Assembly (NCBI RefSeq): GCF_946187725.1
Contig: NZ_CAMHSK010000002.1
Coordinates: forward strand, 122,848 to 186,847
Length of the DNA: 64,000 nt
Origin: an uncultured Treponema sp.
GTDB lineage: Bacteria > Spirochaetota > Spirochaetia > Treponematales > Treponemataceae
Direction of reading: 5' to 3'
Of the stretch, positions 1 through 64,000 are shown in pieces. The notes beneath the pieces were generated by a model that saw only the letters and a list, made by a program, of their open reading frames with translations, had not been told where the DNA came from and ran no database searches. A program made the translations under genes and the position numbers. How positions within the stretch are numbered: position 1 is the first letter of the stretch; each line of letters starts with the position of its first letter.

Positions 1-1839
1 AACTCGACTTTCAAGCTGCTTTCCGAGACAGTCTTTTTTAATTTTTTGCGCCCTGAGATTAAAGTAAGAAAGCGGCAATGCAACCGTTCTATTTTCTGAA
101 TCAGCGGAACAGATTGTAAAAATCACTTCTTTTCTTGTAAATCGAGCGAAGGCAGCGACATAATCTTCTGAACTTACAAAGGCAAAACTTCCTGAACGCA
201 AAGCCTCTTCATTTCGACGAAGCTGAATCAGTTTTTTATAAAAATTCCTGACTTCGATTGATTTCTGCTTTTCTTCCCAATTCCAGTCAAAAGGATACCG
301 ACATTCATCAATCGACTCTTCGCTTCCGTCAAGAAAGATTTCATCTCCATAATAGACACTTGGAGCACCTGGCAGCGTAAAAAGCATTGTTACGGCCGCT
401 TTCAAGCCTGATTCCTTGACAGAGGAAATATTGTGAAGACGAATTACATCATGGCTGTCGATAAGATTAAACTGAAGGAACTGCATCGGACCGGGAAGCC
501 TTGCATAAAACTGGCAGATTCTTTCTTTCAACTGCTGTGCCGTCATTTTTTTAACAGGAAGGCCCAAAATCTCGTTTCGCTCATGGAACAAATCTTTTGC
601 ACCGGCAAAGGCTCTGAGAACTCTTGCACAGCCAAAATAATTCATAGTGGCATCCCAGGCTTCTCCCTGCAAGTCAGAAGAGCAGTCGCCCCACTCTTCA
701 GCGACAAGATATGCGTCCTTTTTAACGGATTTAAGTTCTGTGTGGATTTCACGGATTACTTCATCATGAACATCCGCTTTTTCGTTGCGGGCCAAACAGT
801 CAGCAACATCGAATCTCCAGCCATCAATGTCAAAAGGCTTTTTGAGCCACTTTTTAAGCACGGAATTTTCATCACGATAAATGATTTTCCGCAATTCATC
901 TGATGAATAATTCAACTGCGGCATAGTCGGAACGCCGAACCAGGTATCATAATGATTATCTTTGTCAAAAAAATAAAATTTGCGCTCTGCACTCTCAGGA
1001 TTATTGTATGCTCCAAAATCAGCAGGATAAAAATCAGAATCTTTGTTAAACCACTTTGCGCTGCTGCTCGTGTGATTGATTGAAATATCGAGCAGAAGCC
1101 TCATTCCGCGTTTGTGCATTTGCTCCGTGAGTTTTGCAAGAGCCTCATCCCCACCAAGATGCGGGTCAATTTTGAAATAATCGAGGGCATCATATTTGTG
1201 TGTTGACGGAGAGAGAAAAATCGGGTTAAGGTAAATTCCGTTGATTCCAAGTTCCTGCAGGTAATCAAGTTTTTCGATGATTCCGTACAAATCCCCGTTA
1301 TGAAAGTCGAGATTCCTCCCTTCTTCATATTTTTTAGCTTTTTCGCCCCACTCTGAGGCAGGCCTCGCTTCAAATCCCTGATAAGAGTACTCGCCTTTTT
1401 TGACATCAAGGCTTTTGTCTCCGTTGCAAAACCGGTCGGGAAAAATCTGATAAAATACGGTGTCGTTCACCCAATGCGGATAGTCATAATCAGCAAGCAG
1501 AACGAAATCAGCTGAATCATCCGGGATATAATCTGTAAGGCTGAATCGGGTGTAATAAAAAATCTGGTCGTCTGTCCTAAGATAAAACTGATAGCAGAGC
1601 TTTTTATCTCGAATCGGCAGGGAAACTCTGTAATAGGCAAGACTACCCTCACTTTCCTGCTCTTTCATCAAATGCACGCTTTCAACGCCAAATTCCTTTG
1701 AGCGAAGGAAAACATCCCTTATCTCGCTGTTTTTCAACATTCTTATTGAAAAAGTAATTGTCTCGCCCCTCTTTGGAAGCGGATTGCTCACAAAATTTAT
1801 GCTCGTGTCACTATAAACACTTTTTAACCATTCTTTCAT
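1..1839 (-). CDS. GH13 neopullulanase/maltodextrinase-type alpha-glucosidase (3' end outside window)
   Basis: The minus-strand frame is open from an ATG at 1839 to the window edge, giving 613 codons without the C-terminal end. An SD (GAGG) lies 7 bases before the ATG. The order is an N-terminal beta-sandwich (about residues 1-125), then a GH13 barrel opening with DTVFYQIFPDRFCNGD. Catalytic residues are visible: nucleophile D344 in GWRFDVAD, acid/base E381 in LVAEEWGD, and D464 in NLIDSHDV. The N-terminal domain plus the FYQIFPDRF motif point to the neopullulanase/cyclomaltodextrinase/MalZ group, which cuts maltodextrins or cyclodextrins. No signal peptide is seen, so it probably acts in the cytoplasm. 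It is the last visible gene of the alpha-glucan operon, 54 bases after the GH31 gene. Exact substrate is inferred from family only. Confidence 0.88.
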   Translation of the reverse strand, partial: MKEWLKSVYSDTSINFVSNPLPKRGETITFSIRMLKNSEIRDVFLRSKEFGVESVHLMKEQESEGSLAYYRVSLPIRDKKLCYQFYLRTDDQIFYYTRFSLTDYIPDDSADFVLLADYDYPHWVNDTVFYQIFPDRFCNGDKSLDVKKGEYSYQGFEARPASEWGEKAKKYEEGRNLDFHNGDLYGIIEKLDYLQELGINGIYLNPIFLSPSTHKYDALDYFKIDPHLGGDEALAKLTEQMHKRGMRLLLDISINHTSSSAKWFNKDSDFYPADFGAYNNPESAERKFYFFDKDNHYDTWFGVPTMPQLNYSSDELRKIIYRDENSVLKKWLKKPFDIDGWRFDVADCLARNEKADVHDEVIREIHTELKSVKKDAYLVAEEWGDCSSDLQGEAWDATMNYFGCARVLRAFAGAKDLFHERNEILGLPVKKMTAQQLKERICQFYARLPGPMQFLQFNLIDSHDVIRLHNISSVKESGLKAAVTMLFTLPGAPSVYYGDEIFLDGSEESIDECRYPFDWNWEEKQKSIEVRNFYKKLIQLRRNEEALRSGSFAFVSSEDYVAAFARFTRKEVIFTICSADSENRTVALPLSYFNLRAQKIKKDCLGKQLESRV

Positions 1840-1893
1840 TTTTTTCCTCAATTTTTTAATGTGCCCGTTCACCCTAAGAACGATGCGTTTCGC

Positions 1894-4287
1894 TTAAATG
1901 TTGCAGATTCTTTCCATGATTGCTTCGATAAATTCAGAACTTTCCTGCTCAAAAAGAAGTTTCTGGCAAATTTCGGCGGCATTTTCATTTTTTTCGATTA
2001 TGCTGAAAATCTTCTCTTTGCGTAAAAAGTCGATTTTTGCCTTGTCGAGTAAATCAAAGCAGCGTGAAAGAATCATTTTTCGGTCGGCATCAGCATTTTT
2101 TCTTGTAGAAAGGCTCACCGAATCCATTCCGCTTTCGGGAACAGAAATACTCAAAGTAAGCTCTCGCCTTAAAGAATCGTATTTGTAATCATTTGCGGCC
2201 ATTTTTTTGCCAGCATCAAGATTCACCTCAAGAACTTCATCACAGTTGAGGAAGTGAATTGTGCATTTGCGGTCTTTTGGTAGAAGATTTTTGTTTCCAT
2301 CAGGGCTGTAAACAGAGAATTTGCCGTCTTCAGTAATTTCAAACTTTGTCTGAACAGAATTTGCCTCAGAAAGACTCTGAGATTCACCATCATCTTCAAT
2401 CAAAGTAAAACTGCCCTTTGCACCAAGCGCAACATAAAGTTCAAGCTCTTTTGGAAGAGAAATTGCAGAATCCTTTATCTCATTTTTTGAGGCAAGAGGC
2501 AAAATTCCACCGGCTTTTAAGAGAAGAGGGAAATCCTTGAGTGAACGGTACATGGTCAGCTTTTTCTTGCCTGAATATGTAATTCCCGTGAAAAGATCCG
2601 TGTAAGAGCCTTCAGGAATCCAGACTTTGACCGAAGCCATCTGCAAATCCTTATTGACAGGACTTGTTATCGGGCAGGAAATCAGCTGAGAGCCAAAGAA
2701 ATACTCATTCGGGAAGCAGTAAGCCTCATCTTCATCCGGATAATCATGATACAACGGTCTCAATGGAAGCTCAAAATCACAAGAAAAACGGACATTCATC
2801 GTGTAAAGATAAGGAATCAACGCGTGTCTGAGTGACAAAAAGCGCTTTATAATAGAAGCTTCTGTTTCGCCGAATCTCCACGGTTCCTTGTGGTTGAATT
2901 CACTTGCCGAGCTGTGCAGGCGCATAATCGGTGAAAATACGCCGTACTGAACCCAGCGAACCTGAAGTTCCTCGTCGTATGAGCCGAGCATGTGACCGCC
3001 AATGTCATGACTCCACCAGCAGTAAGCGACATTGCTCGCCGTAGCAGTAAAATATGGCTGGAAAGCGAGGGATTCCCATGAAATAACCGTGTCACCCGAA
3101 AAACCGACCGGATAACGATGACTTCCTTCGCCTGAATATCGGGAAAGAATCAAAGGCCGACCCGAAGCTTTTGCGTTATCAAGAAAATGATAATGATTCA
3201 AAAGCCACAGCGGATCCAGATTTTTAAGATTCGTGGTTTCGCCCTGCTGCCAGTCAATCCACCAGAAATCAACGCCCTCTTCTTCGCGCGGATAATGCAG
3301 ACATTCAAAATACGCTTCGACGAATTTGGGATTCGTAATATCAAACGGAATGCTCTGACCGTCATCTTTAAGATTCAGGGCTTTTTTCATCTTGTGATAG
3401 TATTCTTCGTGGCGGCCGACACCTTCAGCCGGATGAACATTCAGAGAGACCTTCAGGTTGCGTTTATGAAGTTCTGCAAGGAATTCTTTTGGATTTGGAA
3501 TCAGCTCATTGTTCCATGAATAGCCGGTCCAGCCGCTTCCGATTTCACGGTCAATCTGAGTCAAATGCCAGTCCATGTCAATCATCGCGACACTCAAAGG
3601 AATTTCCTGTTTTTCGAATTCCTTCATTAAATCAAGATATTCTTTTTGAGTGTAACGATGATAGCGGCTCCACCAGTTACCCAATGCCCATCTTGGAAGC
3701 AATGGCGGTCTGCCAGTCAAAATCAGAAAATCCTTGAGGGCCTGCTTATAATCATGAGCATAGCCGAAAAAATAAATGTCCGTACCGTCAAAGTCTTCCC
3801 TGGCCCGCAAAGTTTCGTCTTCATTAATCAGATAACTTTTGCTGTCGTCAAGCACTGAAAGCCCAGAGCGGGAGATAATTCCCTCTTCAAGTTGAATGGC
3901 ACCGTTCGCATTGTCCAAAGTGCGTGCAGTTCCCTTCAGAGTCTTGATTTTATCGCCATGATGCCAGGTTGTGCGACAGGCTGGATTTTTGAGTGTAATT
4001 TCCACGCTGTCACGAAGAGAGCAAGGCATAGAATAAACATCCTTACAGCGGACAATAAGCTCTGAAGTTTCAATAAGAATTTCACTTTCAGAGAGTGTTT
4101 TTTTGAAATCAACAGGACCTAAATCACGGTTCCAGATTTTTTGAGTTGCTTCGTCAGTAAAGCAGCCCTTTTCGCTCGTCTCAAGACGAACAAGAGACGG
4201 AGTTAGAAGCGTAATTCTGAACTGATTGAGGACGATGATATTTTCTTTGCGGGAAGAGGCCGCTTTGATTCGGTACAGTTCCTTCAT
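1894..4287 (-). CDS. GH31 alpha-glucosidase, cytoplasmic
   Basis: A 797-residue GH31 glycoside hydrolase with no signal peptide. The catalytic nucleophile is D345 in WWIDWQQG and the acid/base is D399 in VGFSGDT. The HDIGGH segment typical of the family follows. GH31 enzymes release glucose (or xylose) from non-reducing ends of alpha-glycosides. Within this operon it would hydrolyse imported maltodextrins or isomaltodextrins. The C-terminal 100 residues beyond the usual beta-sandwich domains look helical and charged, and I do not recognise them. The start lies 8 bases after the solute-binding protein gene, so the two are probably translationally coupled. Alpha-xylosidase activity cannot be excluded from sequence alone. 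Confidence 0.88.
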   Translation of the reverse strand: MKELYRIKAASSRKENIIVLNQFRITLLTPSLVRLETSEKGCFTDEATQKIWNRDLGPVDFKKTLSESEILIETSELIVRCKDVYSMPCSLRDSVEITLKNPACRTTWHHGDKIKTLKGTARTLDNANGAIQLEEGIISRSGLSVLDDSKSYLINEDETLRAREDFDGTDIYFFGYAHDYKQALKDFLILTGRPPLLPRWALGNWWSRYHRYTQKEYLDLMKEFEKQEIPLSVAMIDMDWHLTQIDREIGSGWTGYSWNNELIPNPKEFLAELHKRNLKVSLNVHPAEGVGRHEEYYHKMKKALNLKDDGQSIPFDITNPKFVEAYFECLHYPREEEGVDFWWIDWQQGETTNLKNLDPLWLLNHYHFLDNAKASGRPLILSRYSGEGSHRYPVGFSGDTVISWESLAFQPYFTATASNVAYCWWSHDIGGHMLGSYDEELQVRWVQYGVFSPIMRLHSSASEFNHKEPWRFGETEASIIKRFLSLRHALIPYLYTMNVRFSCDFELPLRPLYHDYPDEDEAYCFPNEYFFGSQLISCPITSPVNKDLQMASVKVWIPEGSYTDLFTGITYSGKKKLTMYRSLKDFPLLLKAGGILPLASKNEIKDSAISLPKELELYVALGAKGSFTLIEDDGESQSLSEANSVQTKFEITEDGKFSVYSPDGNKNLLPKDRKCTIHFLNCDEVLEVNLDAGKKMAANDYKYDSLRRELTLSISVPESGMDSVSLSTRKNADADRKMILSRCFDLLDKAKIDFLRKEKIFSIIEKNENAAEICQKLLFEQESSEFIEAIMERICNI

Positions 4288-4295
4288 TTTTTACC

Positions 4296-5867
4296 TCAGT
4301 TTTTCTGTGCCTTTGCGGCGTTCTGCATGTATGTATTGAATGCGTCGTTTTCAATCTTCAGGAATTTTTCAAGTCCCATTGCCTTGAGTGTTGAAAGATA
4401 AGAATCCCACTGTTCAAGAATTCCGCCCTTTGTGACCCAGGTTGCCTGATTTGTCGAAACATAAGCTGAAAGATCAGTGTAAAGCAAGGCAAGAGAGTTG
4501 ATTTGCTCTGGAGTGTAGCTTACATTCGGATAAGACGGGGTTGCGTACGAGCTGAAAGAAGCGTCGAGTGCAAGTTTAGCCGCATCGCCGTTTTCTGCAA
4601 GATAACTGACTCGTGAATTGAATCCATCCTTAACATATTTTGGTCCAAAATCACGAAGAGAATTTACCCAGGCGTAAGTGTCTGCTGACTGACCGTTTTG
4701 CGGAGGGAGAACAGAATATGTTCCGTCTTCGTTTTTGTCTACGCCGATTCCGAATGAGCCGTAAAAGTTCTGAATTGAAGCGTCATCTGTGTAAAATTTA
4801 TCGACCCAGGCAAGAAGTTTTTCAGGATTCTTACATGCAGATGTGATAACGAATTCATATCGTGAGTAATTCCAGTGCTCCGGGTCAGATGAAATGTATC
4901 TTTTTCCGTCCGGTCCCTGAAGAGGTGGAAGCGGAACATACTGCCATGCATTTGCCCCGAAAGTTGCATCTGCTGTCCAGCCTGCGGCAACACCGACAAC
5001 AGGAGTAGCGCCCATGAGTTTTGCATCGCGCATTGACTCATCCTGGGTAAAAAGTTCCGGGTCAATCAAGCCGTTCTGGAAGCAAGTGTGCATCCACTGA
5101 ACGCCCTTTTTATATCCTTCATCAATAGGAAGCCACTGAGGCACATTGTCTTTTAAAGTCATAAGGTAAGTTCCGTCAGAACCGACAGTTGTTCCAAAAG
5201 GAAGCGTAAAGAACATAACCGGGTCGGTGTATCCCCTTCCGTAAGGAATTTCATCATCAGTCTTTCCGTTTCCATTTGCATCGTTTTCTTTAAATGCCTT
5301 CAATACTGCTTCAAATTCCTTGTAAGTCTGAGGCATTTCAAGACCAAGACGAGCGAGCCATACCTTATTGATGAAAAGCTGATTTGCGACAACAGGGCGG
5401 CACGGTTTTTTAGAAGGAAGGCCGTAAATGTGTCCGTCAGATGAAGTTGCAAGAGAAAGCATTTTCGGGTCTTCGCTTATGATTTTCTTGAAATTCGGCA
5501 TGTATTCATCGATGTAATCTTCAAGAGGAATAAAAGTTCCGACATTAGTCATTACATCCGACTCAGAAAAACAGATTGCCCCCATGAATGCGTCAGGCAA
5601 ATCTCCGCCTGCAAGCATGACGGCACGACGGTCACCCCAGTCAGAATTCAGGATTGTCTTCCATTTAATATCGATCCCGGCTTCCTTTGCGGCACTGTCC
5701 GGGAATCCTGTGTGATAGGCCTCGCCCCAGTCTGCCCAGCGAACAGTCGCGACCTCAAATTCATTTTCATTTTGCTCGACTTTTGCGGTTTTTTCATTAC
5801 ATGAAAGAGCCAAAAAGCCCAAAGCCATAATTGATGCGATAACAGTGATATTTTTCTTCATTTTCAT
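4296..5867 (-). CDS. Extracellular solute-binding lipoprotein of a sugar ABC importer (LplA-like)
   Basis: A lipoprotein of 523 residues, with a signal ending in the lipobox LALSC (Cys 23). The body resembles large family-1 solute-binding proteins of the LplA type that pair with LplB/LplC permeases. An upstream in-frame ATG at 5882 sits inside the GGAGGA Shine-Dalgarno. The ATGs at 5870 or 5867 (4 and 7 bases after it) are better starts; I chose 5867. The two permease genes lie immediately upstream in the same operon and glucan-active enzymes lie on both sides, so the ligand is probably a maltooligosaccharide. That ligand is inference from context. The protein should be anchored on the outer face of the inner membrane. 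Confidence 0.88.
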   Translation of the reverse strand: MKMKKNITVIASIMALGFLALSCNEKTAKVEQNENEFEVATVRWADWGEAYHTGFPDSAAKEAGIDIKWKTILNSDWGDRRAVMLAGGDLPDAFMGAICFSESDVMTNVGTFIPLEDYIDEYMPNFKKIISEDPKMLSLATSSDGHIYGLPSKKPCRPVVANQLFINKVWLARLGLEMPQTYKEFEAVLKAFKENDANGNGKTDDEIPYGRGYTDPVMFFTLPFGTTVGSDGTYLMTLKDNVPQWLPIDEGYKKGVQWMHTCFQNGLIDPELFTQDESMRDAKLMGATPVVGVAAGWTADATFGANAWQYVPLPPLQGPDGKRYISSDPEHWNYSRYEFVITSACKNPEKLLAWVDKFYTDDASIQNFYGSFGIGVDKNEDGTYSVLPPQNGQSADTYAWVNSLRDFGPKYVKDGFNSRVSYLAENGDAAKLALDASFSSYATPSYPNVSYTPEQINSLALLYTDLSAYVSTNQATWVTKGGILEQWDSYLSTLKAMGLEKFLKIENDAFNTYMQNAAKAQKN

Positions 5868-5896
5868 CATAAAATCCTCCATGATAAGTGTTAACC

Positions 5897-6793
5897 TTAC
5901 TCTTTGATTGAACCGAGCATTACGCCCTGATTGAAATACTTCTGCAAGAAAGGATACAGAAGCATGATTGGAAGCGTGGAAATTACAATCGCCGCATACT
6001 TCATCATGTCTGAAAGACGGCGAAGTTCCTGTGCCATGCTTCCTGTGGCTGCCCCAAGCAGAGACTGATTTGTGATAAGAATCCGTCTCAAAAGAAGCTG
6101 AAGGGGCTGCAAAGATTCCCGCTCAAGATAGATGAGTGCGTTGAACCAGGAATTCCACAGACCAACAGCAGTCCAAAGTCCGATTACGGCAAGAACCGAT
6201 TTTGAAAGCGGAAGCGCGAACTGGAAGAAGTATCGTATAGTTCCGCAACCGTCTATCTGAGCCGCCTCCCACAAAGTCTCCGGCAAAGAAGATTTGAAGA
6301 AAGTACGGGCAACGATGATGTTGTAAGTCGAAACCGAGAATGGAAGCACCATTACCCAGAACGAATCCAGAAGACCGAATGCCTTGACGACAAAGTAAGT
6401 CGGAATAAGACCACCGCTTACGAACATCGGAATCAGAAAGAACACATTAATCCACTTGCTGCCGACTAAATCACGACGAGACATTGCGTATCCAGCCGGA
6501 ATGTTTACCGCAAGGGCAATGAATGTACCGACAAGCGTATAAATGATTGTGTTCAAATAGCTGGTCCAGATTTGCTTCTGCTTGAACAGTTCCCTGTAAC
6601 CGGACAAATCCCAGTGTTTAGGCAAAATCCAGACCTCACCATTCGCTATGTCCTGAGGATTGCTGAACGAAGCAACGATTACGAACCACAGCGGATAAAT
6701 TACAGCCAGAATCATAAGGAAGGAAATTCCCTTGAATATAAAATTTAATCTGGCATCAGAAACAGAGCGCTTAACAAAAACTGCCATTTTCAA
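5897..6793 (-). CDS. ABC sugar importer permease, LplC/MalG-type
   Basis: A 298-residue inner-membrane permease with about six hydrophobic segments. The cytoplasmic EAA loop is visible as EAAQIDGCGTIRYFFQFALP, which docks the ATPase. The C-terminus LGSIKE is typical of the LplC branch, whose partners are usually large LplA-type binding proteins. It follows the other permease by 12 bases and precedes the binding protein by 29 bases, with an AAGGAG SD. No ATP-binding subunit is encoded in the operon. Confidence 0.9.
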   Translation of the reverse strand: MKMAVFVKRSVSDARLNFIFKGISFLMILAVIYPLWFVIVASFSNPQDIANGEVWILPKHWDLSGYRELFKQKQIWTSYLNTIIYTLVGTFIALAVNIPAGYAMSRRDLVGSKWINVFFLIPMFVSGGLIPTYFVVKAFGLLDSFWVMVLPFSVSTYNIIVARTFFKSSLPETLWEAAQIDGCGTIRYFFQFALPLSKSVLAVIGLWTAVGLWNSWFNALIYLERESLQPLQLLLRRILITNQSLLGAATGSMAQELRRLSDMMKYAAIVISTLPIMLLYPFLQKYFNQGVMLGSIKE

Positions 6794-6805
6794 TTCTCCT
6801 TATGA

Positions 6806-7735
6806 CTAGAAAAGACTTGCCTGAGTCGTCTTCTTTGAAAGGAAGTTGACGAACAGAAGCACGACTACATTGACGACAGTGTTGAAAAGTCCGACTGCGG
6901 TTGAAAGGCTGTACTGAGCGCTCTGAAGACCGAGTTTGTAAACATAGGTCGAAATAATCTCACTGGACATGATGTTCTGAACATTCTGCAGAAGATAGAC
7001 TTTTTCAAAACCTACTCCAAGAATGCTTCCCGCACGCATAATAAGAAGAATCATCGCAGTAGGAAGAATCAATGGAATGTCAATATGAATGATTTTCTGA
7101 AGTGAAGATGCACCGTCAATCGTTGCGGCCTCGTAATAAGTCGGATCAATTCCGGCGAGTGCCGCAAGATAGATGATACTGTCCCAGCCAAGATGCTGCC
7201 AAATATCGCTCCAGACATAGATGTGCTTGAATCCTTCAGGACTTGCCATCAGGTTCGGAAATTCAAGCCCAAGTGCCCTGGCGATATTGGCGAAAAGACC
7301 ATGGCTTGGTGAAAGGAAAATCAAAATAATACCGCACATTACCATCGTGGAGATGAAATGAGGAAGATATGTGACCACCTGGAAAGTTCTTTTATAAAGA
7401 CCTTCACGCAGCTGATTACACATAAGGGCAAGCATTATTGCCAGAGGGAATCCAACAAGAATGCTGTAAATGCTGATTCCGAGCGTATTCTTAATCGTGA
7501 CCAGAAACTGGTACGAGTGAAAGAACTGCACAAAATGCCTGAATCCTACCCATGGACTTTTTATAATGCCGAGAGCCGGTGAGTAATTTTTGAAGGCCAT
7601 AACAAGTCCGCCCAAAGGCAAATATGCAAAGCAAAAGAGCAGGATTACGGCCGGTGCAAGAAGAATGTAAAGCGGAATGCTTTTTTTAAGGGCCATAAGC
7701 CGCTTTTTTCTTACGCTGTCAGTTTTCAATTCCAT
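6806..7735 (-). CDS. ABC sugar importer permease, LplB/MalF-type
   Basis: A 309-residue membrane permease with six predicted TM helices. The EAA loop reads YYEAATIDGASSLQKIIHID. It starts with a short positively charged N-terminus (SVRKKRLMALKKS), as in LplB proteins. The SD GGAG lies before the ATG. It forms the transmembrane heterodimer with the product of the next gene and would import alpha-glucan oligosaccharides, by context. Confidence 0.9.
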   Translation of the reverse strand: MELKTDSVRKKRLMALKKSIPLYILLAPAVILLFCFAYLPLGGLVMAFKNYSPALGIIKSPWVGFRHFVQFFHSYQFLVTIKNTLGISIYSILVGFPLAIMLALMCNQLREGLYKRTFQVVTYLPHFISTMVMCGIILIFLSPSHGLFANIARALGLEFPNLMASPEGFKHIYVWSDIWQHLGWDSIIYLAALAGIDPTYYEAATIDGASSLQKIIHIDIPLILPTAMILLIMRAGSILGVGFEKVYLLQNVQNIMSSEIISTYVYKLGLQSAQYSLSTAVGLFNTVVNVVVLLFVNFLSKKTTQASLF

Positions 7736-7764
7736 AGTTTTTCTCCACGCTGGATTTTCAGTTT

Positions 7765-9759
7765 TTACTGTCTTGAAACAGAATTAGTCTGTTTTGTCTC
7801 ATTGAACTGGAACAGATAAGTTCCCTTGTCAACTGAACAAGAAAGGTTTGCACCTGTGGCAGTTCCCCAGTTTGCACCCCAGACCGGACCGTCGTTAATG
7901 CAGAATTTAAATTCGATGTTCTGTGCGGCATCAAATGTATAATTGCACATCCAGATGACATCGCCTGTTTTTTTGTCTACAGTGCGGCGCATTTTTGTTC
8001 CACCCCAGCCATTCATGCTTCCACGAAGATACATCGATTCAGCAGGAATGTAGACAGGACTCTTGTCGTTTGCCGCAACATATTTTTCACTGCTTACGAA
8101 CTCTTCATCATCATACAGATTCTGCAAGCCCGATTTTCCAAGGAAATACACCCTGAACGCGTACGGAGCAAGATTCTGAACGGTTACCGAATTTCCAGAG
8201 AAAGTCGGAAGAGGAGCTTCACTGTCACCCATCAAAAGTGAAAGGGAAGAAGTTTGTGCAACCCCAGTGAAAGAAGCAGAAGCAACAGCAGAATCAGAAA
8301 GGTTGTAAACACACAAAATTGAACCGTCGCTGCCAGAAAGCTCATAAGCAACAAGTGAGTTCAGCTTAGATGCGAGCTTATTAACTTTTCCGGCAGTAAA
8401 AATCGACGGATATTTTTTTCTGAGTGAAAGAATCGTGTGGTTGAGGTTCAATGTCGAATTGAACTGAGATTTTTCTTCTTCGGCCATATCCCAGAGGAAA
8501 GGTCCACGAAGGCGCAAATCACCGCCCATGCTTGATTCTTTCTGACCAATTTCATTTCCATAGTAGATGAACGGAATTGTCGGTCTGAGAAGCGAAAGTG
8601 CAGTCGCAAGATTGATTTTCTTTCTGTCTGAACCGAAAGTCGTAGCAAATCGGCCTGCATATTCATCATGGTTTCCGAGGAAAGTTCCGTAGCCCTGATT
8701 TGAAGCAGGATTTGCGCGGATTGACGAAGCAAGGCTGTCCTTTGAGCGCGAAATGCTGTCAATTACAGGAGTGCCCTGATCAAAATCGAATACGGCATGG
8801 AATTCAGTTCCGTTACCAAGATATTCATCCAAAGAGGAACGGTCATTTACAATCCAGGTTTCGCTGATCATGAATTTCGGGCTTTCATATTTGTCAAGTT
8901 CAGCGCGGAGTTCCTTGAACCATTTGTGAGTTTCCGCTGTATTTCCGTATTTGCCCTGCTCTTCCACGAGATAGATTGCGGCATCGATTCTTAGGCCGTC
9001 AAATCCTCTGTTGAGCCAGTATCGGACTACATTCTTCATTTCTTCGCGAACTTCATAATTGCGGTAATTCAAGTCAGGCATGCCGCCACCAAAAGCACCG
9101 TAGTAGTAAGAGCCTTTGTTTTCAAACCAGGTGTTCGGATTTCCCATTGGAGTCCATGAAAGCTTTGATGCGCTCCACATGTACCAGTCCCTGTACTGAC
9201 CGCCTTTCTGCGAATCTTTGAACCATGGATGCTCAGAAGAAGTGTGATTCGGTACGAAGTCGAAAATCAGCTGCATTCCGCGCTTGTGACATTCTGCAAT
9301 CAGATTGTCCAAATCGGCCTCTGAACCAAAGAGTTTGTTCAAACTGTAATAATCAACTGTGTCATATCCGTGCATGTTTGTACTGGCCGAAGTTCCTTTA
9401 CCGGCGCAGTCAAAAATCGGTGAAAGCCAGATTCCGTCACAGCCAAGAGTTTCCTGTATATATGGAAGATTCTGTGTGATTCCGTTGATGTCACCGCATC
9501 CGTCGCCGTCAGAATCAGAAAAGCTTTTTACCCAGATATGATAGAAAGAAGATTCTTTCCACCACTCAGATTTTAAGCCTTCCGCCTGATTTTTCGCATC
9601 GGCCGGATTTGCGTTATGAGCGCTGACATAGCTTTGATTCCCGGAAAATTCAAATAATTCCGATTCTGATTTAGCACTTCTGACTGATTCAGAAGTTGTG
9701 CTGCATCCGGCAAGCAAAGCCGCAGTAAGGATTGTCAGTGCAATTTTCGTCTTTTTCAT
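7765..9759 (-). CDS. GH13 alpha-amylase lipoprotein with C-terminal starch-binding-like domain
   Basis: A 664-residue lipoprotein with lipobox LLAGC (Cys 19). The GH13 catalytic barrel starts near WWKESSFYHIWVKSFSDSD. Catalytic residues are D259 in GLRIDAAIY, E300 in MISETW and D365 in LGNHDEYAG. After the usual C-terminal all-beta domain there is a further module at about 570-664 with MYLRGSMNGWGG, which resembles SusE/SusF-type or CBM-like starch-binding beta-sandwiches. The lipid anchor suggests it degrades glucans in the periplasm or at the cell surface, supplying oligosaccharides to the adjacent importer. It lies between the starch-binding lipoprotein and the permeases, with a strong SD (AGGAGG). 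The side of the membrane it faces is not decided by the sequence. Confidence 0.9.
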   Translation of the reverse strand: MKKTKIALTILTAALLAGCSTTSESVRSAKSESELFEFSGNQSYVSAHNANPADAKNQAEGLKSEWWKESSFYHIWVKSFSDSDGDGCGDINGITQNLPYIQETLGCDGIWLSPIFDCAGKGTSASTNMHGYDTVDYYSLNKLFGSEADLDNLIAECHKRGMQLIFDFVPNHTSSEHPWFKDSQKGGQYRDWYMWSASKLSWTPMGNPNTWFENKGSYYYGAFGGGMPDLNYRNYEVREEMKNVVRYWLNRGFDGLRIDAAIYLVEEQGKYGNTAETHKWFKELRAELDKYESPKFMISETWIVNDRSSLDEYLGNGTEFHAVFDFDQGTPVIDSISRSKDSLASSIRANPASNQGYGTFLGNHDEYAGRFATTFGSDRKKINLATALSLLRPTIPFIYYGNEIGQKESSMGGDLRLRGPFLWDMAEEEKSQFNSTLNLNHTILSLRKKYPSIFTAGKVNKLASKLNSLVAYELSGSDGSILCVYNLSDSAVASASFTGVAQTSSLSLLMGDSEAPLPTFSGNSVTVQNLAPYAFRVYFLGKSGLQNLYDDEEFVSSEKYVAANDKSPVYIPAESMYLRGSMNGWGGTKMRRTVDKKTGDVIWMCNYTFDAAQNIEFKFCINDGPVWGANWGTATGANLSCSVDKGTYLFQFNETKQTNSVSRQ

Positions 9760-9815
9760 AAATACCTCCTGTCAAGGTGCAATTGAGATTCGGGGAAAAG
9801 CTCCCCGAACATCTA

Positions 9816-10745
9816 TCATTCAGCTTCAGCAATTTTCAGATATACAGTTCCATTTGCCGAAACTTTTATCGTCATCGTATAGTTATTTCCGACCGTGAAG
9901 CCTGTACCGATGATATTATCTGAAGCAACAGCCTCTTCATCTGTCATGCACTTTTTCAATTCAACAAAGCCTGAACCCACAGCAATTTGAGTTCTATTTA
10001 AAGAACCTGACCAAGTAACTCCACCGTATGCAGTGCTTCCTTCATGCTGATTCCAGTCACCATATTCTGTAATCTTGAATGCGATGTTTCCGTCTCCTTC
10101 CCCCCAGCCGCTTGCTGCCGCTTTCCATGTGTAAACCGCGATTTTTCCGTCTTCAATATCAGTGAAAGTCAATGGCTTTGAATCGCCGCCGATACCGTCA
10201 CCGCCACGAAGATATCCCGGAAGAACTATATTCTGTTCCGAAGGCTCAGGCTCTGCAGGCGGATTTTCAGGCTCTGTCTTATTGCCACCTTCTGGCTCGG
10301 TCTGAGGATTTTCATCCGGTGTATTTGTCCAGTGCCATTCAGTCCAGTCTCCCGAAGCGTTGAAAATCTTCGAATCACCCTTAACAAATGAACCGACATC
10401 AAACTGGCTGCCAGCGTTGTTGTTGTAAATAAGTTTGTAAGTCAGCCCTTCTCCCAAAGCATCCATGCTCAAAGAGTAAATTCCGTCTCCGGCGGCATTC
10501 ATTGCTTTTCCTGGCCAGCTGCCCAAAGGCTCGCCTGAACCGCCGTCTACATAGACATACGCATAAAATTCACCCCAGCCAGAACAATTTGACGCTGAAC
10601 TGTCCAATGCAATTTCAGTCGATGTTCCGTCACTTTCAAATTCGCCCTCGACTGCCCCATCGTGCTGTGTCGTACAGGCCGCAAAAATAGAACTTCCAAA
10701 CATCAGAGCGGAAAGTCCAAGTATCATTTTTCCTAAAATTTTCAT
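9816..10745 (-). CDS. Two-domain starch-binding lipoprotein (CBM26-like plus unrecognised C-terminal module)
   Basis: A 309-residue lipoprotein with signal and lipobox IFAAC (Cys 24). Residues about 52-140 form a small beta-domain with the pattern FYAYVYVDGG...PLGSWPGKAM...GIYSLSMD...YKLIYNNNAG. This resembles CBM26-type or amylase C-terminal starch-binding modules, with aromatic residues placed for glucan stacking. A Pro/Glu-rich linker (about 143-170) joins it to a second beta-rich module (about 178-309) that I do not recognise but which also carries exposed Trp and Tyr. There is no catalytic motif. Encoded between the CBM-porin and the amylase, it probably captures glucan at the surface or in the periplasm, functionally like SusE/F but unrelated in architecture. 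Function is inference. Confidence 0.75.
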   Translation of the reverse strand: MKILGKMILGLSALMFGSSIFAACTTQHDGAVEGEFESDGTSTEIALDSSASNCSGWGEFYAYVYVDGGSGEPLGSWPGKAMNAAGDGIYSLSMDALGEGLTYKLIYNNNAGSQFDVGSFVKGDSKIFNASGDWTEWHWTNTPDENPQTEPEGGNKTEPENPPAEPEPSEQNIVLPGYLRGGDGIGGDSKPLTFTDIEDGKIAVYTWKAAASGWGEGDGNIAFKITEYGDWNQHEGSTAYGGVTWSGSLNRTQIAVGSGFVELKKCMTDEEAVASDNIIGTGFTVGNNYTMTIKVSANGTVYLKIAEAE

Positions 10746-10811
10746 TAGTTTTCTCCTGATTCAAAGTGTTTGTTTCTTCAAGTGTTAATCAGCACTTCCT
10801 TAACCGAAAGA

Positions 10812-12974
10812 CTAGAAATCGATGTTCACGCCGATTCTGAGTTTTGCAAGATTTGCAGACCAGTCATTGTTTCGGTCAAGGACATAATCACGAAGGAAGA
10901 ATTTTCCTGACATTGAGCCGAATCCTGCAAACGGATCAAAGTTATAGCTGAATTCACCATGCAAGGTTACATTCCAGGTGCGGTCAATCACTTTTTTAGC
11001 GCCGAACGCAAATCCCCATGGTGAAATTCCCGTGTCAGCAAAATCTTTTACACCGCTGTATGCCTGTCGGACTCCCGCACCAGCCATAAGCGTAACACCC
11101 TGCGGAACATCAAAAGAAGCAAGAAGAGAATGAAGGGCATAATTCTGAACAGCAGACGCATAATAAACGCCGTGTTTTGGATTTCCGTTGAAGCCGTAAA
11201 TCACAGAAACATCATTTCGCGGAACAAAGCGCAGGCCAGCCTCGCTAAGGATTGCATTTTTTGTCTGGTCACCACGGATATACTTGTCTGCATCTGCACT
11301 CATGTAAGAACCTTCAATATAACCGTCGATTGAAGCCTTTCTGCCGAAAGCACCTGAAAGGTCATAGAAGAAACGAGGACGAACGACAAGCTCAATATTA
11401 TCCACATCCTTATAGAAAGAATGTTCTTCATCCTTTGTAAGATTTTTCTGAACATACGGCACGACACCGAGTGAAAAATCATTTGTAACCGAATATCCGA
11501 TATCAGCGAAGATTCTGTGAGTATTTACAGGTCCAAGCTGTCGGCTGAGCTGATTTTCCTGCTCTTCTTCCTGATAGCCTTCTTTTACATAGAGCATGTG
11601 TGCCTGATAGCCACGGAATCTTGTTCCCAAAACAACATGGAACGGTGCCCAGTCGAAGGTAAGATTTGCATTTCCTGCAAGATTATCAAGCTTGTTTTCA
11701 GGATCCCAATCAACGCCAGCTACATCAGGTGAATCCGGGTCATAGCGGACAACTCTTTTGCTGTCAGTAGTGCTTCGACTGTTTCCATAGAAGTTAGCAA
11801 GTCCGTTAAGTTTCAAAGTCACAGGTCCGAATGAGCCTTTATAGCCTGCAATCAAGTCAGTCTCAACGATGTCGTCAAAAGCCCGTTCATTTGTATTTCC
11901 ATAAGCACCGTTGTACTGGAAGTCAAGGTAATGATTGTTGAACAATGTCGCACTGAGCCATGAATACAAGCCGTACCGGTGGCCTTTTCGGTCAGCAGTT
12001 CTGTTCGGTGCGAGTGCGGCATTAAGCCTTACATTTCCGCCAGTCAAATCACTGATATAAGAAGTAACGCGGTCTCCTGTTTCGAGGTGAGCAAAACCGC
12101 CGGCAGCTTCATACCCTGCTTCCCATTCCTGATCTACTGTAGTCCAGTTAACATTCGTGTGACCAGGCAAGCCAGCATATTTCCAGCCCATCGTGTATTT
12201 TACCCACGGGAAAGAAAAACCGAATTTAAAATGACCGAGATAAGAAAGCTCCTTGCTGTCATCACTCTGGTCTGCAGAAGTCGCATCATTTGCATAGGCA
12301 ATCGGATCGAAGAAACCGAGCCACAAATCACGGAATCCGTCATGCCATGAAAGCACATCCTTCTGATAAAGATTTGTGAAAGTCTCGTTCTCAGCAGTCG
12401 CAAGTTCAAGGAAAATCGGAACATTCGGAGTAACATTGCCAGAGAATTTCCAGTAAGATTTGAAGCCAAGACCAGCTGATTCTTCACTTACTTTATTTTT
12501 ATATCCGTCAGAGTCACTTTCAACAGTAGACCACTGATTCTGGAAACCGATATTCGTCCAGGTATGGAATTCAACATTCTGCACGCGAGGCTTAACCTTC
12601 GGGAGCGGCTTACCGATTTTTCCATCACCAGTCACAGAAACAACACCGTTCAAGCCACCAAAGCCGTCATCGCTTGTGTCAGGCGCATTTTTGTCACTAA
12701 TCCAGTTTCCGTCAGCAACAAATTTATAAGTTACAGATGATTCAGCAGGAACTTTGAGAACATAAGTCCATTTGTCGTCTTCCTTTACGCAAGGATCGGA
12801 CTCCATGTTCCATCCGTTAAAATCACCAACCAGATACACTGAAGTCGCAGCAGAATCAGCGTAAGAGAAAGTTAGTTCCACCTGTCCGTCATCAGCCATT
12901 CTTGCACTTACATCCGCAAAAGCAAGAGAAGATGCAGCCAGAAGAGCCGAAAAAACAGTGATAAACTTTTTCAT
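10812..12974 (-). CDS. Outer-membrane beta-barrel with N-terminal glycogen-binding (CBM48/AMPK-type) domain
   Basis: A 720-residue exported protein with signal peptide 1-20 (cut after LAFA). Residues about 22-115 match the CBM48/AMPK-beta glycogen-binding fold, with SVYLVGDFNGWNMESDP, YKFVADGNW and a closing GVVSV. The rest is long amphipathic beta-strand sequence ending in LRIGVNIDF. A terminal Phe is the usual outer-membrane barrel signal. It is the first gene of the operon, directly behind the operator-controlled promoter, and its SD is AAGGAGG. A likely role is a glucan-selective porin whose binding domain captures maltodextrins in or near the pore. The barrel assignment rests on composition and terminus rather than a recognised family. 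Confidence 0.8.
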   Translation of the reverse strand: MKKFITVFSALLAASSLAFADVSARMADDGQVELTFSYADSAATSVYLVGDFNGWNMESDPCVKEDDKWTYVLKVPAESSVTYKFVADGNWISDKNAPDTSDDGFGGLNGVVSVTGDGKIGKPLPKVKPRVQNVEFHTWTNIGFQNQWSTVESDSDGYKNKVSEESAGLGFKSYWKFSGNVTPNVPIFLELATAENETFTNLYQKDVLSWHDGFRDLWLGFFDPIAYANDATSADQSDDSKELSYLGHFKFGFSFPWVKYTMGWKYAGLPGHTNVNWTTVDQEWEAGYEAAGGFAHLETGDRVTSYISDLTGGNVRLNAALAPNRTADRKGHRYGLYSWLSATLFNNHYLDFQYNGAYGNTNERAFDDIVETDLIAGYKGSFGPVTLKLNGLANFYGNSRSTTDSKRVVRYDPDSPDVAGVDWDPENKLDNLAGNANLTFDWAPFHVVLGTRFRGYQAHMLYVKEGYQEEEQENQLSRQLGPVNTHRIFADIGYSVTNDFSLGVVPYVQKNLTKDEEHSFYKDVDNIELVVRPRFFYDLSGAFGRKASIDGYIEGSYMSADADKYIRGDQTKNAILSEAGLRFVPRNDVSVIYGFNGNPKHGVYYASAVQNYALHSLLASFDVPQGVTLMAGAGVRQAYSGVKDFADTGISPWGFAFGAKKVIDRTWNVTLHGEFSYNFDPFAGFGSMSGKFFLRDYVLDRNNDWSANLAKLRIGVNIDF

Positions 12975-12983
12975 ATTTCCTCC

Positions 12984-13005
12984 TTTAGTTTATCGTTAAA
13001 CTAAA
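12984..13005. promoter_or_regulatory. LacI-type operator of the alpha-glucan operon
   Basis: A 22-base near-perfect dyad. The left arm TTTAGTTTA and right arm TAAACTAAA flank a central TCGT, and only two positions break symmetry. A central CG is typical of LacI-family operators. It lies between the -10 box (13009-13014) and the SD of the barrel gene, covering the expected transcription start, so binding should block initiation. The divergent LacI-family gene at 13216 is the natural candidate to bind it. No second full copy was found in the window. Confidence 0.75.
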
Positions 13006-13008
13006 CAA

Positions 13009-13037
13009 AGTATATGTATGCTGCTTCTATTTGTCAA
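13009..13037 (-). promoter_or_regulatory. Strong sigma-70-type promoter of the alpha-glucan operon
   Basis: Reading the minus strand, a perfect TTGACA (13037-13032) is followed by a 17-base spacer and TATACT (13014-13009). Transcription would start near 13002, inside the operator. It serves the gene starting at 12974 and, since the seven following genes are closely spaced with no visible terminator, probably all of them. Confidence 0.8.
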
Positions 13038-13050
13038 CAAAAAGTTTTGA

Positions 13051-13085
13051 AAATTCCCGAATTTTAGCTAAATTCCCCGAAATTT
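13051..13085. repeat. Tandem pair of AT-rich imperfect dyads upstream of the operon promoter
   Basis: Two related near-palindromes, AAATTCCCGAATTT (13051-13064) and AAATTCCCCGAAATTT (13070-13085), have centres 20 bases apart. They lie about 55 and 75 bases upstream of the expected operon start, an activator-like position. They also lie between the divergent operon and lacI-type promoters. The binding protein is unknown. Confidence 0.45.
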
Positions 13086-13180
13086 CATAAAATTTGACGC
13101 TTTTTTTTTATTTTATGATCAAAAAAACGACCTTTCCTTCAACACAATCAACAATTTCAGAAGAAAGTCTTAAAAATCTC

Positions 13181-13209
13181 TTTACATATTGCGGGTATCA
13201 TGGTTTAAT
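13181..13209 (+). promoter_or_regulatory. Promoter of the LacI-family regulator, placed for a leaderless start
   Basis: TTTACA (13181-13186), a 17-base spacer and TTTAAT (13204-13209) match the sigma-70 consensus at 5/6 each. Six bases separate the -10 box from the ATG at 13216, so transcription would begin at the start codon. No Shine-Dalgarno is present. Confidence 0.65.
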
Positions 13210-13215
13210 AAACCT

Positions 13216-14235
13216 ATGGCAACCTTAAAGGAAATAGCGCAGAAAGCCGGTGTCAGCGTGATGACCGTCTCAAATGTGGTAAATGGAAAAACAGAAAAAG
13301 TTTCAAAGGAAACGCTCGAACGCATTCAAAGTCTCATCAAAGAGTATAATTATGTGCCGAATCTGAATGCCCGCTCACTAGTAAAAAATAACTCTCAGAC
13401 AATCGTTGTTTTTGTAAGTACATTTGTATCGCACGAAAATGTTTTCAAAGACCCGTACTTATCAGAATTCTTTGGAGAAATTGAAAATCTCATACGCCAG
13501 AACGGATATTATGTCCTGATTCAAACAATCGATGCGATTGAAAATGCCGCTACTCTCATGAAAAAATGGAAGGCTGACGGTGCAGTTTTCATTTCGCCGG
13601 TTTCGCCAGAGAAAATCCATCAGTTAAAACAAGAATGTGACTGTCCGATTGTTTTCATAGACAGCTGTGATTCCGAAGAAACTTCCCTTACGGTCGGAAT
13701 CAACGAGTTTAAGGGCGGTTTTATCGCCACAAAGCATCTTCTCACGCTCGGACACAGAAAAATCGGAATTGCAGGATATTATGACAAGAAAAGCGCAATC
13801 GTTCAGGCCCGCTATCAAGGATATATTGCGGCTCTCAAAGAATTCGGGCTTGATGAAAAAGATGCAGTGATTTTGCACACGGTTACGACTTATGAGGCAG
13901 GGCTTTATTTTGGCGGCGCGATTGCGAATCATGAGTACGATATTACCGCAGTTTTTGCCACGGCAGATTTACTTGCAATCGGAATCATGGAAGGTGCAAG
14001 AAGGAACGGGTGCATTGTTCCGCGGGATTTGTCTGTAGTCGGTTTTGATAACCTTTCTGTTTCGCAGATTGTAACCCCAAAACTCACCTCTGTCTCGCAG
14101 GACCTGAAAAACAAGGCCGCCGAGGCAGTGGAGCTTTTGTTCAAAGCAATCAGAAAAGAGGAAATAGCTCAGCCGCACATCATCTGTGATGTACAGCTTG
14201 AACTACGCCAGTCTGTGCTCGAAAGAGTGCTGTAG
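13216..14235 (+). CDS. LacI-family transcriptional regulator, probable repressor of the alpha-glucan operon
   Basis: A 339-residue LacI/GalR-family regulator. The N-terminal helix-turn-helix and hinge start exactly at MATLKEIAQKAGVSVMTVSN, which supports the ATG at 13216 over the in-frame TTG at 13189. The periplasmic-binding-protein-like effector domain follows, with LGHRKIGIAG and LSVVGFDNL as usual. It is divergent from the glucan operon, whose promoter carries a LacI-type dyad. By family it should release DNA when a sugar ligand binds; maltose or a maltodextrin is a guess from context. It ends 6 bases before the convergent GH94 gene. Confidence 0.9.
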   Translation: MATLKEIAQKAGVSVMTVSNVVNGKTEKVSKETLERIQSLIKEYNYVPNLNARSLVKNNSQTIVVFVSTFVSHENVFKDPYLSEFFGEIENLIRQNGYYVLIQTIDAIENAATLMKKWKADGAVFISPVSPEKIHQLKQECDCPIVFIDSCDSEETSLTVGINEFKGGFIATKHLLTLGHRKIGIAGYYDKKSAIVQARYQGYIAALKEFGLDEKDAVILHTVTTYEAGLYFGGAIANHEYDITAVFATADLLAIGIMEGARRNGCIVPRDLSVVGFDNLSVSQIVTPKLTSVSQDLKNKAAEAVELLFKAIRKEEIAQPHIICDVQLELRQSVLERVL

Positions 14236-14241
14236 GTTTGC

Positions 14242-16653
14242 TTACATTACCATGCGGATTTCTGTTGTGGCGGTGAGTTTTGATTCTGGGACATAGTTGT
14301 CGGAGAATTTCACGCCGTTAACATAGAATTCGGTGAATCCGCTTTCTTTTCCGTTCGGATTTTCTACCTTGATTTTGAGTTTTTTACCACGGAAAGTCTT
14401 TTCGATTGAGAATTCTTTCCAGTCAGAAGGCACAGACGGAGCGATTCTTAATCCACCGAAATCAGGGCGCATACCCAAAATTCCTTCGACACAACCGACC
14501 ATTACAGTTGAGGCAGTTCCTGTGAGCCAGTGAACATGACTTCGGCCAAAGTGAGGGCTTGATTTGCCTTCCGTGAACTGACCGTAGCAGTATGGCTCAA
14601 GTTTTCGGATTTCAGCCTTTTCATTCTGTGCAGAAGGAGCATTTTCCATGAAGTACTGGAATGCACGGTTTCCGTGTCCAGTCAAACTTTCAGCAAGAAT
14701 AATCCATCCCTGACTCTGAGAGAAAATTCCGGAATTTTCTTTTACACCGGCATTGTAAATTACAGCAAGTGCACCTTCAAAAGCATGTGCGTGATACGGC
14801 GGATCCATGAGAACCGCACCATATTCAGTGTTCAGCTGTTTGTTTACTGAATCGAGAGCCTTTTCTGCCTGTTCTTCAGATGCAAGTCCAGAAATGACAG
14901 ACCAGCTCTGAGGATTGAGCCACATATTTGCTTCAGGATCGCCCTTCTTGCCGATTGTCTCACCGGCTTCCGTAAATCCACGGATAAAGCGGTCTTCATT
15001 CCAGCAAAGTTTATTCAAAAGCTTTTTAAAAGCGGCCTGAGTTCTGTCAATGAAGGCAATGTAATCTGTATCTTTTTTATATTCAGCAAAGTGCTTGATT
15101 ACGCTCATCGCATAATAGTACTGGAATGCGACGAATGAAGATTCACCGTTTTTGCCGAGGCGAAGACAGTCGTTCCAGTCAGCATAAAGACCAGCAGGAA
15201 GACCGTGTGGGCCAAGTCGTTCCATAGAGAAATTGATTGCCCGCTTCAAGTGCTCGTATACCGTGCCTGAATCCTTGTTTGCAAAAGGAATAACTTCATC
15301 GATGAAAGCAAGATTTCCAGTCTCTGCGATGTATTTGAAAACAGTCGGGAAGAGCCAGAGCGCATCATCTGCACGGTAAGCAGGATGACCAGTTTCTTTT
15401 ACATAGCTTGCATCATCCGGAGTGTCCTCATGGCCTGCGTTGTGAGTGAATTTTACGAGTGGAAGACCGCCACCGTTATCGACCTGCGCAGAAAGCATGA
15501 ATCGGATTTTTTCAACGGCCATCTCAGGAGCAAGATGAATTACGCCCTGAATGTCCTGAACTGTGTCGCGGTAACCGTAGCCGTTGCGGAGACCACAATA
15601 GATGAATGAGGCAGCGCGAGACCAAATGAAGGTCATGAAACAGTTGTAAGCGTTCCATGTGTTAATCATCGTGTTGAATTCTTTGCTCGGTGTGTTGACC
15701 TGGAAATTCTCAAATTTGCCGTGCCACCACTTCTTGAGGTCAGCGAGTTCTTTTTCACAAGTTTTTTCAACATCTGCATAAGCGGCGATGATTTTCTCTG
15801 CCTCTTCAGTGTATTTCATTCCGACGATGAAAGCGATTGATTTTTCTTCACCAGGAGCAAGCTCTACAATAGAAGAAATTGCACCGCATGAGTTTTCGTT
15901 ATAAGACAATTTGTTTCCCAAATCACCGTTTTCAATTCCAGCTGGATTTGCGTAAGTGTGATAAAGGCCAAGGAATTCTTCTTTGTCACCACAGTATGAA
16001 GCAACAGGATTTCCGGCCAGTGCAAAGAATCTTTCAGTTACGATTTTATTATCAACTGGCTTAGATTTTTCGACATCTGCAAGATTTCCGTGAACCTGCT
16101 GAATCACGCGGTTTTTATCAAAGTAAGTGCGTCCGATAAAAAGCGAGTACTGAAGGTTAACCTGATCCTGCTCGTAATTTGAGTTGTTAGTGAATTCTGC
16201 ATAGCCCGTAACGGTCAGTTTTCGCGCTTTGTCAGAAGTATTTTTAAGTTTAAGATTCCATACTTCATAAGACTGATTGAGAGGAACATAGTAAAGTGCC
16301 TCAGAATGAATTCCAGCATAATCAGCAAGCATTTTTGTATATGCGGTTCCGTGACGGCACTCGCTCTTATAGCTGTTCAAGTCCTTGCCAACAGGCTGCC
16401 ATGAAGCAGACCAAAAATCTTTTGATTCATTGTCGCGGATATAGATATAGCGGCCAGGCTGGTCAAAATTATTGAACACATATCGCAGAAGACGGCCGTT
16501 TGCACCAGATTTTGCAAAACTGTAACCGCCGGCATTATTTGAAATCAATGCACCATACTCAGGCGAGCCGAGATAATTTGCCCATGGAGCAGGTGTGTCA
16601 GGCCGGGTAATAACATACTCCCTTTTCTCATCATCAAAAAAACCGTACTTCAT
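14242..16653 (-). CDS. GH94 glycoside phosphorylase (cellobiose/chitobiose phosphorylase family)
   Basis: An 803-residue cytoplasmic enzyme, the usual length for the family. The N-terminus MKYGFFDDEKREYVITRPD and the segment PAPWANYLGS are family hallmarks. The catalytic acid is D495 in ADWNDCL. GH94 enzymes cleave beta-glycosidic disaccharides with phosphate, yielding a sugar-1-phosphate without ATP cost. The start resembles both cellobiose and N,N'-diacetylchitobiose phosphorylases, so the substrate is left open. Its beta-linkage specificity does not match the neighbouring alpha-glucan operon, and it has its own promoter region (16711-16754). SD GGGGTG precedes the ATG. Confidence 0.85.
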   Translation of the reverse strand: MKYGFFDDEKREYVITRPDTPAPWANYLGSPEYGALISNNAGGYSFAKSGANGRLLRYVFNNFDQPGRYIYIRDNESKDFWSASWQPVGKDLNSYKSECRHGTAYTKMLADYAGIHSEALYYVPLNQSYEVWNLKLKNTSDKARKLTVTGYAEFTNNSNYEQDQVNLQYSLFIGRTYFDKNRVIQQVHGNLADVEKSKPVDNKIVTERFFALAGNPVASYCGDKEEFLGLYHTYANPAGIENGDLGNKLSYNENSCGAISSIVELAPGEEKSIAFIVGMKYTEEAEKIIAAYADVEKTCEKELADLKKWWHGKFENFQVNTPSKEFNTMINTWNAYNCFMTFIWSRAASFIYCGLRNGYGYRDTVQDIQGVIHLAPEMAVEKIRFMLSAQVDNGGGLPLVKFTHNAGHEDTPDDASYVKETGHPAYRADDALWLFPTVFKYIAETGNLAFIDEVIPFANKDSGTVYEHLKRAINFSMERLGPHGLPAGLYADWNDCLRLGKNGESSFVAFQYYYAMSVIKHFAEYKKDTDYIAFIDRTQAAFKKLLNKLCWNEDRFIRGFTEAGETIGKKGDPEANMWLNPQSWSVISGLASEEQAEKALDSVNKQLNTEYGAVLMDPPYHAHAFEGALAVIYNAGVKENSGIFSQSQGWIILAESLTGHGNRAFQYFMENAPSAQNEKAEIRKLEPYCYGQFTEGKSSPHFGRSHVHWLTGTASTVMVGCVEGILGMRPDFGGLRIAPSVPSDWKEFSIEKTFRGKKLKIKVENPNGKESGFTEFYVNGVKFSDNYVPESKLTATTEIRMVM

Positions 16654-16710
16654 ATTTCACCCCTTTTGCAGCAAGTCTTTTAAAGACCCCTCTTTTTTAA
16701 TCTTGTGGAA

Positions 16711-16754
16711 ATTATACTTGCAGAAAAAGTGAAAAGCCTAACAATTTTTTGTTA
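16711..16754 (-). promoter_or_regulatory. Promoter region of the GH94 gene with an upstream dyad
   Basis: On the minus strand a perfect TATAAT lies at 16716-16711, with no good -35 at 16-18 bases. Upstream, 16739-16754 is an inverted repeat with arms TAACAA and TTGTTA around four T residues. The weak -35 plus dyad suggests activator-dependent expression. The regulator is unknown. Confidence 0.45.
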
Positions 16755-16810
16755 AAAATAGTAGAAAACAGTATTTATTTGATATTTTTGAATGTCCGCG
16801 CGCTAAAAAG

Positions 16811-16839
16811 TTGATGTTTTATTAATTAAGAGTTAAAAT
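16811..16839 (+). promoter_or_regulatory. Promoter of the adenylate cyclase gene, placed for a leaderless start
   Basis: TTGATG (16811-16816), a 17-base spacer, then TAAAAT (16834-16839). The ATG at 16846 follows after six bases and there is no Shine-Dalgarno, so the mRNA probably begins at or next to the start codon. Confidence 0.6.
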
Positions 16840-16845
16840 CGTATT

Positions 16846-19800
16846 ATGAATATAAAAAAGTTTTTACTTTCCCTTTTCATTTTGCCGGCGTTTTTAACAA
16901 ACGGATTTTCACAGTCAGCTGCTAACGGAAATGTTGATCAGACCTTCCTTAACGATTTTGTTCACAGAAAATGGACTACGGCGGACGGTCTTCCAGGCAT
17001 GACCATAACGGCAATCATGCAGGATCAAAAAGGCTATATCTACATCGGAACCTACGACGGTCTTGTTCGTTTCGATGGCGTTGAATTCATAAATTTTACC
17101 CGAACAATTGACCCGAAATACGATTTTTCATCAGTCCGCTCGATTTTTCAGGATTCGGACGACAATCTTTGGGTCGGACACAACGATGAAGGCGTTTCGT
17201 GCATCATGCCGGACGGGCGAATCATCAAATACACCACGCACCAGGGATTGCCGCACAATTCAATCCGTGCAATCTGCGAAGACTTCGACCACAATATCTG
17301 GCTCGGTACGGCTTCGGGGCTCTGCTATCTCACACCCACAAGAGAAATTCTCTACCCCAACGGCTTAAAGGAACTCGGTCAGGACACAATTCAGGTATCA
17401 AAAATGTACTGCGATACCGCCGGAAGAATTTGGATTACCACGGCTATTCCGAACGAACTTTTCGTCTATTCAAACCGCAAGCTGGAACAGTTCAAAGGAA
17501 TCACAAAAATCAAAGATCCTTCCGTAAACGAAGTCAGTCAGGATAAAAGCGGTGCGTTTTGGTTCGGAGTTGCCCCTCACTACGCGGTAAGAATCAAGGA
17601 TACAGAAGAAACAGTCTTTGACATCGGGCATGACCATCTTGAAGGAACAGTCGTAAATTCAATTCTTCAGGATTCAGCAGGTGATTACTGGTTCGCATCT
17701 GATTCAGGGGCTACCGTAATCCACAACGGACTTTACACCTACTACGACAAAAGGAACGGCATCCCAGACGATTACATCAACAGCATCTTTGAGGACAGGG
17801 AAGGCAACATCTGGATTGCATACAACCGAGGCGGAATCGAAAAGCTCAGCCACGGAAAATTCCGGACTATCACAATGCCAACTGCTGTAAACGCCATCTG
17901 TGAGGACAATATTCGGTCAGTGACCTGGCTTGGTGCAGATGACGGCCTTTACTGCTTCAAGGACAATTCTTTCGTAGAAAATGAAATCACAGAACTGTGC
18001 AAGGGTTCACGAATCCGCCATGTCGGAATGACGGCCGACAATGAGCTTTTAATCTCAGCATACGCAAACTTCACTCAAATCAGAGTTCTTCCAAACAATG
18101 AAATCAATGTCTGGACTACAGAAAACGGGCTTGTCGGCGGCAAGGCCAGGGTCGCAATCAAATCAAGCAAAGGCGACTATTACATCGGAACCACACAGGG
18201 CTTGAGCATAATCAGCAATGGCGGAACTTCATTTACCTCAATCACGCGTGAAAACGGACTTGAAAATGAATTCATCATGTGCCTCTTTGAAGACAAAAAA
18301 GGCCAAATCTGGGTCGGAACTGACGGCGGCGGTGTCTACCTCATTCAGGACATGAGCCTTGCAAAGCACTACACTTCACAGCAAGGGCTTGCGGGCAACA
18401 TCATCTTCAAGATTTCAGAGATTGAAAACAGCGGAATATGGATTACAACAGGAACAGGAATTTCTAAATTTATAGAAGAAAATGATTCATTCTACAATTT
18501 CAGCTCATCAAACGGCCTAGGCACGGACGGCGTTTTCCAGATGCTATGCGATTATACGCAGACAGTCTGGATGACAAGCAATAAGGGTATCCTTTCAACT
18601 AACCTTTCAAACTTTGAAGATGTAATCAGCGGCAAAAAAAGCAAAGTCACCGCAAAATATTACGGAAATTCGGACGGTCTTGTAACAGGCGGAGTCACAT
18701 CAACTTCAGTATCAACCAAAGATTCTCTCGGCCGAATTTGGTTCACTCTTATCGACGGATTTGCAATCTACAATCCGGTAAAATCCGGCAAAAATCAGAA
18801 AGCACCTCAAATCGAAATTCAGGAATATTCTATAGACAGCGTTCGAAAAGACTACCACGGCGAAACAATTGTTCTTGAACCGTCAGCAAAACGACTCAGC
18901 ATCAAATTCACTGGTCTAAGCTTCATTTCTTCTGATCAGATGCGTTTCTGCTACCGGCTCGCAGACTTTGAACAAGAATACTCTGAATGGTCTCAGAACA
19001 GAACGGTCTCATACACAAACCTTCGTCCGGGAACCTACGAGTTCACAGTAATTTCTCAGAACAGCGATGATATCACAAGTGAACCGAGCATGCCAATCAC
19101 AATCATCAAAAAACCTTACATCTGGCAGCTAACCTGGTTCTGGGTTTTAATCGCACTCTTCATAATCGGAGTTGCCGGATTAAGCGTCCGTCATAAAATC
19201 CGAAAAATGCGCCGTTATCAGATTGAACTGGAACAGAAAGTTGAAGAGCGGACTCATGACCTCAAGCTCGAAAAAGAAAAATCAGAGAGCCTTCTTCTAA
19301 ACATTCTTCCGGCAGAAGTTGCAAAAGAGCTTACGGAGCACCCGAATCAGACAATCGCTAAAAAATTCCCGAATGTCACGGTTCTTTTCACGGACATCGT
19401 AGGCTTCACAAAAATGAGCGATGGAATGAGTGCAGAAGCAGTAGTCACCATGCTCAACAAGATGATTTCAAAATTCGATGAGCGGGCAAAGCGTGAAGGA
19501 ATCGAAAAAATCAAGACCATCGGTGACGCTTACATGGCAGCAACAGGCCTTACGGAAGAAAAAAACAATGACGGCGCAAAGAAAATGATAAAATACGCAC
19601 GGGGCCTTCTTGAAGATGTCAAGGCTTTCAACGAATCATCCCCTGTAAAAATCCAGATTCGTCTCGGAATCAACAGCGGAAATCTTGTTGCCGGCGTAAT
19701 CGGAAAATCAAAGTTCATCTACGATATCTGGGGAGACACGGTAAATGTCGCAAGCCGAATGGAAAGCACAGGCGAACCGATGAAAATCCATGTCACCGAA

Positions 19801-19896
19801 TCAACCTATGCTCAGACTAAAGACACATTCACCTACAGTGAAGGCGTTGAAGTCGAAGTCAAAGGCAAGGGCGAGATGAAGACTTATTTCTTATAA
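16846..19896 (+). CDS. Membrane adenylate cyclase with periplasmic double beta-propeller and Y_Y_Y sensor
   Basis: A 1016-residue fusion. After a signal peptide (1 to about 23), about 14 two-component-regulator propeller repeats run to about residue 640, for example GYIYIGTYDGLVRFDG and NIWLGTASGLCYL. This fits two seven-bladed propellers. A Y_Y_Y domain follows (about 655-755), then one TM helix (about 761-782), a short coiled coil and a class III cyclase domain (about 840-1016). Cyclase residues are complete: metal ligands D850 and D894, transition-state N967 and R971. K890 (IKTIGD) and D960 (YDIWGD) specify ATP, so the product should be cAMP. The sensor half matches hybrid two-component sensors of Bacteroidetes that detect glycans, but the output is cyclase rather than kinase. 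The neighbouring sugar genes suggest a carbohydrate signal; this is inference. Confidence 0.9.
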   Translation: MNIKKFLLSLFILPAFLTNGFSQSAANGNVDQTFLNDFVHRKWTTADGLPGMTITAIMQDQKGYIYIGTYDGLVRFDGVEFINFTRTIDPKYDFSSVRSIFQDSDDNLWVGHNDEGVSCIMPDGRIIKYTTHQGLPHNSIRAICEDFDHNIWLGTASGLCYLTPTREILYPNGLKELGQDTIQVSKMYCDTAGRIWITTAIPNELFVYSNRKLEQFKGITKIKDPSVNEVSQDKSGAFWFGVAPHYAVRIKDTEETVFDIGHDHLEGTVVNSILQDSAGDYWFASDSGATVIHNGLYTYYDKRNGIPDDYINSIFEDREGNIWIAYNRGGIEKLSHGKFRTITMPTAVNAICEDNIRSVTWLGADDGLYCFKDNSFVENEITELCKGSRIRHVGMTADNELLISAYANFTQIRVLPNNEINVWTTENGLVGGKARVAIKSSKGDYYIGTTQGLSIISNGGTSFTSITRENGLENEFIMCLFEDKKGQIWVGTDGGGVYLIQDMSLAKHYTSQQGLAGNIIFKISEIENSGIWITTGTGISKFIEENDSFYNFSSSNGLGTDGVFQMLCDYTQTVWMTSNKGILSTNLSNFEDVISGKKSKVTAKYYGNSDGLVTGGVTSTSVSTKDSLGRIWFTLIDGFAIYNPVKSGKNQKAPQIEIQEYSIDSVRKDYHGETIVLEPSAKRLSIKFTGLSFISSDQMRFCYRLADFEQEYSEWSQNRTVSYTNLRPGTYEFTVISQNSDDITSEPSMPITIIKKPYIWQLTWFWVLIALFIIGVAGLSVRHKIRKMRRYQIELEQKVEERTHDLKLEKEKSESLLLNILPAEVAKELTEHPNQTIAKKFPNVTVLFTDIVGFTKMSDGMSAEAVVTMLNKMISKFDERAKREGIEKIKTIGDAYMAATGLTEEKNNDGAKKMIKYARGLLEDVKAFNESSPVKIQIRLGINSGNLVAGVIGKSKFIYDIWGDTVNVASRMESTGEPMKIHVTESTYAQTKDTFTYSEGVEVEVKGKGEMKTYFL

Positions 19897-19943
19897 TAAC
19901 GATTAGATGAGTTTCACCCGCTGTATAATAAAAAATGATTCTG

Positions 19944-19952
19944 TGATATAAT
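19944..19952 (+). promoter_or_regulatory. Extended -10 promoter of the NSS transporter gene
   Basis: TGATATAAT is an extended -10, with TATAAT at 19947-19952. No convincing -35 is seen. The ATG at 19961 follows after eight bases of pyrimidine-rich sequence with no Shine-Dalgarno. An A start at 19961 would make the mRNA leaderless. Confidence 0.5.
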
Positions 19953-19960
19953 CTTTTCTC

Positions 19961-21334
19961 ATGGAAAACAGAGAAAATTTCAAATCACGCTTAGGATTCA
20001 TTATGACTTCAGCCGGTTGTGCAATCGGTCTCGGCAATGTCTGGAGATTTCCTTTCATCACAGGTCAGTACGGCGGGGCAGCATTCGTCCTCTTTTACTT
20101 AATATTTCTTGTTTTGCTGGGTTCCCCAATCATGGTCATGGAATTTGCCGTTGGGCGGGCAAGCGGTAAGAGCGCTGTCCGTTCGTTTCACGCACTGGAA
20201 CCACAAGGCAGCAAGTGGCATATATTCGGTTATTTTGCAGCTGCAGGCAACTACATCCTCATGATGTTTTATACCACGGTTGCAGGCTGGATGTTCTCGT
20301 ACATTTTCAAAAGTGCGTCAGGCACATTTTCGGCTTTAAGCGCAGATGAAATCGGCACAGTCTTCACGAACATGCTTTCAAATCCGGTGGAACAGCTTGC
20401 ATGGATGGCAGCGGCTGTCATAATCGGTTTTCTAATCTGTCTTGGCGGTCTAAAAAATGGCGTAGAAAAAGCCTCAACAATCATCATGACAAGCCTTCTT
20501 GTCCTCATGCTCGTGCTTGTGTTCCGCTCGCTAACACTTCCCGGTGCCGAAAAGGGCCTTGCTTTCTATCTTAAACCAGATTTTTCAAAAATGACGGAAA
20601 ACGGTCTCGGCGAAGTAATTTTTGCAGCCATGGGGCAGGCATTTTTCACTCTGTCACTCGGAATCGGAGCACTGGCAATTTTTGGAAGCTATATCGGAAA
20701 AGAAAAATCACTCACTGGTGAAGCAATCAACATAATCGCTCTGGACACTTTTGTTGCCCTCATGGCAGGATTCATCATTTTTCCGGCTTGTTTTGCTTTT
20801 GGCGTAAATCCTGGGCAGGGACCGGGCCTCATCTTCATTACCCTTCCGAACATTTTCAATTCAATGTTCTGGGGAAGGCTTTGGGGCACGCTTTTCTTCG
20901 TATTCATGTCATTTGCGGCACTTTCAACAGTTATTGCCGTCTTTGAAAACATAATCGCATTTGCAATGGACATGCTCGGATGGAGCCGCAAAAAGTCTGT
21001 CATCGTCAACATGATACTGATTTTCATTCTTTCGATTCCATGTGCACTTGGCTTCAATCTCTGGAGCGGCTTTCAGATTCCTGGAATCGGAAACATTCAG
21101 GACCTCGAAGATTTCTTCGTATCAAACAATCTTCTTCCGCTTGGCTCACTCGTTTACCTTGTTTTCTGTACCTCACGCTACGGCTGGGGATTCAAAAACT
21201 TCATCGAAGAAGCAGACACTGGAAGCGGCTTGAAATTCCCAAAAATCTTCCGTCCGTATGTTAAATGGATCCTTCCTTTAATCGTAATTGTGATTTGGGC
21301 TGTCGGATATATTCAGAAATTCATACTAAAATAG
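19961..21334 (+). CDS. NSS-family sodium-dependent amino-acid/neurotransmitter-type symporter
   Basis: A 457-residue integral membrane protein with about 11-12 TM helices. The family signature is clear in TM1: GCAIGLGNVWRFPFITGQYG, the unwound sodium- and substrate-binding segment as in LeuT. Bacterial NSS members of this length take up amino acids with sodium, often Trp, Tyr, Leu or Ala. The substrate cannot be read here. It starts 64 bases after the cyclase gene with its own -10 box, and overlaps no other gene. The HAD phosphatase follows 7 bases later, probably in the same transcript. Confidence 0.9.
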   Translation: MENRENFKSRLGFIMTSAGCAIGLGNVWRFPFITGQYGGAAFVLFYLIFLVLLGSPIMVMEFAVGRASGKSAVRSFHALEPQGSKWHIFGYFAAAGNYILMMFYTTVAGWMFSYIFKSASGTFSALSADEIGTVFTNMLSNPVEQLAWMAAAVIIGFLICLGGLKNGVEKASTIIMTSLLVLMLVLVFRSLTLPGAEKGLAFYLKPDFSKMTENGLGEVIFAAMGQAFFTLSLGIGALAIFGSYIGKEKSLTGEAINIIALDTFVALMAGFIIFPACFAFGVNPGQGPGLIFITLPNIFNSMFWGRLWGTLFFVFMSFAALSTVIAVFENIIAFAMDMLGWSRKKSVIVNMILIFILSIPCALGFNLWSGFQIPGIGNIQDLEDFFVSNNLLPLGSLVYLVFCTSRYGWGFKNFIEEADTGSGLKFPKIFRPYVKWILPLIVIVIWAVGYIQKFILK

Positions 21335-21341
21335 GACACAC

Positions 21342-22169
21342 ATGACTTCAGAAAAACTTGATGTTAAGCTGATTGCACTCGATTTGGACGATACCCTCTT
21401 AAACGATGAGCGGCAGATTTCAGACGGAAATGTCGCCGCACTTCGGGAATGTGCACAAAAAGGGATTTACATCGTCCTCTGCTCAGGCCGTGCCGAAAAT
21501 GCAATCCTTCCTTTTGTTCGCCGACTTGAAATTGCGGGCATGGAAGCCGGAAAATTCATAATTGCAATTAACGGATGCTCAATTTTCGACATGCATAAAC
21601 GGCAACAGATTTTTTGCCGCAAAGTTGAAAGCGAAATTCTGCTCAGAACAAACCAGATTGCTGAAGAACGCGGTCTCAGGAGCGAAGTCTACACACCAGA
21701 CACAATCTATTATCGCGAAGAAACAAAATGGACACGGCTTGATGTCGAAATGTGCGGATTAAAAGGCGAAGTTGTAAACGATTACGAAGATTTTCTGAAA
21801 CAGGGATTCACAAAAATGCTCGTCCCAGGCGACCCGGCTGAACTTCAGGAATTGCAGAAAGCCTTAAAAGCCGAATTCGGAGAACGGGCTGTAATCTTTA
21901 CAAGTAAGCCGTACTTCCTCGAAATTCTTCCGCCAAACTGCGGCAAAGGCGAAGCCGTTGAATGGCTTTCAAAACAGCTCGGTTTTGGGCTAGAACGGTG
22001 CATGGGCTTTGGTGACAGCATGAACGATGAAAGCCTTATCAGAATGGCGGGCTATGGAGTCGCGCTCTGCAACGGCCTTGATGAAATCAAAAAAATCGCC
22101 GATTTCGTGACTGATTTTGACAACAATCATGACGGTGTCGGCGATTTTTTAAGGAAACATGTTCTTTAA
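21342..22169 (+). CDS. HAD-superfamily Cof-type sugar/nucleotide phosphatase
   Basis: A 275-residue HAD hydrolase of the Cof/YidA group. Motif I is IALDLDDTLL with the nucleophile and acid Asp pair. Motif II is VLCSGR, and motif IV is MGFGDSMNDESLIRMAG. The C2-type cap lies between motifs II and III. Members dephosphorylate sugar phosphates or flavin and pyridoxal phosphates with low specificity. The protein ends in DGVGDFLRKHVL, as is usual for Cof proteins. It is probably co-transcribed with the NSS symporter, and its 3' end lies 12 bases from the convergent phosphatase gene. Confidence 0.9.
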   Translation: MTSEKLDVKLIALDLDDTLLNDERQISDGNVAALRECAQKGIYIVLCSGRAENAILPFVRRLEIAGMEAGKFIIAINGCSIFDMHKRQQIFCRKVESEILLRTNQIAEERGLRSEVYTPDTIYYREETKWTRLDVEMCGLKGEVVNDYEDFLKQGFTKMLVPGDPAELQELQKALKAEFGERAVIFTSKPYFLEILPPNCGKGEAVEWLSKQLGFGLERCMGFGDSMNDESLIRMAGYGVALCNGLDEIKKIADFVTDFDNNHDGVGDFLRKHVL

Positions 22170-22181
22170 GCAGTTTTGACT

Positions 22182-24215
22182 TTATTTTTTCTGCAGGACG
22201 ATGACTGTAAGGTCGTCGTTTGCAGGAACGCCATCCGTAAAGGCCTTAAAGTCTTCAAGCAAGGAATCAAGTTTTTGATGTGCGTTTCCATCGGCTTTTG
22301 CGAAGGCTTTAGTAATTCCCTCGTAACCGTATTCTTCTCCGTTCTTATTCCTTGACTCAGAAAGGCAGTCTGTGTAAAGCAAAATACTGTCTCCACTTTT
22401 GACAGAAAAGCCGATTGCCGAATATTCAGGCTCAAGCATAGGAATTCCAATCAGGCCGCCACTTCCGCTCTTTCCATCAACTTCGATTGGAACGGTTTTT
22501 CCGCTGCTTCCAGAACGGAAGAATGCCTTTGGATGACCAGCGCTCAAATATTCAACTTTATTGCCTTTGAGGCGAAGCATAACACCTGTCAGATAGTTTT
22601 CGATATCGCCCTTCTCTTCACCAATCTGCTTGTTGATTTCACTCATAACATTTGCAAGAGGTTCATTCAGGCCGTCATGGAATTTGCGGTCAATTACGGT
22701 TTTTGCAAGCATCGTTACAAGACCAGATGCGATTCCATGACCGGAAACATCAAACAAACCGACTCCGTTCAAAACATTCTTGTGAACAAAGAAATCGTAC
22801 AAATCCCCGGAAACCCCCGCCATCGGTGTAAAATGCCATGCAATATCCCAATCCTCAAATTCAGGAAGAGAACTCTGATAAAAACTTCGCTGTACATAAA
22901 CCGCAAGCTGCATGTCACGGTCAGCTCGTCTTTTTGCGGTAAAGAGCTCTTCATTCGTGAGCGAAAGCTGCTCGTTCGATTCAGAAAGTTCTTTTGTACG
23001 GTCAGCGACTTCTTTTTCGAGGTTTTTATTAAGATACTCGACTTCAAGCTTTGAATTTGCAAAACGGTTCGCCATTATGAACAAAAGGGTCAGGATTACA
23101 AGCTGCCATCCGATTGAAGAAATATACGGAAAATCATAAAGATTTAGCACAGAGTGAATCAAAAAGTCAAGCACAACAGCAAGAACAAGCGGAGAAAATC
23201 CAATCAAAAGAGTAAGCGAATCCCGCTGTTTTTGAACGACTTTTCCAACAAGAATTATGATTATGTAGAGCATCGGCGGAATAAGCATCGCCTGCAAAAG
23301 TGGCTGCATCTGCCTGAGAACACGATATGAAGGACAGCACAAAACGATAAAGACCGGCACAACTGCAAAAACAACGCGCGCAATGAAAATCGGTTTTCTG
23401 TCGTTTCGTTTCAGGAAGCTGTTGATATACATTGTGACGAGGAAAGGCAAAAGATACGGCAGTCCGCTTGAAAAAATCTTCTGGAACCACAGGAAGGAAA
23501 TGTTCTCACCGGTAAAGCTCGGAATCTCTACATTATAGAAAACAAAGAGATAAATTGACGAAATCACATTTATAAGACCGAATGCGAAATTGTCTTTTTC
23601 AGTTCTTGATTTTGCGTAGAGAATGAGATGATAGATACCGATTCCCAGCATGAAGAAAGCGAATACCAGCTGAATTCGGCTAGCCCAGAAAGCGACCCTT
23701 TTTGAAGCCATAGTCGCATCGTTGATTTCACCGATAAATGGATTTGAAACGATTGAGCCTTCACCGTCCACCCATATTTTTACAAGAAGAGTGTTTTCTC
23801 CGTCCGAAATAAGTTTTTCAGGAATCGAATAAAGACGACTTCGGTTCCATGCACTGAATTCATGCGGAGGAAAGAGACCTTCTCCACCAATCATCGTTCC
23901 GTTCAAGAAAGTTTCATCGGCAATCGTAATTCGACCGAGATAACAGCCAAGAAGTTTTCCTTTGAGAGACTGCGGAAGCTCGAATGTTTTTTTGAGCCAG
24001 ATATAGCCCTGAGATTCAGGAAGGAGCCGTTCAAGCTGGCTGAGCATTTCATCATCAAGTTCTTTAAAACCACTGTTATCGAATTCAGGATCATACAAAG
24101 AATAAGTCCATCCCGTATCGAGCCTGATTCGTTCAGAACCGACAGATGAACAAGCAGAAAAAAGAAACAAAGCAAAAGCCAAAAATGCCAACACGGAAAA
24201 AAACTTCTTTTTCAT
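22182..24215 (-). CDS. 7TM-DISM receptor with SpoIIE/PP2C-type serine phosphatase output
   Basis: A 677-residue membrane signalling protein. The N-terminus has a signal with a lipobox-like FLFSAC (Cys 22). An extracytoplasmic jelly-roll resembling the GH2 sugar-binding/DISMED2 fold follows (about 40-165: WLKKTFELP, AWNRSRLYSIP, LLVKIWVDGEG). Seven TM helices (about 175-400), a coiled coil (about 400-450) and a SpoIIE domain (about 465-677) complete it. Metal-binding motifs are intact: VSGDLYDFF, GLFDVSGHG, LLYTDCLSES, NDDLTVIVLQ. It should dephosphorylate a Ser/Thr phosphoprotein, typically an anti-sigma antagonist, in response to an extracytoplasmic ligand. No antagonist or anti-sigma gene is adjacent. 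Expression seems controlled by the dyad at 24255-24285. Confidence 0.88.
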   Translation of the reverse strand: MKKKFFSVLAFLAFALFLFSACSSVGSERIRLDTGWTYSLYDPEFDNSGFKELDDEMLSQLERLLPESQGYIWLKKTFELPQSLKGKLLGCYLGRITIADETFLNGTMIGGEGLFPPHEFSAWNRSRLYSIPEKLISDGENTLLVKIWVDGEGSIVSNPFIGEINDATMASKRVAFWASRIQLVFAFFMLGIGIYHLILYAKSRTEKDNFAFGLINVISSIYLFVFYNVEIPSFTGENISFLWFQKIFSSGLPYLLPFLVTMYINSFLKRNDRKPIFIARVVFAVVPVFIVLCCPSYRVLRQMQPLLQAMLIPPMLYIIIILVGKVVQKQRDSLTLLIGFSPLVLAVVLDFLIHSVLNLYDFPYISSIGWQLVILTLLFIMANRFANSKLEVEYLNKNLEKEVADRTKELSESNEQLSLTNEELFTAKRRADRDMQLAVYVQRSFYQSSLPEFEDWDIAWHFTPMAGVSGDLYDFFVHKNVLNGVGLFDVSGHGIASGLVTMLAKTVIDRKFHDGLNEPLANVMSEINKQIGEEKGDIENYLTGVMLRLKGNKVEYLSAGHPKAFFRSGSSGKTVPIEVDGKSGSGGLIGIPMLEPEYSAIGFSVKSGDSILLYTDCLSESRNKNGEEYGYEGITKAFAKADGNAHQKLDSLLEDFKAFTDGVPANDDLTVIVLQKK

Positions 24216-24254
24216 ATCAATCCTCTTTTTAAACTGATTACCAGAATTTCAGGT

Positions 24255-24310
24255 CAATTTCTGATAGTACCACTATCAGAAATTGTACAGTAATCGCAAA
24301 AAAAAGGCAA
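24255..24310 (-). promoter_or_regulatory. Promoter with a 13-base-arm palindrome over the start site of the SpoIIE-type gene
   Basis: On the minus strand, TTGCCT (24310-24305), a 17-base spacer and TACAAT (24287-24282). A perfect inverted repeat at 24255-24285, with arms CAATTTCTGATAG and CTATCAGAAATTG around TACCA, overlaps the -10 box and covers the expected transcription start. It could be an operator or, if transcribed, a 5' hairpin. Confidence 0.65.
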
Positions 24311-24376
24311 ACAATTTTGAAACTTTTTTTGATTTTTTTCGAACGATTAAGAGATTATTGCGTCAAATTCTTACCT

Positions 24377-25330
24377 TTACTGTTTTTGCCACAACATGCG
24401 GTTATTTTCAATGAAATATTTGATTTTTCCTTCTTCGTAAAGCCCTGAAAGATATGAACGAATCGTGCTTCCGATAAGGCAGAACTGACTTGTTTTAAGC
24501 GTAATACCGCTTCTGTCCGCGACCGCCTTCAAGAGTTCTTCCATTGTTTTTGGCGATTTCAGTTCGTCGAGAATCATGTCTTCAGTTTCAAGAATTGCAA
24601 GCATATTCAGCTCGGAAATTCCTTCGACATCCGTAACAATGTCTCCATGACCGGGAATAAAAAAATCAGCATCAAAAGTTGAAATTTTTCGCAGAGATTC
24701 CTTTGTTTTTGTCTCATCAAGAAGATACTGAATCCAGTGTTTTCCGATTGAATTTCGCCCAGAAAGGACATCACCGGCAAACATTACTTTTTTTCCATCA
24801 GTATCGCCTATCAAAAATCCGACCTGATCAACATAATGCCCCGGAAGCGAAATGACTTTTATAGAGATATTTTCGCTTGAATCAGCACACGGAACAAAAA
24901 TTTCACACTCACCTTCAAGAACACGGGTAACGCGACAAGGAAGTGCAAGCAGATATTTAGAGCGCAAATCATGAATCGGAGTACCGCCCCAAACAAGCTG
25001 AGTCTCAATCTCAGGAAATTCCATAAGATACGCTTCACCTTTTGAAGTCCATACCTCGCAGCCAGTTTCACGCACAAGATACGAATTTCCGCCGCAATGG
25101 TCAGCGTGCGAATGAGTATTCAGAATCGCACGGAGATTTGAGCCGGGAAAGCGTTCCTTTATGAAATCAAGAAGCCTTGCACCATTCGTTTCATCATTGC
25201 CTGAATCTACAAGATAGATGTCAAATTTTCCGTCTTGCTGAGGAATCGTGATAAGCCCCGTGTTAGTGGGCATTTTGAGGTAAAAAATATGAGTACTCAG
25301 GCGTACAAGCTGATCATTCGTTACGGACAT
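24377..25330 (-). CDS. Metallo-beta-lactamase-fold hydrolase with C-terminal winged-helix-like domain
   Basis: About 317 residues. The MBL metal motif is THSHADHCGGN, followed by LPGHYVDQVGF, FAGDVLSG and FIPGHGDIV, which complete the dinuclear site. The C-terminal 60 residues (SPKTMEELLKAV...TIRSYLSGLYEEGKIKYF) look like a winged helix, as in LACTB2-like MBL proteins. I chose the ATG at 25330 over the in-frame TTG at 25336. It begins 11 bases after the stop of the phosphoesterase gene and is probably coupled to it. The substrate is not evident; thioesterase-like or general hydrolase roles are common in this group. Confidence 0.8.
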   Translation of the reverse strand: MSVTNDQLVRLSTHIFYLKMPTNTGLITIPQQDGKFDIYLVDSGNDETNGARLLDFIKERFPGSNLRAILNTHSHADHCGGNSYLVRETGCEVWTSKGEAYLMEFPEIETQLVWGGTPIHDLRSKYLLALPCRVTRVLEGECEIFVPCADSSENISIKVISLPGHYVDQVGFLIGDTDGKKVMFAGDVLSGRNSIGKHWIQYLLDETKTKESLRKISTFDADFFIPGHGDIVTDVEGISELNMLAILETEDMILDELKSPKTMEELLKAVADRSGITLKTSQFCLIGSTIRSYLSGLYEEGKIKYFIENNRMLWQKQ

Positions 25331-25341
25331 CGGCAATACGC

Positions 25342-26037
25342 TTAGAGCTGTTTAAGTTCAGCTTTTGTGACAGACCATTTTCCGTCAGAATCCTTTTCGG
25401 CTTCGACCCAGCCATATTTGCCTTCTGCAAGAGAGCCAGGATTGATTGCCGTGCAGTCACCGATTTTTTCAATGCCCGCACTTTCGTGAATATGACCTGT
25501 CACAACAAGGAATGGAGAGCGTTTTTCGATATAAGAACGAAGTTTTTCACTTCCGACATGAATACCGTTCGGAAGAGCGTCACAAGCAGTATCTTTTGGA
25601 GGATTATGCATAATCAAAATCAGATTTGACCATTTTCCGTTCTCATCAGCACATTCTTCACTTGAATTTTCGACTACATTGTAATCAGAAAGGATTTCAT
25701 CTTCATCACGCTCAAAAGGAGTTGTTCCTGTAAATTTTGTGCCGCCACCAGAGCCGCAGATTGCAATTCCGTCAAAGAAAGCGAGTGAGCCTTGGACACT
25801 AACATCAGCATCTTCAATTTCAGAGAGGAAATCAGGATTATCGCAGTTTCCGATTACAGAAAAAATAGACTCGTGCTTTTTGAGAAGTTTTTCAAGTACA
25901 GGCTTGCCTGTTTCTTCATGCTCAAATTTTGCGAAATCACCGCCGAAAAGAACAGCATCAGCCTCTTTAAAACAAGAATCAAGTTTATCGAGATTATCCA
26001 AATCTCCGTGAATGTCGGATAGAACTAAAAATTTCAT
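25342..26037 (-). CDS. Calcineurin-like metallophosphoesterase (YfcE/MJ0936-type)
   Basis: A 231-residue cytoplasmic phosphoesterase. The metallophosphatase motifs are in order: LSDIHGDLDNL, FGGDFAKF, GNCDNP, IMHNPP, VTGHIHES and INPGSLAEG. Family members hydrolyse phosphodiesters, sometimes cyclic nucleotides. The SD TAAGGAG lies inside a small palindrome (26044-26061). It is the first gene of a two-gene unit with the MBL-fold hydrolase. Confidence 0.88.
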   Translation of the reverse strand: MKFLVLSDIHGDLDNLDKLDSCFKEADAVLFGGDFAKFEHEETGKPVLEKLLKKHESIFSVIGNCDNPDFLSEIEDADVSVQGSLAFFDGIAICGSGGGTKFTGTTPFERDEDEILSDYNVVENSSEECADENGKWSNLILIMHNPPKDTACDALPNGIHVGSEKLRSYIEKRSPFLVVTGHIHESAGIEKIGDCTAINPGSLAEGKYGWVEAEKDSDGKWSVTKAELKQL

Positions 26038-26043
26038 AAATTA

Positions 26044-26068
26044 CTCCTTACGAATAAGGAGCATTATA
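26044..26068 (-). promoter_or_regulatory. Extended -10 promoter followed by a palindrome that contains the ribosome site
   Basis: TGCTATAAT (TATAAT at 26068-26063) is an extended -10 for the phosphoesterase gene. It abuts an inverted repeat with arms CTCCTTA and TAAGGAG around CGAA (26044-26061), whose proximal arm is the Shine-Dalgarno. Transcription would start within the repeat, so an operator is more likely than an mRNA hairpin. Confidence 0.45.
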
Positions 26069-26132
26069 GCATAAATCGAGCTAAAAAACTACTGAACGCA
26101 TAAAACTGGGATGCCCCAAAAGTATGAAAAGC

Positions 26133-26197
26133 GGTGGTTGAGCTTGTCGAAACCACCTCATATAGCGCAAATGGTCATTTCGACAGGCTCAATGACC
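26133..26197. repeat. Inverted pair of REP-like hairpins with a conserved loop
   Basis: Two 25-base hairpins, at 26133-26157 and 26173-26197, face opposite ways. Each has a 7-bp stem and an 11-base loop. The loops read GAGCTTGTCGA and, on the other strand, GAGCCTGTCGA. The stems differ (GGTGGTT/AACCACC versus GGTCATT/AATGACC) yet remain fully paired. This resembles REP/BIME elements built around a TTCGACAAGCTCA-type core. They sit between the phosphoesterase promoter and the 3' end of the GH31 gene. Confidence 0.65.
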
Positions 26198-26252
26198 GTA
26201 TGCAACGAACTTATTGGTCATCCCCAAATTCAGAATGAATATTCAGTTTTTC

Positions 26253-28271
26253 TTAGAATTCGATCGTATTCTTTTTTAAATCGATGTCTGTTGTATATCC
26301 GTCATCGCGGTAAAGAAGATACGGAACATCATCACCGAGTTTTACAAGGCTGTCATAATCAAGCTCGCTTGAAGACATGGCGATTTTTGAACAGAAAGGA
26401 ATTGACTTGCCTTTTTTAATGAAGAACACGACTGTATCTTCAGGAACATCGATATAATGAGTTCCTTTTGAAACAGGTTTCTGCTCTGCCTTGCAGTCTT
26501 TCCATGTAACCTGAGTCATATCTTCAGGAAGATAAACAAGACGGCCCTTTGCATTCTGGCGATAAACCGGTGCAATCAAGACTTCGTTTCCAAGCAGGAG
26601 TTCGTCTTCAATATCACAAGCCGCAGAATCTTCAGGATAATCAAATGAAAGCGGACGGAACATCATGTCATTAAGAACGCTTGCCTTTACGAATTCACTG
26701 TACAAATATGGAAGAAGAGCATAACGCAAAGAAAGCACGCTCTTAAAATCAGAACACTCGCCGAACGCATAACACTCCTGATTTCGGGTATTCCATGCAG
26801 AGTGATTTCGCATGAGCGGAGTAAAGGCACCAAGTGCAAGCCAGCGCAAAACAAGGTCACGAGAACTTGAATCACCAAAACCGCCAATATCAGCACCTGT
26901 ATACAAGAATCCGCACATATTCAAAGACGGAAGCATTCTGAGCTCTAGCTCAATGTTATTCCACCATGAGCAGTTATCGCCCATCCAGATTCCGCCGTCA
27001 CGGTGTGCGCCAATGCAGGAAGCCCTTGAATACAAAAGCGTGCGCTTGTTCTTTTTGAGAGAATCAAGGCCTTCACGGGCAGCACGAGTCATGAGCGCTC
27101 CATACATGTTATGCAGACGGTCATGACTGACAGAAACTTCATTTCCATCGAGATTTTTTACCTGATGATAGAAGCTCTTGTAATCATCCATCTGATTGTT
27201 TGTAGAGCCTGAAATCGGCGTGAATTCAAAGAAAGTGTCAATGTCGAGATTTTTACCTTTGAATGATTCAAATTTATCGAAAACTTTCTGCAAGCCTTCA
27301 TCTGTATAAAAAAGAGCAGGCTCATTCATATCGTTCCAGAAACCTTCAACTCCGCAGTCCGTAAGCGCCTTATATTTGCTTCCGAACCATGCACGGGAAT
27401 CTTTTTTGAAGAAATCAGTGAAGGCACTCTTTCCAGGCCATACACCAGCCTTGAAGATAGAGCCATCGGCCTTTTTGCAGAAATGACCGCCCCTTACGCC
27501 CTCTTCATAGATTGAATAGCCTTCTTTTTCTTTAACACCGGCATCGATAATTGGAACAAGGTGAATTCCCTGCTCAAAAAGCTCTTTATTAAGTGCTGCG
27601 AAATCAGAGAATTTTGCTTTATCAACAGTGAAGTCCATGAACTGTTCCATATAGTCAATATCAAGACATACACTGTCCAAAGGAAGTCCAAGTTCCTTGT
27701 GCTTTTTAACTACTTCGCGGACATCACTTTCTGTTCTGTACCCCCATCGGCTCTGCTGATATCCAAACGCCCACAAAGGCGGAATATAGCTCTGACCAAT
27801 CATAAAGCGGAACTGGCGAACAATGTCCCTGAGAGCATTTTTTTTGCTTGATTCATTAGAAGTGATTACATAAACGAAAACCCCGTCAACATCACTTGAA
27901 ACTGAAAGAGTGTCATAGTCCGTCCAGCCGATGTCGAAAGTGATTTTTGCAGGCGTGTCAAAATACAAACCGACAGTCTTTTTTCCTGACACGATGATGA
28001 AATTGTGCGCGCCATAAAGAGAAGAATCAGATTCATTTCCGCACGGTTTGTCAGAACACCAGCTTACATACTTGAAGCCTCTTTTATTGATTCCACGGAC
28101 ATTCTCGCCGAGACCAAAAACCATGTCATTTTTATCCATGGTGTATTCCAAAACAAAAGGCCATTCGCTTTTGACCGACCCGAAATCAATAGGATTCTGG
28201 CACAAAGCCACATCGTTTACGACAGCGTGAGTCTGAATCACTGGCTGCCCGAATTTGTATTTCTCAATCAT
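26253..28271 (-). CDS. GH31 alpha-glucosidase family enzyme (second copy), cytoplasmic
   Basis: A 672-residue GH31 hydrolase, clearly different from the one at 1894-4287. The nucleophile is D314 in GFWNDMNEPA. The acid/base is D432 in GGIWMGDNCSWW. It has no signal peptide. The N-terminal domain begins directly with YKFGQPVIQTHAVVND and is compact. This branch includes alpha-glucosidases and alpha-1,3- or alpha-1,6-acting enzymes, and the exact linkage cannot be told. It is monocistronic and starts without a Shine-Dalgarno six bases from a -10 box, so it is probably translated from a leaderless mRNA. Confidence 0.87.
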   Translation of the reverse strand: MIEKYKFGQPVIQTHAVVNDVALCQNPIDFGSVKSEWPFVLEYTMDKNDMVFGLGENVRGINKRGFKYVSWCSDKPCGNESDSSLYGAHNFIIVSGKKTVGLYFDTPAKITFDIGWTDYDTLSVSSDVDGVFVYVITSNESSKKNALRDIVRQFRFMIGQSYIPPLWAFGYQQSRWGYRTESDVREVVKKHKELGLPLDSVCLDIDYMEQFMDFTVDKAKFSDFAALNKELFEQGIHLVPIIDAGVKEKEGYSIYEEGVRGGHFCKKADGSIFKAGVWPGKSAFTDFFKKDSRAWFGSKYKALTDCGVEGFWNDMNEPALFYTDEGLQKVFDKFESFKGKNLDIDTFFEFTPISGSTNNQMDDYKSFYHQVKNLDGNEVSVSHDRLHNMYGALMTRAAREGLDSLKKNKRTLLYSRASCIGAHRDGGIWMGDNCSWWNNIELELRMLPSLNMCGFLYTGADIGGFGDSSSRDLVLRWLALGAFTPLMRNHSAWNTRNQECYAFGECSDFKSVLSLRYALLPYLYSEFVKASVLNDMMFRPLSFDYPEDSAACDIEDELLLGNEVLIAPVYRQNAKGRLVYLPEDMTQVTWKDCKAEQKPVSKGTHYIDVPEDTVVFFIKKGKSIPFCSKIAMSSSELDYDSLVKLGDDVPYLLYRDDGYTTDIDLKKNTIEF

Positions 28272-28277
28272 AATATG

Positions 28278-28306
28278 ATTATATTCACTAAATTTCGATA
28301 AAACAA
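28278..28306 (-). promoter_or_regulatory. Promoter of the second GH31 gene, leaderless arrangement
   Basis: On the minus strand, TTGTTT (28306-28301), a 17-base spacer and TATAAT (28283-28278). The ATG at 28271 follows after six bases. No SD is present. Confidence 0.65.
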
Positions 28307-28404
28307 GTGCTAATTTCTGTAATTATTATAATATTTTTCACTTTATTTCAAAAACATCACATTCTCAAAAGTAAAAAATTTCAAAAAAAGTTCCAAAAAA
28401 AAAT

Positions 28405-28428
28405 CATTTCTATGCTATAATAGAAATG
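28405..28428 (+). promoter_or_regulatory. Palindrome-embedded extended -10 promoter of the DUF4405-type gene
   Basis: TGCTATAAT (TATAAT at 28416-28421) lies in the centre of an inverted repeat with arms CATTTCTAT and ATAGAAATG. A protein bound there would occlude the -10 box. The SD AGGAG (28431-28435) and ATG (28442) follow normally. Confidence 0.5.
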
Positions 28429-28441
28429 TCAGGAGCAAGTA

Positions 28442-29128
28442 ATGACAAGGCAGCAAGTTTTCAGAATGAGCGTGGACTGCAGCATGACAATTCTTTCAAT
28501 AGTTTTAATGGGCGGGAATTTCATATTCCAGGCGACATCCGTCCATGAAATCCTTGGCACGCTTCTTTTTCCTATATGGGCAATCCACATCTTTTTGAAT
28601 CGTCTCTGGTATGCATCGTTATTCAAAGGAAAATACAATTCTTATCGAATCATGCAGAGTATCATCAACTGCGGCATCCTGATTTGCGTAATTTTTCTTG
28701 TGATAAGCGGCATCATGCTGTCACACCATGTTTTTGCCTTTCTTGGAATCAATTTCGGCATTGGATTTGCGCGACTTTCTCACCTTATGAGTTCCCACTG
28801 GTATTTGCTTTTTATGTCGCTTCATATTGGGCTGCACATAAACCTGATTGCAAACCGAATCCTTTCAAAACGAAATGTGCGTATCGAAAATCAAAAGAAG
28901 TTTTCACCTTCAAAAGTCATACTCGCCATCGTCTGTATTTATGGAACTTATGCCTTTATTTCGAGAGGAATCTGGAAGTATCTTATTTTAAAACAGCATT
29001 TTTTCTTTATGAACATTGAAAAAGGCCTGATTCTGTTCTTTGTTGATTATGTGGCAATTATCGTCCTGTTTGCAACACTTGCCCACTTTACCGCAAAAGC
29101 CTTAAAATGGCAGAAAAAAACAGATTAA
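28442..29128 (+). CDS. DUF4405-type membrane protein (cytochrome b-like)
   Basis: A 228-residue membrane protein with about six hydrophobic segments. Several histidines sit in or near helices (TSVHEILGTLLFPIWAIHIF, LSHLMSSHWYLLFMSLHIGLH), as in DUF4405 and related heme-b membrane proteins associated with extracytoplasmic electron transfer. Heme binding is inference. It stands alone, with a good SD and its own promoter, and converges with the diguanylate cyclase gene. No FMN-binding or ApbE partner is nearby. Confidence 0.7.
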   Translation: MTRQQVFRMSVDCSMTILSIVLMGGNFIFQATSVHEILGTLLFPIWAIHIFLNRLWYASLFKGKYNSYRIMQSIINCGILICVIFLVISGIMLSHHVFAFLGINFGIGFARLSHLMSSHWYLLFMSLHIGLHINLIANRILSKRNVRIENQKKFSPSKVILAIVCIYGTYAFISRGIWKYLILKQHFFFMNIEKGLILFFVDYVAIIVLFATLAHFTAKALKWQKKTD

Positions 29129-29150
29129 AACCAGGCATTCGATTTAACCG

Positions 29151-30593
29151 CTATTCCTCGCGCATAGCCTTCATTGCCTTTTTACATTCATACATCTTCT
29201 GGTCAGCACGGCGGAACACATTCGCTACATTCGCGTCAATTTCCTTATCATAGAAAGCAGCACCGATTGCAGCAGAAACCTTTTCCCAAGGCTCAAGATT
29301 TTCATCATCGGAGATTTCCTTCAGCCTTTTGTTGAATTCGCCCTGAAGCTCATCATAATGCAGATAATCATGCCCGCGAAGAATAATGACAAATTCATCG
29401 CCACCAATTCTGAATACAGGAGAATGTTCAAAAATCGTACATACGATATAGCACAGCTTTTTGATTGCCATATTGCCATGCTCGTGACCGTAAGTGTCAT
29501 TTATCTTTTTAAGGAAGTTCAGGTCAATCATGCCGATTCCGAAAGCATTTTGCCGACCGATGCTCAAATTATATTCCATCTTTTTGACTTCTTTGTCGTA
29601 GGCAGCTTTGTTGCGGATTCCTGTGAGCGCATCCTTGTTGGCAAGTTCCGTCATCTGTTTTGCCTGCAACTGCATTTCATCAGCTTTTCGCTCTGCATTT
29701 ATGATTCCGGTGACATAATCACGCATATCTTCAGTCATTAATGTGACTGCTGAAGCCAAACTTTCAACTTCATTGCCTGTTTTTATGTCTGGCGCAGAAA
29801 ATTTGAGCGCATCAATGCTCCTCTGACCGTGACTTGTTCTGGCAAAGGCAACAACCGCTTTTTCAAGAAGACGGATTGGAGCAGTGATGTTTTTTTGTGC
29901 CCAGAAAAGGAATACAAATGTGAAAAAAGCACCGACCAGAAAAATCAAAACAGAAAATTCAATCATACGGGTTCGGATGATTTTAGCAATGTCGGTAACA
30001 TCGACATCAACTGCCAGAAGCGCATAAGGCATTTTACCAGAATCGAAGAGAGTAAGCGCACCAGTGTAATCGGTACCCCATTCGGTCTTTTCTTCAAAGA
30101 AAGTTATTTCCCACGACTCCATGATTTTGAAATAATACTTTACGGTCTCGATATCGAATTCATCATCAGAAATCCAGCCCAAATAGAGGTTTCCGTCAGT
30201 GTCTACATAGCGGTCATAGTAATTTTCAGCAGAAAGCACGCTCATGACATTCTGGGTTTCACGCACTGCAAGAGGCTTTAATATATAAAGATAGTGAATG
30301 TCGAAATCTTCCTTGATGCCGTCCATAAAACGCTCAAGTTCGTCAAACTTTTCACTGCGCTTGCAGGTTTTTATACATTCGATGAGGTCCTCATCATCGA
30401 TATGCCTGTCAACATAGTGAAGGATGTCCGTTATGTAAGAACGATAACGCTGATATAGTGAATTTTTGAAAGCGATATGTGTAGCAATACCAAGAAACAA
30501 GCACAAGAATAAGATAAAAATTACACAGCCAACAGTAATGCTTTTACCAAGCGGTTTTCTAATCTTTGCGAACCGGGTTTTTTCATTACTCAT
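29151..30593 (-). CDS. Membrane diguanylate cyclase (GGDEF) with periplasmic sensor domain
   Basis: About 480 residues. It has a TM helix near the N-terminus (ITVGCVIFILFLCLFLGIAT), a periplasmic domain of about 180 residues (single-Cache-like) and a second TM (VLIFLVGAFFTFVFLFWAQ). A HAMP-like linker and coiled coil lead to GGDEF. The active site reads FRIGGDEFVIIL and is intact. The inhibitory RxxD site is absent at the expected position (FEHS). It should make c-di-GMP on sensing an extracytoplasmic cue. I chose the ATG at 30593, which has a GGAG SD five bases upstream, over the GTG at 30638. Confidence 0.88.
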   Translation of the reverse strand: MSNEKTRFAKIRKPLGKSITVGCVIFILFLCLFLGIATHIAFKNSLYQRYRSYITDILHYVDRHIDDEDLIECIKTCKRSEKFDELERFMDGIKEDFDIHYLYILKPLAVRETQNVMSVLSAENYYDRYVDTDGNLYLGWISDDEFDIETVKYYFKIMESWEITFFEEKTEWGTDYTGALTLFDSGKMPYALLAVDVDVTDIAKIIRTRMIEFSVLIFLVGAFFTFVFLFWAQKNITAPIRLLEKAVVAFARTSHGQRSIDALKFSAPDIKTGNEVESLASAVTLMTEDMRDYVTGIINAERKADEMQLQAKQMTELANKDALTGIRNKAAYDKEVKKMEYNLSIGRQNAFGIGMIDLNFLKKINDTYGHEHGNMAIKKLCYIVCTIFEHSPVFRIGGDEFVIILRGHDYLHYDELQGEFNKRLKEISDDENLEPWEKVSAAIGAAFYDKEIDANVANVFRRADQKMYECKKAMKAMREE

Positions 30594-30628
30594 ACGCACT
30601 CCGTATAAATCTTTTACTCTACCTTTTA

Positions 30629-30656
30629 ATTTTAACACAGAAACCTAAAAAAGCAA
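30629..30656 (-). promoter_or_regulatory. Possible promoter of the diguanylate cyclase gene
   Basis: TTGCTT (30656-30651), a 16-base spacer and TAAAAT (30634-30629) lie 36 bases before the chosen ATG. The position supports the downstream start. Match quality is moderate. Confidence 0.35.
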
Positions 30657-30686
30657 ATTTAAATGATTTATCCGGATTTTTATTGC

Positions 30687-31316
30687 TTACTGAACTTTTT
30701 TACCGTCGAATACCCAGTCTGTGAATTCAACTTTGAGCGGCTTGTCTTCAGGCCAGTATTTCTGCAAAACGGCACCTGGCATTGTATCTTTGTCCGTATG
30801 GATGAAGTAGTTGTTTTCTGCAGGGCTGTGGATTATGAGACGCAGAGTGTATGTGCCGGCTTTAGAAAGATTTATGTTCGCCCCGTAATGCGGTCCGTCA
30901 GAAGCGTTCATCGGCATAAGCCTTCCTTTTGAAAGCACTGAACCAGACGACTGTTCAAGAATTTCATAGCCAATGGTAAGAAATGGCACGAACTGATCAA
31001 CGATATAGCCTAAATCATTTTCAAGGGCAATGATGTCAGCCTCAATGTGCATGGTGAAGTCCGAGCCTTTCTGAGTGTTTCCCTCGCCCGATTTCATGTC
31101 AACCGCGTGGAAGTAAAACGCACTTACCGAGAGGAAGGCAACCTGCTGCTCTTCGCCGATGCTGTTTTCAATAAAATCGCCTTCCTCGGCTTCAACACCA
31201 TCCTCAACGACTTCCTCATTTTCCTGTTGAGAAGAAGTTTCTTCTATTTTCTTTTCTTTGCAAGCCATAACAGAAAGAAATGCCGCCACAAAAACCAAAA
31301 ACGCTGTCTTTTTCAT
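30687..31316 (-). CDS. Tp34/P19-family periplasmic iron-uptake-type lipoprotein
   Basis: A 209-residue lipoprotein with lipobox VMAC (Cys 19) and an acidic stretch after the anchor. The core carries family hallmarks: DFTMHIEADIIALENDLGY, FVPFLTIGYEI, MPMNASDGPHYGANINL and HTDKDTMPG. These match the P19/Tp34 fold, which binds metal at a Met/His/Glu site. Homologues are Tp34 of Treponema pallidum and P19 of Campylobacter. They act in ferrous or ferric iron acquisition with a separate permease, which is not encoded nearby. The ATG at 31316 has a GGTGG SD and starts the signal peptide, so I prefer it over the ATG at 31334. A Fur-box-like sequence overlaps its promoter. Confidence 0.82.
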   Translation of the reverse strand: MKKTAFLVFVAAFLSVMACKEKKIEETSSQQENEEVVEDGVEAEEGDFIENSIGEEQQVAFLSVSAFYFHAVDMKSGEGNTQKGSDFTMHIEADIIALENDLGYIVDQFVPFLTIGYEILEQSSGSVLSKGRLMPMNASDGPHYGANINLSKAGTYTLRLIIHSPAENNYFIHTDKDTMPGAVLQKYWPEDKPLKVEFTDWVFDGKKVQ

Positions 31317-31348
31317 TTTTACCACCCAAATCATAACATTAGAGGTCT

Positions 31349-31399
31349 ATTATACAAAAACTTGCACTTTTTAATCAAATGAGAATGATTTACAAGTTT
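31349..31399 (-). promoter_or_regulatory. Promoter of the Tp34-like gene with Fur-box-like sequence
   Basis: On the minus strand, TTGATT (31378-31373), an 18-base spacer and TATAAT (31354-31349). Just upstream, 31399-31381 ends with AAATCATTCTC, which matches the right part of the Fur consensus. By eye 12 of 19 positions agree. Iron control would suit the gene but remains a prediction. Confidence 0.4.
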
Positions 31400-31430
31400 T
31401 TGCAGAAATCAGAAAGGCGGCTCAAAAATC

Positions 31431-34400
31431 TCACAACATTCCTTCAAGAGTCTCAAAAAGAACATCCGGCTGAATCGGTTTGCTGAGGTGAGCGTTCAAT
31501 CCCGCCTGCAAGCTTCTCTGAACATCCTCATCAAAGGCATTTGCCGTCAGAGCGATGATTGGAATTGTCTTTGAGTCGCTGCGGTCGAGTTTCCGGATTG
31601 CCTCAGTCGCTTCAAGACCGTCCATTTCCGGCATCCTCATGTCCATCAAAATTGCGTCATAGTAGCCAGGTTCATGCGAAGAGAACATTTCCACGGCGAT
31701 TTTTCCGTTCGCGGCGTGCTCAGCCTGCATTTCCCTAAGAGAAAGTACTTCAATCATAATCTGTGCATTCACTTCCATGTCCTCGGCAAGCAGGATTCTT
31801 TTTCCTTTTAAATCCGCCGTTTTCTTTTCGGACAAAGCCTCTTTTTGCTTCTTTTTGAGTGCTTCTTTAAACGCTTCAATCAGATTGCTCGTAAAAATCG
31901 GCTTGGCGATAAAACTGTCAACGCCCGCTTTCAACGCTTCCTCAAATATGTCGTCCCAGTTGTATGCCGTGAGGATTATGATTGCGCTCTCATCACCAGT
32001 TGCCTCGCGAATCAGCCTTGCGGTCTCAACTCCGTCTATTTCAGGCATCTGCCAGTCCACGATAATAAGATTGTACGGCTCGCGTCGGGCATGGCGAAGT
32101 TTTACCATTTCAACAGCATCTTTACCTGAAAGCGCGGTGTCGGCTTTAAAACCGGCGTTTTCGAGAACGAGCTTTGCGTGCTCCACGGCAATTTTGTCAT
32201 CATCAACGATAAGCACGCTCATGTCCTCGGTCTTGATTTCGATTTCTTCACCATTTTCTTCTGTTTTTCGCTCGCTGTTCTGCAATGTGATTGTCACCGT
32301 GAAAGTTGAGCCTTTGCCCTTTTCGCTTTCGACAACGATGTTTCCGTTCATCATCTCGACTATGCTTTTTGTGATTGCAAGGCCAAGACCAGAACTTCCA
32401 TATTTGTTCGCAGCCCCTGAATTTTCCTGACTGAATGTTTCAAAAATCTTTGGCAGGTATTCTTTGCTCATGCCGATTCCAGTGTCACTAATCTTAAAGC
32501 GGATAGTAGATTTTTTGTCAAATTCGGCAGTTTTTTCGATGTCAAGGCTGACCGAGCCACCCTGCGGGGTAAATTTTACGGCATTTCCCAAAATATTGAT
32601 TAAGATTTGACGGATTTTCATGTCGTCGCCGAGATAGTAATCGGAAAGAGTTCCGTTCACGCGGCAGGTGTATTCGAGTCCTTTTTCTTCGCACTGACCG
32701 CTGAAAATCGTGTTGACCTGGGCGAGAAGTTTTGAGAAGGCAAATTCCTCGTTTTTTATGACCATGCGGCCAGATTCAATTCGGCTCATGTCAAGGATGT
32801 CGTTTATGAGGCTCAAAAGATGCTCCGCAGAGCTTCCGATTTTTTGAAGATAATCACGCGTCTTGTCTGAAATTTCCGGGTCGTGCAGTGCAAGGCTGTC
32901 CAGACCGATGATTGCGTTCATCGGCGTGCGGATTTCGTGGCTCATGTTTGAAAGGAACACAGTCTTTGCCTTGCTCGCTTCTTCCGCGGCTTTGAGTGCG
33001 TCGGAAAGTGCCTGACTTTTTGCGAGCGAATCACGCATTTCACTATCGATGTCGCTGATTCCCATGCCGATAAAGTGAATTTTTCCGTCAACGCGTTCTT
33101 CTTGCTTTCTGACCCCGGCCATTTTCATCATCTCGTAGCGTTCTGTTCCGTTGACTTTTACAAGATAACGGAACGAAATCAGCGGGCTTTTATTCAGAGC
33201 CTCACGGATATTTTCAGGTGAGATGAAAGCAAGGAATTTCTCACGATATTCTTCTGAAACATAGTTCAGGGCATAATCGCTGAAAACCTTGCTGAATGAA
33301 AGATGCTCGCCTTCTTTGAAAGGAACGACAACCGCACTGCCCTTTCTGTAACAAATTCCGTCGTCAGAATCAAGGTCGATGTAATAAACGCTCCTGTAAT
33401 CAGAGGCAAGGGCTGTAATCATGTTGTCCTGCTCGCTTCGTTTTCGCTCCTGACGGGTAATCTGCTGCTGCAAGGCAAGCTGTTCCTCAAGTTCTTCCTG
33501 CTTGATTCTGTTTTCTGCCTCAGAAACTTCCCGTTCCAGCGTGAGTTTTGCGTTTTTACGGTTCTGGACTACGACATAGGCAAAAAGTGTCGCAAGAACA
33601 AGCGCAATAATCAGAGAAAGAAGCACGCTTTTCAATATGATTCCATCGGAAATCGAGCCGATTTGGTCAGAAATTATGCTCTCGCGGATAAGATATGTAA
33701 TCATCCAGTCGGTGTTGTGAACAGGGATATAGTACATTGTCCCGCGGATATTGTTGTATGTAAACGAAGCCGCCCCCTCGTCACGATTAGAAAAGTCGGC
33801 CTTCATTTTTTCGAGCGAATAGCCTTTCTCAAAGCTGGCGTTTTCAAGAGCCTTCAAAAGATTGTTCTCACTCGCCAATCCGCCCAAAACCATGTCTGAG
33901 AGTGCGATTCCGTTTTTGGTGTAAATGTTGCAGAATGTGGTGCTGTTGTTGTCCGCCTGAAGAGAAACGCCTTCAAGCATTTTGTTCATGTCGATTTCCA
34001 TGAAGCAGACTACGAGAGTCTGACCGTTGAAAGGGATTCTATCAACAGGAACCGCGACAATCACCTTTTTATGGTCTCCGTCCTGATTTTTGATGGAAAT
34101 TTCCGGGGAAGCAAGCGTGTTGTAGTCAAACTGATACAAATCAATGTCAGTTCTTGTGCCCCTTGAAGTGTAGATTAGACCGTGCGTGTCCACAAAGGCG
34201 AATTTTTCAAGTCCGTAAAGCTGTTTCATTCTCGCCTGATAAGCCTGCAATTTCTCTACGCTTGAAATGTCATCTTTTTCCATGAGACCAAGTGCAATGT
34301 CCATGTCAGTGATGTAGTCTGAGAGCGTTTTTGCGACAACCTGTTCACGGCGGCTGGTAAGCTCGGTCATAAAAAGCAGGCTGACAGTGCGAACGGCTTG

Positions 34401-34514
34401 TCCTGTATCAGAACTGGAACTTCGCCCTGTCAAAAAAGTTCCGCCAACAAGGATTATGACGACGGCAATTCCGCCCAGCAAAGAAATTTTAAGGTTACGC
34501 TTTTTGCTTTCCAT
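31431..34514 (-). CDS. Hybrid sensor histidine kinase with periplasmic Cache-type sensor and two receiver domains
   Basis: A 1027-residue inner-membrane kinase. It has TM1 (about 10-28), a large extracytoplasmic dCache-like domain (about 35-285), TM2 (about 290-315) and a coiled coil. A PAS-like region follows (about 370-500). The phospho-acceptor His is in FLSNMSHEIRTPMNAI. The ATPase boxes are NILGNAVKFTPQGG and ISDTGIGMS. Two C-terminal receivers have Asp in LIIVDWQMPEIDG and AILMDMRMPEMDG. No HPt domain or separate output gene is next to it, so the phosphate acceptor is elsewhere. It is a single-gene unit on the minus strand. Confidence 0.9.
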   Translation of the reverse strand: MESKKRNLKISLLGGIAVVIILVGGTFLTGRSSSSDTGQAVRTVSLLFMTELTSRREQVVAKTLSDYITDMDIALGLMEKDDISSVEKLQAYQARMKQLYGLEKFAFVDTHGLIYTSRGTRTDIDLYQFDYNTLASPEISIKNQDGDHKKVIVAVPVDRIPFNGQTLVVCFMEIDMNKMLEGVSLQADNNSTTFCNIYTKNGIALSDMVLGGLASENNLLKALENASFEKGYSLEKMKADFSNRDEGAASFTYNNIRGTMYYIPVHNTDWMITYLIRESIISDQIGSISDGIILKSVLLSLIIALVLATLFAYVVVQNRKNAKLTLEREVSEAENRIKQEELEEQLALQQQITRQERKRSEQDNMITALASDYRSVYYIDLDSDDGICYRKGSAVVVPFKEGEHLSFSKVFSDYALNYVSEEYREKFLAFISPENIREALNKSPLISFRYLVKVNGTERYEMMKMAGVRKQEERVDGKIHFIGMGISDIDSEMRDSLAKSQALSDALKAAEEASKAKTVFLSNMSHEIRTPMNAIIGLDSLALHDPEISDKTRDYLQKIGSSAEHLLSLINDILDMSRIESGRMVIKNEEFAFSKLLAQVNTIFSGQCEEKGLEYTCRVNGTLSDYYLGDDMKIRQILINILGNAVKFTPQGGSVSLDIEKTAEFDKKSTIRFKISDTGIGMSKEYLPKIFETFSQENSGAANKYGSSGLGLAITKSIVEMMNGNIVVESEKGKGSTFTVTITLQNSERKTEENGEEIEIKTEDMSVLIVDDDKIAVEHAKLVLENAGFKADTALSGKDAVEMVKLRHARREPYNLIIVDWQMPEIDGVETARLIREATGDESAIIILTAYNWDDIFEEALKAGVDSFIAKPIFTSNLIEAFKEALKKKQKEALSEKKTADLKGKRILLAEDMEVNAQIMIEVLSLREMQAEHAANGKIAVEMFSSHEPGYYDAILMDMRMPEMDGLEATEAIRKLDRSDSKTIPIIALTANAFDEDVQRSLQAGLNAHLSKPIQPDVLFETLEGML

Positions 34515-34648
34515 AAACGACAGTCTCCAGATTTTATGAATCTCTCTTCTATCGTATATTCTACACCAATAATTTCAGTTTCGCACTAAAAAAACGACAC
34601 GGAAAACAAATGAGAAAGAAAAACTGTAAATGAAAAAACAGATTGCTC

Positions 34649-35281
34649 TTAGTCCAGACTTTCAGGTTTGTTTGCCATTTTTCGCTGAATTGTAGCGGCA
34701 CGCTCGGCAGGCATATACATGAGCCAGGTAGATGACATTGAAACAGTCTTGCTTGCAGCAGCCATTTCGTCAGCCTTTCGAAGAATATCGATTATATCCT
34801 GATCATCGTGAGAAAGAAGTTCCTCAACAGCGGTCTTCGGTGGCATACTGTTTAAATATGAAGCAATTGTTTCTATATTAGTGGCCCGGTCGTCATACTT
34901 TTTGACCTGATTGTTAAAGGTCTTTTCGCGTTCATCCTGAGACTTTTTGCGGTCTTCAAGCTCCTTTGCGATTGCCTCATTCTGTTCTTCGATTTTAGCA
35001 ATGTCGCTTTCACGCTTATCAAGTTCCTGAGTGCGGATGTCCAGGGCCTCGATTCGTTTTGCAAGCCTGTCTTCATCCAAATCTGCACTAAAAGGCTTTG
35101 TAGTTGTGGCTGTTACGGAAGTCTGCGGCTCAAGACCGAAAAGTTTATACACCGGCGCGAAAACCTTTTTTGCATGAATTACGCCAAGATAATCGAACCA
35201 CAAAAGGCCGCCCAAAGAAAGAATAATAATCAAAATAAGAAGAAAAATTGATTTTCCGATTCCACCGTTTCCACGAGCCAT
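34649..35281 (-). CDS. flbB: FlbB-like periplasmic flagellar collar protein
   Basis: A 210-residue protein with one N-terminal TM helix (IFLLILIIILSLGGLLWFDYLG). A long charged coiled coil follows (about 70-140: RLAKRIEALDIRTQELDKRE and following). The C-terminal MgtE-N/MotE-like region contains MPPKTAVEELL and ADEMAAASKTVSMSSTWLMYM. Length, topology and this C-terminal motif fit spirochaete FlbB, which organises the collar around the periplasmic flagellar motor. Its SD is AGGTGG. It has an isolated position here, away from flagellar operons, and shares the intergenic promoter region with corA. Recognition is by architecture, so a different MotE-like protein is possible. Confidence 0.65.
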   Translation of the reverse strand: MARGNGGIGKSIFLLILIIILSLGGLLWFDYLGVIHAKKVFAPVYKLFGLEPQTSVTATTTKPFSADLDEDRLAKRIEALDIRTQELDKRESDIAKIEEQNEAIAKELEDRKKSQDEREKTFNNQVKKYDDRATNIETIASYLNSMPPKTAVEELLSHDDQDIIDILRKADEMAAASKTVSMSSTWLMYMPAERAATIQRKMANKPESLD

Positions 35282-35319
35282 AAAATCCCACCTAAAAAGA
35301 ACTTTGTTTTATTATCGAC

Positions 35320-35353
35320 ATTCTATCACAAAAGTTAAGAAATGTGCTATAAT
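35320..35353. promoter_or_regulatory. Divergent promoter region of flbB and corA
   Basis: For the plus-strand corA gene, TGCTATAAT (TATAAT at 35348-35353) is an extended -10 eight bases from the ATG, with no SD. For the minus-strand flbB gene, TGATAGAAT (TAGAAT at 35325-35320) is a similar extended -10. Neither has a convincing -35. Confidence 0.5.
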
Positions 35354-35361
35354 ACTCTGCA

Positions 35362-36348
35362 ATGATTAACTACTGGATTCAGGAAGACAATCAGTTTGTC
35401 CGTATCGAAAAAGACGAAATTTCTCTGCATGAATCAAAGCGTCTGTGGATTGACGCACGCCGTGTCTCTCAGTCAGAACTTGAGTCTCTTCAGAACGAAT
35501 ACAGTCTCGACCCAGAACTTTTAATGGATGTCATGGATCAGGACGAGCTTTCCCGAATCGAACAGTGGGATGATTATGTGCTTTCAATCATGCGTCTTCC
35601 GGTTTTCACGCCAAATTCCGAAGTCGCTTACTCAACCGCACCTGTCGGCGCCGTAATCTTCTCGGACAAAATCATCACAATCTGCTGGACAGACTGTGAA
35701 GTTCTCAAAGATTTGAGCAACAACCGCATCAAAGGCCTTTCACTCAACGACTTTCCGGCCTTCTTAATCAGAATCCTTGCACGAAGCGACATCATGTTCC
35801 TTCGATACCTCAAAGAAATCAGCCGCCGCGTCACTTCAATTCAGAACGAACTGCACGAGCAAATCGAAAATGCCGAACTCATTCAGCTTTTGAACCTTGA
35901 AAAGTCCCTCACCTACTTCACTACATCGCTCAAGGCCAATCAGCTTCTTCTCGAAAAAATCCGCCGTACGCGAATCTTAAAGCTCGACTCAGACGATCAG
36001 GAATGGCTCGATGATGTTGAAATCGATAACCGGCAGGCTATGGAAATGGCCGACACCTACAGCTCAATCACCACAGGCGTCATGGACGCGTTCGCAAATG
36101 TCATTTCCAACAACATGAATGTCATAATGAAGAAACTTACCGTAATTTCGCTTGTTCTTATGATTATGAGCTTTATCACAAGTTTCTGGGGCATGAACAT
36201 CCGTCTTCCATGGAGCACCTCAACCACATGGACGGGTTTCTTCTGCATAAGCGGCCTTTGTATTCTGTCAGCAGGCGTCGCCTATGTAATCATGAACCTC
36301 AAACCTGTCAAAAAAGCCAAAAAAACAAAAAAACGAAAGAAGAATTAG
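35362..36348 (+). CDS. corA: CorA-family magnesium/cobalt transporter
   Basis: 328 residues. A soluble N-terminal funnel domain leads to two C-terminal TM helices (about 265-310) with the pore signature as FWGMNI, where GMN is diagnostic. The helix before it is long and charged, as in the CorA stalk. It ends in a lysine-rich tail (KKAKKTKKRKKN). CorA forms a pentameric divalent-cation channel in the inner membrane. The start lacks an SD and lies eight bases from an extended -10, so the mRNA is probably leaderless. Confidence 0.88.
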   Translation: MINYWIQEDNQFVRIEKDEISLHESKRLWIDARRVSQSELESLQNEYSLDPELLMDVMDQDELSRIEQWDDYVLSIMRLPVFTPNSEVAYSTAPVGAVIFSDKIITICWTDCEVLKDLSNNRIKGLSLNDFPAFLIRILARSDIMFLRYLKEISRRVTSIQNELHEQIENAELIQLLNLEKSLTYFTTSLKANQLLLEKIRRTRILKLDSDDQEWLDDVEIDNRQAMEMADTYSSITTGVMDAFANVISNNMNVIMKKLTVISLVLMIMSFITSFWGMNIRLPWSTSTTWTGFFCISGLCILSAGVAYVIMNLKPVKKAKKTKKRKKN

Positions 36349-36361
36349 GAATGAGGAATGT

Positions 36362-36492
36362 AGGGGGAAGGATCCCCCTTAGGGAGCCGGTCGCCGAAGG
36401 CGAAGAAACTCACGAGGTGAGTTTCTAGGCGAGTCTCGGTGAAGGCTATGCCTGAACCGCGCGACGCTACCCTCTCTGCGGGGACACCCCGC
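36362..36492. repeat. GC-rich hairpin cluster between corA and the SUMF1-type gene
   Basis: At least four hairpins follow one another: AGGGGG/CCCCCT (36362-36379), TCGCC/GGCGA (36391-36403), GAAACTCAC/GTGAGTTTC (36405-36425) and GCGGGG/CCCCGC (36478-36492). The block is visibly richer in G and C than its surroundings. It codes for nothing I can recognise. It may be a mobile repeat remnant or a structured RNA leader of the next gene, whose SD (GAAGGAG) follows. Confidence 0.5.
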
Positions 36493-36514
36493 AACGCCCC
36501 GAAGGAGTTTTTCC

Positions 36515-37483
36515 ATGCGAAAGATTTTAGTTGTTGCAGTCAGTTTGCTTTCTTTGAGTAAGCAAATTCTTTTCTCTCAGGAATTCAATTCTCTTTCACC
36601 AGTCCGGCTCGGCCCGGAATCTCCTTCAATTTATGATGTCTATGTAATCGGTGACGGCAGTCAGTCTTACACTGCAACCCGTTGGATTACTCCTTTTGAA
36701 ATCAACCGCTATGAAACGACTTACGAACTCTGGTATGAAACCCGCGTAATCGCCGAAGAATTAGGCTACAAGTTCATAAATCCCGGTCAGGAAGGCTCCA
36801 GAGGAAAAAGAGGTGCAGAACCTGCCTCAGAAAGAGAGCAACCGGTCACAATGATTTGCTGGTATGATGCGATTATCTGGTGCAATGCTTTCTCAGAAAT
36901 TCACGGTCTTACTCCATGTTACACCCTTAACGGCAAAGTCCTCAAAGATGCAACCGACACCATTTCCTGCGACCTTTGCAGCTGCGATTTCAATGCTTCA
37001 GGTTATAGGCTTCCCACTGAATCAGAATGGGAATATGCAGCCAGAAAAACAATCTCAGGAATGCAGAGCGGCGGCTCAGCATCAGGTCAGGTAGATAAAT
37101 ACGGAAAAGAAGATTTTTCGATTCCAGAAGAAGAAGTTTCATGGTCAGCATCAAATGCTTACAGAACGCATATTGTTGGCACAGCAGGCACACCTTTTTC
37201 AGAAGATGCACCGCCAGTTCCAGGAAGCGGAAATCCAAATGGAGCTGGTCTTTTTGACATGAGCGGAAATGTATGTGAATTTGTATGGGATTGGAACGGG
37301 CGATACCTTGAATCAGAAGCAGGTGAACGCGCAACAGGAATCGAAGCAGGAAGCGAACGCGTAAGCCGTGGCGGAAGCTGGTCAGAATACACGCCGTTTA
37401 TTTACGCCGGAGACCGCTACAGCTACGACCCGAACGAATGCTACGACTACCTTGGATTCCGATTTTGCCGGACAGTAAAATAG
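36515..37483 (+). CDS. Exported SUMF1/formylglycine-generating-enzyme-type protein
   Basis: A 322-residue protein with a signal peptide (1 to about 21, SLLSLSKQILFSQ). A SUMF1/FGE-sulfatase fold follows: ITPFEINRYETTYELWYE, VTMICWYDAIIWCNAFSE, YRLPTESEWEYAAR, GLFDMSGNVCEFVWDW, RVSRGGSWSE and LGFRFCRT. Many bacterial members are not sulfatase activators but bind sugars or modify unknown targets. No sulfatase lies near, so formylglycine formation is not assumed. Export argues for a periplasmic or surface role. A GAAGGAG SD lies 8 bases before the ATG. Confidence 0.8.
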   Translation: MRKILVVAVSLLSLSKQILFSQEFNSLSPVRLGPESPSIYDVYVIGDGSQSYTATRWITPFEINRYETTYELWYETRVIAEELGYKFINPGQEGSRGKRGAEPASEREQPVTMICWYDAIIWCNAFSEIHGLTPCYTLNGKVLKDATDTISCDLCSCDFNASGYRLPTESEWEYAARKTISGMQSGGSASGQVDKYGKEDFSIPEEEVSWSASNAYRTHIVGTAGTPFSEDAPPVPGSGNPNGAGLFDMSGNVCEFVWDWNGRYLESEAGERATGIEAGSERVSRGGSWSEYTPFIYAGDRYSYDPNECYDYLGFRFCRTVK

Positions 37484-37502
37484 AATTAACTCAAAAAAAA
37501 TT

Positions 37503-37540
37503 GGCGGAAAGCACAGTCATAATCAACTGTGTTTTCCGCC
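37503..37540 (-). terminator. Rho-independent terminator for the 5'-nucleotidase gene
   Basis: A long hairpin pairs GGCGGAAA with TTTTCCGCC and CACAGT with ACTGTG around a short loop. On the minus strand it is followed by AATTTTTTTT, as expected after the gene ending at 37601. It could also stop plus-strand reading from the SUMF1-type gene, although the plus-side tail is a weaker T run. Confidence 0.75.
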
Positions 37541-37560
37541 CTTAATTTTATCTGGCTGTG

Positions 37561-37588
37561 CTGATTAACCTCAATAAATGCTAATCAG
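37561..37588. repeat. Inverted repeat CTGATTA/TAATCAG next to the 5'-nucleotidase stop
   Basis: Arms CTGATTA (37561-37567) and TAATCAG (37582-37588) flank 14 bases. The sequence GTGCTGATTAAC here recurs in inverted or near-identical form at 10785-10803 and 44102-44120. It may belong to a short dispersed repeat. Confidence 0.4.
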
Positions 37589-37600
37589 CAGTTAAACAGT

Positions 37601-39244
37601 TTACTGTTCGAATACAATTCGGCCCTGACCGTTTTCATTTCGATAGCTTTCAGGGATTTTACCAGAGAAAGATTCAAAATAAGCTGCAACAGCATCACGG
37701 TCATACATATATTCATCGCGAGGAAGAGCTTTGAGACCTTCAAACTTATGACCATCGCCATTTTCACGAAGAACATAAGCTGTTCCGGCAACAGTGTATG
37801 TTTTGTTCAAATCAAGTGGCTCACCGTTAACCATTACATCTCGAACACGATATTCGCCTTCTACAACACCTGTGAAGAAGCTGTTCTCGTCAGTTTTTAC
37901 TGAAGAAGGAATGTTTGCGTTTACTTTGTAAGTAACGCCTGAAACCTGAAGCATACCACCGCACATCTGAGGATAGAGTCTAATTCCAAATTCAAGTTCG
38001 TCAAGCAAAGCCTGACCGCTGATTTCACATACGCAAAGCCTGTTTCCAAATGGCTGAAGAGAGAATACATCACCGTAAGTAATATCACCTGCCTTAACAG
38101 TCTTTCGGATTCCACCGCCGTTTACGAGAGAAATATCAGTCTTGTAAGCACTGCGGAAAGCATCTGCAACGAAATCGCTCAAGTTTGTCTCGCGGTTACG
38201 AACAAGCCATTTTCCGTTTTCGTCTGTAGCGACAAGAGAGAAGTCAGACTCACCGACTTTCTTTCCAAGATAAGCTGCGAATTTTTCATTGATAGAATCA
38301 ATCATGTTTTTGATTTCCATATCAACAGAAACGCCATCTTTCTGAGGAACAGAATTGATTAATTCGACGCTTATAGCACCGTCTTTTGCAATTGTGAGCT
38401 TACCGATGTTATTAAGTTTTGTGCCTGTCTGTGTAATAGTAACAGGTTTTCCTTCCTTGTTGTTTACGACAAGTCCCGGTGTGATTTCATGAGAGTGACC
38501 GTCAATGAGGACATCTGCACCAGTTGTGTTTGCAACAACACTCTCTGCACTCCATTCAGGAGTAACATTTTTTTCACCAAGGTGAGCCAAAAGAATTACA
38601 TAGTCAGCCCCCTTTTTGCGTGCCTCATTGATTGCGTTCTGAACATCAGCAAACATAGCCTCGCCTTTGTTCTCGCCACCGAAACTGTAAATGAATTTTC
38701 CGTCTGTATTTTTGAAAATTCCTGGTGTTGATTTTGTGATATTCTCTGGAGTGCTTACACCAACGAAAGCAACCTTTGTTTTTCCGTAAGAAAGAATCTT
38801 ATATGCCGGGAAAATGAGCTTGCCTTTTTCGTCGCGTGCATTGCATGAAATGTATCCGCAAGAAAGTGCCTTTGCGATTTCATTGAAACGCTTCATTCCA
38901 TAGTCATATTCATGGTTTCCAGGAACTGCAACTTCATAGCCGAGTGCATTCATGATTTCGATGATGTAACCGCCTTCAGAAATGCTTCCGACTGGAGAGC
39001 CCTGAATTGCATCGCCTGCATCAACAAGGGAAACATACGGAGTTACTTCCTTCATTTCCTTTTTGTAGAGCGAAAGACCTGCATAACCGATATTATCGTC
39101 AAGTCCACAGTGAACATCGTTTGTGTAAAGAATTACGATGTCATTGTCCGGAAGAGTGGGAGCAGCCTTTGTGCTCGCACAAGAAACGGCAATTGCTGCA
39201 AAAATGCCGGCAATCGCTGCCATAAAGACGAATCTTTTTTTCAT
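37601..39244 (-). CDS. 5'-nucleotidase/2',3'-cyclic phosphodiesterase-type lipoprotein (UshA family)
   Basis: A 547-residue lipoprotein with lipobox AVSC (Cys 22). The N-terminal metallophosphatase domain carries TNDVHCG, DAGDAIQGSP, PGNHEYDYG, LLAHLGEKN and IDGHSHE. The C-terminal 5'-nucleotidase domain carries VNGGGIRKTVKAGDITYGD and FSLQPFGN. Such enzymes release phosphate from extracellular nucleotides in the periplasm for salvage. It has an AAGGAGG SD, an extended -10 (TATAAT at 39295-39290) and its own terminator, so it is a single-gene unit. Confidence 0.9.
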   Translation of the reverse strand: MKKRFVFMAAIAGIFAAIAVSCASTKAAPTLPDNDIVILYTNDVHCGLDDNIGYAGLSLYKKEMKEVTPYVSLVDAGDAIQGSPVGSISEGGYIIEIMNALGYEVAVPGNHEYDYGMKRFNEIAKALSCGYISCNARDEKGKLIFPAYKILSYGKTKVAFVGVSTPENITKSTPGIFKNTDGKFIYSFGGENKGEAMFADVQNAINEARKKGADYVILLAHLGEKNVTPEWSAESVVANTTGADVLIDGHSHEITPGLVVNNKEGKPVTITQTGTKLNNIGKLTIAKDGAISVELINSVPQKDGVSVDMEIKNMIDSINEKFAAYLGKKVGESDFSLVATDENGKWLVRNRETNLSDFVADAFRSAYKTDISLVNGGGIRKTVKAGDITYGDVFSLQPFGNRLCVCEISGQALLDELEFGIRLYPQMCGGMLQVSGVTYKVNANIPSSVKTDENSFFTGVVEGEYRVRDVMVNGEPLDLNKTYTVAGTAYVLRENGDGHKFEGLKALPRDEYMYDRDAVAAYFESFSGKIPESYRNENGQGRIVFEQ

Positions 39245-39289
39245 AAATGAAAATCCTCCTTTTTTGATTTCATTTTAATTACGGTGTGG

Positions 39290-39298
39290 ATTATATCA
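39290..39298 (-). promoter_or_regulatory. Extended -10 promoter of the 5'-nucleotidase gene
   Basis: TGATATAAT on the minus strand, with TATAAT at 39295-39290, lies 46 bases before the start codon. No clear -35 is seen. Confidence 0.5.
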
Positions 39299-39318
39299 CA
39301 AAAGCCTTAAAAGAAAAA

Positions 39319-40647
39319 TTAAATTTTTCGCAAAGTTTCAATTGGTTTTTCTTTGCCGGCTTTTAAGGCGGGGAACAGGCTCACCAGAAGAGAAAGAATC
39401 AGTGTTCCAAGCACAATCAGCGAAATCTGACCTGCAGGAATCACAAGCGGAATATTTTGAAGATAAAAGGCCTCGTCAAGAAGATGAACCGTCACATAGT
39501 TTGAAAGATTGCCATCGCTGATAAAATAGAAAATTCTTGCAAAAACATTGACGACAGCTTCGATTCCACCCATAATCGCGTTGAATTTTACTGAACAGAA
39601 AAGGCCAAGCGGAAGACCAAAAAGCACTCCAAAAAATCCTGTGACAAGCCCTGTAACAAGGAAAGAAATGGAAATTCCGGCCGAAGTTCCGCCCAGGCTT
39701 TTTAAGATTGCGATTTCCTTTTTTCGTTCCATAACGAGCATAATAAGCGCACTTGAAATATTTACGGAAGCGACAAGCACAATCAGCATCATAATAAAAA
39801 GAAGCATAATCTGAGTGGAAGCAAAATTTTCGTATTGAGAGGAGTTCAAATCATTCCAACGATAAAGACGGCCGGCCGAAGAAAGAAAGGCAGCAAGTGA
39901 ATTGTATGTTTTCTGAAGGTCGAGCGAAAAAGCATCGTAGGTTTCAATTCCAAAAACCGCTGAAAATGAATTTGCCGAAATCAAGTTAAATCCGGACTCA
40001 AGCGACACAAAAAGCCAGAGAGCGTCAAGTTCCTGATACCCAGAAGAAACAATTCCGCTCACTTTAAGCGGCGTGATTTTAGGCATGGTCTTTCCAGAAG
40101 CATTTTCTTTAGTGGTAATAAGGCGAATCGTTCCACCAGCCTTAACGCCCAAATCTTCAGCAAGTTTTTTTCCAAGAACACAGGAATTCCGTGAAGTTAA
40201 GTCGATTTTTCCATCAAGAATCTCAAAAAGTGATGCAAAAGACGGATTTTTTTCAAAAATATCACTTTCAACTGCACGAATTTGCGCGCCGAAACGGCCT
40301 TTTACAGAAGAAGCGAGCGCAATTCCCTGAAGCTCAGGATAAACATTTTTTACGCCAGAATCATAAAGCTTTATAGAATCAGCAAAAATCTTCATTGATT
40401 CGGCATTCTTTGAATAATCAGAATGCGGATACAGGATAAGCTGAAGATGAGATGAAGACAGACCAATCATCCGTTCAGTGATGCCCTTAATCATTCCATT
40501 GGAAACCGTGAGCACCATAATCAATGGAACGAGACTGATTCCGATGCACAAAAGCGCACCAAAAAGGCTTCTTCGCGCATTTGATTTTTTGCCTGTCCTC
40601 GGAAAAAGCAGTCGGTATGCAAAAGAAATAGAAGAAGAAAGCGTCAT
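39319..40647 (-). CDS. lolE: LolE-type lipoprotein-release ABC permease (FtsX fold)
   Basis: A 442-residue permease of the LolC/E (MacB-FtsX) type. It has one N-terminal TM (LFGALLCIGISLVPLIMVLT), a large periplasmic domain and three C-terminal TMs with VMERKKEIAILKSLGGTSAG, the coupling segment that contacts LolD. It is the last gene of the lol cluster; its first base overlaps the LolD stop. With LolC and LolD it should extract lipoproteins from the inner membrane. This suits the many lipoproteins encoded in the window. E versus C is assigned only by gene order. Confidence 0.82.
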   Translation of the reverse strand: MTLSSSISFAYRLLFPRTGKKSNARRSLFGALLCIGISLVPLIMVLTVSNGMIKGITERMIGLSSSHLQLILYPHSDYSKNAESMKIFADSIKLYDSGVKNVYPELQGIALASSVKGRFGAQIRAVESDIFEKNPSFASLFEILDGKIDLTSRNSCVLGKKLAEDLGVKAGGTIRLITTKENASGKTMPKITPLKVSGIVSSGYQELDALWLFVSLESGFNLISANSFSAVFGIETYDAFSLDLQKTYNSLAAFLSSAGRLYRWNDLNSSQYENFASTQIMLLFIMMLIVLVASVNISSALIMLVMERKKEIAILKSLGGTSAGISISFLVTGLVTGFFGVLFGLPLGLFCSVKFNAIMGGIEAVVNVFARIFYFISDGNLSNYVTVHLLDEAFYLQNIPLVIPAGQISLIVLGTLILSLLVSLFPALKAGKEKPIETLRKI

Positions 40648-41348
40648 CAGTTCACCTTCCCGTTCAAATCATAAGGCTCTAGACGGCCATTTTTGATTGA
40701 ATAGCACAAGTCGCCCTTCTTCGCAAGATTTATATCATGAGTAACGAGCAAGAGCGTCTTCTGGTACTTGTCCGCCATAGAAAAAAGCAGTTCGCCAATC
40801 ATTTTAGAATTCTGCGGATCAAGATTTCCTGTCGGTTCATCTGCAAGAATCAGTTCCGGGTCATTTATGAGCGAGCGGGCAACAGCAACCCTCTGTCGTT
40901 CACCGCCGGAAAGCTGACTCGGCAGATGGTCAAGGCGGCTTTCAAGTCCGACATCACAAAGAAGCTGCCGTGCCTTTTCCATTGCAGTTTTTTTTGAGCA
41001 TCCGGCCATAAGGGAAGGCAGGAATACATTTTCGAGGGCAGTAAAATCTTTCAAAAGATAATGAAACTGGAAAATGAGGCCGAGAAAATGAGTTCTATAT
41101 GCAGAAAGCTCTTTTTCACCAAGCCGTGAAAGATTATATGAGCCACACAGGACTTCACCACCGCTTGCACTGTCTAATCCGCCAATTATATTGAGGAAAG
41201 TGCTTTTTCCGCTTCCGCTGGCACCAACAATCGTGATTTTTCGCCCCTTCTCGATTTCAAGGCTCAAATCTTTAAGAATGGTTAAAGTTTCACCTTCAGT
41301 TCTGTATGTTTTTTCAAGCGCTTTTACGCTCACAACGATATCACTCAT
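40647..41348 (-). CDS. lolD: LolD-type ABC ATPase
   Basis: 233 residues. Walker A is GASGSGKSTFLN, the Q-loop region is LGLIFQFHYLL, the signature is LSGGERQRVA and Walker B is LILADEPTGNLD. This is the MacB/LolD/FtsE-like branch. It lies between the two permeases with 1- and 8-base overlaps, which implies translational coupling and a heterotrimeric LolCDE complex. Confidence 0.9.
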   Translation of the reverse strand: MSDIVVSVKALEKTYRTEGETLTILKDLSLEIEKGRKITIVGASGSGKSTFLNIIGGLDSASGGEVLCGSYNLSRLGEKELSAYRTHFLGLIFQFHYLLKDFTALENVFLPSLMAGCSKKTAMEKARQLLCDVGLESRLDHLPSQLSGGERQRVAVARSLINDPELILADEPTGNLDPQNSKMIGELLFSMADKYQKTLLLVTHDINLAKKGDLCYSIKNGRLEPYDLNGKVN

Positions 41349-42699
41349 CTCTCATCACCTCAACAACAGTCAGTTTTAAGATATTTCTGCTCGCAATGAA
41401 ACTCGCCAGCAAAGAAGAAAAGATTCCAAACAGGGAAATCAGCACGACTTCATTTACAAAAATTTTGGGCGGAATGCTTGCATAAAGCATGAACATGGGA
41501 TTCTCCCGCACAAAATCTCCGTTTTCAGGATTCAAAATCATAACGCCAATCAAGGTCGCATAATAGGAAAGCTTAGAGAGAAGCAGGAATACGCTGCCCA
41601 TATTGACTGAAAGGAAAAGCCCCAGAACAGTTCCCGGAACCGAACCGAAAACACCGGTCAAAAATCCCTGCATAACGAAAATCGACTGAATCGAGCGTTT
41701 TTTGCCGCCAAAAGCACTGAGCACAGAAATTTCTTCACGACGCTCGTAAACCATTCGCCTCATGCCGTTAAAGATGTTGATTGCAACGACCACGAAAATC
41801 AGGAAAACCAGAACCATGAGCATATTCTTTTCGACCTGCAATGCACCAAAAAAAGAACGATTGTAGTTCTTCCATGACTCAGCCTTCAAATTCGGAAATT
41901 CAGAAGAAATTCGCGAGATTTCCCTTGCATCGGCATTTTCATCAAGCAATTTGACACCATAAATCAGTTTTGCACCGTTACCAAAATATTTTTTTCCATC
42001 TTCAAAGCTGATGAAAGCAAAACCTGCATTGATGTCCGCATATCCTGTGTGAAAAATTCCGGTTACAGTGAAAATTCTGTCGCCTGAAAAAAGTTCAACA
42101 TCACTGCCGCCGGAAAGCGCATAAAGATTGATTTCACTGCCAAGTCTTGCCCCGATTCTGCGTGCAAGTTCTGAGCCGATTACGATTTTGTTTTCCCCGG
42201 AAATGTCAAATTTTCCGGAAATGATATGAACCTGTTTTTTAAATCCGGCATCACTCTCAAAAATTGAAGCAGGAACGGCCTTAATCATCGCAGCTGATTC
42301 CTTGCCATAAGAACCGAGAACAAGACTCTGGGCCTCATAAAACGGCGTGAATGACCGTACGGAAGATTCAGAAAGACAGAATGACTCAAAAGAAGCCCTT
42401 CGCTCTGAAAAATCCGCACCGGCAAGCTCATCATCAGATTCAAAATTTTCTACGCGAATATGATATGAACTGATTTCCATTATGACATCAATAAAGCTGT
42501 GCTGAAAACCGTTCATCACGCAGATTACAGTAATCAAAGTCATGACGCCAAAGCAGATTCCGAGAGTAGCAAGAGTCGTCGTAAGTGCAGAAGAACCAGT
42601 TCTGTCAACCTTTGCAAAACGCCTCGACACGAAAAAAATCCATGAAAGCGATGATTTAATAGAAGAAAACAAATCTTTTAACGAAAGCCTAGTATTCAA
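41341..42699 (-). CDS. lolC: LolC-type lipoprotein-release ABC permease (FtsX fold)
   Basis: A 452-residue permease with four TM helices. The first reads LATLGICFGVMTLITVICVM, then a periplasmic domain of about 200 residues follows. The C-terminal three helices include MVYERREEISVLSAFGGKKRS at the ATPase interface. It overlaps lolD and the preceding envelope-protein gene. It is distinct in sequence from the second permease, so the exporter is heterodimeric. Confidence 0.82.
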   Translation of the reverse strand: MNTRLSLKDLFSSIKSSLSWIFFVSRRFAKVDRTGSSALTTTLATLGICFGVMTLITVICVMNGFQHSFIDVIMEISSYHIRVENFESDDELAGADFSERRASFESFCLSESSVRSFTPFYEAQSLVLGSYGKESAAMIKAVPASIFESDAGFKKQVHIISGKFDISGENKIVIGSELARRIGARLGSEINLYALSGGSDVELFSGDRIFTVTGIFHTGYADINAGFAFISFEDGKKYFGNGAKLIYGVKLLDENADAREISRISSEFPNLKAESWKNYNRSFFGALQVEKNMLMVLVFLIFVVVAINIFNGMRRMVYERREEISVLSAFGGKKRSIQSIFVMQGFLTGVFGSVPGTVLGLFLSVNMGSVFLLLSKLSYYATLIGVMILNPENGDFVRENPMFMLYASIPPKIFVNEVVLISLFGIFSSLLASFIASRNILKLTVVEVMRDE

Positions 42700-44098
42700 A
42701 TTCTCGTCTCCTCTGCTCCTGACCGTCCAGATATATGATTTCAGAAGTTTTCACTCCGCCCTTATACAAAAGCTCAACAGAAAATCCGCCTTCAAAATAA
42801 AGTTTTTCTGAATAATCGGTGGCAGAACTGTATTTCCGCTCAAGATGAAGTTCCCCATCCTCATAAAAAGAAAGATTTGCAGGCTGGGAGTTTTTTTCAG
42901 TCACACTGGAATAATCGTAGACATTTTTGGTTTCATGTTCTTCAACGAGGTTTCGTCCGAAAGAATTTGTCCTGTAAGACCAGCGCGTGATTTTTTCTTC
43001 GGAAATTCGTCCTTCCTCGTCATAAGTAAGGGAAGTTTTTTTATCATTCAGGAGCACAGTTTCTTTTTCAGGAGCGGCATCCTTATTCTTTTTCTTGGAT
43101 TTTTTTTCACGCTCCTCATAATGACTTTCAAGCAGTTCAACAATCCGCCCGTTTTCATCAAAATGATTTTCAACACGCTTTTTTTCTGCAATCTTATCTT
43201 CAATCAGCGATACAGGCTTATTTGATTCACCTTCGTACTGATAATCCATTTCAGTTTCGAGCTTTATGTTTTTTGCAACAGAAGCAGTTTTGAATTGCTC
43301 GGTTTTCACAAGACGATAAAGCACATCAAAATGTTTACGAATGAGTTTTTCGCCGTAGAAATTAACAAGAACCGTATTTTCACCGTCTTTCCAGACAGTA
43401 AACTGCTCGCCGTCATACGAAAATCGCCTCAAAGCACCGTCTTTTTTTGTATAGAAATGCTCTTCTGGAACCTCATCCTCTGTTTTTTCTGAACCTTGCG
43501 AATCGATTCCACGGCTGTCATTGTCTTCAAGCATTTCAAGGATTTTTGAGCCGTCAAGGATTCCGATTGCATCAGGATTTTCGGTTTTTACCCCTTGAGA
43601 ATTAAGAGTCTGCAAAATCTGGTCAATCCAGTCGAATTCTTCGATAATTTCACCGTCAGATTCTTCCTCTTCTTCGCCACCTTCAATATTTTCTATCCCT
43701 GCGAAAAAATCATTTGTTACATATAAATCTTCAGGGCAGAAAGTCGCATCGATTATTCCGATTTTTTCTGGAAAATAGAATTCGCAGAGGTACACAGGAT
43801 TTCTCACTGAATCAACGATTTTTCTTTTAGTCAGAATATTTGAGGCAGTTTTTGAGATTTGCGCAAGGGGAATTGCCTCAGGCATAGAAGTGAGGCTTTT
43901 GGCATTATAGCGGGTGATTTCAAAGACAAGGTTCTGAACATAAGAAAGTGCCTTTTCCTCGTTCAAAGAAAGTTCCCGTGAAAAAGCAGGGAGCAACCCA
44001 CACCCAAAAAAGAGAATTCCAAAAAAAGTCCTAAGAAAAACAGGCTTCAACTCACTTTCCAAAAAATTGCTTGCCTTCAAAAAGCACCGCAATGACAA
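42689..44098 (-). CDS. Exported protein of unknown function with MORN-like repeats, in the ftsY-lol operon
   Basis: Up to 469 residues, family not recognised. A signal-like hydrophobic segment (FFGILFFGCGLLPAF, about 25-40) suggests export. An acidic stretch (GGEEEEESDGEIIEE) lies in the middle. The C-terminal half holds repeated short beta motifs such as FDENGRIVELLESHY, YDEEGRISEEKIT and FYEDGELHLERKY, which resemble MORN-variant or YwqK-type repeats. The annotated start is a TTG at 44098 and a later TTG or GTG is possible; no clear SD is seen. It overlaps lolC by 11 bases, so the product may support lipoprotein export or be an envelope factor. Function unknown. Confidence 0.7.
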   Translation of the reverse strand: MSLRCFLKASNFLESELKPVFLRTFFGILFFGCGLLPAFSRELSLNEEKALSYVQNLVFEITRYNAKSLTSMPEAIPLAQISKTASNILTKRKIVDSVRNPVYLCEFYFPEKIGIIDATFCPEDLYVTNDFFAGIENIEGGEEEEESDGEIIEEFDWIDQILQTLNSQGVKTENPDAIGILDGSKILEMLEDNDSRGIDSQGSEKTEDEVPEEHFYTKKDGALRRFSYDGEQFTVWKDGENTVLVNFYGEKLIRKHFDVLYRLVKTEQFKTASVAKNIKLETEMDYQYEGESNKPVSLIEDKIAEKKRVENHFDENGRIVELLESHYEEREKKSKKKNKDAAPEKETVLLNDKKTSLTYDEEGRISEEKITRWSYRTNSFGRNLVEEHETKNVYDYSSVTEKNSQPANLSFYEDGELHLERKYSSATDYSEKLYFEGGFSVELLYKGGVKTSEIIYLDGQEQRRREFEY

Positions 44099-44116
44099 TT
44101 TTTAATCAGCACTTCC

Positions 44117-44986
44117 CTAATTTCCGAGAAATTCATCGACATATTTTTCAGGATTGAAAGGCTCTATGTTTTCGTATTTTTCGCCGGTACAAACAAACAG
44201 AACCGGGATAGAAAGCTGCTTTCCGATTGAGAAAAGGCAGCCGCCGCGGGCAGTTGAATCGTACTTTGTGATTACAAGTGCATCCACTCCAACGCTCTCA
44301 GAGAAAACCTCTGCCTGCCGAAGCGCATTTTGCCCTGTCGTACCGTCAATCACGAGGATTTTCTTAAAACAGCCGGCATCGGCCTTTTGTGCTGCGATTC
44401 TGTCAATTTTCTGAAGCTCGCGAACAAGATTTTCTTTATTGTGAAGACGGCCAGCGGTATCTGCAATAATCACACCGCCACCGTTTGCCCTGCAAGACTC
44501 TGCCGCATCAAAAACAACAGAACTTGGATCGCTTCCATGCTGATGAGCAATGACACGAATTCCAAGACGCTCACCGTGCATTTCAAGCTGTTCTTCCGCT
44601 GCCGCCCTGAAAGTGTCGCTCGCCGCCATAATTACATTTTCACCGGCTTCTTTATAGAGCTTTGAAACTTTTGCAGCAGTCGTGGTCTTTCCGACGCCGT
44701 TTACGCCAAGCATCATATAGATGTTGACTTTGCCCTTTTCAGGAACGAATTCGCACTTTTTTATATATGGAAGAAGCATCTGTTTAAGTTCGGCCTTAAT
44801 CAATGCTTCGTCAGTGATTTTTTTGGCACGACAAGTTTTTTCAAGTTCTTCGCTGATTTCATAAGCCATTTTTGCACCCATATCACCTTCAACGAGCGCA
44901 TCTATCAAATCTTCAAAAAATTCTTCATCAATCTTTCTGGAACTGAAAAGATTTTTAAACTTCTGTGCAAATGAAAGTTTTGCCAT
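44117..44986 (-). CDS. ftsY: Signal recognition particle receptor FtsY (NG domain only)
   Basis: 289 residues, the short form lacking the acidic A domain. The N domain is at about 5-80. The G domain shows G1 LGVNGVGKTTTAAK, G2 DTFRAAAEEQL, G3 IADTAGRLHNK and G4 TKYDSTARGG. It receives SRP-ribosome complexes at the inner membrane and hydrolyses GTP together with Ffh. It lies between two exported proteins of unknown function in an operon that ends with lolCDE, so the cluster groups export functions. Confidence 0.93.
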   Translation of the reverse strand: MAKLSFAQKFKNLFSSRKIDEEFFEDLIDALVEGDMGAKMAYEISEELEKTCRAKKITDEALIKAELKQMLLPYIKKCEFVPEKGKVNIYMMLGVNGVGKTTTAAKVSKLYKEAGENVIMAASDTFRAAAEEQLEMHGERLGIRVIAHQHGSDPSSVVFDAAESCRANGGGVIIADTAGRLHNKENLVRELQKIDRIAAQKADAGCFKKILVIDGTTGQNALRQAEVFSESVGVDALVITKYDSTARGGCLFSIGKQLSIPVLFVCTGEKYENIEPFNPEKYVDEFLGN

Positions 44987-45004
44987 AATTTCCCCACTTT
45001 TTTT

Positions 45005-46762
45005 CTAGTTCACATTTATCTCATTGTTTTCTATTATTGTAGCAGATTTTTCACTTTCTGTCTCAGACTCAGCGTTCACTTCAATTTCAGGAGCCGGAAG
45101 CTTCACGCTGGCATTTGCCTTCATCGCTTTTTTGTCGATTTTTGCCTTAGCAGGAAGAACACGATCGGCCGCCCACAAATAGCGCACAAGCTCCACCGCA
45201 GTCCATGCTCCCAAAATTGTAGAAATTCCAACACAGATATTCGACTGATTCTGAAGGTCACGCAGACGGTCATAATCCCCATAGCCCTGAGAATATGCCG
45301 TGTTTTCCGAAGTGAATTCGCCCATCGTATAAAAAGTAAGCGGAAGCGAACAAATCAATGCCGTATAAGCCGTATACATCCAGCGTCTTCGTTTGTCGAT
45401 GTTTGCCTCACGGTCAAAGGTTTTTGCATTTACGACAAGACTCGCACCGTCAAAGGCAGACACTTCTGGAATTCTGAAAAAAGCGATATTGCTGGAATCA
45501 GAATCATCCTCACTCTCTTTTGGAACCGTAAACACACCCAAAACAGATTTGCTGTTCACTTCAAGGTTTGCCCATGGTTCTTCTTTGGTAACAGGTGACT
45601 GCAAGAGTCCGTATGTATGAAAAACACCGTCACGATATTTTTTGAGCCTGATTCTTGCCAGTCCATGCACTTCAGGAACAAGATTTGCATGAATCAAAAA
45701 GCGCTGTTCATCAGAAAAAGCATAGGTAAAAGAAAGCTCTTCATAACCGTCAGCCGAAATATTAATTCTGTGAATTCCCGCATCCTTTATGATTTTGTTG
45801 TCAAAAGTGCCGTCACTCTTTTTAAGTGAAAAAACAACGCCGTCAATCATGATTTTCGCATTTGCGGCAATTTCTTTAGGTTCGATTTCGAATTCAAGCA
45901 CTACAGGTAATGCATTCGCAATTTTTGAATCGAGATTACGGGCAATTGAAGTTGCAAGCGGCATCAAATCACTTAAAAGCCCGACTTCGCGAACTGTGCC
46001 CAAAATCTGGCCGCCCGGATAAATACGGAGATTCGTCGTAACCGAGCAGTAATCACCGTAAGTCGTAATTTCACCGGTAATCAGACCGTTGATTTTCGCA
46101 GAAGTGACTTCCTGCTCAAAATCCCATGAAGTGAATCCGGCTTCAAGAGATTTTTCGGCTGGCTTAAAAAGTGCCGTAGAATCGCCTTTGTAAAGAACTA
46201 CATTTTCTGAAACAATCTGGTCTTTTTCATCACGCTGAAAGAACGGAAATGGAAGCTGAAAAGGGAACATTCCCGCGTTTTTTTTGGCTTCATCCCGTTT
46301 TTTTCCTTCAGCAATTTCTTCATCGCGGGCAATTTTTGGAGCCGCCTCATCGACCGCTTTTTTCACTTCCGCCAGGTTCTCGTCAATTTTGACTTCGATA
46401 TCACGGATTTTCTCCATTTCATCTTCAAGCAGCTTTTTGAGTTTTCTTGAATTTGTAGTCGTAAGGACAAGTGAATCACGAGTCTTGTATTCTTTGGAAA
46501 GCTGCAAAAAGAGAGAAAGGCGTGCCGTCTGAAGTTCCTTTAACTTACGGTCGAGTTGTTCTTTTTGGGGAACAGTGCGCATATTTTCGTTAGAAAACTG
46601 CTCGATTATCAGCTGAGGAAGAACCGAAGCCGCCTTGGAAGTGCTTTCTGCCCGTTTTTGCTTCTGTTTAAAAGAAAATTCCATCACGCCGAGCGTCCAG
46701 TTGTCACAGAACACCGGCAAAGAGAGAAAAATCAAAATAAAAGCAAAAAGAACTTTTTTCAT
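45005..46762 (-). CDS. Exported protein with PEGA-like domain and C-terminal membrane segments, unknown function
   Basis: 585 residues, family not recognised. It has a signal peptide (1-19, LFAFILIFLSLPVFCD), then a region like periplasmic LPP20/GNA-type assembly factors (VMEFSFKQKQ, LPQLIIEQFSN). A helical coiled coil (about 85-135) and a beta domain with a NLRIYPGGQILG segment follow. A PEGA-like module at about 290-345 reads IMIDGVVFSLKKSDGTFDN and GIHRINISADGYEE. Two hydrophobic segments lie near 460-530 and an acidic tail at the end. Its start overlaps the prfB stop (TAATG), so it is translated by coupling. Probable envelope protein; the role is open. Confidence 0.7.
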   Translation of the reverse strand: MKKVLFAFILIFLSLPVFCDNWTLGVMEFSFKQKQKRAESTSKAASVLPQLIIEQFSNENMRTVPQKEQLDRKLKELQTARLSLFLQLSKEYKTRDSLVLTTTNSRKLKKLLEDEMEKIRDIEVKIDENLAEVKKAVDEAAPKIARDEEIAEGKKRDEAKKNAGMFPFQLPFPFFQRDEKDQIVSENVVLYKGDSTALFKPAEKSLEAGFTSWDFEQEVTSAKINGLITGEITTYGDYCSVTTNLRIYPGGQILGTVREVGLLSDLMPLATSIARNLDSKIANALPVVLEFEIEPKEIAANAKIMIDGVVFSLKKSDGTFDNKIIKDAGIHRINISADGYEELSFTYAFSDEQRFLIHANLVPEVHGLARIRLKKYRDGVFHTYGLLQSPVTKEEPWANLEVNSKSVLGVFTVPKESEDDSDSSNIAFFRIPEVSAFDGASLVVNAKTFDREANIDKRRRWMYTAYTALICSLPLTFYTMGEFTSENTAYSQGYGDYDRLRDLQNQSNICVGISTILGAWTAVELVRYLWAADRVLPAKAKIDKKAMKANASVKLPAPEIEVNAESETESEKSATIIENNEINVN

Positions 46763-47899
46763 TACAAATCATCATCGTCGCTGTCATCGCCACCAACCGG
46801 CAGGCCCTTCCACTGAGCCTGAAGGAAGGAATCGATGAACTGATCGATGTCACCGTCCATTACAGCCTGAATGTCGCCAACTGAGAATTTTGTGCGGTGA
46901 TCCTTGACCATCGTGTACGGCTGGAAGACATAGCTTCGGATTTGATTTCCCCATGAAATATCTTTTTTTTCAGCACCGAATTTCGCAGTTTCTTTGGCAC
47001 GCTCTTCTTCATAATGAGCATAAAGTTTTGCACGCAAAAGATTCATACAAGTCGCACGGTTCATAATCTGACTTCGTTCGCTATCACACTGAACGACAAT
47101 TCCTGTTGGGATATGAGTAAATCGAACAGCGGAGTCAGTTTTGTTTACATGCTGACCTCCCTTTCCACCAGAGCGGTAAGTGTCAACTCGCAAATCTTCA
47201 GGACGGATATCAACTTTGATTGTGTCATCAAGAATCGGAAAAATGAAAACAGAACTGAATGATGTATGGCGGCGCGCATTTGCATCAAAAGGACTGATTC
47301 GAACCAGACGGTGAACACCCGCCTCGCCCTTCAAATGACCGTAAACATAATCGCCCGTAATCTGAATGGTGGTTGATTTGATTCCGCCCTCGTCTTCCTG
47401 TAAATCGACCGTCTCAAGTTTGTAGCCGTGTCGTTCTGCCCAACGGATATACATTCGCGAAAGCATATAAGCCCAATCGCAGGCTTCTGTTCCGCCCGCA
47501 CCGGCATGAATCGTAAGGAAGCAGCCGTTCTTGTCAACTTCACCAGAAAGAAGATTCAAAATGCTCTGTTCCTCAAACTTTTTCTCACAGGCAGAAAGTT
47601 CTGCGCGCACTTCTTCTTCTATAGAATCATCACCGCCGTCAGTTCCAAGCTCATAAAGGGTCTTGATATCGTCAATCTGCTGCATCAATTCACGCCACGG
47701 CTCTACACGGCCTTTGAGCAATTTGATATCGTTCATGACTTTCTGCGCCTTTTCGGCATCGTTCCAAAAATCAGGAGATGAAGTAAGTGCTTCGGTTTCT
47801 TTTATTTTTTTGTCAATTGAAGCTGCGTCAAAGACGCCCCCAAACATTTTTAATATCTTCTTCAAGTCTTAAAATCGGTTCTTTAAGTTCTTCTAACAT
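46762..47899 (-). CDS. prfB: Peptide chain release factor 2, expressed through a programmed +1 frameshift
   Basis: RF2 recognises UGA/UAA and triggers peptide release. The gene starts at the ATG at 47899 (SD AGGAG). Its first 23 codons end in VWGRL, followed by an in-frame TGA (47830-47828). Shifting +1 at CTT TGA C gives Asp and continues as DAASIDKKIKETEALTSSP to the stop at 46762, about 378 residues in all. The SPF anticodon-like motif (RISPFDANARRH) and the catalytic GGQ (GGKGGQHVNK) are present. A G-run (GGGGG) sits just before the slip site as an internal SD. The frameshift is the classic autoregulatory switch: low RF2 favours shifting. It is the first gene of the ftsY-lol operon. Confidence 0.95.
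47827..47841 (-). promoter_or_regulatory. prfB programmed +1 frameshift signal
   Basis: The minus-strand order is GGGGG, CGT, then CTT TGA C. The Leu codon CTT slips onto TTT/UUG-type pairing at the TGA stop, and reading resumes with GAC at 47829-47827. The layout matches the conserved RF2 site of many bacteria. Confidence 0.92.
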
Positions 47900-47936
47900 T
47901 ATTCGCTCCTAACCATAGCATAATATAGTATTTATC

Positions 47937-47965
47937 TTGTCAAATCAACTTTTTTGCTGCAAAAT
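47937..47965 (+). promoter_or_regulatory. Divergent prfB / exported-protein promoter region with overlapping -35 boxes
   Basis: Plus strand: TTGTCA (47937-47942), 17 bases, CAAAAT (47960-47965). Six bases then separate it from the ATG at 47972. Minus strand: TTGACA (47943-47938) overlaps the same bases and points to prfB, with an AT-rich but less clear -10 (TATGCT or TGCTAT). The two -35 boxes share five bases, so the promoters should compete. Confidence 0.45.
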
Positions 47966-47971
47966 ATGAAT

Positions 47972-48883
47972 ATGTTCATTTTGCGAAAGACTGTCCACAG
48001 AACATTTTTTCTCGCTCTTTTTATGAGTAACGCACTGTTCTTAAATGCACAAAAAGTCACATCACGGCCAGTCTGCACAGCAATCACCGCGCAAAAAACC
48101 GGCATAAACAAAATCCAGCTCACATGGAACATTCCTGAAAATTTCACTGCCGCTAGCATCGCAATTTTCCGTTCAACAAGCCAGATTGAGCAAAAATCAA
48201 CAGTTTCCGCAGAAAAGCCAATCGCAGAAGTTCCGGCACACACGACCAGCTACACAGACACGCTCAAACATTTCGGCGATTATTATTACGCACTTATCGC
48301 ACGCGACAAGGAAGGCAATCTCTTCAACATGCTTTTTCCGACGGTCAATGCTACGGTAAAACCGGTTTCACTCATTCCGCCAGATGACTACCTCGAAACC
48401 GAACCAGAAAATGAAGCGCAGTACATTCCGGGTTTCCTTCGTGAGCTTCCGCTGCCCTATCTTGATTTGATTTCAGACCTCGATATTCAGCCGGCAAAAC
48501 TCAGTCAAAAGGCAAAAGATGAAGGCAAAAAACTTGCCGGAAAATACGCTGTCAAAAAGCCCAAGCTTCTCTCCCCATACATTTTTGAGGAAGACATGAT
48601 TGCTTCTCCACAGGGAGATGATTTTTTTCTTTTTGAATCGCTCAAAACCTACTTCATCAAAAAAGACTACAAGGGCTCCGTTAAAGATTTGCGCAATTTT
48701 CTCTCCATAACAAGAGAGCCTTTTGTAACTACGAGAGCTGTTTTTTATCTTGCTCAGTCGCAGTATTATTGCAAAAATTACAGAAAAGCCCTGGAACTCT
48801 TCCTTTTTGTTGAGGATGAGCTGCCAGAGCTTTCAAAGAAGTGGATTGATTCCACGCTGGATTTTTACAAGATTAAGGCTTAA
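47972..48883 (+). CDS. Exported protein with fibronectin-III-like domain and TPR-like C-terminus, unknown function
   Basis: About 303 residues. The signal peptide (FILRKTVHRTFFLALFMSNALFLNA) starts directly at the ATG at 47972, with another in-frame ATG at 47966 and a TTG at 47954. A beta-rich segment at about 35-115 (INKIQLTWNIPENFTAASIAI ending in YYYALIARDKEGN) looks like a fibronectin-III fold. The C-terminal 80 residues carry TPR-like helices (YFIKKDYKGSVKDLRNFL, YYCKNYRKALELFLFVEDEL). It is probably periplasmic and involved in protein contacts, but function is unknown. It has no SD and lies convergent to hslU. Confidence 0.7.
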   Translation: MFILRKTVHRTFFLALFMSNALFLNAQKVTSRPVCTAITAQKTGINKIQLTWNIPENFTAASIAIFRSTSQIEQKSTVSAEKPIAEVPAHTTSYTDTLKHFGDYYYALIARDKEGNLFNMLFPTVNATVKPVSLIPPDDYLETEPENEAQYIPGFLRELPLPYLDLISDLDIQPAKLSQKAKDEGKKLAGKYAVKKPKLLSPYIFEEDMIASPQGDDFFLFESLKTYFIKKDYKGSVKDLRNFLSITREPFVTTRAVFYLAQSQYYCKNYRKALELFLFVEDELPELSKKWIDSTLDFYKIKA

Positions 48884-48893
48884 GCAATTTCTT

Positions 48894-50279
48894 CTATAGA
48901 ATATATCTGCTCAAATCCTGATCTTTCACAACACCGGTAAGTTTTTCATCAACATAAGTAGAATCTACATTGATTGTCTCGCCAGCGTGCTCATCGGCAT
49001 CGAAACTGATTTCTTCAAGCACTTTCTCCATGATTGTATGCAGACGACGCGCACCGATATTTTCACTGCGGCTGTTGAGTTCTTCTGCAAGTTCGCTCAT
49101 TCGATCAATTGAATTTTCTGTAAAGACGATGTTTACGCCTTCGGTTGACAGAAGTGCCGAATACTGCTTTGTAAGGGCATTTTTTGGCTCGGTAAGGATT
49201 CGCTTGAAATCTTCTTTTGAAAGTGACTCAAGTTCTACACGAAGCGGGAAACGGCCCTGCAATTCAGGAATCAAATCACTTGGAGCGGCAAGAGAAAAAG
49301 CACCAGCTGCAATAAAGAGAATGTGTGTAGTGTCTACAACTCCGAATTTTGTATTGACTTTAGAACCTTCGACAATCGGAAGAATGTCCCGCTGAACCCC
49401 CTCACGGCTAACCTGCCCGCTTGAATTTGCATTCTTTGTGGCGATTTTATCGATTTCATCAATAAAGATGATTCCGCTCTGCTCGACCCGCTCTTTTGCC
49501 TTATCTGCAACCTTGTCAGCATCAATCATAGAGTCCAGAACTTCTTCTGTGAGGATTTTTCGTGCCTCACGGATTGAAACGGTCTTCTTTTTATGATTGC
49601 GGCCAGACAAAAGATTCTGGATTTCCATCATTCCGCTCTGCAAATCATCCATTGAACCGCCGGCAATTATTTCCATGCTCGGCATGTGATTCTGCCTTTT
49701 TACAGTAAGCTCGACTTCACGGTCTTCAAGTTTGCCTTCACGGAGCATTACACGGAATTTTTCGCGCGTTGAGTTGTCCTCAATTTTGGGAACAGCAGGA
49801 GAAAATGGTGTATCAGATGGATTTTCTGAATTTTCGGCATCAGATTCTTTTTTTTCAGTTCCTGGCAAAAGCAAATCAAGAAGCTTTTCTTCGACTTTTG
49901 GAGCACAGGCTTCACGCATTGAGTCTTCAACTTCCTTTTTGACATTGTTGAATCCGACAGCCATCAAATCGCGAACCATTGACTCAACATCACGACCAAC
50001 ATAGCCGACTTCAGTGTACTTTGTAGCCTCGACCTTGATGAAAGGTGCGTTCACGAGTTTTGCAAGACGGCGTGCGATTTCTGTCTTACCAACGCCGGTA
50101 GGTCCAATCATGAGGATGTTTTTTGGTGCAACCTCATCACGAATGTCATCAGCAAGATGAAGACGACGGATTCGATTTCGCAAGGCAACGGCCACCGCCT
50201 TCTTTGCCTTTTCCTGCCCGATAATGTAGGCATCAAGTTTTTCTACAATCTGCTTAGGTGTAAGCCCTTCAATAGACAT
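48894..50279 (-). CDS. hslU: HslU (ClpY) ATPase subunit of the HslUV protease
   Basis: 461 residues, AAA+ unfoldase. Walker A is GPTGVGKTE, the pore loop is [11 protein letters not shown] and Walker B is [11 protein letters not shown]. The I domain (about 130-230) is inserted as usual. The C-terminus ends in DLSRYIL, the tail that docks into HslV. It follows hslV by 13 bases with a GGGGA SD. Confidence 0.95.
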
Positions 50280-50292
50280 AAATTCCCCTGTT

Positions 50293-50832
50293 TTAAATCT
50301 CTTCTACTGTTATATTGTGATTTGTGTAAATACAGATATTTCCGGCGATGTTCAGGCTTCGCTCGGCGATTTCGCGGGCACTCAAATCACTTGAATCAAG
50401 ATATGCGAGTGCAGCTGAATAGGCGTAGTTTCCGCCCGAACCGATTGCAAGCACATCATTTTCCGGCTCGATTACATTTCCGTCGCCGCTAATCAAAAGA
50501 ATCTTGTTTGAATCGGCAACAATCAGCATTGCCTCAAGCTTCTGGTACATTTTTTCAGTACGCCACATTTTTGCAAGTTCAACGGCACTTCTGGTCAAAT
50601 CACCGTTAAATTCCTTGACCTTTTCTTCAAATTTATCAAGCAGAGTGAACGCATCGGCAACGCTTCCAGCAAAGCCTGTGAGAATCTTTCCGTTGTAGAT
50701 TTTTCGGACTTTGCGTGCGTTGCCCTTGCAGACAGTATTTCCAAGAGTGACCTGACCGTCACCTGCCATAGCGACCTTACCGTTTCTTTTGACAGCAATA
50801 ACGGTGGTGCTTCTGATTTCAACCTTTTCCAT
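50293..50832 (-). CDS. hslV: HslV (ClpQ) peptidase subunit, with a short propeptide
   Basis: About 179 residues from the ATG at 50832. The N-terminal-nucleophile Thr lies in [12 protein letters not shown], so eight residues (MEKVEIRS) must be removed. This differs from E. coli, where only Met precedes the Thr. [26 protein letters not shown]-like [18 protein letters not shown] and [14 protein letters not shown] follow the family. A GTG at 50883 would add 17 residues and overlap the chemoreceptor stop. Neither start has a strong SD, so the start is uncertain. With HslU it degrades misfolded proteins in the cytoplasm. Confidence 0.9.
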
Positions 50833-50875
50833 ACTATAAAGATAAAGAAAAAGCGGCAGGTCGGCAAGAGAATTC

Positions 50876-52969
50876 TCAGACACGGAACAAATCTATTTCG
50901 TTACCGATTTTTGAAATAGAATCGTTCATTATGCCGGAAATTTCAGACAAGGCAGCACCTGTCTCATGGATTTTCCGTGCACCGATGCCCATTTCGCCAA
51001 GGCTGTCCTTAATCTTGAGCGTTGCGTTCTGGAGTTTCTGCACCTCATGAAGAATCTGCTTGTTTCCCTCTGACATTTCAGCGGAAGCTGTTCGAACTTC
51101 TGAAGTGCTGTCATTCATCGCATGGAGAGCTTCACCAATCTGCTGACTTCCTTCCTGCTGTTCCTGCATTGCAGAACGAATCTGACGGACCAGCTGGTCG
51201 GTATCTTTGATTTTGTCAGTAACCGACTGGAAAGCAGCACTTGAATCAATGGAAGCCGAAACAACATCAGCAATTGAAGAGCGGATTTTTCCAAGCTGAA
51301 CACCAATCGTTTTTGACTGCTCGCTGGAATTTTCTGAAAGCTTACGGATTTCATCTGCGACGACCGAGAAACCTTTGCCAGCCTCGCCCGCATGAGCCGC
51401 TTCAATTGCCGCATTCATTGCAAGAAGGTTCGTCTGTTCAGCGATTGCCGAAATGACAGTGTTTGCGTCCTGAAGCATTTCGCTCTGAGTCTTAATTTGC
51501 TCGATTTTATTGTTTACATCGGCCTGTTTTGCTGAACCCGTCTGAGCATTCATTTCAAGCTGCTCGAATGAGCCGGCCATTTTTTCGACAGTCTGATTTA
51601 CGCTTGAAATGTTTCCAATCATCTCTTCAACGGCAGCTGAAGCCTGTGAAACCTGCGAAACCTGATTTTCAATCATCCGTTCAAGAGAAGCAATGTTTGA
51701 GGCGATTTCATTAATTGCACCCGCAGTTTCATCCACGCTTCCAGACTGATTCACAATCTGACGGTTGACACCCTCAATATTCGCAAGGATTTCTGTGATT
51801 GACGCAGCGGTATCCTGAGTTGCATCCGACATCTGACCGCCCGCAGAATGCAGGTTTTCCTTAGAATTCTTTATCTGAGAGATTATTGAATGAAGTTTTT
51901 CAACGAATACATTGAAGCCAGAAACGACATCCCCGACCTCATCTTTCGATTTTACGACAAGTCGCTGTGTTAAATCGGCATTTCCGCTTGAAATTTCCGT
52001 AATTGCCCTCTTCAAACGACGAAGAGGCCTGATAGAAAGACGGATTACGATGCCAACAACAATAAGCGAAAGAACAGTCAAAACGATAAATGAGACAATA
52101 ATCAAGCCCATAAGACTGTTGAGCCGTTCCTGAAAATCAGAGAACGGAACTGAACAGGCGGCAATCCAGTTTGTATCAGGAATTCGCTCAAAAACCGACA
52201 TCCATTTCTTGCCGTTGTCAACATAGACATCGCTTCCAGTCTTGCCGGAAAGCATGAGCGTAAGATGGTCGCCCAAAGAAGTGCCCTGACTGCTTTTTTC
52301 GATTGCACCGACATCTTCAACACCGACCTTCCAGTGGTCTTCGTTTGCAAGGGTGATTTTTGTAGCCGCACTGATTACATAGGGCTTTCGGTTCTTTGAC
52401 ATTGGGTGATCCATACAAAGATTGCTGAGCTTAAAGCCGTCCACTACACAATACAGTACATTTATGACCCGCCCTGCCGAATCTTTTACAGGATAGGAAT
52501 AGGTCATCGTGACCGCATTAGTCTTTGAGTTGGCCGACGGATCAGTGATTACAAGGCTGCCCTTTTTGGCACCAGTAAAATATTCTTCGGATGAAGCGGA
52601 AAACAATAGCCCAGAAGACTTGTCATACCCATGACCGTCGATATCGAGGACAGAAACATCAATGTAATCTTTGTCGGAAGAAGTTACGGCACGGGCAATT
52701 TTAGTTTTTTCCAAAAGACTTACATCCGGATCTGTCATACGGGAGTCAACAGCAAGCGTCTGAAGCATACGGATTTCACGCTCATTATTGAGGTGCATTT
52801 CCTTTGCAACAGCATTGACCGAATGCAGCAAATCTTCATACATCATCTGTTGAAGTGATTTTGATGAATTGAGACTGACAATGATTCCGATGATGAAGTT
52901 TGAAAGACAAGTACCAATCAGTACGGTAAGAATAATTTTGAAACTAAGGCTTTTACGCGGATTCTTCAC
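50876..52969 (-). CDS. Methyl-accepting chemotaxis protein with dCache sensor
   Basis: 697 residues with a GTG start and an AAGGAGG SD. TM1 (about 11-33), a periplasmic dCache-like sensor (about 36-280), TM2 (about 283-307), HAMP (about 308-360) and the cytoplasmic signalling domain follow. The hairpin tip reads [20 protein letters not shown]. There is no C-terminal CheR/CheB pentapeptide (it ends EIDLFRV). It should signal to CheW/CheA. It interrupts the order xerC-hslV-hslU that is contiguous in several other bacteria. Confidence 0.92.
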
Positions 52970-52988
52970 AGGAACCTCCTTAGCATCA

Positions 52989-52997
52989 ATTATAACA
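52989..52997 (-). promoter_or_regulatory. Extended -10 promoter of the chemoreceptor gene
   Basis: TGTTATAAT on the minus strand (TATAAT at 52994-52989) lies 19 bases before the GTG start. It implies that the chemoreceptor and perhaps hslVU are transcribed apart from xerC. Confidence 0.5.
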
Positions 52998-53027
52998 CGA
53001 TTTCTTCAAAAACTAAAAACAAAAGAT

Positions 53028-53933
53028 TTAAGATTTTCCACCGTGCGGATGCGCCTTATTGTACATTTCAATCATTTTCTCGGTACTGATGTGAGTATAG
53101 CGCTGAGTAGTAGAAATACTTGAGTGACCAAGCAATTCCTGAACGAGCCTTACATCCGCGCCGTTTGTAATCATTGCAGTAGCGAAAGTGTGCCGGAAAG
53201 CGTGCGGCGAAACATGACGCTTCGTTCCTTCGCTTCCCGAATAGCGTGTGATAATCAGACGAAGCCCGCCAGTTGAAAGAGCGCCGCCCCTCTGATTCAC
53301 AAAAATATGCCTTTCCTTATCAGATTCCCCGAAGCGTTTTTTTCGGTCTTCAAGATAGGCCTTCAGAGCGTTCTGAGCATCTTCCTCAAAATAAACACGC
53401 CTGTCCTTACTGCCCTTACCAGTCACGATTGCCGAAGAATAATCACCGCTAAAATCATCAAAAGTAAGCGACACAATTTCACTTGCACGACATCCCGAAG
53501 AGTAAAGCATTTCAAAAATCGCCTTATCGCGTTTTTCCCACAAAAGCTCATTGACTTCAGGCTCATGGCAAAGTTTATCGATTTCAGCACCAGTCATAAA
53601 CCGGGGAAGTTTTCTTGGATTTTTAACAGTTTTAAGCTCAAATGCGACATTAACATTAAGATGACCAAATTTCCGGCAATACCCGAACAAACTTCGCACA
53701 GATGAAATAAAACGATTGATTGAGGCAGCAGAACGCTTTTTTTTGGAAAGAACACCCACGCACTGTTTTAGGTCCTCAAGTTCAATCGCAGCCATTTCCT
53801 TTTCAGGCCCGATAAAACTCATTTCCTTAAACTGAAGCAAATCGCTCCTGCACGCCGTAACTGTATTTGCCGAAAGCGTGCGCACGGATTCAATGTACGA
53901 GAGATATTCCTCAATTGCGTCTGAGACAGTCAT
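53028..53933 (-). CDS. xerC: Tyrosine recombinase, XerC-type
   Basis: 301 residues. The N-terminal SAM-like core-binding domain (about 1-85) precedes the catalytic domain with the R...K...HxxR...H...Y set: YSSGCRASEIVSL, the Lys hairpin TGKGSKDRR, HAFRHTFATAM, LLGHSSISTTQRYTH. With XerD it resolves chromosome dimers at dif. It is called XerC because it lies between topA and hslVU, as codV does in Bacillus. No dif site was seen in the window. Confidence 0.85.
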   Translation of the reverse strand: MTVSDAIEEYLSYIESVRTLSANTVTACRSDLLQFKEMSFIGPEKEMAAIELEDLKQCVGVLSKKKRSAASINRFISSVRSLFGYCRKFGHLNVNVAFELKTVKNPRKLPRFMTGAEIDKLCHEPEVNELLWEKRDKAIFEMLYSSGCRASEIVSLTFDDFSGDYSSAIVTGKGSKDRRVYFEEDAQNALKAYLEDRKKRFGESDKERHIFVNQRGGALSTGGLRLIITRYSGSEGTKRHVSPHAFRHTFATAMITNGADVRLVQELLGHSSISTTQRYTHISTEKMIEMYNKAHPHGGKS

Positions 53934-53958
53934 GTTTTTATTATCGGCAGGAAATTAG

Positions 53959-56112
53959 CTACTCTTCTCCCATATCCACCGGCATCTCAAGCGGCTCTTC
54001 GTCTGCGGTGTGCAGATAGTCGCAGTCTGGGTTGATGCATGATTTGTAAGTGCCGTTCTTTTTGTCGAATTTTTCGACCAGGAACCAACCGCATTTTGGG
54101 CAATACTGATTTTCGAGAGGCTTGAAGTGTGAAATGAAGTCGCACTTTGGGTAGTTTGTACAGCCGTAGAATTCCTTGCCCCTGCCCTTTGTCTTTCGTG
54201 CAACGATTTCACCGTCACAGCCGTCTTTCGGGCATTTTGCGAGCGGAATTGACTTTGTGTTGTGGCACTCCGGGAAACCTGAACAAGCAAGGAAGTAACC
54301 AAAACGACCGAGCTTTTTCATCATCGGTTTGCCGCATTTTTCGCAAACTTTGTCAGTCGGCTCGTCAAGGAAGCCCTTGATGCTTTCTACTGATGTTTCA
54401 ACTTCATCACAGCGCTTTTTGAACGGACCGTAGAAGTCACGAATCATGTTGTTCCAGACGATATTTCCCTGTTCAACGCCGTCGAGCGTATTTTCGACAT
54501 CGGCGGTAAAATGCTCGTTAATTACATCCGGGAATGCTTCAACGAGGATTTTGCAAATCATCTTACCTAAAATTGTAGGCATGAGCTGCTTGTTGTTTCT
54601 CGTTACATAATAGCGGTCGAGAAGAACCGATATGATTGGCGCGTATGTTGAAGGACGGCCGATTCCCTTTTCTTCAAGAGTGCGGACAATTGAAGCGTCT
54701 GAATAGCGGGCTGGTCCCTGAGTAAAGTGCTGCTCCGGATAGAACGAGTGGCCTGATTCCAAAACCTCATCTTTTTTGAGAGAAGGAAGATTGCCAGTAA
54801 CTTCTTCTTTTGCAGAAAGAAGCTTGATTACAGAATAGAAGCCCTTTTCAACCAGTTTTGATGCAGAAACGCGGAAAAGTGCGTCACCTGCAAGGATTTC
54901 AACGGAAGTTGTAGCCGTCTTTGCGTTCGACATCTGGCTTGAAACAAATCGTTCCCAAATAATCGTGTACAATCTGAGCTGATCGCGTGAAAGATAATCT
55001 TTTACATAGTCAGGAGTGTATTTTGAGTAAGTCGGACGAATACATTCATGCGCGTCCTGTGCGCTTTTACCGACCGCATAATGAATCGGCTCTTCAGGCA
55101 AATTCTGCGGGTATTCCTTGCCAATCCATTCACGCACTTCATCAAGGGCAGTCTGAGAGATTCGCACGGAGTCGGTTCGCATGTAAGTGATAAGACCGAT
55201 TCTGTTCTGCCCCATCTGAATACCTTCATAAAGTTGCTGGGCAATCTGCATGGTCTTGCGGGAAGTGAATCCAAGTCTGTTAGCCGCTGCCTGCTGCATT
55301 TTTGAAGTAGTAAACGGAGCCTTTGGACGAACAGTTTTTTCGGTTACTTTTACATCAGAAACCTTGCATTCAGAATGTTGAATTTCTTCGATAATTTCAT
55401 TTACGGCTTTTTCTGATTTTAACTCAGGATTTTCGCCCTTGTATTTTGCAAGCTGAGCCGTGAATTTGGTTTTGCCTTTCTGGAAATCAGCTTCCAAAGT
55501 CCAGTATTCTTCTGGGATGAAATCTTCGACTTCTTTTTCACGCTCACAAATGAGACGGAGCGCAACAGACTGAACGCGGCCTGCACTCAATCCGTTCTTT
55601 ACCTTTTCCCACAAAAGCGGGCTTAAATTGTAGCCTACAAGACGGTCAAGAACACGGCGTGCTTTCTGTGCATTTACCTTGCTTTCAACGATTTCGCCAG
55701 GATTTTTGACAGCCTCTTTGATTGCCGTAGGCGTGATTTCGTTAAACACGATTCGTTTGATATCGGCATTTGTTTTATCTTTTAAGGCATTATTCAAATG
55801 CCATGCGATTGCCTCTCCCTCGCGGTCATTATCGGATGCGAGAAGCACATGGTCAGATTTTTTTGCGTCTTTCTGAAGTTCTTTTAAAAGCTTTGCCCTT
55901 CCCCGCACCGTGATATATTCGGGCTGGAAATCATTTTCGATGTTGACAGCCATGCGCGACTTGGGAAGATCAATCAAATGCCCCATAGAAGCCTTTACGG
56001 TGTAGCCTGGTCCTAAATATTTTTCGATAGTGGTTGCCTTTGCAGGAGACTCCACGATAACCAGTGTAGATTCTTTTGGTGCTTTTACAGTCTTTTCATT
56101 AGCCTTAGCCAT
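53959..56112 (-). CDS. topA: DNA topoisomerase I
   Basis: 717 residues, type IA. The Toprim domain starts with LVIVESPAKATTIEKYLG and includes DNDREGEAIAWHL. The active-site Tyr is in GLITYMRTDSVRIS. The C-terminus carries three zinc-ribbon modules (CEKCGKPMMKK, CPKDGCDGE, CPKCGWFLVEK) that bind single strands. It relaxes negative supercoils. It has its own promoter, then xerC follows 25 bases later. Confidence 0.95.
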   Translation of the reverse strand: MAKANEKTVKAPKESTLVIVESPAKATTIEKYLGPGYTVKASMGHLIDLPKSRMAVNIENDFQPEYITVRGRAKLLKELQKDAKKSDHVLLASDNDREGEAIAWHLNNALKDKTNADIKRIVFNEITPTAIKEAVKNPGEIVESKVNAQKARRVLDRLVGYNLSPLLWEKVKNGLSAGRVQSVALRLICEREKEVEDFIPEEYWTLEADFQKGKTKFTAQLAKYKGENPELKSEKAVNEIIEEIQHSECKVSDVKVTEKTVRPKAPFTTSKMQQAAANRLGFTSRKTMQIAQQLYEGIQMGQNRIGLITYMRTDSVRISQTALDEVREWIGKEYPQNLPEEPIHYAVGKSAQDAHECIRPTYSKYTPDYVKDYLSRDQLRLYTIIWERFVSSQMSNAKTATTSVEILAGDALFRVSASKLVEKGFYSVIKLLSAKEEVTGNLPSLKKDEVLESGHSFYPEQHFTQGPARYSDASIVRTLEEKGIGRPSTYAPIISVLLDRYYVTRNNKQLMPTILGKMICKILVEAFPDVINEHFTADVENTLDGVEQGNIVWNNMIRDFYGPFKKRCDEVETSVESIKGFLDEPTDKVCEKCGKPMMKKLGRFGYFLACSGFPECHNTKSIPLAKCPKDGCDGEIVARKTKGRGKEFYGCTNYPKCDFISHFKPLENQYCPKCGWFLVEKFDKKNGTYKSCINPDCDYLHTADEEPLEMPVDMGEE

Positions 56113-56152
56113 AATTCAAAACATCCTTTCAGAACTTTAACAAATTTCTTCT

Positions 56153-56182
56153 ATTATAAATATGAAGTTTGATTTATTGCAA
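56153..56182 (-). promoter_or_regulatory. Promoter of topA
   Basis: TTGCAA (56182-56177), an 18-base spacer and TATAAT (56158-56153), 41 bases before the ATG. The 145-base gap between dprA and topA holds this promoter and no other feature that I see. Confidence 0.55.
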
Positions 56183-56257
56183 TAGGTTCAATTTATTTTT
56201 AGATGTAAAAAACAAGTTGACCACAAAGCAAAAATTCCCGTTTTATCCGGACTTTTC

Positions 56258-57184
56258 TCAAATCAGCTTTTTAAATTCCTCGTAATTTGAAATGACCTTC
56301 GCGCCATCCTCTACAAAACTTTTGGGTGACGAAGAATCAGCTTTTCCTTCTTTTGCAGGAATTGACCTTGAAAAGCATTCACTGTGAAAGAAAACCTCGC
56401 GGTTATAGCCCAATGCCAAATCAGCCGTAATCATTGCACCGCTCCCCGCAGGAGCCTGGACAACAAGAGTCACAGGAGAAAGGGCGGCGACAATCCGGTT
56501 TCGCTGAACATAACGGAACTGAACGGAAGGAGTGCCCGGAAGATATTCAGAAAGAATCAGGCCCCCGCTCTCAAGGATTTTTACTGCAAGACGAGTGTGT
56601 GTCTGCGGCGTAATCATGTCGATTCCGCTTGGTAAAACAGCACAAGTCGCAGGATTTGAAGAAAGCAATGCCCCTTTATGAGAAGCGGCATCAATTCCAA
56701 AGGCAAGACCGCTTACAACGCAAAGTCCGTCATCACAGGCATTTTTCGAAAAATCAGAAGCGGCTTTAAGGGCAGAAAATGCAGCACGGCGGGTTCCGAC
56801 CACGGAAACACATCTTCTCTTTAAAATCTCAAGATTTCCTCGATAAAAAAGCATGAAAGGCGGGTCTGGAATGAGACGAAGCATGGCCGGAAAATCAGTG
56901 GAATCATAGCAGGTCCAGGAAATTTCAAAATTATGCAGAATTCTTGCAGCGACAGTTACCTTTTTGAGTGCATCCGTTCCGTTCCATTTCACACGCTTAA
57001 AAACCCGCTTCACGCAAAAAGAAATTGAATCAACAGTGAGGGAATTTATAAAATCAACAAACTCGGAATCAGATTCAAAAGAATCTATAGAATCAAGAAG
57101 ATATTTAAAGAAGAGAAGTTTCTCACGCAAAGTAAGAAAAGAAGAATCCGCAACAATCAGGCGGACAAGAAGATTTTTATCCAA
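56258..57184 (-). CDS. dprA: DprA/Smf DNA-processing protein
   Basis: 308 residues with a TTG start and an AGGAG SD. The Rossmann-like DprA core includes VSVVGTRRAAFS, VVSGLAFGIDAASHKGAL, AVLPSGIDMITP, GLILSEYLPGT and QRNRIVAALS. DprA loads RecA onto incoming single-stranded DNA in transformation. The N-terminal region (about 1-90) is helical and replaces the SAM domain of some homologues. The C-terminal winged helix is missing. No other competence gene is visible here. Confidence 0.92.
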   Translation of the reverse strand: MDKNLLVRLIVADSSFLTLREKLLFFKYLLDSIDSFESDSEFVDFINSLTVDSISFCVKRVFKRVKWNGTDALKKVTVAARILHNFEISWTCYDSTDFPAMLRLIPDPPFMLFYRGNLEILKRRCVSVVGTRRAAFSALKAASDFSKNACDDGLCVVSGLAFGIDAASHKGALLSSNPATCAVLPSGIDMITPQTHTRLAVKILESGGLILSEYLPGTPSVQFRYVQRNRIVAALSPVTLVVQAPAGSGAMITADLALGYNREVFFHSECFSRSIPAKEGKADSSSPKSFVEDGAKVISNYEEFKKLI

Positions 57185-57228
57185 TCAGCTCTCCTATGAT
57201 GCAGAAACACATCATAGGATAAAAATAG

Positions 57229-57966
57229 TTATTTTGAATATGAAGCGTCAAGGACAATTTTTTTATTTGAAAGAGCTTCCTGCTTTTTCTGCTCGGATTT
57301 CGTCTGGGAAGCGATTTTGTCGTAAAGACTTGCAGCCTTGTCAAATTCTGCATTTTCGTAATAAGCACGGGCAAGAATGAACATCGCGTCAAAGTTTCTC
57401 GTGTCGAACGAAAGCAGTTTTTCAAGGTGCGGAATTGCCTTTTCACTCTGTCCAAGCTCGAAAATATAGAGTATTCCAAGCCCGTACAACGCACGGCCAT
57501 ACTTAGGTTCAATTTCAACCGCACGAAGATAGGCACTTTCAGCAAGCTTTAGGTAATTGTATTTTTCTGTGGTAGAGCTTACACCTGTTGCCCCATAATC
57601 AAGGCTCGCTTTTGCCATGTAACCGGCACACAAGCCCACATAATAGAAAAGATTTTGATTTTCAGGGTAGATTTGAATTGCTTTCTGGAAATACTTGAGG
57701 GCTTCACCGTACATTTTGGAATCAAGATAACGGACGGCAAGCATTTTGTACCAGACACCAACCTGACTTGAAGCCAGCTGCATGTCAGCAATTCGGTTTT
57801 CATATTTTGCGATTGCTTCTTTTAATTCAGCTTCGGTTGTAGGGGATTTTTCAATTCCCTCTTCCAGTTTTTGCATTCGGATGATTGTTTTATTTGTTTT
57901 TGTACAACCACAAAGCGTGAACATAGTGAATGCAATGGCAGCGAATGTTTTATACTTTTTTTTCAT
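57229..57966 (-). CDS. TPR-repeat lipoprotein
   Basis: A 245-residue lipoprotein with lipobox TLCGC (Cys 21). Four to five TPR motifs follow, for example MYGEALKYFQKAIQIYPENQ, YLRAVEIEPKYGRALYGLGI, ALPHL-like EKAIPHLEKLLSFDTRNFDA and AEFDKAASLYDKIAS. It is probably a periplasmic scaffold for other proteins. It lies in the division/recombination cluster between xerD and dprA. A link to cell division is possible but inferred only from position. Confidence 0.85.
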   Translation of the reverse strand: MKKKYKTFAAIAFTMFTLCGCTKTNKTIIRMQKLEEGIEKSPTTEAELKEAIAKYENRIADMQLASSQVGVWYKMLAVRYLDSKMYGEALKYFQKAIQIYPENQNLFYYVGLCAGYMAKASLDYGATGVSSTTEKYNYLKLAESAYLRAVEIEPKYGRALYGLGILYIFELGQSEKAIPHLEKLLSFDTRNFDAMFILARAYYENAEFDKAASLYDKIASQTKSEQKKQEALSNKKIVLDASYSK

Positions 57967-57986
57967 TTTTATCCTCTGACTTTTAT

Positions 57987-58880
57987 TTAACTGCGATGAC
58001 CTGGGAAAAACTCCCTGTGCCCTTCCCGAAGCTGTCTGTCGTCAACATGAGTGTAAATCGTAGTTGTCGCCAAATCAGAATGTCCGAGAAGTTCCTGCAC
58101 ACTCCGTAAATCCATTCCTCCGGCCAGAAGATGCGTGGCAAAAGAATGTCTGAGCGTATGGACTTTCGCATGAAGGCCAGCCTTTACCTCAAGGGCCTTG
58201 AAATTCTTCCAGATACCCTTACGGCTCATCGGTTCGCCCTTGTAATTCACAAAGACTTCACCAACGACTTTTTCGCCGACAAGAAGCGGCCTTACATCAT
58301 TAAGATATTCAACAAGTCTCGCTTTTGCAGCTTCTCCAAAAGGAACCATTCTTTCTTTGTCACCCTTTCCGTGAACAATCAGAATTCGTTCTTTTAGATG
58401 CAAATTTGAAACCTGAAGGGAAGCGGCTTCTGTAATCCGAAGACCGCATGAATAAATCAGTTCATAAAGGGCACGGTCCCTAATCCCAAGCGGCTGGGAA
58501 ACATCAATAGAATCAAGAAGGCGGTCAACCTGCTCAACAGAAAGCACTTTCGGCAAAGCCCTGGAAGCTTTCGGTCTTTCAAGCAGCATTGCGTGATTTT
58601 CTTTCCAGTAGCCCTGCCTGACAAGATAAGAGCCAAGAGAGCGCAGACCTGATATATCCTTCGCAATTGTAAGTTCATCACACTTCTGTTCCGTTCGTCT
58701 CCAGATAAGATAGGATAGAAGAACCTGTGGATTTACTGACGCAAGTTTAATCTGCTCGCCTTGAAGCCAGTTCAGAAAAATCTTCGCGCACTCTTCATAA
58801 GTCGCAGCAGAATTTTCTGACAGGCGCTCAACAGAGACCATATCGCTATGAAATCTCAAAAGCAGAAGCTCAATTGTCAT
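57987..58880 (-). CDS. xerD: Tyrosine recombinase, XerD-type
   Basis: 297 residues. The core-binding domain (about 1-90) and catalytic domain show YSCGLRITEAASL, VHGKGDKERMVPF, HTLRHSFATHLL and ELLGHSDLATTTIYTHVD. It pairs with the XerC-type protein at 53028. It lies 13 bases after ftsZ, joining chromosome resolution to the division cluster. C versus D is assigned by context, so the two names could be swapped. Confidence 0.83.
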   Translation of the reverse strand: MTIELLLLRFHSDMVSVERLSENSAATYEECAKIFLNWLQGEQIKLASVNPQVLLSYLIWRRTEQKCDELTIAKDISGLRSLGSYLVRQGYWKENHAMLLERPKASRALPKVLSVEQVDRLLDSIDVSQPLGIRDRALYELIYSCGLRITEAASLQVSNLHLKERILIVHGKGDKERMVPFGEAAKARLVEYLNDVRPLLVGEKVVGEVFVNYKGEPMSRKGIWKNFKALEVKAGLHAKVHTLRHSFATHLLAGGMDLRSVQELLGHSDLATTTIYTHVDDRQLREGHREFFPGHRS

Positions 58881-58893
58881 GCGTCACACCGCT

Positions 58894-60339
58894 TTATTTT
58901 TTGCCCAAATTGATTGTTCTTGAAAGACCTTCGAGATTTCGTCTCCAGACAGCCGGCTGTTCCATATCACCCACGCCTGAGAAACCAAGCGGAGGATTAA
59001 GAGGATTGCCTGCAGCACTAGAATTTAACGGTCTTGACTGAGAAACCCGTGCAAAATCAGAAATGATGTCTTTTTTCTCTTCCTGCATTTCAACTGACTG
59101 CGGATCGCGCATAAATGATTCGCGGCGCACTGAAGCCGAAGCGGCAGGAGCTTTTGCCTTGTCATCCTCGTAAATCGTGTCATTTCCGAAGATTCCAGTC
59201 ATAAAATCATTCTTTTTTACTTCAGAAGAAGCAGTCTGTACAGCAGGTCTTCTTTTGCCGATTTTTTCAAATTCGCCGGCAGAAATCGTGTCAGAGTTAA
59301 TCTGAGCCTCGACCTTCTGAATTTCGACCTTTTTTCCAGCAATATCGTCCTTATTGAAGCCAGTCGCAATTACAGTTACGCTGATTTTGTCATCCATTGT
59401 TTCATCGAGAACCTGTCCCCAAAGAACAACGGCATCTGGATTTGCGTGCTCTGTGATGATTGATGCGATTTCGTCACATTCTGAGATTCCGACATCGTGA
59501 TTTCCACAGATGTTGATGAGGACATTTTTTGCACCGTCGATGTTCGTGTCAACGAGAAGACGGTTGTTGATTGCGTTGCGGGCAGCATCGCTTGCACGGT
59601 TGTCACCTTCACCAACACCGATTCCAAGGATTGCGTCTCCCTGATCCTTCATGACAGACTCAACATCACGGAAGTCGCGGTTTACAAGACCAGGCTTTGT
59701 GATGATGTCAGAAATACCCTGAACACCCTGACGCAAAATATCATTGATGATAATGAATGCGTTTTCAACAGAAAGGCGTTTTTCGGCATCTTTTAGAATA
59801 AGTTCGTTTGGAATTGCAATAAGTGAATCAACTTCAGCACGGAGCTTTTTAACGCCCTCTTCAGCATGAGCCATTCGTATCTTGCCTTCAAATTTGAAAG
59901 GAGTTGTTACGACAGCAACAGTGAGTGCGCCAAGGTCATGAGCAATTTTTGCAACTACAGGAGCCGAACCTGTTCCAGTTCCACCGCCCATGCCAGCAGT
60001 AATAAAAACCATGTCAGAATCTTTGAGAAGTTCCTTAATCTGTTCCTGCTGTTCTTTTGCTGATTCCTCGCCGACCTCAGGCTTTCCGCCTGCACCAAGA
60101 CCGCCAGCGAGTTTCTGACCAATCTGGATTTTATACTCTGCTTTATTCTGACTGAGAGCCTGCAAGTCAGTGTTCATTGCGATAAATTCAACGCCACCGA
60201 CTCCACTTTCAATCATCGTATTGACGGCATTTCCACCACAACCGCCGCATCCGACAACCTTTATTTTTGTCGGGCTTGCCGTGTTCATGACCGGAGAATC
60301 CGATCCCGCCGCCTTAATTACTTCATATTCAAAACCCAT
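58894..60339 (-). CDS. ftsZ: Cell division tubulin homologue FtsZ
   Basis: 481 residues. The tubulin signature [13 protein letters not shown], the T3/T4 loops and the synergy loop NADxxD region ([18 protein letters not shown]) are present. The G-box at the N-terminus reads [13 protein letters not shown], with two Cys where Gly or Ala is usual. A long disordered linker (about 330-460) ends in a divergent C-terminal peptide, [11 protein letters not shown], instead of the common IPAFLRR. FtsZ polymerises into the division ring and binds FtsA through this tail. The SD is GGGAGGA. Confidence 0.95.
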
Positions 60340-60447
60340 GTTGTCCTCCCACCTACAACTGATTTGACTTATGTTATGTTAGATTGCCGCGTTCATTCCG
60401 GCAGTCTTTGAAATGACCCGAAAATCAGAAATTCCCGGGCACCTCTA

Positions 60448-61701
60448 TTAGAAGAACTTTTTCAAGAACTTCTGGAATGTACTGTCTCCCTGCCGTTTTT
60501 GCTCAGAAGATTCACGCTTTTTACCGTGTTTTTTCTCAAGATTTGCGTGCTCTTTGTGAGCAAGAATAAGACCGACCGCAGTCGCATATTCAGGCATACG
60601 ATATTTTTCTTCCATTCCACCCAATGACTGAGGGAAACCGAGGCGCACAGAAGATGTTCCGAAAACACTCTGAGCCATTTCAACCGCACCGCTGATCTGG
60701 GCACCACCGCCTGTCAGGATAATGCTTCCTGAAAGCTGCATTGCCGAAAGTCTGCGTGCGATTTCATCTCTTACCATTGTAAAGATTTCTTCCATTCTTG
60801 GATATATGATTTCGCATAATTCTACTTTTGTTGTAAGTTCTGTATTGCGGCTTCCAAATCCAGGAATCAGAACCTCTGCATTCTCGCTTTCTACCAAAGG
60901 AGGCCAGCAGCATCCGTTCTCAACCTTGATTTTTTCTGCCGTAGCGTTCGGAATTCCCTTGACGATTGCAATGTCATTTGTTACGAGATTACCGCCGATT
61001 GGAATCGAACAAGTACAGATTGGCGCATCATTCAAAACAACGACAACATCTGTAGTGCCGCCACCGATATCAATAAGGATTGAGCCAAGTTTCTTTTCAT
61101 CATCAATCATTACGGCTTCGGTACAAGCAAGCGTTTTGAGCATGACTTCATCGAGCTGATAATTCGCCTGCTCTACGCAAGTCGTAATGTTCTGAACAGC
61201 AGTTCTGCTTGCCGTGATGATATGCACATCAGCTTCAAGACGGATTGCAATATTGTTAACAGGATTTTTAAAACCGTCCGTACCGTCGATAATATACTGC
61301 TGAGGAATGACATGAAGCAATTTTCGGTCAAGCGGCACTTTTATTGAATTAGCACAATCGATTACCCGTTTAACATCATCCTCGGTAATCGCGCGCTCAC
61401 TCTTTCCATAAGAAGAAATTGCGACAGCACCCTTTGAGTTAATGCTTTCAATCTGCACGCCACCGATTCCTGTTACGCAGGACTGAACTTCGAGCCCCGT
61501 ATTCTGCTCTACTTCGTCAATGACTTCATGAATGCATTGCTTGGTTGCCTCGATGTTTACGATTGTACCGTTTCTCAGGCATCCTGTAGAAGGCTTTTTT
61601 GCCACATCAACGATTTCGACGCTTTTATCATCATTAACGACACCAATAACTGCACGAACAAAGCAGGTTCCGATGTCAAGGCCAACAACTATGTTACTCA
61701 C
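60448..61701 (-). CDS. ftsA: Cell division actin homologue FtsA
   Basis: 417 residues from the GTG at 61701, which has an AGGAGA SD; the frame continues upstream to 61800 but that start would lie inside ftsQ. The phosphate motif is VVGLDIGTCFVRAVIG and the second is LIDIGGGTTDVVV. The 1C domain and the C-terminal amphipathic helix (STFQKFLKKFF) for membrane binding are present. It tethers FtsZ filaments to the membrane. It overlaps ftsQ by 8 bases. Confidence 0.94.
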   Translation of the reverse strand: MSNIVVGLDIGTCFVRAVIGVVNDDKSVEIVDVAKKPSTGCLRNGTIVNIEATKQCIHEVIDEVEQNTGLEVQSCVTGIGGVQIESINSKGAVAISSYGKSERAITEDDVKRVIDCANSIKVPLDRKLLHVIPQQYIIDGTDGFKNPVNNIAIRLEADVHIITASRTAVQNITTCVEQANYQLDEVMLKTLACTEAVMIDDEKKLGSILIDIGGGTTDVVVVLNDAPICTCSIPIGGNLVTNDIAIVKGIPNATAEKIKVENGCCWPPLVESENAEVLIPGFGSRNTELTTKVELCEIIYPRMEEIFTMVRDEIARRLSAMQLSGSIILTGGGAQISGAVEMAQSVFGTSSVRLGFPQSLGGMEEKYRMPEYATAVGLILAHKEHANLEKKHGKKRESSEQKRQGDSTFQKFLKKFF

Positions 61702-62566
61702 GGAATTCTCCTGTTTCCTGATGAAGCGAAGTTGCTTTTGTCCTATAAGTGACAGAACCGTATCGAAGATCAATTTCCTCAACATCCGGTTCGAGTGCAT
61801 TCACAACATCGAGAGCGACCATCATATACTGCAAGTCTTCTTCTTTCAACTGTCTGCCCGTAAGAATTCTGGTTCTTGAATGAATCGGATAAAGTACCAG
61901 CTCATAGTTACCATATTCTTTTGGTATGACATGAATTTCAGAAATCGCAGCAAAATAGTTCTGCGACAGTGAACGGATAGAATCAATCTGCTCCATCAGG
62001 GCACGATACTTTTGGGGAATTCTCATCCCCTCTGGTATATTTTCGACAGGAATTCCAGAAATTAAAGGAAGAGATGTGTCAGAATTAGCGATTTTTGAAG
62101 AATTTGCGGTTCCGCTGAAAAGAACACCGTTTCTGTCGATTTCAACGCTTACGGTGCGGTCATTGCTTGAAACGAAAGTCATTGCGACAGGCTTTCGCTC
62201 GGTGACATTGATGTAAACCTTGTTCGGAAAGCGCTTTGAAATCTGAACGCTCTCAACGCCAGGCACAGATAATAGAAGAGATTTTGCTTCAGATGAGCTG
62301 AAATTCATGAACTTTTTGTTCGCACATGGAGCAATTACGCTTGTCATGCTTTCTTTTGTATATGAAGACAGACCGTTCCATGTAATATCGACTTTATCAA
62401 GGCAAGGAACGACGAAAAAATAAACGCAGAGTTCGCATATGAGAAGAATTCCAAAAATCGCCGCAAAGATTTTTACGGCATTCATTTTTGATTCTGAGAC
62501 AACCTTTCTTTTCCTGGTTCCGTGGACTTCAAAATTCTCAAATCCCTGAATAACAAAATCACTCAT
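61694..62566 (-). CDS. ftsQ: Cell division protein FtsQ/DivIB
   Basis: 290 residues. A cytoplasmic tail (1-30) is followed by one TM helix (VKIFAAIFGILLICELCVYFFVV), a POTRA domain (SLLLSVPGVESVQISKRFPNKVYI) and a beta domain. It recruits FtsL/FtsB-type partners in the periplasm. It overlaps ftsW by 8 bases and ftsA by 8 bases, so all three are coupled. Confidence 0.9.
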   Translation of the reverse strand: MSDFVIQGFENFEVHGTRKRKVVSESKMNAVKIFAAIFGILLICELCVYFFVVPCLDKVDITWNGLSSYTKESMTSVIAPCANKKFMNFSSSEAKSLLLSVPGVESVQISKRFPNKVYINVTERKPVAMTFVSSNDRTVSVEIDRNGVLFSGTANSSKIANSDTSLPLISGIPVENIPEGMRIPQKYRALMEQIDSIRSLSQNYFAAISEIHVIPKEYGNYELVLYPIHSRTRILTGRQLKEEDLQYMMVALDVVNALEPDVEEIDLRYGSVTYRTKATSLHQETGEFRE

Positions 62567-63725
62567 AAATCACCTCTTCCATTTCAATATCGTCATTCGG
62601 CCCGATTTCATTACGGGAAGCATTCACCAGAAACCCGCAGGTCGCCAAAGTGAATAAAATCGAAGAACCACCCGAAGAAAAAAACGGAAGCGGAATTCCG
62701 GTCGTAGGAATAACGCCGCCGACAACTGCAACATTAAGAACCGACTGAGCAACCAGCGATACGATGAAGCCAAAAGCCGCAATCGAAGCAAAACGAGACT
62801 TTGCCGTAAGAGCGCAATGCAAGCCTCGCCATGCGAACAAAGCCAGGAGCGCAAAATAAACAAGAACTCCAAAATAGCCCATTGATTCAGCCCAGCCTGC
62901 AAAAATATAGTCAGACTGGATTTCAGGAATTGAATTGATTCTTGAAAGATTTGAGCCTAAGCCCTGTCCCCAGAATCCGCCGGCAGAAATTGCCTTACGG
63001 GCCGCATAAGTCTGATAATTCAAAGTCTGAAGATAGCTGTCCTGATCAAGGAAGCCTATGATTCGGTTAAGACGATACGGCTCCAAAAACACAAAAAGAG
63101 CCGAAAGAGGAATCACAATCGACATGACAGGAACAAGCCAGAAAATCTTTGAACCAGACACGATGAATAGCAGGATGGCAAGGGCAGCCACAAAGACAGA
63201 AGTTGACAAATCTGACTGCATGACGATTGAGCCGACCATAATAAAGCTGATAAGAACAGCCGGGAAGACAGTTTTATCAAAGGAATCCACGATTCTTGCC
63301 TGTTTTTCAAAATAATTGGCAAGATACAGGACAATCACGAATTTCACCATTTCAGAAGGCTGGAAAGTCGTAAAGCCGAGACGAATCCATCTTCTAGCTC
63401 CGTTTCGCTCAACTCCAATTCCAGGAATAAAAGTCATTATTGAAAGAATAAGCGAAATCACCACGAGAAGAGGCAAAAAGCGTTTGATTGTGTCCATGTT
63501 GAAGGTCGCAAAGACAATAAAAAGCATGAACCCAAGGCAAGAACTGATGAGCTGTCGTTTTACAAAATAAAGTGAATCATTAAAAGCACGGAAGCCGTAA
63601 TTTCCTGAGCAGACATAAAGCGTAAACATGCCGATTCCCCACAGCAAAACGGAAATGAGAATCAATGAAATGTCACACTTTTTGTACTGTTCCAACGGAC
63701 GGTCGGCAAAGATGCTGAAATTCAC
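62559..63725 (-). CDS. ftsW: Septal peptidoglycan glycosyltransferase FtsW (SEDS)
   Basis: 388 residues with about ten TM helices and a GTG start. The SEDS signature lies around ERNGARRWIRLGFTTFQPSE. Periplasmic loop motifs include SRINSIPEIQSDYIFAGWAE and TGIPLPFFSSGGSS. It polymerises lipid II with a cognate PBP at the septum. It begins three bases after the murF stop. Confidence 0.94.
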   Translation of the reverse strand: MNFSIFADRPLEQYKKCDISLILISVLLWGIGMFTLYVCSGNYGFRAFNDSLYFVKRQLISSCLGFMLFIVFATFNMDTIKRFLPLLVVISLILSIMTFIPGIGVERNGARRWIRLGFTTFQPSEMVKFVIVLYLANYFEKQARIVDSFDKTVFPAVLISFIMVGSIVMQSDLSTSVFVAALAILLFIVSGSKIFWLVPVMSIVIPLSALFVFLEPYRLNRIIGFLDQDSYLQTLNYQTYAARKAISAGGFWGQGLGSNLSRINSIPEIQSDYIFAGWAESMGYFGVLVYFALLALFAWRGLHCALTAKSRFASIAAFGFIVSLVAQSVLNVAVVGGVIPTTGIPLPFFSSGGSSILFTLATCGFLVNASRNEIGPNDDIEMEEVIYE

Positions 63726-63728
63726 TTT

Positions 63729-64000
63729 CTACAGGCTCCCATCCATTCCAATCAAAGGAAGAATTCGCTCCAGCCCCATTCCGCGAGAACCTTTCAGCAG
63801 AATAAGATCGCCGTTTTCAGCGAAGTCCAAAATTTCTCTGGCGGTGTCAGAAATTGCCGCCTCATCTTTATTTCCGATGTAAAGAATCCGTACCGAGGAA
63901 ATCTTTTCGTCAACCAGAGATGATTTTTTCTCAGCGATTTTAATCGCACTTTCAAACGCAGAATTCATCTCAAATCCGAAGAAAATAATCATATCCGCAT
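63729..64000 (-). CDS. murF: MurF, C-terminal fragment (5' end outside window)
   Basis: The frame is open to the right edge. The visible 90 residues are the C-terminal Mur-ligase domain: YIGNKDEAAISDTAREIL, then GDLILLKGSRGMGLERIL. The KGSRGMGLE motif and the adjacent ftsW fit UDP-MurNAc-tripeptide--D-Ala-D-Ala ligase, which closes cytoplasmic muropeptide synthesis. The ATG at 63992 is internal, not the start. Confidence 0.85.
   Translation of the reverse strand, partial: ADMIIFFGFEMNSAFESAIKIAEKKSSLVDEKISSVRILYIGNKDEAAISDTAREILDFAENGDLILLKGSRGMGLERILPLIGMDGSL

Follow-up and report, generated by a model that had tools for sequence, protein, structure and literature searches.

A predicted receptor adenylate cyclase with a Bacteroides-type double-propeller sensor in Treponema, and the exchange of outputs among its relatives

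Introduction

Double-propeller/Y_Y_Y receptors are known mainly as glycan-sensing kinases of Bacteroides. The PorZ structure paper (PMC5121618) describes BT4663 as a dimer that shifts between bound and unbound shapes, with disaccharides bound at the entry faces of its propellers, and presents Y_Y_Y as a spacer and dimerisation domain in the Bacteroides sensors. A spirochaete precedent for this kind of wiring is Leptospira kobayashii (PMC9043183), in which light-dependent nucleotide second-messenger synthesis controls swimming.

We analysed a window, that is, the whole stretch of 64,000 nucleotides under study, from the genome of a rumen Treponema close to T. bryantii. In the product of one of its genes a Bacteroides-type sensor is coupled to a cyclase with no phosphorelay in between, and close relatives of this sensor carry HD-GYP domains. 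We predict, at a probability of about 0.78, that its product is a one-component transmembrane receptor adenylate cyclase. This propeller-Y_Y_Y-cyclase architecture, which the original prediction had called under-described, is apparently undescribed in the literature searched: a search of the available open-access papers for cyclases combined with Reg_prop (regulator propeller) or Y_Y_Y returned nothing on it, and papers mentioning Reg_prop together with GGDEF do exist.

Domain organization and predicted structure

The gene occupies positions 16846..19896 of the plus strand as an uninterrupted open reading frame of 1016 residues, with the limits originally predicted, and its layout was defined by Pfam and by comparison with orthologs. 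Essentially full-length orthologs, at 55-77% identity and with the whole architecture kept, are present in more than 20 related treponemes, which rules out a chance or broken gene; those of T. bryantii are 76% identical. All features described below for the gene lie on the plus strand. The product starts with a putative signal peptide (residues 1-23, MNIKKFLLSLFILPAFLTNGFSQ; 16846..16914), recognised by inspection of the sequence and modelled as a low-confidence helix. Two seven-bladed propellers follow, the first at residues about 32-347 (16939..17886), as defined by DSSP of the model, Reg_prop matches and the alignment with BT4663, and the second at residues about 348-650 (17887..18795), as defined by DSSP and by the best Reg_prop stretch (471-494). 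The Y_Y_Y domain comprises residues about 651-757 (18796..19116), according to Pfam, the model and the structural alignment, and precedes a single transmembrane helix at residues about 760-782 (19123..19191), which corresponds to a hydrophobic stretch and to the beginning of a modelled helix (763-820). Residues 783-837 (19192..19356) comprise a coiled coil and a transducer element, LLLNILPxxVAxEL, conserved in our alignment of relatives (A2), with a weak HNOBA-like match at 794-829. The chain ends with a class III adenylate cyclase domain (residues 838-1016; 19357..19893), assigned from Pfam, sequence matches in the PDB, catalytic residues and the same alignment.

The three expected Pfam families, Reg_prop, Y_Y_Y and Guanylate_cyc, were all found, Reg_prop with six significant stretches (1.8e-39) and Y_Y_Y at residues 693-749 (E 1e-7). 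Pfam gave no match to a histidine kinase, a receiver or an AraC-type HTH domain in this protein. A phmmer search of the PDB matched the N-terminal part to the Bacteroides sensors 4a2l, 3v9f and 3ott.

We built an AlphaFold2 model from 22 sequences (mean pLDDT 80.8), in which confidence is about 90 in the periplasmic, propeller-containing part and low in the cyclase part. By our own reading of the DSSP strands, the model has 14 blades in two propellers, at residues about 32-347 and 348-650, in agreement with the about 14 repeats proposed beforehand; they are followed by a beta-sandwich (651-757) and by a single long helix starting at residue 763. In Foldseek the top ranks were taken by BT4663, BT3049 and BT4673 (E 8.6e-47 downwards), and VIA-align superposed the model on BT4663 with Z 38.8 over 689 residues and on BT3049 with Z 32.7 over 687 residues, whereas unrelated propellers scored lower (Z about 25-28). 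The periplasmic half is thus of the Bacteroides glycan-sensor type, as had been suggested. These three sensors, composed of Reg_prop, Y_Y_Y and histidine kinase, have the same ectodomain of two seven-bladed propellers plus Y_Y_Y and are 18-23% identical to it across about 660-690 aligned positions. However, the output of the Treponema protein is a class III cyclase, and histidine kinase, receiver and AraC-type HTH are absent; by its domain content it is not a Bacteroides-type HTCS. Its sensing half may nevertheless work like that of an HTCS, and a mode of action similar to that of BT4663 would be in line with this analogy.

Genomic context and ligand

Upstream of the gene, at 192 bp and in divergent orientation, there is a GH94 phosphorylase gene (14242..16653, minus strand; Pfam), the adjacency of which is not conserved, and beyond it a LacI regulator (13189-14235). 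Genes with alpha-amylase, CBM26, AMPK1_CBM, GH31 and ABC permease matches (Pfam) also lie on this side. Between the ABC permeases and GH31, a gene on the minus strand (4296-5882 of the window) encodes 528 residues with no Pfam match at 1e-5; judged from its location, the product is probably the sugar-binding protein of the adjoining ABC transporter. Downstream, an SNF-family sodium-coupled transporter gene (19961..21334, plus strand; Pfam) begins after 64 bp, followed at 7 bp by a HAD hydrolase gene (Hydrolase_3; 21342..22169, plus strand; Pfam). Scans for promoters and terminators around the cyclase gene found sites no more often than in shuffled sequence, so it is by spacing only that a cyclase-SNF-HAD operon is suggested; co-transcription of the cyclase and SNF genes is possible. 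Like the GH94 side, this downstream arrangement is not conserved among orthologs, although that of locus L052 also adjoins an SNF gene.

This neighbourhood had led to the proposal of a carbohydrate signal. A sensor of alpha-glucan or beta-glucan oligosaccharides, regulating the GH94 and amylase genes beside it by way of cAMP, would fit an ectodomain with the fold of the heparin/heparan-sulphate sensor, the position of the gene, divergent from GH94 and close to alpha-amylase, CBM26, AMPK1_CBM, GH31 and ABC permease genes, and the GH94 gene directly downstream of one ortholog (locus L076). We nevertheless regard such a sensor as unlikely. GH94 is present in 23 of the 24 ortholog genomes but adjacent to the cyclase in only two of them, and the two adjacent genes differ in score (482 and 426 bits), which makes it probable that they are distinct members of GH94. 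The remaining neighbours share no common pathway: downstream of the T. bryantii orthologs come a gene for a small membrane protein and then, two genes on, an OPT transporter, the ortholog of locus L070 lies near genes for an alanine symporter and an aromatic amino acid lyase, and others adjoin PPDK, an esterase or unrelated genes. The local LacI regulator is, moreover, a more obvious controller of the sugar genes. The gene does not hold a conserved place in a polysaccharide utilisation locus, as would be expected of an HTCS; its neighbours vary. The GH94/alpha-glucan surroundings are present beside the gene in the window, as described, but they are not conserved, and genome context was rejected as evidence of sugar sensing; the idea of a sugar ligand is a guess prompted by the fold.

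In the family, the best-conserved neighbour is instead a UrtA-like binding protein, which also argues against reading the alpha-glucan genes as a pointer to a carbohydrate. It accompanies a paralog of the receptor. Of the seven Guanylate_cyc matches in the genome, two have propellers and Y_Y_Y, namely the gene at 16846-19896 and that at G000:C5:58065-61022, whose product has an identical domain order and 41-42% identity. In the paralog clade, a UrtA-like gene lies on the same strand, -14 to 108 bp downstream, in 12 of 14 loci, and the genes beyond it differ between loci. In our genome this pair (G000:C5:58065-62219; L008:7943-12241) is separated by 9 bp. The UrtA-like protein (Peripla_BP_5, 4.8e-153; Pfam) is the sole strong member of its family in the genome. 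The paralog differs from the receptor studied here in being paired with an orphan binding protein, which we infer may present the ligand to it.

A nitrogenous nutrient (amino acid, peptide or amide), perhaps sensed via a partner binding protein as in these paralogs, is another candidate ligand. Besides the orphan gene directly downstream of the sister-clade cyclases, the SNF transporter after the gene in the window, which also adjoins the ortholog of locus L052, the OPT transporter of the T. bryantii loci and the symporter and lyase of L070 would agree with it. Yet the UrtA link is confined to a paralogous clade of about 41% identity, and the amino acid genes beside the orthologs are not the same from genome to genome and were singled out in hindsight, which leaves a nitrogenous ligand doubtful for the receptor itself.

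Exchange of outputs among related sensors

In relatives whose match is confined to the first 800 residues, the transmembrane helix is followed by either an HD-GYP or an MCP domain. In these Treponema Reg_prop/Y_Y_Y proteins (L055-L062, L108-L120) the sensor and the position of the transmembrane helix are the same, propeller 1 being up to 61% and propeller 2 up to 63% identical, but the output would degrade c-di-GMP or feed into chemotaxis. In a sensor tree of 63 rows, the receptor falls within a clade of 28 rows (SH-aLRT 100) that contains 21 cyclases and seven HD-GYP proteins. The output labels require four changes over the whole tree, and well-supported branches force at least two for HD-GYP. 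Holding all HD-GYP rows together, as one origin of this output would require, was rejected by the AU test (lnL difference 205.5, p 3.8e-6), for a group chosen after the tree had been seen. A regular expression used to label the outputs left those of some Bacteroidota and Acidobacteriota proteins and of two f35 proteins unlabelled, none of these proteins being in the Treponema output tree.

The same picture emerges from pairwise identities. Propeller 1 of the receptor is 57-61% identical to that of the HD-GYP proteins of its own clade and 49-56% identical to that of its more distant cyclase orthologs. Identity to the HD-GYP relatives falls from 29-46% in the transmembrane helix to 5-14% directly after it, the drop being past residue 785; the outputs switch exactly after the helix, as expected of a modular receptor. 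Both outputs can be found within one genome record set (JAQXNX, loci L046 and L059). The family is thus modular, with cyclase, HD-GYP and chemotaxis outputs attached to one sensor, and we consider this exchange a more interesting feature than either the sugar or the spirochaete reading.

We tentatively propose, at somewhat less than even odds, that these proteins are nutrient receptors whose conserved double-propeller sensor has been repeatedly re-wired past the transmembrane helix among cAMP, c-di-GMP-degrading HD-GYP and chemotaxis outputs, so that signals of one kind would be passed on by different second messengers in related treponemes, and that in one branch an orphan UrtA-like protein presents the ligand. 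Such swaps would show second-messenger wiring in gut treponemes to evolve faster than signal recognition, and they offer ready-made natural pairs with which to ask if one transmembrane helix transmits irrespective of the output.

Some further loci are worth recording. The sensor of the HD-GYP proteins L055-L062 and L105-L117 is nearly that of the receptor. In L106 the gene after the HD-GYP protein resembles, by eye, a 4-alpha-glucanotransferase, and in L108, L111, L115 and L117 a FGGY-type sugar kinase follows. L118, L119 and L120 combine the same double-propeller sensor with an MCP domain, as chemoreceptors with an unusual ectodomain. The genome of the window itself encodes a Y_Y_Y protein with HD-GYP output (G000:C4:50922-51059; L133) and two further Y_Y_Y proteins (L136 and L137).

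Distribution

At 1e-30 the receptor has a match in 86 of 145 genomes of the family, some of these matching one half only. For a wider survey we used a profile of the Y_Y_Y-TM-cyclase part, which found the same fusion across several genera of Treponemataceae and in two further families of Spirochaetota. It was also found in two of 297 sampled Acidobacteriota genomes and, by our own count of matches spanning both parts, in 22 or more of the 395 genomes of a Bacteroidota sample, and the examples that we fetched have propellers too. The propeller-cyclase had been taken for a specifically spirochaete system; this reading was rejected, and its occurrence in the Spirochaetota, Bacteroidota and Acidobacteriota samples indicates an architecture that is widespread at low frequency. 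The receptor is real and well conserved, with the structure correctly described at the outset, and it was the sugar and spirochaete-specific readings that were over-interpreted. One propeller-cyclase (L103:7465-9084) has about 170 extra residues past the cyclase domain, with no Pfam match there.

Cyclase domain and proposed mechanism

The Guanylate_cyc match at residues 838-1016 (E 1.2e-57; Pfam) covers profile positions 3-181 of 183 and is thus full length. The metal-binding Asp850 and Asp894 are present, and the transition-state residues Asn967 and Arg971 are in place. Lys890 (in EKIKTIGD) and Asp960 (in YDIWGDTVN), numbered correctly in the original prediction, constitute the ATP-selecting pair, so that the catalytic set is complete; both are kept in all 12 rows of alignment A2. 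A complete ATP-type class III cyclase is therefore predicted with good support from these residues; since the model has low confidence in its cyclase half, this support comes from the sequence only. The domain matched both adenylate and guanylate cyclases in the PDB (phmmer), including the C2 half of mammalian AC9, but formation of cGMP instead of cAMP, or a catalytically weak enzyme, is improbable given the ATP-type pair kept in all the aligned relatives and the presence of both metal-binding Asp, the Asn and the Arg.

Homologous cyclase domains are found in mammalian AC9 C2, the natriuretic peptide receptor and bacterial membrane adenylate cyclases. Class III receptor cyclases share with the receptor the transducer element (LLxxILPxxVA) as well as the ATP-type residues, but the Treponema protein has a propeller ectodomain and a single transmembrane helix, and it has one cyclase domain per chain in contrast with the two-domain plan of the mammalian enzymes.

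The following sequence of events can be envisaged. The protein would be exported and place its double propeller and Y_Y_Y in the periplasm, where, like BT4663, it is probably dimeric. Binding of a small molecule to the propellers would change their arrangement; the rearranged Y_Y_Y dimer would then move the transmembrane helix and the coiled coil, and the LLLNILP element would release the cyclase. By analogy with related receptors, this path, from propeller through Y_Y_Y, transmembrane helix and coiled coil to LLLNILP, seems the most likely. The class III cyclase domains would pair as a homodimer, forming two composite active sites, and convert ATP to cAMP, to be read by cNMP-binding proteins of the same genome. 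What the analysis establishes is the domain content, the predicted periplasmic fold, the catalytic residues, the orthology and the presence of candidate effectors; dimerisation, ligand binding, activation, the cAMP product and the downstream response are inferred from known families. Of the one-component sugar-to-cAMP system originally envisaged in a spirochaete, the predicted design that turns an extracytoplasmic signal into cAMP in one protein is supported, whereas the spirochaete specificity and the alpha-glucan context as a pointer to the ligand are not.

The receptor provides a route to what rumen treponemes use cAMP for. The Crp-type regulator of the genome has no cAMP cassette recognisable by the GExA...R(x)A pattern, which makes a transcriptional branch uncertain. 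It belongs to eight cNMP-binding matches in the genome, which also include a HATPase fusion and a BrkB fusion, and several of these proteins have canonical-looking GExA...R(x)A phosphate-binding cassettes. The BrkB fusion (L130:529-1812), a BrkB-type membrane protein joined to a cyclic-nucleotide-binding domain, is an unusual candidate cAMP effector.
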